Of a DNA stretch of 32,362 nt, positions 1-32,362 are shown piece by piece. Every line of letters begins with the position of its first letter. Position 1 is the stretch's first letter. The DNA lies in NCBI GenBank assembly GCA_030680085.1, contig JAUXWU010000186.1, positions 1 to 32,362 on the forward strand, read 5' to 3'. The translations under genes and the position numbers were made by a program. The DNA is from Rhodocyclaceae bacterium. Lineage in GTDB: Bacteria; Pseudomonadota; Gammaproteobacteria; Burkholderiales; Rhodocyclaceae. The notes below the pieces were generated by a model. That model was not told the origin of the DNA. It did not search any database and saw only the letters and a list, made by a program, of their open reading frames with translations.

Positions 1-1
1 G

Positions 2-307
2 GCGGCGGGTTATCTGGTGCTGTGGTCGGTGTATTGGCTGTTCAAGCTGGTTACCGGCAAGGAGGGCATGGGTTATGGCGACTTCAAGCTTTTGGCGGCC
101 ATTGGCGCCTGGCTGGGCTGGCAGTTATTGCCCGTGGTCATTTTGCTGTCCTCGCTGGTCGGGGCGGTGGTCGGGATTGCCCTGATTGTATTGGCGCGTC
201 ATGGCCGCAACGTGCCGATACCCTTTGGCCCCTATCTGGCCGCCGCCGGCGTCATTGCTCTATTCTGGGGCAAGGCCATCAACCAGACCTATCTGGGCGT
301 GATCTAG
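2..307 (+). CDS. pilD: Prepilin peptidase / leader peptidase PilD, C-terminal part (5' end outside window)
   Basis: The reading frame is open from base 2 and ends with TAG at 307. The visible 101 residues contain GYGDFKLLA, which matches the second catalytic aspartate motif (GxGDxK) of type IV prepilin peptidases, followed by two strongly hydrophobic segments ([20 protein letters not shown] and [13 protein letters not shown]) as expected for the last membrane helices of this aspartic protease family. The enzyme would sit in the inner membrane, cleave the leader from type IV pilins and pseudopilins, and methylate the new N-terminus. The N-terminal half, with the zinc-binding cysteines and first aspartate, lies outside the window. 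It could serve the MSHA-type pilus encoded further on, but that is inference. Confidence 0.9.
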
Positions 308-318
308 CCAAGCACTTG

Positions 319-324
319 TATAAT
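319..324 (+). promoter_or_regulatory. Possible -10 element upstream of the FmdB-like gene
   Basis: A perfect TATAAT lies 24 bases before the FmdB-like ATG and just after the pilD stop. No convincing -35 hexamer is visible at 16-18 bp upstream, so this is only a candidate sigma70 site. Confidence 0.25.
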
Positions 325-348
325 TGGCAAAACTCTCAGGAGAGATTC

Positions 349-606
349 ATGCCAATTTATGCCTATCGTTGCAATCAGTGCGGTTTTGAGCAGGACGTTT
401 TGCAAAAAATGTCCGATGCCCAACTGACCGCATGCCCGGAATGTCATACCGAAAATTTTGCCAAGCAACTGACTGCCGCCGGTTTTCAGTTGAAGGGCAG
501 CGGCTGGTATCAGACCGACTTCAAGGGCGGTGCCAGCGCGAAACCCAAAGCCGACAATCCACCACCCTGCCAGGGCGGGACGGGTTCCTGCCCTTCCAGC
601 AATTGA
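349..606 (+). CDS. FmdB-family zinc-ribbon regulatory protein (small, 85 aa)
   Basis: The ATG at 349 follows a good Shine-Dalgarno sequence (CAGGAGAG). The protein begins MPIYAYRCNQCG and has two CxxC pairs (CNQC near residues 8-11, CPEC near 29-32), the single zinc ribbon of the FmdB/CxxC_CxxC_SSSS family. The tail is low-complexity (Gly, Lys, Pro, Ser) and ends CPSSN, typical for proteobacterial members. The family is named after a putative regulator of formamidase in Methylophilus; its molecular function is not settled. Position directly before DUF502 and aspS is a common betaproteobacterial arrangement. The ORF-track entry beginning at 22 is an upstream extension through pilD in another frame and is not the real start. 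Confidence 0.88.
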   Translation: MPIYAYRCNQCGFEQDVLQKMSDAQLTACPECHTENFAKQLTAAGFQLKGSGWYQTDFKGGASAKPKADNPPPCQGGTGSCPSSN

Positions 607-616
607 CTATCCCCGC

Positions 617-1252
617 GTGAAAGCCTTCAAGAAATACTTCATTACCGGGCTCCTGATCTGGATCCCGCTGGTGATCACCGTCTGGGTGGTGTCGGCGATC
701 GTCGGCGCCATGGACCAGTCGCTCTATCTGCTGCCGGAGGTCATTCATCCGGACAAGTTGCTGGGTGTCCATATCCCCGGTGTCGGCACCGTGCTCACCC
801 TGCTGGTGATCTAACTGACCGGCCTGGTGACGGCCAACATCGTCGGCCAGAAGCTGGTGCGCTACTGGGAGGGCATCCTCGCCCGCATCCCGATCGTCAA
901 GTCGATCTATTACAGCGTCAAGCAGGTTTCCGACACCCTGTTTTCCAGCAGCGGCCAGGCTTTTCGCAAGGTGCTGCTGGTGCGCTATCCGCATCCGCAG
1001 GCCTGGTCGGTGGCTTTCATGACCGGCACGCCGGCAGCCCAGATCGACGAGCTGCTGGCGGATGAACATGTCAGCGTGTTCATCCCCACCGCGCCCAGCC
1101 CGGTCAACGGCTTTTTCTTTTTCGTCAAGAAAAGCGAGACCATCGAGCTCGACATCAGCGTCGATGAAGCCCTGAAGTACATCGTCTCGATGGGCGTCGT
1201 GCCGCCCGTGCGGCGCCACCCCAACCTTGTCGGTCGCGCGCAGAACGAATAA
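617..1252 (+). pseudogene. DUF502 family membrane protein, interrupted by an in-frame TAA
   Basis: A GTG at 617, 10 bases after the fmdB-like stop, starts VKAFKKYFITGLLIWIPLV, the typical first membrane segment of DUF502 proteins. The same frame meets TAA at 812-814 (after GTVLTLLVI) and continues without any shift as LTGLVTANIVGQKLV to 1252, covering the rest of the family including IPIVKSIYYSVKQVSDTLF. Family members normally read a hydrophobic residue, usually Leu, at the stop position, so a TTA-to-TAA single base change would explain it. Both halves remain well conserved, so the mutation is recent, or it is a sequencing or assembly error. The function of DUF502 inner-membrane proteins is unknown. 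The gene sits between fmdB and aspS on the same strand. Confidence 0.85.
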
Positions 1253-1372
1253 CCCCCCCTCTCCCCCGCCCCCCGCCTCCGCGCCCCACGGTCGGCACTG
1301 CATTGCCGACCGGCTACGCGGGCGGGGAACATGTTCCCCGAAACCCCCGCTCGCCCCGCAAGGGGAGAGGGG
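1253..1372. repeat. Compound palindromic (REP-like) intergenic element upstream of aspS
   Basis: The 149-bp gap between DUF502 and aspS is dominated by inverted repeats. An outer pair is CCCCTCTCCCCC near 1256-1267 with GGGGAGAGGGG at 1362-1372. Inside it are a 9-bp stem-loop (CGGTCGGCA / TGCCGACCG, 1289-1312) and a perfect 16-bp palindrome GGGGAACATGTTCCCC (1324-1339). The outer arms resemble the element inserted in hsdM at 22023-22060. No T-run follows, so this is not a classical terminator, but the strong hairpins could still affect aspS transcription or mRNA stability. Confidence 0.7.
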
Positions 1373-1401
1373 TGAAAATCTTATTCAATTACGGAATTTT
1401 T

Positions 1402-3195
<1,794 letters not shown>

Positions 3196-3196
3196 C

Positions 3197-3538
3197 ATGC
3201 TGCGTATCGCCTTCGCCCTGCTGCTGGCCGGTTTTCTGGGGCTGGCGCAGGCGCAGGAAATCTCTCGGGCCGAACTGCCCCGCGAGGCGCACGACACTTT
3301 GCGTCTCATCGCACAGGGCGGGCCGTTTCCGCACAAACGCGACGGCATCGTTTTCCAGAACCGCGAAAAGCTGCTGCCGCGTGCGCCGCACGGCTTTTAT
3401 CGTGAATACACGGTGAGCACGCCCGGCGTGCGGCATCGCGGCGCCCGTCGCATCGTCTGCGGCAGCGCCAGGGTCGAAGCGCCGACCTGCTACTACACCG
3501 CCGACCACTACCAGAGCTTCAGGAAAATCGTCCCATGA
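3197..3538 (+). CDS. Secreted guanyl-specific ribonuclease (barnase / RNase Sa-like)
   Basis: 113 aa from the ATG at 3197, one base after the aspS stop; the track start at 3182 is a TTG inside aspS. A signal peptide (MLRIAFALLLAGFLGLAQA, cleavage likely after AQA) precedes a compact microbial RNase domain. Family hallmarks are GGPFPHKRDGIVFQNRE with the catalytic Glu, YREYTVSTPG, RGARRIVCG with the catalytic Arg, and the C-terminal TADHYQSF with the catalytic His. Enzymes of this family cleave single-stranded RNA after guanosine by transesterification. Two cysteines (in VCGS and TCYY) could form a disulfide in the periplasm or outside the cell. The stop overlaps the start of the barstar gene (ATGA), an enzyme-inhibitor pair. 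Export could serve nutrient RNA degradation or competition; the sequence does not decide. Confidence 0.9.
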   Translation: MLRIAFALLLAGFLGLAQAQEISRAELPREAHDTLRLIAQGGPFPHKRDGIVFQNREKLLPRAPHGFYREYTVSTPGVRHRGARRIVCGSARVEAPTCYYTADHYQSFRKIVP

Positions 3539-3969
3539 ACTATGCAGATATCTTGACCCGCATCGCGCATGCCGGCGTCTATCACATGCCGGGCGATGGC
3601 GAGGCCGGGTTGATCGATGCTGCCGCGCAAAACAATTTTGCGGTGTTTCGCGTCGATCTGGCCGGCGTGAGCGACAAGGCCGCGATGCTGAAAACCATTG
3701 GCGACGCCATGGCGTTTCCCGAATGGTATGGCCGCAACTGGGACGCCCTGCTCGACTGCCTCGCCGATCTCGGCTGGCAGAGCGCCGAGGGTTATGTGGT
3801 GATCCTCCAACACTGCGACGGTATCCATGGCCGTGCCGAGACCGACTTCGTGCAGACCCTGCAGGTCTTCGAAGCCGCCGCCAACGAATGGCGCGAGCAG
3901 GGTATTCCCTTCTGGTGTTTCGTTGACATGCAGGCCGACGGCATCAGTTGGCTTTCCGATATCGCTTGA
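3535..3969 (+). CDS. Barstar-family ribonuclease inhibitor
   Basis: 144 aa, starting at the ATG that overlaps the RNase stop codon by four bases. The core FPEWYGRNWDALLDCLADL matches the central helix of barstar (PF01337), and the domain spans roughly residues 38-135. No signal peptide is present, so the inhibitor would stay in the cytoplasm and neutralise any RNase that fails to be exported. The protein is longer than Bacillus barstar (about 90 aa) because of an N-terminal extension of about 35 residues, common in proteobacterial members. The gene pair is inserted between aspS and nudB in the same direction. Confidence 0.92.
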   Translation: MNYADILTRIAHAGVYHMPGDGEAGLIDAAAQNNFAVFRVDLAGVSDKAAMLKTIGDAMAFPEWYGRNWDALLDCLADLGWQSAEGYVVILQHCDGIHGRAETDFVQTLQVFEAAANEWREQGIPFWCFVDMQADGISWLSDIA

Positions 3970-3973
3970 AATC

Positions 3974-4420
3974 GTGCCCGGCACGAAGCGACCGGTTTCC
4001 GTCCTCGTCGTGATTCACGATCAGGCACTCAAGGTGCTGCTGCTCGAACGCGTGGCGCACCCCGGCTACTGGCAGTCGGTCACTGGGTCGCGGGAAGGCA
4101 GTGAAAGTCTGATCGCCACGGCCGCACGCGAGGTCGCCGAGGAAACCGGCATCGTCATCCGACCGGACGACCTGACCGACTGGCATTTATCCAGCCGCTT
4201 TGAAATCTTCGCGGAGTGGCGCGACCGCTATCCGGCGGGCGTCACGCATAACGTGGAGCACCTCTACAGTCTCTGTGTGCCGCCGGACACTCCTGTCAGA
4301 CGGCATGCCGATGAGCACCGCGCCCAGTGCTGGCTGCCCTGGCCAGACGCCGCCGCCGCCTGTTTTTCGTGGACGAACCGCGACGCTATTTTGATGCTTG
4401 GTCTGGCTGCGCAGCGATAA
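3974..4420 (+). CDS. nudB: Dihydroneopterin triphosphate diphosphatase (Nudix)
   Basis: 148 aa from a GTG at 3974, five bases after the barstar stop; no ATG lies in frame nearby and the protein would begin VPGTKRPVSVLVVI, in line with NudB homologues. A complete Nudix box is present: GSREGSESLIATAAREVAEETGI (G-x5-E-x7-RE-x2-EE-x-G, quoted here as its consensus positions). NudB removes pyrophosphate from dihydroneopterin triphosphate in folate synthesis, and linkage with aspS is frequent in proteobacteria. The 3' end converges with and overlaps the CWC gene on the other strand by 35 bases. Other Nudix substrates cannot be excluded from sequence alone. Confidence 0.88.
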   Translation: MPGTKRPVSVLVVIHDQALKVLLLERVAHPGYWQSVTGSREGSESLIATAAREVAEETGIVIRPDDLTDWHLSSRFEIFAEWRDRYPAGVTHNVEHLYSLCVPPDTPVRRHADEHRAQCWLPWPDAAAACFSWTNRDAILMLGLAAQR

Positions 4421-4607
4421 GCGCCTTCAGGCAGTCCGGGCAGAAACAGCCTGGCACGGCGGGATCGATCGGCAGCGGCGGCAAATCCGCGCACCAGCAT
4501 TTTTCATGGCCGGCCGCCATGCCGCAAACGAAGCGGGCACCGCAGCGCGGGCAAACGCGATCTTCCGCAACGCCGTCCCGCCAGCGCCGACTTTCAGTGG
4601 CTTGCAT
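4386..4607 (-). CDS. Small cysteine-rich CWC-type protein (73 aa)
   Basis: The protein starts with the ATG at 4607 ([12 protein letters not shown]), which lies inside the last codons of the ligase gene, overlapping it by 14 bases, so translation is probably coupled. Its core CPRCGARFVCGM followed by CWCADLPPLP and CFCPDCLKAL has the Cys spacing of the cysteine-rich CWC family, presumably a metal-binding fold; function unknown. The N-terminal residues SRRWRDG are encoded by a copy of the 24-bp dispersed repeat (4571-4594), so the N-terminus may be repeat-derived; an internal start after the repeat is possible. The 3' end overlaps nudB. It is the last gene of the four-gene operon beginning at 9249. 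Confidence 0.75.
   Translation of the reverse strand: MQATESRRWRDGVAEDRVCPRCGARFVCGMAAGHEKCWCADLPPLPIDPAVPGCFCPDCLKALIAAQPDQASK
4571..4594 (-). repeat. 24-bp dispersed repeat, copy a
   Basis: Read on the minus strand it begins AAAGTCGGCGCTGGCG and ends GGACGGCG. It differs at one base from the three identical copies (at 12079, 15792 and 20960). It sits at the overlap between the PaaK-like ligase stop and the start of the CWC gene. Confidence 0.75.
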
Positions 4608-5859
4608 TGATGACGAAGCGGTGTTTGCCCGAGGCCGTGCGGGGAATCTCATCAACATAGTTGAGCGTGAAGTTCATCCGTGGATCGATATCGCTGGCGA
4701 TCTTTTCCCGCAGGCTGGCGACGCTGTCAGCGGGCAGTTTTTCCGCAACCACCAGGTTCAGCGTGAGCTGGTCGGGTGCGCTCTGGATGCACTGGAACTG
4801 CCTGATCCGCGGCAGATGCGCGAGCAGCCGGTTGAAGTAGGACGGATGAATGCATTTGCCGCTCGCCGTGCGGAGGATGTCGTTGTGGCGGCACAGGCCC
4901 ATGGCCATCAAGGGGAACGGCGAGCCGCAGTCGCACGCGCCGTCGAGCAGTCGCCCCGAATCACCGAGGTCGTAGCGGATGAAGGGCATCAGCCGGTTGG
5001 TCAGCGCGGTGACGATCAGTCGTTCGTCATCCAGCGATTCGAGATAGACCATGTCGGTAAATACGTGCATGCGGCCATGGCGGCATTCGCAGGCGATGTT
5101 GGGGACCTCGCGGCAGCCGTACTGGTTGAAGACCTTGCAGCCAAAGGCCTGCTCGATGAGTTCGCGCTGCTCCGCGCCGAGGACTTCCGCGGTCGAATAG
5201 ACGCCGCGCAAGCTCCTGGGCGGTGTTTGCCGGGTGGCCAGACAGAAGCTGGCGAACTCGGCCAGCACCGAGGCGTAGCCCTGCAGCAGGACCGGCCGAT
5301 AGCCACGGATGAACGCCGCCCATGCGTGCATTTGCCGCTCGGTGTATGCAAAGGCGGCGATGGTTTTTTCGGCGGCGATGAAATCGGTCCAACCCGCATT
5401 GAACACGCCGCCGATCTGGGTGTCCTGGCGCGCGCCCCAGAAATTGAGGATTTTCTCGCCCGGCCGCCAGCCCGACATCATGTAGCCGCGACACATGCCG
5501 GCGCGCATCAGCTCATGCTTGGCGTCGTCATACCAGAAGGCCAGCGGCTGGCCGGTCGACCCGCCGGTGTGGCCGAGCTTGACCTGGCCGCGGTGGGCGT
5601 TGTTGGCAAGCAACTCGTCGAGGTGGCCGCGAAGGTCTTCCTTGGTGAGGATCGGCAGGGCGTCGATTGATTTGCCGCCCAGCCGGTCGGCGTAATACGC
5701 CGTGTGCTGTGCGGCATAAGCGATGATGTGCGCCAGGTCTTGCTGCTGCTTGTGCAGTACCTCCAGCCGACTCAGAGACTGGGTATGCAGCAGCGCGTCG
5801 AGCAGGGCAAAGCGACCGGGGCGCAGGCGGCGGTGCAGCCAGTAACGCAGTGCAGACAT
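4594..5859 (-). CDS. PaaK/CapK-type adenylate-forming ligase (phenylacetate-CoA ligase family)
   Basis: 421 aa from the ATG at 5859, whose first base is the last base of the previous stop (TAATG); the track start at 5880 is a GTG inside the upstream gene. Motifs of an active ANL-superfamily enzyme are present: the P-loop GHTGGSTGQPLAF (near residue 115), YSTAEVL, NQYGCREVPN, FIRYDLGDSGRL, and the C-terminal TASGKHRFV carrying the lysine used for adenylation. The family activates a carboxylate as acyl-AMP, usually forming a CoA thioester; CapK-like members act in exopolysaccharide or secondary pathways. A Cys-rich stretch (CECRHG, CDCGS) occurs as in many family members. The absence of any paa genes nearby argues against phenylacetate catabolism. 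Substrate unknown; probably works with the ThDP enzyme and GT-like protein encoded upstream. Confidence 0.88.
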   Translation of the reverse strand: MSALRYWLHRRLRPGRFALLDALLHTQSLSRLEVLHKQQQDLAHIIAYAAQHTAYYADRLGGKSIDALPILTKEDLRGHLDELLANNAHRGQVKLGHTGGSTGQPLAFWYDDAKHELMRAGMCRGYMMSGWRPGEKILNFWGARQDTQIGGVFNAGWTDFIAAEKTIAAFAYTERQMHAWAAFIRGYRPVLLQGYASVLAEFASFCLATRQTPPRSLRGVYSTAEVLGAEQRELIEQAFGCKVFNQYGCREVPNIACECRHGRMHVFTDMVYLESLDDERLIVTALTNRLMPFIRYDLGDSGRLLDGACDCGSPFPLMAMGLCRHNDILRTASGKCIHPSYFNRLLAHLPRIRQFQCIQSAPDQLTLNLVVAEKLPADSVASLREKIASDIDPRMNFTLNYVDEIPRTASGKHRFVINASH

Positions 5860-7601
5860 TATGCCAGCAGCGTTCGCCACGCCGCGCTGTCCGCCGGATA
5901 GCTGACGATCGCTTCAAGCAGGCCGGGACGCCATTGCTCCCAGCTTTCCGCTGAATTGATACGCGCGTAACCGGGTGAGTTTGCGCCGAAGTTGCGGGTC
6001 ATGTTGGCAACAAAACCCTGACAAGCTTCGACGGTCGCAGCCTGCGCGGCATCCCGGTTCCACCAGTGGGCCGGATCGTCCAGCAGCGCCCGCAGGCGGC
6101 CGAGCTTGGCGAGGATGTCGGCGTGCTGCGCGTTGTATTTCTTTTGCATGTCCGTGCGGACCGCTTCCAGGGTGGCGGCAATGACCGCAGTCGAGGGTGC
6201 TTGCAGCGGGAAGCCATCCGCCGCCAGACGCTCAATGGAAAACAACATCACATCGCCATGAAACTGGCGCTCGAATTCATCGTGGAGGTCGATGGCGCCG
6301 ACATTGGCCTCCACGCCGGGACGGAACTCCGCCTGGCCGGTGCTGTGCACCGTGCGCTTGTGCAGCATCGGCAGGTTGGCGGAGACAAAGCGCGCGCCGA
6401 TTTCCGCCTTGACGATGCGTCCCAGCGTCGGGCCGGACATGCGCAGGCGCAACGCGGCAAAGGGGATGAAGTACTGCAGTCCGCTGGGCCGGAACACATA
6501 ATTGCCGGCATACACGGTGCGCGCCGGCTGCACGGCGCCCGGCGCGTCGGAATACACATAATGGGAAACGCGGGTCGGATGTTCGCCGTAGAAAAAGCTC
6601 CCCAACCGGTTCGCGAAGTGCGCGAAGCAATCGGCCTCGGCGTGCGCGCCGGTCAGCGTGCAGCGGTAGCGATAGGCCGCCGCGGCCGCCCGAAAGCCGA
6701 ACAGGTCGGCCATGTCGTGATAGGCCGCCTCGCCTTCCGCGTGGGCGTCGGCCAGATGATGGCGGCAGGCGTCCCCCGGACTGCTTTCCGCCATCTGCTG
6801 CAGGAAGGCGATGACGTCTTCAAGAAAATTGCCGGCCATGACGGCGGGCGAGACGGGCGGGTCGCCCACCACCTTGCCGGTCAGAACGATGGCATTGGTG
6901 CGGGTGAAAATTTCGTCCAGATAATGAAAGAAATTGACGGCACAGACCTCTTTGTCACCCTGGGACGTGGCGACCTTCACCTTGAATTCCTGGTCGCTGT
7001 CGACGGAATAGAACAGTAGCGGCTGGTCCGGTTCGCGTTCGGCCATCTCCTTGAGTTTTAGGTGGGCGATGTTGCGCATGACGGCCTGGCCCTTGTGGCC
7101 GAAATTGCCGTCGGCATCCGGCGCGCATGCGCCGAGAATCCGCGCCAGTTCCGCCGCGGGTTTTGAGCGCAGCAGTTCAAGCTGTTCGTCAGGGCCGAAG
7201 TGGTGGGTGACCAGGCCATGGCGGGTGTAGTAACGCGCCAGTTCGCCGTGCCAGGCAATGCTGCCGGCATTGCGGCTGTCGTCGGCGATCAGCACGGCGA
7301 CCTTCGGGTAAATGCCGTTAGCCATGCCGCCGTAGCCGAAGGCCTGGCATTGTTCGAGCAGGCTGCCGAGGCAGGCCTGCAGATGCTGCGGCCGGTCCGC
7401 CACGGGGATGACGATGATGAACTTGTGGCATGGCGCGCTGCGCAGTTGCTCCAGCCGCCGGAATGCCGCCTGATAGGGCGGCAGCAGTGATTCGTCGAGC
7501 GTGCCGCCCGCCCACAGTTGCGGTTCGATGGCCGCAATGGCGGCGCGCTGTGCAGCGTCGGAGTCAGGGTCAGCGACCCGACAGGTAGCCTGGGAAGACA
7601 T
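5859..7601 (-). CDS. Large GT-A / glycosyltransferase family 2-like protein, function unknown
   Basis: 580 aa from the ATG at 7601 (MSSQATCRVADPD), overlapping the end of the ThDP gene by 32 bases. Near residues 50-260 it has features of a nucleotide-sugar GT-A fold: FIIVIPVADRPQHLQACL, VAVLIADDSRN, FGHKGQAVMRNIA, and YSVDSDQEF, where the D-S-D could be the metal-binding DxD. The C-terminal 300 residues (for example YSDAPGAVQPARTVYAGNY and a YNAQHADILAKLGRLRALL helix) I do not recognise. No signal peptide or membrane segment is seen. The downstream stop TAA overlaps the ligase ATG. Assignment as a glycosyltransferase rests on motifs only; sugar donor and acceptor are unknown, and the protein may not be a transferase at all. 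Confidence 0.7.
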   Translation of the reverse strand: MSSQATCRVADPDSDAAQRAAIAAIEPQLWAGGTLDESLLPPYQAAFRRLEQLRSAPCHKFIIVIPVADRPQHLQACLGSLLEQCQAFGYGGMANGIYPKVAVLIADDSRNAGSIAWHGELARYYTRHGLVTHHFGPDEQLELLRSKPAAELARILGACAPDADGNFGHKGQAVMRNIAHLKLKEMAEREPDQPLLFYSVDSDQEFKVKVATSQGDKEVCAVNFFHYLDEIFTRTNAIVLTGKVVGDPPVSPAVMAGNFLEDVIAFLQQMAESSPGDACRHHLADAHAEGEAAYHDMADLFGFRAAAAAYRYRCTLTGAHAEADCFAHFANRLGSFFYGEHPTRVSHYVYSDAPGAVQPARTVYAGNYVFRPSGLQYFIPFAALRLRMSGPTLGRIVKAEIGARFVSANLPMLHKRTVHSTGQAEFRPGVEANVGAIDLHDEFERQFHGDVMLFSIERLAADGFPLQAPSTAVIAATLEAVRTDMQKKYNAQHADILAKLGRLRALLDDPAHWWNRDAAQAATVEACQGFVANMTRNFGANSPGYARINSAESWEQWRPGLLEAIVSYPADSAAWRTLLA

Positions 7602-9249
7602 GTTTATCCAGCATGATTTCGATGAGGTTGATTGAATCGACGAGATCGGCGCGGGCGAACAAGGCGTCCACGTCGGCCGCGCTCTCGACGCGCCAGTAAT
7701 TGATGCCAAACGCGCGCGCGAGCATTTGATAGTCGGGATTGACGAAGTCGCAGTCGATGAACCGGCCGCCGTAGAGTTGCTGCTGATTCTTGCGGATCAG
7801 CCCCATGCTGGCGTTGTTCAGGACGACCGCATTGATGGGAACGGCGTAATTCACGGCGGTCATGAGTTCCATGCAGCACATCTGGAAGCCGCCATCGCCC
7901 AGGATGGCGAAGGTTGGCCCGCTGTTGGCACTGTTGGCGAGGCGCCCGCCGATGGCGGCCGGAATGGCATGGCCGAGCGAGGAGATGCCCGAATTCGGGA
8001 AATAGCGGTTGCCGGGCGCGATCTTGAGGAAGTGCTGGGCGAAGATGATGTTGTCGTCGAAAATTTGCATGTCTGCCGCAAAGTTTGCGGCGAGCTGGGT
8101 AAAGAAATGCTCGATCAGCGGAAACTGCTGTTCGCCAGCGCCCGCGACCTCTGGCGCATCGTGCCCATCGTACCCATTGCACCAGTCAAGGGTTTTTCTG
8201 GCTGTCCTGTTTTCATCGACATAGGCCAGCAGGTCGTTCAGCACATCGCGGATGTCGGCGTGGATGGCGAGGTTGGCGCGGAACACCTTTTCCAGTTGCG
8301 CGGGGTCGTTGTCAACCTGCGCGACCTGTTTGCCGGCCAGCAGTTTGGCGTCCCACATGTGGCTGGTGCGCTCGTTGAATCCGGCGCCCAGGAAGATCAC
8401 CAGGTCGGCGTGATCGACGATATAGCGGTAAGCCCGGCCGTTCGAGGTGACGCCCAGGCAGCCCAGCGACAGTTCGCTGTCCTCGCCAATGACGCCCTTG
8501 CCCTTGAGGCTGGTGGCGACCGGCAGCCCCAGGCGGTCGCTAAGCTCGGCCACGACCTGCTGGGCGCCGGAGCGGATCGCGCCATAGCCGGCGACGATGA
8601 CTGGATGGCGGGCCGCCGCGATCATCCGCGCCAGTTCGGCTGATTCGGCTGATGCGTCGACAGGCGCGGATGATTTGCCCCGGCGCGCGGGCGAGAAGTT
8701 GATGCCGTCCAGCAGGCTGTCCTCGACCAGCTCTTTCTGGATGTTGTAGGGAAAGCTGAGCAGAACCGGGCCGGAATTTGCCGCCAGCAGGATGCGCGCG
8801 GCCTGGTTCAGCACCTGGGCGAGGTAATCGGTGCGTTCGACGACCCGGTGATAGCGGGTAATCCCCTTGAACAGGGCCGTCTGGTCGATGGCGCCGCCCT
8901 CGCCCGAACTTTCCTGCAGCCCGCCCTTGCCAAAAATGTAGGTCGGCGTTTCTCCGGTGATGATCAGGATCGGCTGCCGATCCGCGTAGGCGCTGGCGAT
9001 GCCGGTAACGAGATTGGTGGCGCCGGGGCCGGCGGTGGTGATGCAGGCGGCGATGCCACCGGAAACGCGGGCATAGCCGCTGGCCATGAAGGCCGCGCCC
9101 TGCTCGTGCTTGACCAGCACGCTCTTGATATTCGAGGCGTAAAGGGCATCGTAGACCGGCAGGATGTGGGCGCCCGGCATGCCGAAAATATGGGCAATCC
9201 CGAGGCGCTCCATGAACCTGACAATCAGTTCACTGACGGCAATCTGCAT
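7570..9249 (-). CDS. Thiamine-diphosphate-dependent enzyme, acetolactate synthase-like
   Basis: 559 aa from the ATG at 9249 preceded by GGAA six bases upstream. Domain order is typical: ThDP pyrimidine-binding domain (residues 1-165, with catalytic Glu in KHEQGAAFMASGYARVSG), a central Rossmann-like domain (about 190-320, HPVIVAGYGAIRSGAQ), and the pyrophosphate-binding domain with GDGGFQMCCMELMTAVNY followed by VVLNN (the GDG...NN metal/ThDP motif). Related to acetolactate synthase large subunits and other alpha-keto acid decarboxylases/ligases. No ilvN-type regulatory subunit or ilvC is adjacent, and the neighbours are a GT-like protein and an acyl-activating ligase, so a role in a specialised pathway is more likely than branched-chain amino acid synthesis. 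First gene of the operon; divergent from argB. Confidence 0.85.
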   Translation of the reverse strand: MQIAVSELIVRFMERLGIAHIFGMPGAHILPVYDALYASNIKSVLVKHEQGAAFMASGYARVSGGIAACITTAGPGATNLVTGIASAYADRQPILIITGETPTYIFGKGGLQESSGEGGAIDQTALFKGITRYHRVVERTDYLAQVLNQAARILLAANSGPVLLSFPYNIQKELVEDSLLDGINFSPARRGKSSAPVDASAESAELARMIAAARHPVIVAGYGAIRSGAQQVVAELSDRLGLPVATSLKGKGVIGEDSELSLGCLGVTSNGRAYRYIVDHADLVIFLGAGFNERTSHMWDAKLLAGKQVAQVDNDPAQLEKVFRANLAIHADIRDVLNDLLAYVDENRTARKTLDWCNGYDGHDAPEVAGAGEQQFPLIEHFFTQLAANFAADMQIFDDNIIFAQHFLKIAPGNRYFPNSGISSLGHAIPAAIGGRLANSANSGPTFAILGDGGFQMCCMELMTAVNYAVPINAVVLNNASMGLIRKNQQQLYGGRFIDCDFVNPDYQMLARAFGINYWRVESAADVDALFARADLVDSINLIEIMLDKHVFPGYLSGR

Positions 9250-9293
9250 TTCTGTTCCAACCGGAAACGCGGGATTTGAGCATAAACCAAGCA

Positions 9294-11856
<2,563 letters not shown>

Positions 11857-11865
11857 TTATCTATC

Positions 11866-12588
11866 CTAAGAAGCGGACGGTGACGAATCGTCCCCCGCTT
11901 CACCTCCCTGAGCGGGTACCTTGGCGCTCGCCGAGGTATTTGAGCCCTCGGCTTTATCCCCTTTGGCCGAGGGCTCTTTCTCTTTCTGGTCCAGCCAGCC
12001 GCCGATGACCTGTTCGGCCTCTTCCATCCCGGTTTTCTTCAAACTCGAAAATAGCTGCATCGTGATGGGCAAACCGGGAAAGTCGGCGCTGGCGAGACGG
12101 CGTGCCTCGGCCAGAGTTTTGGCCTGTTCCTGGCGCGTCAGCTTGTCTGATTTGGTCAGCAGGCAATGAATCGGCTTGCCGGTGGTCGCGAACCAGCCGA
12201 TCATCTGGCGATCCAGCTCGGTCAGCGGCCGTCGCGCATCCATGATCAGCACCAGCCCGACCAGCGCCGCGCGCCGCGTCAGATAATGTTCGAGCAAGCC
12301 TTGCCATTGCAGGCGCACGGCCAATGGCACGTCGGCATAGCCGTAACCTGGCAGATCGACCAGCGCCGCGCCGTTTTTCAGGCGGAACAGGTTGATCAGT
12401 TGGGTGCGCCCCGGCGTTTTCGACACATAGGCGAGCCGGGTGTGATCAGCCAGCGTATTGATCGCGGAAGACTTGCCGGCATTGGAGCGGCCGGCAAAGG
12501 CGATTTCCGCACCGCCGGCCTGGGCCATCGCCAGCGGATCGGCGACGGAAATTTCGAAAACAGCGTGGCGAAACAAGGAGGATGGCAT
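11866..12588 (-). CDS. engB: Ribosome biogenesis GTPase EngB/YsxC (YihA)
   Basis: 240 aa. TRAFAC-class GTPase motifs are present in order: G1 GRSNAGKSS (about residue 33), G2/G3 [12 protein letters not shown] and DLPGYGYA, and G4 TKSDK. EngB helps large ribosomal subunit assembly. The GTPase domain ends near residue 200; a tail of about 38 residues rich in Lys, Glu, Ser, Gly and Ala (for example [13 protein letters not shown]) follows and is longer than in E. coli. The segment RRLASADF is encoded by an exact copy of the 24-bp dispersed repeat (12079-12102), in a region that is variable in the family. Divergent from the cytochrome c4 gene and upstream of hemB. Confidence 0.95.
12079..12102 (+). 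repeat. 24-bp dispersed repeat, copy b (inside engB)
   Basis: Begins AAAGTCGGCGCTGGCG and ends GAGACGGCG; identical over 24 bases to the copies at 15792 and 20960. It lies antisense within engB, where it is read as RRLASADF. Confidence 0.8.
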
Positions 12589-12678
12589 GAACGTGGGGCG
12601 TGGTAAGCAAAGTTTCAGGGAAGCCGGTATACAATAGCGCGATTGTCATTCAAGCAGTTTTCAGAGGAGCCTTTCAAG

Positions 12679-13344
12679 ATGCCAAGGACGCTACACTTTT
12701 TGCTTCGTTCGATATTATCGCTCGCCACCCTTGCCCTGACCTTCACCGTGCAGGCTGCCGATACTGCCAAGCCGACGGTCTATCAGGGTGACGCCGCGCG
12801 CGGGCAGCCGATTGCCGCCACGGTCTGCGCCGCCTGCCACGGTCCCGACGGCAACAGTCCGCTCTCCGCGAATCCCAAGCTCGCCGGCCAGCACGCCGCC
12901 TACCTGTTCAGGCAGATGCAAAACTTCAAGGCCAACGCCGGAGCGGCGCCCGAGCGGGTCAGCGCCATCATGAACGGCATGATCGCGGCCTTTACGGAAG
13001 AGCAGATGAAGGATTTCGCCGCCTACTTCGCCGCCCAGAAACAAACCGGTGGCGAGGTCAAAAACCGCGCCACCGTCGAGCTGGGCCAGAAACTGTACCG
13101 TGCCGGCGACGCCAGCAAGGGCCTGCCGGCCTGCGCCGGCTGCCATGGTCCGACCGGCGCCGGACTGCCCGCGCAGTACCCGCGCATCGCTGGCCAATTT
13201 ACCGAATACACCGAAGCCCAGTTGAAAACCTTCCGTACCGGCGAGCGCGCCAATGATCCCAACAAGATGATGCGGATGATTGCCGTCAAGATGACCGACG
13301 CCGAAATCAGTGCCGTCGCCGACTACATCGCCGGGCTGCACTGA
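12679..13344 (+). CDS. Dihaem cytochrome c4
   Basis: 221 aa from the ATG at 12679, with AGAGGAG about ten bases upstream; the track start at 12643 is a TTG before this ribosome binding site. A signal peptide (SILSLATLALTFTVQAA, cleavage after VQA) directs the protein to the periplasm. Two haem-binding motifs are present, CAACH (near residue 52) and CAGCH (near residue 153), each heading a similar class I cytochrome c domain with later Met residues (for example IMNGMIAAFTEEQMKDFA and MMRMIAVKMTDAEISA) available as axial ligands. Cytochromes c4 carry electrons to terminal oxidases, often cbb3. Divergent from engB, a usual betaproteobacterial arrangement. Confidence 0.95.
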   Translation: MPRTLHFLLRSILSLATLALTFTVQAADTAKPTVYQGDAARGQPIAATVCAACHGPDGNSPLSANPKLAGQHAAYLFRQMQNFKANAGAAPERVSAIMNGMIAAFTEEQMKDFAAYFAAQKQTGGEVKNRATVELGQKLYRAGDASKGLPACAGCHGPTGAGLPAQYPRIAGQFTEYTEAQLKTFRTGERANDPNKMMRMIAVKMTDAEISAVADYIAGLH

Positions 13345-13421
13345 ACATGCCACACCCCCAGCCCCCGCCCCGAGGCGGTGGTCAAGGTTTGTTCGCTGCG
13401 CTCATGGGGTCACGCGGCGTC

Positions 13422-13459
13422 AAATTTCGTGTTTCACGTTAAATTTCGTATTTCACGTT
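13422..13459. repeat. Two tandem copies of a 19-bp unit
   Basis: AAATTTCGTGTTTCACGTT is followed directly by the same 19 bases with one change (G to A at unit position 10). The first unit contains the short inverted repeat CGTG-TTT-CACG. The repeat lies in the 154-bp gap between the convergent cytochrome c4 and 51-aa genes. That gap also holds a GC hairpin (CCGCC-CCGA-GGCGG, 13365-13378) without a T-run, which could be a weak terminator for the cytochrome gene. Confidence 0.7.
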
Positions 13460-13498
13460 AACTGGCCGACAAATATCAGCCGAAAATCAAGAACCGGA

Positions 13499-13654
13499 TC
13501 ATTCCGATTCTTCCCGAGCGTTGAGTTTCTGTAGCGCCGCTTTCTGGCGGGCGCGGGCGGCGCGCTTGTCGCGGCGCGCATGGGCGCCGCCTTTTTTCAT
13601 GATCGGCGCCAGTGCCAGCGGGTTCTTCGGCTTGATCCGCCTGGCGCGTTTCAT
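13499..13654 (-). CDS. Small basic protein of 51 aa, coupled to bioC
   Basis: The ATG at 13654 overlaps the bioC stop codon (ATGA). The 51-residue product (MKRARRIKPKNPLALAP... ending LNAREESE) is very rich in Arg, Lys and Ala, with a probable single helix over HARRDKRAARARQKAALQKLNA. No family is recognised and no metal or membrane motif is seen. The charge suggests nucleic-acid or ribosome binding, which is only inference. The start overlap and position support a real gene, but conservation was not tested. Confidence 0.6.
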   Translation of the reverse strand: MKRARRIKPKNPLALAPIMKKGGAHARRDKRAARARQKAALQKLNAREESE

Positions 13655-14475
13655 GGGCGCATTTTCGCTCGGTCGAATTTCATGATGGCACGGCCGTCGG
13701 GTACGGTGCGCGGCGCCATCTTCCAAGCATGGCCATAAATGATCTCGAAACGCGCGGGCAGCAAGCCATCGACTCGTTCCCAGGCCGCGAACACTTGCCG
13801 CCACTGGCGCCAGCCGAGCCGGTCCAGCAAGCCATCACGCACCCCCAGATGCCGCTGATCGGCCAGAAAGGCGCGCGGCGATGGATAGGTCAGCGTAAGC
13901 ATTTCCATTTCCATCACCGGGTCGGCGAAGCCCGCCGCCATCAGCATGTCGCCGATGTCGTGCATGTCGAGGAAACGGGGCGCCGTCACGACAGCGCCGA
14001 CAGCGCGAAGCTCCTTCAATGTATCCGGGCCTAGCATCGCAAATTGCAGCAGGCCGCCCTCGCTCAGCACGCGGTGCAGTTCGGCAAACGCCGAACGCAG
14101 GTCGGTCGGATCTGGCAGCCAGTGCAGCATCAGGTTCGACCAGACGAGATCGAGGCTGTTCGCCGCCAACGGCAGCGCCCGCGCGTCGGCGTTCACGCAG
14201 CGCGGGGCGCGGCCACGCAGGCGTTCCCACCAGCCGGCGCGGGCCGACACGGCAGCGAGCATCGGCAGCGCGAAATCCACCGCCAGCGGCAGGGCGTCCG
14301 GATAGCGGCGTTGCAGCTCGCGCAGGCCGTCGCCGGTCGCGCAGCCGATGTCGGCAAAACGCCGGGGCGCCAGCTTCACGCAATCGAGCCGTTCCGCCAG
14401 ACGCCGCCCGACCTCCCGCGCCAGCACGGCGGCGCTGTCATACGAGGCGGCCGCGGCCGCGAAATCCTGGCGCAT
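13651..14475 (-). CDS. bioC: Malonyl-[acyl-carrier protein] O-methyltransferase
   Basis: 274 aa from the ATG at 14475, overlapping the bioB stop (ATGA). The long track ORF from 15129 runs into bioB in a false frame. The SAM-binding class I methyltransferase motif I is FADIGCATGDGL, followed by PLAVDFALPML (motif II), and LDLVWSNLMLHWLPDP, characteristic of BioC. BioC methylates malonyl-ACP so that fatty acid synthesis can build the pimeloyl chain of biotin. Coupled to bioB upstream and the 51-aa gene downstream. Confidence 0.94.
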   Translation of the reverse strand: MRQDFAAAAASYDSAAVLAREVGRRLAERLDCVKLAPRRFADIGCATGDGLRELQRRYPDALPLAVDFALPMLAAVSARAGWWERLRGRAPRCVNADARALPLAANSLDLVWSNLMLHWLPDPTDLRSAFAELHRVLSEGGLLQFAMLGPDTLKELRAVGAVVTAPRFLDMHDIGDMLMAAGFADPVMEMEMLTLTYPSPRAFLADQRHLGVRDGLLDRLGWRQWRQVFAAWERVDGLLPARFEIIYGHAWKMAPRTVPDGRAIMKFDRAKMRP

Positions 14476-15437
14476 CAGACCGGCTGCAAGCCCAGCCGCT
14501 CGAACAGGGCGACATCGCGGCTCGCCTCGGGATTGTCGGTCGTCAACAGCCGGTCGCCGTAGAAGATCGAATTGGCGCCGGCGAAAAAACACAGCGCCTG
14601 CAGTTCGTCGCTCATCGCCTGGCGGCCGGCGGACAGGCGCACAAAGCTTTGCGGCATGGTGATGCGGGCGGCGGCGATGGTGCGCACGAACTCGAAAGGG
14701 TCGAGCGGCGGCGCATCCGCCAGCGGCGTGCCCGGCACGCTGACCAGATGGTTGATCGGCACCGAGTCCGGCGGCGGAGCCATGCCTGCCAGTTGGGCGA
14801 TCAATGAAGCGCGCACCCGCCGCGACTCGCCCATGCCGATGATGCCGCCGCAGCAAATCTTCATGTCGGCGGCGCGCACCGCGCCCAGCGTCTCCATGCG
14901 CGCTTCCTGGCTGTGGGTGGTCACCACCTGATCGTAATATTCCGCGCCGGTATCGAGATTGTGGTTGTAGTAGTCGAGGCCGGCGGCGGCGAGTTTCCGC
15001 GCCTGACCCGGGCCGAGCAAGCCCAGCGTCAGGCAGGCTTCCATGCCGAGATCCTTGACGGCGCGCACCATCTCGATGACACGGTCGAGATCGCCCTCCT
15101 TCGGTCCGCGCCAGGCGGCGCCCATGCAAAACCGGCTGGCGCCCTGCTCCTTGGCGGCCTTGGCCGCGACCTTCACCTCCGCCAGTTCCAGCAGCTTGCC
15201 GCGCGGGACGCCGGTGTCGCGGCGCGCCGATTGCGAGCAGTAGCCACAGTCCTCGGAACAGCCGCCGGTCTTGATCGAGAGGAGGGCCGAGCGCTGCACG
15301 GCGTTGGGATCGTGGTGGGCTCGGTGCACCGCATGGGCGCGCTGCAACAGGTCCATGAAAGGCAGCGCATAGAGGGCTTCGACCTGGTCGGTCGAGAAGG
15401 GCGAATGTTGCGGCGGCGGCGTTGCGTCTATTTGCAT
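14475..15437 (-). CDS. bioB: Biotin synthase
   Basis: 320 aa from the ATG at 15437. The radical SAM cluster motif is [11 protein letters not shown] (CxxxCxxC) near residue 60. Other BioB features are [45 protein letters not shown] and FVRLSAGR with the conserved Arg that contacts the second iron-sulfur cluster. BioB inserts sulfur into dethiobiotin in the last step of biotin synthesis. The motif reads [12 protein letters not shown] rather than the E. coli KTGACPEDCKYC, a known variant. Divergently oriented to comF, with 48 bp between the chosen starts; bioA, bioF and bioD are not in the window. Confidence 0.97.
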
Positions 15438-15485
15438 GGGATAATCTGCGGCAATCTCACAATGAAGGGCGCTCGATCTTCCGCA

Positions 15486-16295
15486 ATGTCCGCTGCCTTG
15501 TCAATTTTTTCGCGTCTCTCCACCGGCCTGAACCGTTGGCTGACGCCGCTGTTGCCCCAGGCCTGCCTGCTGTGCGGCCAGGATGCCGGAGCGCCGGCAG
15601 TTTGCGCTGCTTGCCAGACCGATCTGCCGCTGCTGCCACTGCCGTGTTGTCCGATCTGCGCCACGCCGCTGGGTCATGCGGCCACCGCCTGCGGCGCCTG
15701 CCTCGCCAAGCCGCCGGCCTTCGATGCGACGCTCGCCACCTGGCAATATGCATTCCCGGCCGACCGGCTGGTGCTGATGCTCAAATTCAATCGCCGTCTC
15801 GCCAGCGCCGACTTTCTGGCGGCGGGCATGCTGGCGAGCACGCATCCCGCCGGCGCGCTCAAGAAACACGCCGGGCCGTCCCAAGTGTTGCTTGGCCCCC
15901 TGGGGGGAGAACGCCGCGCAGCGGCGTTTGCGGGGGGGGCCATCATCGTGCCGGTGCCGCTGTCCGCGGAGCGCTTGCGGATGCGCGGCTTCAACCAGTC
16001 CGTGGAAATCGCCCGGCCGCTGGCGCGCGCCCTGCACCTGCCGCTTGATGTCACCAGCTTGGTGCGCACGCAGGACACCGCACCGCAAAGCACATTGCCC
16101 TGGCGGGCGCGCCAGAGCAATGTGCGCCACGCCTTCGCCTGCCGCGCCGACTTTTCCGGCAAGGCGGTGATCGTCGTCGATGACGTGATGACCACCGGCG
16201 CGACCCTCGACGCCGTGGCGCGTACGCTCAAGGATCACGGCGCGACGTATGTCGTCAATTGGGTCGCGGCGCGCGCGGTGAAACTGGCTACCTGA
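15486..16295 (+). CDS. comF: ComF family phosphoribosyltransferase-like protein
   Basis: 269 aa if started at the ATG at 15486; an ATG at 15462 in the same frame is an alternative. N-terminal CxxC pairs (CLLCGQ, CAACQ, CCPICA, CGACLA) form the zinc-ribbon region, and the C-terminal domain has the PRPP loop [37 protein letters not shown] is the family signature. ComF proteins are linked to DNA uptake; the E. coli relative is GntX. Oddities: residues [19 protein letters not shown] form an extra segment encoded by a hairpin cluster (15881-15928) just before VPVPL, and RRLASADF is encoded by an exact dispersed 24-bp repeat. The frame stays open, so the protein may still be made. The degraded hsd island starts 13 bases after its stop. 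Confidence 0.9.
15792..15815 (-). repeat. 24-bp dispersed repeat, copy c (inside comF)
   Basis: On the minus strand begins AAAGTCGGCGCTGGCG and ends GAGACGGCG, identical to copies b and d. Within comF it is read as RRLASADF, close to what the family has at this place, so here the repeat may be part of the original gene. Confidence 0.8.
15881..15928. repeat. Cluster of three hairpins inserted in frame in comF
   Basis: Three consecutive inverted repeats: CCAAG-TGTTG-CTTGG (15881-15895), a CCCCC/GGGGG stem around 15896-15907, and AACGCCGC-GCA-GCGGCGTT (15910-15928), followed by a run of eight G. Such palindromic clusters normally lie between genes; this one encodes about 20 extra residues in ComF. 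Confidence 0.75.
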
Positions 16296-16308
16296 CTCCC
16301 ATCTGATT

Positions 16309-18441
<2,133 letters not shown>

Positions 18442-18442
<1 letters not shown>

Positions 18443-18891
18443 TACGACTGAACCAGACCCGTCTTGCTGTCCAGCACACGCACATCCAGTATTGCCACGC
18501 CCTGCACCGCCAGAAAATCCTTGTCCGTCGTCAGCAAGGTCATTCCTGCAACGCTCGCTGTCGCGGCAATCCAGATGTCGTTCTGGCCGACTGTCAGACC
18601 CGCGGACCGCAGCGCCGAACTCATTTCAGCCCATCGCTGATGCACGCCGGGGTGAGCGATCGGAATGAGGAGAGTTTTCTCGATCTGGGTTTTGAGCAGG
18701 GCTTTGCGCCTTTCGCCCCAGTTGGAGGAAAACGCGAGCAATTCGGCCACGGTTACCTCGCAGATCGCCGGCCGAAAGCGCGAGGCGCTTAGCCCGAACT
18801 GCGCGTCGATCGCTCCCGGCACGGGACTGTTCGCGCGGGTGGCGTGGAGAACAACGCTCGTATCGAGGAGAAACCCGAGCGAGCCGTTCAT
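18442..18891 (-). CDS. PIN-domain protein (putative VapC-like ribonuclease)
   Basis: 149 aa. The four acidic positions of a PIN nuclease are present: Asp in [11 protein letters not shown] (residue 10), Glu in [11 protein letters not shown], Asp in [11 protein letters not shown] and Asp in LTTDKDF. This suggests a metal-dependent RNase, as in VapC toxins. The gene starts four bases after the stop of the 318-aa gene and its TAA overlaps the hsdR ATG, so the three were once one transcription unit. No small VapB-type DNA-binding antitoxin is adjacent; the upstream 318-aa protein is the only candidate partner. Unlike the three hsd genes it carries no lesion. Confidence 0.88.
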
Positions 18892-18895
18892 CTGC

Positions 18896-19852
18896 TCAGC
18901 TCAATGCGTCGACCGCGGCAGCGAATTCTTCGTCGCTCTCTTCCGACGGAATGCTGCCAAGGAAGCTGGCATACACCGATGATTCGCCGGAGCGCAGACG
19001 CACCGTCCGGGCAAGGTCGGTATTCGTCTCCGCGACCGGCGCGTACCGGAAAAAATCGTCACGCTCGCTCGCCGGGGCAAGCGCATCGGCATCGATGCGA
19101 AGCAAAGTCCCCGATGGCCTGAAAACCCCCAGACCCTCGCAGACCACGTCCTTATTAAAAAGAAGCGGCGCAAACTGATCGAGCGACTCTTCGCCTTCCC
19201 AGATCGCGGTAACAATCCCGCCGGAGACGAGGTGGAGCTTGAGGACGCCCTGGCTCGCCCCCATCAAATCCAGCCGACCCGTGACACGCACTCGCATGGA
19301 CTGCGGCGTGGCGTGCGCCAGCTCGCGCGCGGATTGCACGACCGACGCGTCGAGGTGACCGGATTTGTGCAACGTCACGTCGGGCAAGACGATACTGCTC
19401 AAGCCGTCCTTGCCGAACAACTTCCGGTAACTACCGATTCGACGCAGCATGCCCGGATCGAAGCGACTGCTCTCGCCGCGGCGTGATCCAACGTCTTCGA
19501 GCGCGGCCGCAAGAAGCTCAAACGCCGTCTGCTCAGGCTGCGGTCCATCCTCCCAGAGTTGCGCCTGCGCGAACAGGTCGGCGGCGACTTCCCCGAAGGG
19601 CGCGACCTCGAAACGCAGCACTGTCACGCTATCGCCATCCGCCGAATGGCCCACGTAACGCACGTCCGCCGCCGCCTTGATGCTGCCTGGAATCCGGCCG
19701 CGCGCGCGGCTCGTGTGCAGAAAACCCATGCGCACCGTGTCCTGCAAAGTGTCGTGCAGGTGCGCCAGTACCGGGCCGATCAATTCCGGGCGCGGTTTGG
19801 CTCCCAGGCCGGACTGCGCCTCAAGACGGAAACTGCGTTCGACGTATTTCAT
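18896..19852 (-). CDS. Uncharacterised 318-aa protein paired with the PIN gene
   Basis: The ATG at 19852 is preceded by a strong ribosome binding site (GGGAGGG, 5-6 bases upstream). I do not recognise the family. The protein is soluble in appearance, without signal peptide or membrane segments. Visible stretches are VERSFRLEAQSGLGAKPRPE at the N-terminus, an Arg-rich TSRARGRIPGSIKAAADV, DSVTVLRFEVAPFGEVAADL, and a C-terminal acidic end EESDEEFAAAVDALS. The central part (SMRVRVTGRLDLMGASQGVLKLHL ... LLRIDADAL) looks like an all-beta domain. No helix-turn-helix or catalytic motif stands out. Four bases separate it from the PIN gene, suggesting linked function, possibly inhibitor or target recognition. 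It lies between hsdS and hsdR remnants. Confidence 0.75.
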   Translation of the reverse strand: MKYVERSFRLEAQSGLGAKPRPELIGPVLAHLHDTLQDTVRMGFLHTSRARGRIPGSIKAAADVRYVGHSADGDSVTVLRFEVAPFGEVAADLFAQAQLWEDGPQPEQTAFELLAAALEDVGSRRGESSRFDPGMLRRIGSYRKLFGKDGLSSIVLPDVTLHKSGHLDASVVQSARELAHATPQSMRVRVTGRLDLMGASQGVLKLHLVSGGIVTAIWEGEESLDQFAPLLFNKDVVCEGLGVFRPSGTLLRIDADALAPASERDDFFRYAPVAETNTDLARTVRLRSGESSVYASFLGSIPSEESDEEFAAAVDALS

Positions 19853-19967
19853 GAGACCCTCCCGGACTACGGCGCTGTGAAAGCGGCACAGCGGCGCTTG
19901 CGACCCCGCATTCTACTTCGGGCCCAATGCCCCGCGCTGGTGCTTTCAGTTACGCGCGGATGCATGT

Positions 19968-20906
<939 letters not shown>

Positions 20907-20959
20907 ACCCAACCCACTTCATCTTGGCGGCATGAGCAAGCAAAGGCAACCCACCCGCA

Positions 20960-20983
20960 AAAGTCGGCGCTGGCGAGACGGCG
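20960..20983 (+). repeat. 24-bp dispersed repeat, copy d (between hsdS and the fusion gene)
   Basis: Identical over 24 bases to copies b and c (AAAGTCGGCGCTGGCG...GACGGCG). It lies in the 116-bp gap between the hsdM::yhcG fusion and hsdS, a gap with no recognisable gene. Confidence 0.8.
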
Positions 20984-21022
20984 TCTGCATCCACTGCCGG
21001 CAAATCTCCCGGCCTGCGCCAC

Positions 21023-22426
<1,404 letters not shown>

Positions 22427-22909
22427 TCAGGCGTAGTTGGCGTTGCCCGCGGGCGGCACGCCGTAGACCCAGCGCTTGTCGCCCTTGAGCAGTTCGCCGC
22501 GCCAGTCGCTGTCGTTGAAGGGCGGGTTGGCCAGCACGTAGTCGGCCTTGAGATCGGGGTGGGCGTCGTGGTGGAAGGTGTCGCCGTGGCCGATCTGCGC
22601 GTCGATGCCGCGAATGGCGAGGTTCATCTTGGCCAGCCGCCAGGTGGTGTAGTTGGACTCCTGGCCGTAGATGGAAATGTCGCCCAGCTTGCCGATGGCG
22701 GCCTGCGGGGCGCTGGCCTTCAGGTGCTGCCAGCGCGCTTCCTTGGGAACCCAGAAGATGCTGGCGGCACGGTACTCGTCGGGGTCTTCGGGATCGGCGC
22801 CCTGCGCGCGCTGCGCTTCGAGTTCGGCATGCTTGGCCTCGAAGGCGTCGGAGATGTATTTGAGGAAGATGAGGCCGAGGACGACGTGCTTGTACTCGAC
22901 GGCATACAC
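22427..22909 (-). pseudogene. hsdM: Type I methyltransferase HsdM, N-terminal half (5'-truncated, ends at nonsense TGA)
   Basis: From about 22909 the frame reads [23 protein letters not shown], the start of the conserved HsdM N-terminal helical domain, through the SAM-dependent N6-adenine methylase motif [11 protein letters not shown] to [11 protein letters not shown]. It then meets TGA at 22427-22429, where homologues have Trp (AWVQHFIHH); one base change explains it. The usual first 20 or so residues are missing: upstream of 22909 comes unrelated sequence and, 38 bases further, the mshN stop. No good start codon or ribosome binding site is visible. Together with the following ORF it formed one hsdM gene. 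Confidence 0.88.
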
Positions 22910-22947
22910 GCAGGGAGCCTGCTCGGCCGCACGCGCGGTGAAAACGA

Positions 22948-24045
22948 CTATCTGAGTTTCTGTTCGACCACTGCCGCCATGTCGGCCGGCAGGTTGCCGA
23001 CTTCCCTGGCTTTGGCGTAGGCCTCTTTGGCCTCGCCGCCGCGCCCCGCGGATTCGAGCGTCAGGCCGAGGCCGAACCACCAGCGGCCTTCGTTGGGACG
23101 CAGGGCGAGCGCGGCCTGGAAGCGTTGCGCCGCTTCGGCCGGGCGTTGCTGCTTTTGCAGCAGGTAGGCAAACAGGCCCTGATAATCGGCATTGCCGGTG
23201 GCATGGGCGGCGTGGCGTGTCAGCGTGTCGAGCGCGGCGGCCGTGTCGCCTTGCTCGAACTGCAGGCGGGCGAGAATCGTCGCCAGGCCGCTTTGCGTCG
23301 GATCGGCGGCCAGGCCGCTTTGCGCCACCTGCCGTGCTGCGTCCCATTGGCGACTGCCGACCAGCACCGAGAGCAGGGCCTGCCGCGCCTTGGCGTGGGC
23401 GGGATCGAGTTCGAGCGCACGTTGCAGGGACGGCAGGGCGGCGGCGTTGTCGCCGCGGCGCACCGCTTGCACGCCCTTGCTGTATTCGTTCTCGGCCTGA
23501 TCGTGGGCGCGGCCGTCTTTGGAACGTTTATCGATCTGCGCCTCGGCAGGCGGCGGTGCGCTCGTGACCGTGGCGGGTTTGGGATCAAGCGGCGCGGGTG
23601 CGGGTGCGGGCGCCGGCGGCGGCTTCACGGGTTCCGGTTTTGGCTTGGCGATGGGAGGCGGCGCGGCGGCCGGGGCTGGAACCTGGGCCGGCTCGGATGG
23701 CGTCGGCCAGGTGGTCAGCTTTATCTCGCCCGCATCGGTGGGCAGGCGTAATGCCTCTTCAGCGGCTGGCGTTGCAGAAGTCGGCGCCGTGTCAATGGAG
23801 ACGGCAGCCGCAGGCACGGCGGCAGGTAGAGCGGGGGTGGCTGGCTCGGTCATCATGAAAAGACCGGCAAGCAGGCCGGTCATCACGGCACCGATGGCCA
23901 TACCCGCCGCCAATATCCGCCACTGATTCGACCGAGTGACCGGGAGCGGCGGCAGGATGCGCAACTGCGGCGGCAGCCCGGTGCGTTCCTTTTCGCTGGC
24001 GTGGCGCGCATCCAAATCGCGCAGCATCTGATTGATGACACTCAT
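22948..24045 (-). CDS. mshN: MSHA biogenesis protein MshN (TPR protein)
   Basis: 365 aa from the ATG at 24045; [14 protein letters not shown] is the characteristic MshN beginning. One membrane segment ([24 protein letters not shown], residues about 43-66) anchors it in the inner membrane. A long Pro/Ala/Lys linker (residues about 75-175) follows, then TPR-type repeats (for example [57 protein letters not shown]) to the end, in the periplasm. MshN is an assembly factor for mannose-sensitive haemagglutinin type IV pili. Last surviving gene of the operon: the next gene is a broken hsdM rather than mshE. Confidence 0.93.
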
Positions 24046-24052
24046 TGACTCT

Positions 24053-24886
24053 TTACCAGAAAGACCAGCGCGACGGCTGCGCCGCGCCCTCGGTATCCTC
24101 TGCGGCAATCCTGACGTGGCGCGCCTCGACCTGCGGCCGGCCTTCGCCAAACGCCGTCAGCAGGGCTTTGTGCGCCAGAATATTGACCAGCCGGGGTGTG
24201 CCGATGGCCAGGCGGTGCAGGGTTTTGACGGCGGCGCGGGGAAACAGGGGATCGCCGTTGTGCCCGGCAATGCGCAGGCGCTGCTCGACATAATGGCCCA
24301 CCTCGTCGACATCCAGCCCGCGCAATTGGTGATGAAAAACGATGCGCTGCCTGATCTGGCGCGCCGAATGTGCCGCCAGCATTTCATCCAGTTCGGGCTG
24401 GCCAAACAGGATGATGTGCAGGAGTTTACGTTTCTCGGTCTCGAGGTTGGACAGGAGGCGCAGGCTTTCGAGCGTCAGCCGCGGCATGGTCTGCGCTTCG
24501 TCGATGCACAGCACGACCTTCCGGTTGGCACGCGCCAGATCGAGCAGACGGTGATTGAGACGCTTGACGACGTGGGCGGCTTCGGGTGCGCCAGCGGTCG
24601 CGCCGAGGTCGTCCGCCACTTCGCGTAAAAAGGCGCGCGGCTCCATCTGCGGGTTGGGCATGTAGGCGGCCTTCCAGCCTGGTCCCAGTTCGGCAAGAAA
24701 GTTGCGGCACAACAGTGTCTTGCCGGTGCCGATCTCGCCCACCACCTTGATGAAGCCTTCGCCGCTGGCCAGCGCGAAGTGCAGCAGGTTGAGCCCCTCG
24801 CGGTGGCTGTTGCTGGGATAAACGAACTCGGTGTCCGGCGTAATGCCGAACGGGGCTTGCTGCAAGCCGAAGTGGGCGAGATACAC
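24053..24886 (-). CDS. mshM: MSHA biogenesis AAA ATPase MshM (ExeA-like)
   Basis: 277 aa. MYLAHFGLQQAPFGITPDTEF is the usual start. Walker A is GEIGTGKT (near residue 50) and Walker B VVLCIDEAQ (near 125), followed by sensor-like LLHIILFGQPELDEML and the lid RQRIVFHHQLRGLDVDEVGHYVEQRL. Related to ExeA of type II secretion, a cytoplasmic or membrane-associated ATPase that helps assemble the secretin. Seven bases separate it from mshL upstream and mshN downstream, so all are co-transcribed. Confidence 0.94.
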   Translation of the reverse strand: MYLAHFGLQQAPFGITPDTEFVYPSNSHREGLNLLHFALASGEGFIKVVGEIGTGKTLLCRNFLAELGPGWKAAYMPNPQMEPRAFLREVADDLGATAGAPEAAHVVKRLNHRLLDLARANRKVVLCIDEAQTMPRLTLESLRLLSNLETEKRKLLHIILFGQPELDEMLAAHSARQIRQRIVFHHQLRGLDVDEVGHYVEQRLRIAGHNGDPLFPRAAVKTLHRLAIGTPRLVNILAHKALLTAFGEGRPQVEARHVRIAAEDTEGAAQPSRWSFW

Positions 24887-24893
24887 GGTCTGT

Positions 24894-26819
24894 TTAGTTT
24901 AACGGGACGGACAGGGGCGGCAACCCCATGCTGCGCACGCGCTCGCCGCTTTGTTCGATGTCCTTCATCCAGGCGCGATCGTCATGGATGATGGTCGGCT
25001 TGAGCAGGATCACCAGTTCGCGCTTGCTGCTCTCGGCGCCGCGCTGCCCGGTTAGAAACCCAAGGGAAGAGGATGTCGTTCCAGGGAGCCCTGATCGATC
25101 AGAGGATTGATAATGGTCCATCATGCCGCCGATCGCCACGATGTTGCCGTCTTGTACCCGGACAATGCTGTCGGTTTCCCTGACGCTTCGCGATGCCAGC
25201 GGCAAAGATATCGTGCCCGCCCCCCCGAGGTTAAAGACCTTCTGAATTTCTCTTACGGTGCTGATAGCCGGATGCACATGGAGAACAATGTTGCCGTCCT
25301 CATCGATTTGGGGGGTTACGTCCAGGGAAATACCGGAAAACAGCGTGCTGGTTGTCGGTGTTGGCGTGGATGACGCGGCAACGCCTGCTACAGCAGGCGT
25401 CTGCGCCATCGTGAAACCCGTGATATAGACCTCGTCAGTGCCCACCTTGAGCAATGCCTTCTGGTTGTTGGTGGTGGCGATGCGCGGGCTTGACAGTACC
25501 GACACGCTGCCTTGCGTTTCGAGGAAATTGAGCAAGGTGGCAAAATTGGCGGTCTGAAAGGCCAGACCGACAAAGCCGTTCCCCATGGCCGCAGCGACGA
25601 CGCTACCGGCTAATCCGGGCAAGACGGATACTCCAGGCGCTGTCAGCGTCTGGCCCAACGTCGTCAAATTCGATGTTACGCTTGAAGTGATATCTGGATA
25701 TGCTAAATTGTAAGGCACCAAGGCACCCGTTGATGGATCCGTAACCAATCTGGTTGTAACGGCAGGGGTGCCATTAACCGGGCGCAGTGCGCTACCCGGT
25801 CCAACCGATCCAAGCGCCACATTGCTGTTGCCACCGCCGCGGAAGGCGCTCCAGTTGACGCCCGCCTGATAACCCTCGTTCAGCCTGACCTCCATGATCT
25901 TCGCTTCCAGCATCACCTGCCGTTCGACGATGATCTGCGTCGATTTCAGGTAGCTTTCCACCTCGCGCAAGTCGCGCGGCGCGGCGCGCACCACGATCAT
26001 GCCGGAGCGGGGCGAAATGACGACACCGGGCGTCGTCGCCATTGTGTTGATCGTTACGTTCTGCGTACTGATATTGCTCGTTGCGCTAGCCGTGCCGCTT
26101 GTGCTGGTTGCAGTCCCGGATTGCGTCAGGGGCGCTGCCGCTCCGATAATGACGCTGATTGCTTTGCGCAGATCATCCCAGAGTTGATTTTCTTCAGCCG
26201 TGTCGGTCAGGATCGACGTAGTGTCGCCAGCCCCTCCCATTTGCGCTTGCGCCTGTCCGCCGCCTGGCTGCCCCGGCGAGCTGGTTTGCGCACCCCCTGG
26301 CTGTCCGCCAGGAGATCCCGTCCCGGATGAAACTGACGTCGACGACCTCCCGCTGCGCCGCGCCATCAGGTAGTTGACCTTGAATACCCGCATTTGCAGG
26401 CCGTGTGGCTGGATGTGGATGCGGTTGCCCTTGATGTTGAACTCGTAGCCGTAGAGTTCGCGGATCGACTCCAGCGTCTCTTTTACCGTCACGTCTTTCA
26501 AGCTGATGGTGATGGCGCCGGTAACCTCTGGGCCGACCAGCATGTTGTAGCGGGTGCCGCTGACGATGGCCATGAACACCTGGATTGCCGGGGCGCCGAC
26601 CACCGACAGATCGAAGCGCGGCTCGCCGTTTTCCTGCTTGGGCATCTCGACCGAGAACGGCATCAGCATGGCGCGCTCGGCGGCATCCGCTGACTTGCGG
26701 CCGACTGCTGCCTGGGCCAGTTCTTCGCCGATGCGTTCCCGAACGACATCGGGGCGCGGTTGGGGCGCGGTGCAGGCCGTGAGTAAACCCAGCAACGGCA
26801 ACAGGGTCAGTATTCTCAT
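24894..26819 (-). CDS. mshL: MSHA pilus secretin MshL (outer membrane lipoprotein)
   Basis: 641 aa; the ATG overlaps the mshK stop (ATGA). The signal peptide has a lipobox (MRILTLLPLLGLLTAC), so the protein is lipidated. A STN-type domain (IQVFMAIVSGTRYNMLVGPEVTG) lies near residues 75-150, a low-complexity Ser/Gly/Gln/Pro linker (GSPGGQPGGAQTSSPGQPGG) near 165-200, an N1-like domain (SGMIVVRAAPRDLREVESYL) and then the secretin beta-barrel region ending VQDGNIVAIGGMMDHYQSS ... KRELVILLKPTIIHDD. It forms the outer-membrane channel of the MSHA pilus. Part of the coding region near 25620-25830 is less GC-rich than its surroundings. Confidence 0.95.
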   Translation of the reverse strand: MRILTLLPLLGLLTACTAPQPRPDVVRERIGEELAQAAVGRKSADAAERAMLMPFSVEMPKQENGEPRFDLSVVGAPAIQVFMAIVSGTRYNMLVGPEVTGAITISLKDVTVKETLESIRELYGYEFNIKGNRIHIQPHGLQMRVFKVNYLMARRSGRSSTSVSSGTGSPGGQPGGAQTSSPGQPGGGQAQAQMGGAGDTTSILTDTAEENQLWDDLRKAISVIIGAAAPLTQSGTATSTSGTASATSNISTQNVTINTMATTPGVVISPRSGMIVVRAAPRDLREVESYLKSTQIIVERQVMLEAKIMEVRLNEGYQAGVNWSAFRGGGNSNVALGSVGPGSALRPVNGTPAVTTRLVTDPSTGALVPYNLAYPDITSSVTSNLTTLGQTLTAPGVSVLPGLAGSVVAAAMGNGFVGLAFQTANFATLLNFLETQGSVSVLSSPRIATTNNQKALLKVGTDEVYITGFTMAQTPAVAGVAASSTPTPTTSTLFSGISLDVTPQIDEDGNIVLHVHPAISTVREIQKVFNLGGAGTISLPLASRSVRETDSIVRVQDGNIVAIGGMMDHYQSSDRSGLPGTTSSSLGFLTGQRGAESSKRELVILLKPTIIHDDRAWMKDIEQSGERVRSMGLPPLSVPLN

Positions 26820-27238
26820 TTGTCGGTCTTTCTGTTCTGCGCAGCCTTCTGCGCTGGTTTTTGCGCCGTCCCGTCAGCGCCGACTTTTAGCGGCGCTGCA
26901 ACACGGGCGATTTTCTTTTCGGCTGCCGGTGTCAATCGCAAGGTCTCGTTACCCTGGGGCCCTCTCAGTACGACTGAATCCTCACTGACCTTGATCAGCC
27001 TGGCTTCGCCGACCTTGCCACCAAGTTCGACGACGCTCCCATTGATCAGCGCCGCCGGCTTGCCCCCCTTCCGCAGGATCACGGATTGTAAACCGCTGGA
27101 CTCGAATACCGCCGCGCCGGCCGGGTCGCCAGCGGTGAGGCCGAGGGCGGCGGGTGGGCGGGTTGGATCGGCCAACTGGGCATGCGTCGCGCCAGCCAAC
27201 GCCAGCAACGCCAATACAGTGATCAGACGACCAGCCAT
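26816..27238 (-). CDS. mshK: MSHA biogenesis protein MshK
   Basis: 140 aa from the ATG at 27238, inside the end of mshJ (16-base overlap); the track start at 27322 lies further into mshJ. A signal peptide (MAGRLITVLALLALAGATHA) precedes LADPTRPPAALGL, the DPTRPP motif of MshK and PilP-like pilus proteins. A short beta-rich periplasmic domain (LQSVILRKGGKPAALINGSVV ... SEDSVVLRGPQG) follows. The tail KVGADGTAQKPAQKAAQNRKTDK is basic; its first part is encoded by copy e of the dispersed repeat. Probably links inner-membrane subcomplex and secretin. Confidence 0.88.
   Translation of the reverse strand: MAGRLITVLALLALAGATHAQLADPTRPPAALGLTAGDPAGAAVFESSGLQSVILRKGGKPAALINGSVVELGGKVGEARLIKVSEDSVVLRGPQGNETLRLTPAAEKKIARVAAPLKVGADGTAQKPAQKAAQNRKTDK
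26864..26887 (-). repeat. 24-bp dispersed repeat, copy e (in mshK tail)
   Basis: On the minus strand AAAGTCGGCGCTGACG followed by GGACGGCG; two bases differ from copies b-d. It is read as KVGADGTA, a frame different from that used in engB/comF and in the CWC gene. Confidence 0.7.
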
Positions 27239-27924
27239 ATCGAATCCAGACTTAAGGTGTAAACAATCAGGGTCAGTTCGCTGACGGGATGTTTTTTGAC
27301 GGCCAGGCGCATGTTGCCCCACAGCAACTTTTGCGGGCTGGCTTCGAGTTCATTCACATAGGCCAGCAGATCCTGATAGCTGCCGGCGAGCTTGATTTCG
27401 ATGCCATGTTTGTAGATGTTGCCGCCCGGCATGGGCGCTGTTGCCGTGCCGGGCTTTTCACCTTCCCTGGCGGCTGGCGGGTCGATCAATGGCTGCGGCG
27501 GCAGGGTGTTCAGGCTGACCAGCGTCAGGCCGCGATGGCGGGTCAGCAGGGTTTTCAGCAGGGCGGGCGCCTGTGCGGGCGCGACGAGGATGCGGTCGAA
27601 GGCCTTGAGGTCGCGATCGGTGGTCGCCAGTTGATCGCGCAACTGCTGAAGTTGCGCGCGGTTGGCAGCATCCGGATCGGTATTTTGTGTCTTCAGGTCG
27701 GCCAACTGGACGTTCAGTTGTTCCTGTTCGGTTTGCTGCTGGGCGAGGGTCTTCTTGAGGCGGGCGGTTTGCTGCTGGCCGGGCTCGATCCAGAACGAGA
27801 AGCCGCCAAACACAATCGCCACCGCCAGGGCGCCGACGATCAGGTATTTTTCGCGCGGCTGCATGGCGGCGAAGCGGCTGGACCAGCCTTGCCAGCGGGC
27901 CTTGAGCGGGTTTCCATCCGTCAT
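27223..27924 (-). CDS. mshJ: MSHA biogenesis protein MshJ (PilO-like)
   Basis: 233 aa from the ATG at 27924, which overlaps the stop of the preceding gene (TGATG). One membrane segment (EKYLIVGALAVAIVFGGFSFWI) is followed by a coiled coil (ARLKKTLAQQQTEQEQLNVQL ... AQLQQLRDQLATTDRDLKAFD) and a PilO/GspM-like ferredoxin-fold domain with GIEIKLAGSYQDLLAYVNELE. It would form the inner-membrane alignment complex with the PilN-like and MshI proteins. Confidence 0.92.
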   Translation of the reverse strand: MTDGNPLKARWQGWSSRFAAMQPREKYLIVGALAVAIVFGGFSFWIEPGQQQTARLKKTLAQQQTEQEQLNVQLADLKTQNTDPDAANRAQLQQLRDQLATTDRDLKAFDRILVAPAQAPALLKTLLTRHRGLTLVSLNTLPPQPLIDPPAAREGEKPGTATAPMPGGNIYKHGIEIKLAGSYQDLLAYVNELEASPQKLLWGNMRLAVKKHPVSELTLIVYTLSLDSIWLVV

Positions 27925-28691
27925 CAACCTTGTCCTCCGGCCGGCTTACCATTGGCTCTGCTGGGGAGCATCATGAGAAATTCGTGAAGGTACAGTTCGC
28001 GCGCGGGTGTTTTGTGAACCGTAGCGGCTGAGCTGTCGGATTTCGCACCAGCAAGTGGGGTTAGCTTGAATTCGTGGTATTGCGCTTTAGGGGTTGTGGC
28101 AGCAGTACCAGCGGATTGCCCAAGTGCGTCAGGCGCAGGGTCGGATTTTCCCTCGTCAAGCTGCAGTGTGGCGAAGGTGCGACCCTGGAATGCACGCTCC
28201 CTGCCAAGTTGGCGGATATATTCAGGCAACAGCGCCGGATCGACGGTGCGCCCGCGAATTTCCATGCCACCGCCAGCAGCGAAGCTGAATTCGGTAAGCC
28301 ACAGCCCCGTCAGCGACTGGCGGGAAAAGCCGCGCAGATATTCGGCGTATGAACCGGCATCCGGCCCCAGGCGTTGTTGCAGCGTGGTCAGCACCTCGCT
28401 GCGTGCCGATAGCAACAGGTGTGCAACGCCAAGCATTTGTTCGAGGCGCGGATCGGGCTTGCGGCCTGCGACTTGCTGGCCCAGTACAGTGATCTGCTCG
28501 CGCGCGGCCTTGAGTTGCGCATCGTTGGCGGCGGTCTGGGCCGTGAGCATGGGCACCTCATGGCGCGCCAGCGCGCCCAGCGCTCCTGCCACCAGCAGCA
28601 GCAGTACGCCGGCTATTACCACATTGGATAGTGACAGCCAGTCGCGCTGCTTTAGCAGTGCGGCATCGTAAAGGTTGATCTGCTGGCTCAT
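27924..28691 (-). CDS. MSHA biogenesis PilN-like protein (MshI2)
   Basis: 255 aa from the ATG at 28691 (MSQQINLYDAALLKQRDWLS), four bases after the mshI stop; the track start at 28736 lies inside mshI. The short cytoplasmic QINLYD peptide corresponds to the PilN motif that binds PilM-like proteins. One membrane helix (NVVIAGVLLLLVAGALGALA) and a periplasmic coiled coil plus a PilN-type domain (LTGLWLTEFSFAAGGGMEIRG) follow. The C-terminal part (about residues 200-255) is an extension with no recognised motif. Often annotated as MshI2 or fimbrial assembly protein. Confidence 0.88.
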   Translation of the reverse strand: MSQQINLYDAALLKQRDWLSLSNVVIAGVLLLLVAGALGALARHEVPMLTAQTAANDAQLKAAREQITVLGQQVAGRKPDPRLEQMLGVAHLLLSARSEVLTTLQQRLGPDAGSYAEYLRGFSRQSLTGLWLTEFSFAAGGGMEIRGRTVDPALLPEYIRQLGRERAFQGRTFATLQLDEGKSDPAPDALGQSAGTAATTPKAQYHEFKLTPLAGAKSDSSAATVHKTPARELYLHEFLMMLPSRANGKPAGGQG

Positions 28692-28695
28692 CGCG

Positions 28696-29625
28696 TCATC
28701 CTTCCCGCAAGGCCGCGCCGAGTGCGAGCCAGGCATCTGCCTGTGCGGCGGTTTCTTTCAGCCGGGGCGTTGCCGTGAAATCCATCACATCGGCCAGATT
28801 GGCAGCCGCCACCGGCAGTGACAGATTGCCACCCAGATACTCGATGAACGCCTCGCCACCCGGCAGCGGGCCGACCAGGATGCGGTTCAGCGGAATTGCG
28901 CTGAAATTGCGGTCGAAGCTGTCGAGCGAACGCTGAATGTCGAGCAGCACGCGCTCATGCAGCGCAGCGGCATTGGCGCCGGAGAGTTCCGGGCCGCTGA
29001 CATCGATGTGGCGCGTCATGTAAAGCTCGCCCTGATAGCTGACGGTGAGCAATCCGCCCTTGTCGTTGAAGGCTACCAGCGCCAGAGCACGATTCGGTTC
29101 CTCGAACAGGGCGGCCAGGTTGCGTTGCGCCAGTTCGGGAATGTCGATGGCTGCCAGGGGTGCCTTGGCATCCTGAAACAGCTCCACGCGCGGGCGCAAC
29201 ACGGCATGACTGGCCGCCACCACCCACAACTGGGGTGTGCGACTGCCCTGCACGGGAATGTGCAACACGTCGATAGTGGCTTGATCGACGGGGAAGTCCA
29301 CCATTTCCTTGATGCGCCAGCGCAGTGTTTCGCACACTTCCTGGTGCGGTGCATCCGCGGGCAGGCTGCCCGGCGCTTCGACCTGCAACAACTGGTACTG
29401 GCCGTGCCACAGCAGCGTGGTGCAGCGGTGGCGGGCCAGGCGCTTGGCGCTTTTCAGGCGCTTCAGGGCATCGAGCTCACTGCCTTCGCGGGCGAAGCTA
29501 TCGCAGGCGCGCACGCGAGGTTTGGCATCGCGCGTGCGCGAAACGTCCGCGACGGTAATCCGGCCAGCGCCAAACACGATCGCCGACCAGCCCCCGCCCA
29601 CCGCCTTTTCTTTCCGGAAAGTCAT
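28696..29625 (-). CDS. mshI: MSHA biogenesis protein MshI (PilM-like)
   Basis: 309 aa from the ATG at 29625. It is a soluble cytoplasmic protein resembling the PilM/actin-like fold: LRWRIKEMVDFPVDQATIDVL, AAIDIPELAQRNLAALFEE, ALALVAFNDKGGLLTVSYQGELY and ILVGPLPGGEAFIEYLGGNL are the family blocks. PilM-like proteins bind the N-terminal peptide of the PilN-like partner encoded next. First gene of the msh operon in this window; the 99-bp gap before it contains a possible pccA terminator and no strong promoter match. Confidence 0.9.
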   Translation of the reverse strand: MTFRKEKAVGGGWSAIVFGAGRITVADVSRTRDAKPRVRACDSFAREGSELDALKRLKSAKRLARHRCTTLLWHGQYQLLQVEAPGSLPADAPHQEVCETLRWRIKEMVDFPVDQATIDVLHIPVQGSRTPQLWVVAASHAVLRPRVELFQDAKAPLAAIDIPELAQRNLAALFEEPNRALALVAFNDKGGLLTVSYQGELYMTRHIDVSGPELSGANAAALHERVLLDIQRSLDSFDRNFSAIPLNRILVGPLPGGEAFIEYLGGNLSLPVAAANLADVMDFTATPRLKETAAQADAWLALGAALREG

Positions 29626-29703
29626 ATCCGAACCTGAGATACCGTGTGTCCGGAGTGTATTGCCTCATTCCACGGCGAAATGCTTGAAAAGACGTGCGAA
29701 ACC

Positions 29704-29719
29704 CCGCCAAATAAGGCGG
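29704..29719 (-). terminator. Possible terminator hairpin after pccA
   Basis: Five bases after the pccA stop, on the minus strand, CCGCC-TTATTT-GGCGG forms a 5-bp GC stem followed by GGTTTCG. The T-run is short, so termination may be partial and msh genes could receive read-through. Confidence 0.4.
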
Positions 29720-29724
29720 TGCGC

Positions 29725-31716
29725 TTACCTGAAGCCGATGATCGGCTGGTCGACCGCGAGACTCTCGCCCGCGCGAGCCAGCAGCTCATCTACGATGCAA
29801 TCACGCTCGGCCTTGAGCACATTTTCCATTTTCATTGCCTCGATCTTGGCCAGCACCTCACCCGCCTTGACTTCCTGGCCGGGTGCCACGGCGATCTGCG
29901 TCAGCAGTCCGGGCATCGGCGAGAGCAGGAACTTCGACGTGTCGGGAGGCGCCTTGTGCGGCATCAGCGATTGCAGATGGGCGGCACGCGCCGTCATCAC
30001 CCGCAGGTCGGCCTGCGTGCCCCAGTGGAACAAGCGATATTTGAGGCCGCGCCGCTCGACCTGCATGCGGAAATGTTCACCATTCAAGGTGCCCTGATAG
30101 AGTGCCTGACCAAACTGCCAGTCGGTGCGGATTGCATGGGTTTCGCCGCCGAGGCGGATGTCCCAGCCGCCGGGCGCGGGCTGCACCGTCACCGCGTGGT
30201 CGGCGCCATCTTCAAGGCGCACGACAAAATCCGCGCCCGGCTTGTATTCATGCCCCGGCATCTGGCCGCTGATCAAGGCATTCCGCGCCAGATATTGACG
30301 ATGCATGGCGGCGGCGACGCTGATCAGCATGGCCGGAGCGTCGTGCGGCACGGCGGCGGCATTGAAACCGCGCGGGTACTCCGCGGCGATCAGTCCAGTG
30401 TTGAAGTTGCCCGACACAAAGCGCGGATTTTGCAGCAGCGCCGCCTGGAAGGCGATGTTGCTGGCCACGCCGCGGATGACGAAAGCGTTCAGCGCGTCAC
30501 GCATGCGGGCAATGGCCGCATCGCGCGTGGCGCCATGCACGATCAGCTTGGCGATCAGCGAATCGTAATGCATGGAAATTTCGCCGCCTTCATAGACGCC
30601 GGTATCGACGCGCACCTGCCCCGGCACTTCGGTCGGCGGCGCAAACCGGACCAGTCGGCCGGTGGACGGCAGGAAACCGCAGAACGGGTCTTCGGCGTTG
30701 ATCCGGCACTCCATCGCCCAGCCGTCGAGCTTGATGTCGGCCTGCGTAAAGGGCAGTTTTTCACCGGCGGCGACACGAATCATCAGTTCCACCAGATCGA
30801 GGCCGGTGATGAATTCGGTCACCGGGTGCTCGACCTGCAGGCGCGTGTTCATTTCAAGGAAGTAGAAGCGCTTGTCCTTGCCGACGACGAATTCGACCGT
30901 GCCGGCCGACTGATAATTGACTGCCTTGGCCAGCGCCACGGCCTGCTCGCCCATGGCGCGGCGCGTTGCCGGGTCGATAAAGGGCGAGGGCGCTTCCTCG
31001 ATGACCTTCTGGTGGCGGCGCTGCAGCGAACACTCGCGTTCGTGCAGATAGACGCAGTTGCCGTGCGCATCGCCGATCAACTGGATTTCAATGTGGCGCG
31101 GCTCCTCGACAAACTTCTCGATGAAGACGCGGTCGTCGCCAAAGGCATTTTTCGCCTCGGCCTTGCACGAGGCAAAGCCCTCAAACGCCTCGTTGTCGTT
31201 GTAAGCGACGCGCAGGCCCTTGCCGCCGCCGCCGGCCGATGCCTTGATCATCACCGGGTAGCCGATGTCTCTGGCGATTTGCACGGCCTGCTCGGGCGTG
31301 TCGATGGCTTCGTTGAAACCGGGAATGACGTTGACCTTCGCTTGGGTCGCCAGCTTTTTCGAGGCGATCTTGTCGCCCATCGCCGCCACGGAATAATGTT
31401 TCGGGCCGATGAAAATGATGCCGGACTCTTCCAGCCGGCGCGAGAACTCCTCGTTCTCGGAAAGAAAGCCGTAGCCTGGATGTACCGCCTCGGCACCGGT
31501 CTGCTGGCAGGCGGCGATGATTTTATCCATCGCCAGATAGGACTCTTTGGAGGGCGCCGGGCCAATGCAGACGGACTCATCGGCCATTTCCACATGCAGG
31601 GCGTCGCGGTCGGCCTCGGAATACACGGCGACCGTCGCAATGCCCATCTTGCGGGCGGTCTTGATGACGCGGCAGGCGATTTCCCCCCGGTTGGCAATCA
31701 GTATTTTCTTGAACAT
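29725..31716 (-). CDS. pccA: Propionyl-CoA carboxylase, biotin-containing alpha subunit
   Basis: 663 aa from the ATG at 31716 (MFKKILIANRGEIACRVI), preceded by GAGGATCGAG; the track start at 31821 lies inside pccB. Biotin carboxylase domain residues 1-450: ATP-grasp GGGGKGLRVAYND, HIEIQLIGDAHGN, CSLQRRHQKVIEEAPSP, and FLEMNTRLQVEHPVTE with the catalytic Glu/Asn/Arg cluster. The C-terminal biotinyl domain has EAMKMEN with the biotinylated Lys. The middle BT-type domain and total length fit PccA rather than AccC (about 450 aa). The enzyme makes methylmalonyl-CoA from propionyl-CoA and needs biotin, which the bioB/bioC products help to supply. Acetyl- or other acyl-CoA specificity cannot be excluded. 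Confidence 0.94.
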   Translation of the reverse strand: MFKKILIANRGEIACRVIKTARKMGIATVAVYSEADRDALHVEMADESVCIGPAPSKESYLAMDKIIAACQQTGAEAVHPGYGFLSENEEFSRRLEESGIIFIGPKHYSVAAMGDKIASKKLATQAKVNVIPGFNEAIDTPEQAVQIARDIGYPVMIKASAGGGGKGLRVAYNDNEAFEGFASCKAEAKNAFGDDRVFIEKFVEEPRHIEIQLIGDAHGNCVYLHERECSLQRRHQKVIEEAPSPFIDPATRRAMGEQAVALAKAVNYQSAGTVEFVVGKDKRFYFLEMNTRLQVEHPVTEFITGLDLVELMIRVAAGEKLPFTQADIKLDGWAMECRINAEDPFCGFLPSTGRLVRFAPPTEVPGQVRVDTGVYEGGEISMHYDSLIAKLIVHGATRDAAIARMRDALNAFVIRGVASNIAFQAALLQNPRFVSGNFNTGLIAAEYPRGFNAAAVPHDAPAMLISVAAAMHRQYLARNALISGQMPGHEYKPGADFVVRLEDGADHAVTVQPAPGGWDIRLGGETHAIRTDWQFGQALYQGTLNGEHFRMQVERRGLKYRLFHWGTQADLRVMTARAAHLQSLMPHKAPPDTSKFLLSPMPGLLTQIAVAPGQEVKAGEVLAKIEAMKMENVLKAERDCIVDELLARAGESLAVDQPIIGFR

Positions 31717-31726
31717 ATCTCGATCC

Positions 31727-32362
31727 TCAGAGCGGAATGTTGCCGTGCTTGCGCCACGGGTTTTCGATTTTCTTGTTGCGCAACATGACCAGCGAGCGGC
31801 AGATGCGCTTGCGAGTTTCATGGGGCTGGATGACGTCGTCGATGAAGCCGCGCGCGCCGGCGACGAAGGGGTTGGCGAACTTGGCCTTGTATTCGGCTTC
31901 GCGCGCCGCGACCTTTTCCGGGTCGCCTTTCTCTTCGCGGAAGATGATCTCGACCGCGCCCTTCGGACCCATCACCGCAATCTCGGCGGAGGGCCAGGCG
32001 AAATTGACGTCGCCGCGCAGGTGCTTGGAGGCCATCACGTCGTAGGCGCCGCCGTAGGCCTTGCGCGTGATCAGCGTCACCTTGGGCACGGTGCATTCGG
32101 CGTAGGCGTAGAGCAGCTTGGCGCCGTGCTTGATGATGCCGTTGTATTCCTGCGCGGTGCCCGGCATGAAGCCCGGCACATCGACAAAGGTGACAATCGG
32201 AATGCCGAAGGCATCGCAGAAACGCACGAAACGCGCCGCCTTGATCGCCGACGTGATGTCGAGGCAGCCGGCCAGCACCAGCGGCTGGGTGGCGACGATG
32301 CCGATCGCCTGGCCCTCCATTCGCGCGAAGCCGATGACGATGGTCCTGGCGTGATCCGGTTG
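31727..32362 (-). CDS. pccB: Propionyl-CoA carboxylase beta subunit, C-terminal part (5' end outside window)
   Basis: The frame is open to the window edge; 211 C-terminal residues are visible. [49 protein letters not shown] and [21 protein letters not shown] are the acyl-CoA and biotin-binding elements of the decarboxylating carboxyltransferase C-terminal domain. The end [13 protein letters not shown] is typical of PccB (KHGNIPL). The TGA is ten bases before the pccA ATG, so the subunits are made from one transcript. The residue that distinguishes propionyl- from acetyl-CoA specificity in actinobacterial homologues (Asp versus Ile) was not assigned here. Confidence 0.93.

Follow-up and report, generated by a model that had tools for sequence, protein, structure and literature searches.

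The DNA analysed here (the window) is a stretch of 32,362 nucleotides from a Rhodocyclaceae bacterium. Four genes, all on the minus strand, overlap one another in it. They encode a ThDP-dependent enzyme of 559 aa (7570-9249; Pfam TPP_enzyme N/M/C), a 580-aa protein predicted by AlphaFold and Foldseek to be a soluble GT-A-fold glycosyltransferase (GT; 5859-7601), a 421-aa adenylate-forming ligase of the PaaK/CapK type (4594-5859; NCBIfam, PDB and motif evidence) and a CWC cysteine-rich protein of 73 aa (4386-4607; PF14375). The first two are the core genes of the system, the ligase is the third gene in its betaproteobacterial branch, and the CWC gene lies outside it. The gene coordinates agree exactly with the overlaps listed in the initial annotation: 32 bases between the ThDP stop and the GT start (7570-7601), 1 base between GT and ligase, and 14 bases between ligase and CWC. 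A ThDP/GT overlap of the identical 32-base length occurs in 31 loci, and this sequence feature suggests that the two genes are translationally coupled. All four genes are under purifying selection relative to near relatives (dN/dS 0.11-0.35); together with the recurring overlap, this argues that the four-gene arrangement is not a product of chance.

The initial annotation had counted the CWC protein as a cluster member, a view that had to be abandoned because its gene occurs in only 4 of 120 stretches compared, all from close relatives, and lies 5-6 kb from the locus in three of them. The CWC gene is thus incidental, overlapping the ligase gene here yet standing outside the conserved unit. In the closest relatives (L018:13051-13796, L019 and L020), the ligase is followed by an ECF sigma factor (TIGR02943) and a small protein that contains cysteine, a place that the CWC gene occupies in the window. 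A GT-ligase gene fusion was also considered and rejected, since the long open frames seen in L010, L011 and L014 only read through the ThDP gene out of phase. A mobile, phage or plasmid origin and a role in defence were rejected as well, no match being found, and comparison of the neighbourhoods revealed no transporter or regulator consistently linked to the locus.

Other features of the window include a barnase-barstar pair at 3182-3969 on the plus strand, composed of a ribonuclease (PF00545) with a signal-like N-terminus and then a barstar (PF01337), with a NUDIX gene following. A Type I HsdM is present in two pieces of 306 and then 467 aa (21023-23347, minus strand), the second of which is continuous, in the same frame, with a YhcG PDDEXK nuclease (DUF1016) domain, and an HsdR-like C-terminal part is found at 16309-17988.

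The ThDP/GT core pair

The first core protein matches the Pfam TPP_enzyme N, M and C domains with E-values of 1e-32 to 1e-38. Its PYR and PP domains, catalytic Glu and GDG-N motif place it in the ThDP superfamily; the catalytic Glu49, together with Asp452 and Asn479 (GDG...N cofactor motif), is invariant in 110 orthologues. The nearest families are acetolactate synthases and the nearest solved relative is BbmA, for which no usable literature was found among the open-access literature searched and whose position in the ThDP tree, on a long branch, is unsure. An identity as IlvB/AHAS, already doubted in the initial annotation, can be rejected. The score against TIGR00118 is 357.8 bits (cut-off 538), and all AHAS equivalog cut-offs are missed widely. 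In the phylogeny, which the annotation had proposed as a check, the orthologues form a single clade (support 100*) on a long branch, apart from AHAS and the paralogues, and the host genome possesses a separate AHAS-like enzyme (28% identity) that is placed elsewhere in the tree.

Searches of Pfam, NCBIfam and the PDB sequences gave no match for the second core protein, and no homology to any solved sequence was found. PF00535 (Glycosyltransferase family 2) does not match the window protein, and one orthologue reaches 13.3 bits against a cut-off of 23.3. In its AlphaFold model (pLDDT 86, pTM 0.88), the leading Foldseek fold matches are GT-A enzymes, with low TM-scores, and Asp108-Ser109 and Asp201/Asp203 of a DxD motif (201-203) are invariant in 118 GT sequences. 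Model, fold matches and conservation together indicate a Rossmann-like GT-A domain with DxD. These results, obtained by the structure prediction suggested with the original GT-like reading, bear that reading out, and the 580-aa protein is predicted to be a GT-A-fold glycosyltransferase of an undescribed family.

A search of GTDB genomes with the GT protein returned 93 relatives, of which 80 were kept; as far as the record titles tell, these belong to Beta- and Gammaproteobacteria. Within the family, most genomes of the same genus matched and no other sampled genus did. An even class-wide sample gave 26 clear GT matches among 370 genomes, and in a phylum sample of 398 genomes the full-length matches were confined to the order of the window. 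The ThDP gene adjoins GT in 94 of 96 first-round loci and in 116 of the 120 stretches overall, which include some places fetched twice. A ThDP orthologue (56-65% identity; next paralogue at most 34%) is present in 25 of the 26 GT-positive genomes of the class sample. In one dsrA- and aprB-positive genome (G184:C34; L189:8028-8413), the GT gene survives as a remnant riddled with stops and no ThDP orthologue is present, so that the two appear to have been lost together. Adjacency, shared presence and this joint loss imply that the two genes very probably depend on each other. The ThDP and GT-A enzymes are a near-obligate pair. The cluster is co-inherited and, as the initial annotation had it, without a recognised pathway: the neighbourhood comparison strongly supports co-occurrence, and the core pair is spread over many Beta- and Gammaproteobacteria rather than being an oddity of the source strain. 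Cultivated carriers include Sulfurisoma sediminicola BSN1 (L022) and Parasulfuritortus cantonensis (L095).

The third partner: ligase or sulfotransferase-like proteins

The ligase matches the AMP-binding Pfam family only below threshold, and its NCBIfam matches to the PaaK and DVU_1553 families remain under the cut-offs (43-97 bits versus 300-646; 43.5 versus 646 for the PaaK equivalog TIGR02155). However, its PDB homologues (9s3l and 4r1l), P-loop, A-motifs and C-terminal lysine place it in the PaaK/CapK branch of the ANL superfamily. The P-loop (GxTGGSTG) and the C-terminal lysine (Lys412), both singled out in the initial annotation, are conserved with YGxRE and RYxxGD in 44 orthologues.

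In betaproteobacterial carriers, the ligase gene follows the core pair (45 stretches in all). In most gammaproteobacterial carriers, it is replaced by ST1 (176-180 aa, 44 stretches) or ST2 (245-260 aa, 10 stretches), the latter mostly on the strand opposite to the core pair. In the GT phylogeny, the third partner has switched about five times. Exclusivity is incomplete, as L154 has both the ligase and ST2, and 22 stretches have none of the three, partly because of contig ends. Among genomes that lack the adjacent ligase, 7 of 9 in the ligase branch encode an orthologue (55-64% identity) at another site, compared with 0 of 20 in the Gammaproteobacteria. ST1 was found in 15 of 26 GT-positive and 4 of 344 GT-negative genomes. 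It has no Pfam match, but its model (pLDDT 89) has the sulfotransferase fold: the top 15 PDB fold matches are all sulfotransferases with a probability of 1.00. With its P-loop GRCGST (5'-PSB), ST1 is therefore modelled as a PAPS-sulfotransferase-like protein. ST2 shows weak sulfotransferase profile matches in one member only. APS-kinase genes lie near the locus in several genomes, and immediately upstream of GT in Venteria. A SAM methyltransferase (PF13578) is encoded near the locus in 26 stretches (e.g., L054:12227-12859), on the opposite strand and beside ST1-type loci; it may perform a further tailoring step. The use of a ligase and two sulfotransferase-like families as alternatives could also mean that the end products differ.

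Association with Dsr/Apr sulfur oxidation

The initial annotation lacked both the sulfotransferase swap in the gamma branch and the confinement of the cluster to organisms with Dsr. The gene dsrA is present in all 43 GT-positive genomes tested, across many families (as fragments only in G294, G014 and G050); the window's own genome has it, and it was found in one of nine aprB-negative genomes without GT. Among the 370 genomes of the class sample, 24 of the 26 carriers have aprB, compared with 94 of the 344 non-carriers (Fisher 4e-11, the genomes not being independent). Counted by family, the numbers are 15 of 16 carrier families versus 42 of about 149, the family count being approximate. When two AprB types are split by profile score, one holds most carriers (23 of 72 genomes, versus 1 of 46 for the other), and we suppose that it corresponds to lineage I in the sense of PMC2211403.

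Gene order provides a further link. In the even sample, the distance from the locus to aprBA is no more than about 11 kb in three unrelated families (expected 0.17, P 7e-4), and a large part of the window's genus has the operon oriented towards a YkgJ-like-aprA-aprB-sat cluster; these links are independent and in opposite orientations. No aprB was found in the window's genome, whereas its four nearest relatives have it; incompleteness of the MAG is a possible reason. The presence of dsrA is not sufficient for the pair, as GT is absent from six other genera of the family in which dsrA is complete. Among the genomes tested, the ThDP/GT pair is restricted to Dsr-type sulfur oxidisers, which suggests a role in that metabolism, although the association could in part reflect shared ancestry and habitat. 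A CxxCxxCC YkgJ-like protein (PF03692) of about 300 aa accompanies aprBA in L027:12215-13162, where the order is sat-aprB-aprA-YkgJ, and in L028, L033, L037, L059, L134, L141 and L142; it could act with APS reductase as a soluble partner.

A candidate pathway and related systems

We give about even chances to the operon being a dedicated pathway by which reverse-Dsr sulfur oxidisers synthesise an undescribed glycosylated small metabolite. In such a pathway, the ThDP enzyme would decarboxylate a 2-oxo acid, the carbanion being joined to an acceptor or released, and the GT-A enzyme would transfer a sugar from a nucleotide sugar. In the betaproteobacterial branch, the ligase would activate a carboxylate as acyl-AMP/CoA for transfer onto the glycoside; in the gamma branch, PAPS-dependent sulfation would fill this tailoring role. 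The product may serve in sulfur oxidation, or protect it, as a carrier, redox or stress metabolite. What the analysis shows are the folds, motifs and co-inheritance of the enzymes, from which the reactions, the substrates of every step and the product are inferred. Against this reading count the want of a consistently linked transporter or regulator, the related dsrA-positive genera that do without the pair, and the alternative third partners with their possibly different end products.

For Dsr oxidation, a small organic persulfide carrier has only been proposed, and the sulfurtransferase unloading it is unknown (PMC3397948); the electron partner of lineage-I APS reductase is also unknown (PMC2211403). 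A bolder and rather doubtful reading is that the operon, by an unprecedented combination of ThDP and GT-A chemistry, makes a new cofactor or carrier specific to reverse-Dsr sulfur oxidation; this could be the organic persulfide carrier just mentioned, or a mediator of electrons or redox equivalents that serves lineage-I APS reductase.

The main rival to a small-molecule pathway, unlikely but of real weight, is a macromolecular acceptor: in sulfur oxidisers, a protein or a glycan of the cell surface would be glycosylated by the GT and then sulfated or acylated by the third partner, while the ThDP enzyme makes an unusual branched or keto sugar. YerE, which makes the branched sugar for yersiniose, is a model for such a ThDP role. 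The large size of the GT, fold matches that include the polymerising or wall-modifying GT-A enzymes TarP, hyaluronan synthase and GlfT2, the tyrosylprotein and heparan sulfotransferases as closest fold matches of ST1, and a UDP-sugar dehydrogenase nearby in 9 stretches are consistent with this. On the other hand, flippase, polymerase, export and sugar-nucleotide genes are not consistently linked to the locus, and a PaaK-type ligase would be unusual for glycans.

It is less probable still that the Dsr/Apr association reflects lineage and habitat only, with a product of general use, such as an osmolyte or a protectant against light or metals, that has nothing to do with sulfur. The pair is patchy within Dsr-positive lineages, the carriers are related and proximity to Apr genes is not universal; but the presence of dsrA in all tested carriers from many families, the persistence of the aprB enrichment at the family level and the independent gene-order links to aprBA speak against it. 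That the ThDP enzyme serves as an AHAS isoenzyme in ordinary acetolactate or branched-chain metabolism, lying beside unrelated genes by accident, is very improbable: its nearest families would suit such a role, but the missed cut-offs, the separate clade on a long branch, the AHAS-like enzyme elsewhere in the genome and the near-obligate pairing with GT all oppose it.

Returning to the dedicated small-metabolite pathway, its parts belong to recognisable superfamilies. The open-access literature searched yielded no description of a ThDP/GT/sulfotransferase cluster in sulfur oxidisers, of this GT family or of its restriction to these lineages. The 580-aa protein represents a new family of predicted glycosyltransferases that almost always comes with a ThDP enzyme, and a conserved gene pair found only alongside Dsr metabolism offers a concrete, deletable target for a dedicated metabolite.

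Each component can be set against a known system. The window's ThDP enzyme shares the three-domain fold, catalytic Glu and GDG...N with AHAS and BbmA-type enzymes (PDB 6lpi, 8x3x), and FGKGxLQES with BbmA; it differs in forming a clade of its own on a long branch under all AHAS cut-offs and, from AHAS, in the absence of a regulatory subunit gene nearby. The GT has a GT-A core with DxD in common with TarP, mannosyl-3-phosphoglycerate synthase and MtdL, at a TM-score of at most about 0.5 and an identity of about 10-13%; unlike these, it is much larger, has its own strictly conserved blocks and has no family model. The ligase shares the P-loop, A-motifs and C-terminal catalytic lysine with the PaaK and DVU_1553-family AMP-dependent ligases, but it scores far under their cut-offs, has no phenylacetate genes nearby and is tied to the ThDP and GT genes. 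The predicted fold and P-loop of ST1, which occurs in relatives and is absent from the window, resemble those of PAPS sulfotransferases (TPST, 3-OST, and the curacin and caprazamycin sulfotransferases), although ST1 has only about 180 aa and no Pfam match. As a whole, the operon recalls the bacillithiol and mycothiol pathways, in which a glycosyltransferase is likewise followed by an ATP-dependent ligase. It does not belong to them: the locus, to which this search was confined, has neither a conserved deacetylase nor a conserved cysteine ligase, the glycosyltransferase of the operon is GT-A rather than GT-B (GT4), and there is an additional ThDP enzyme.
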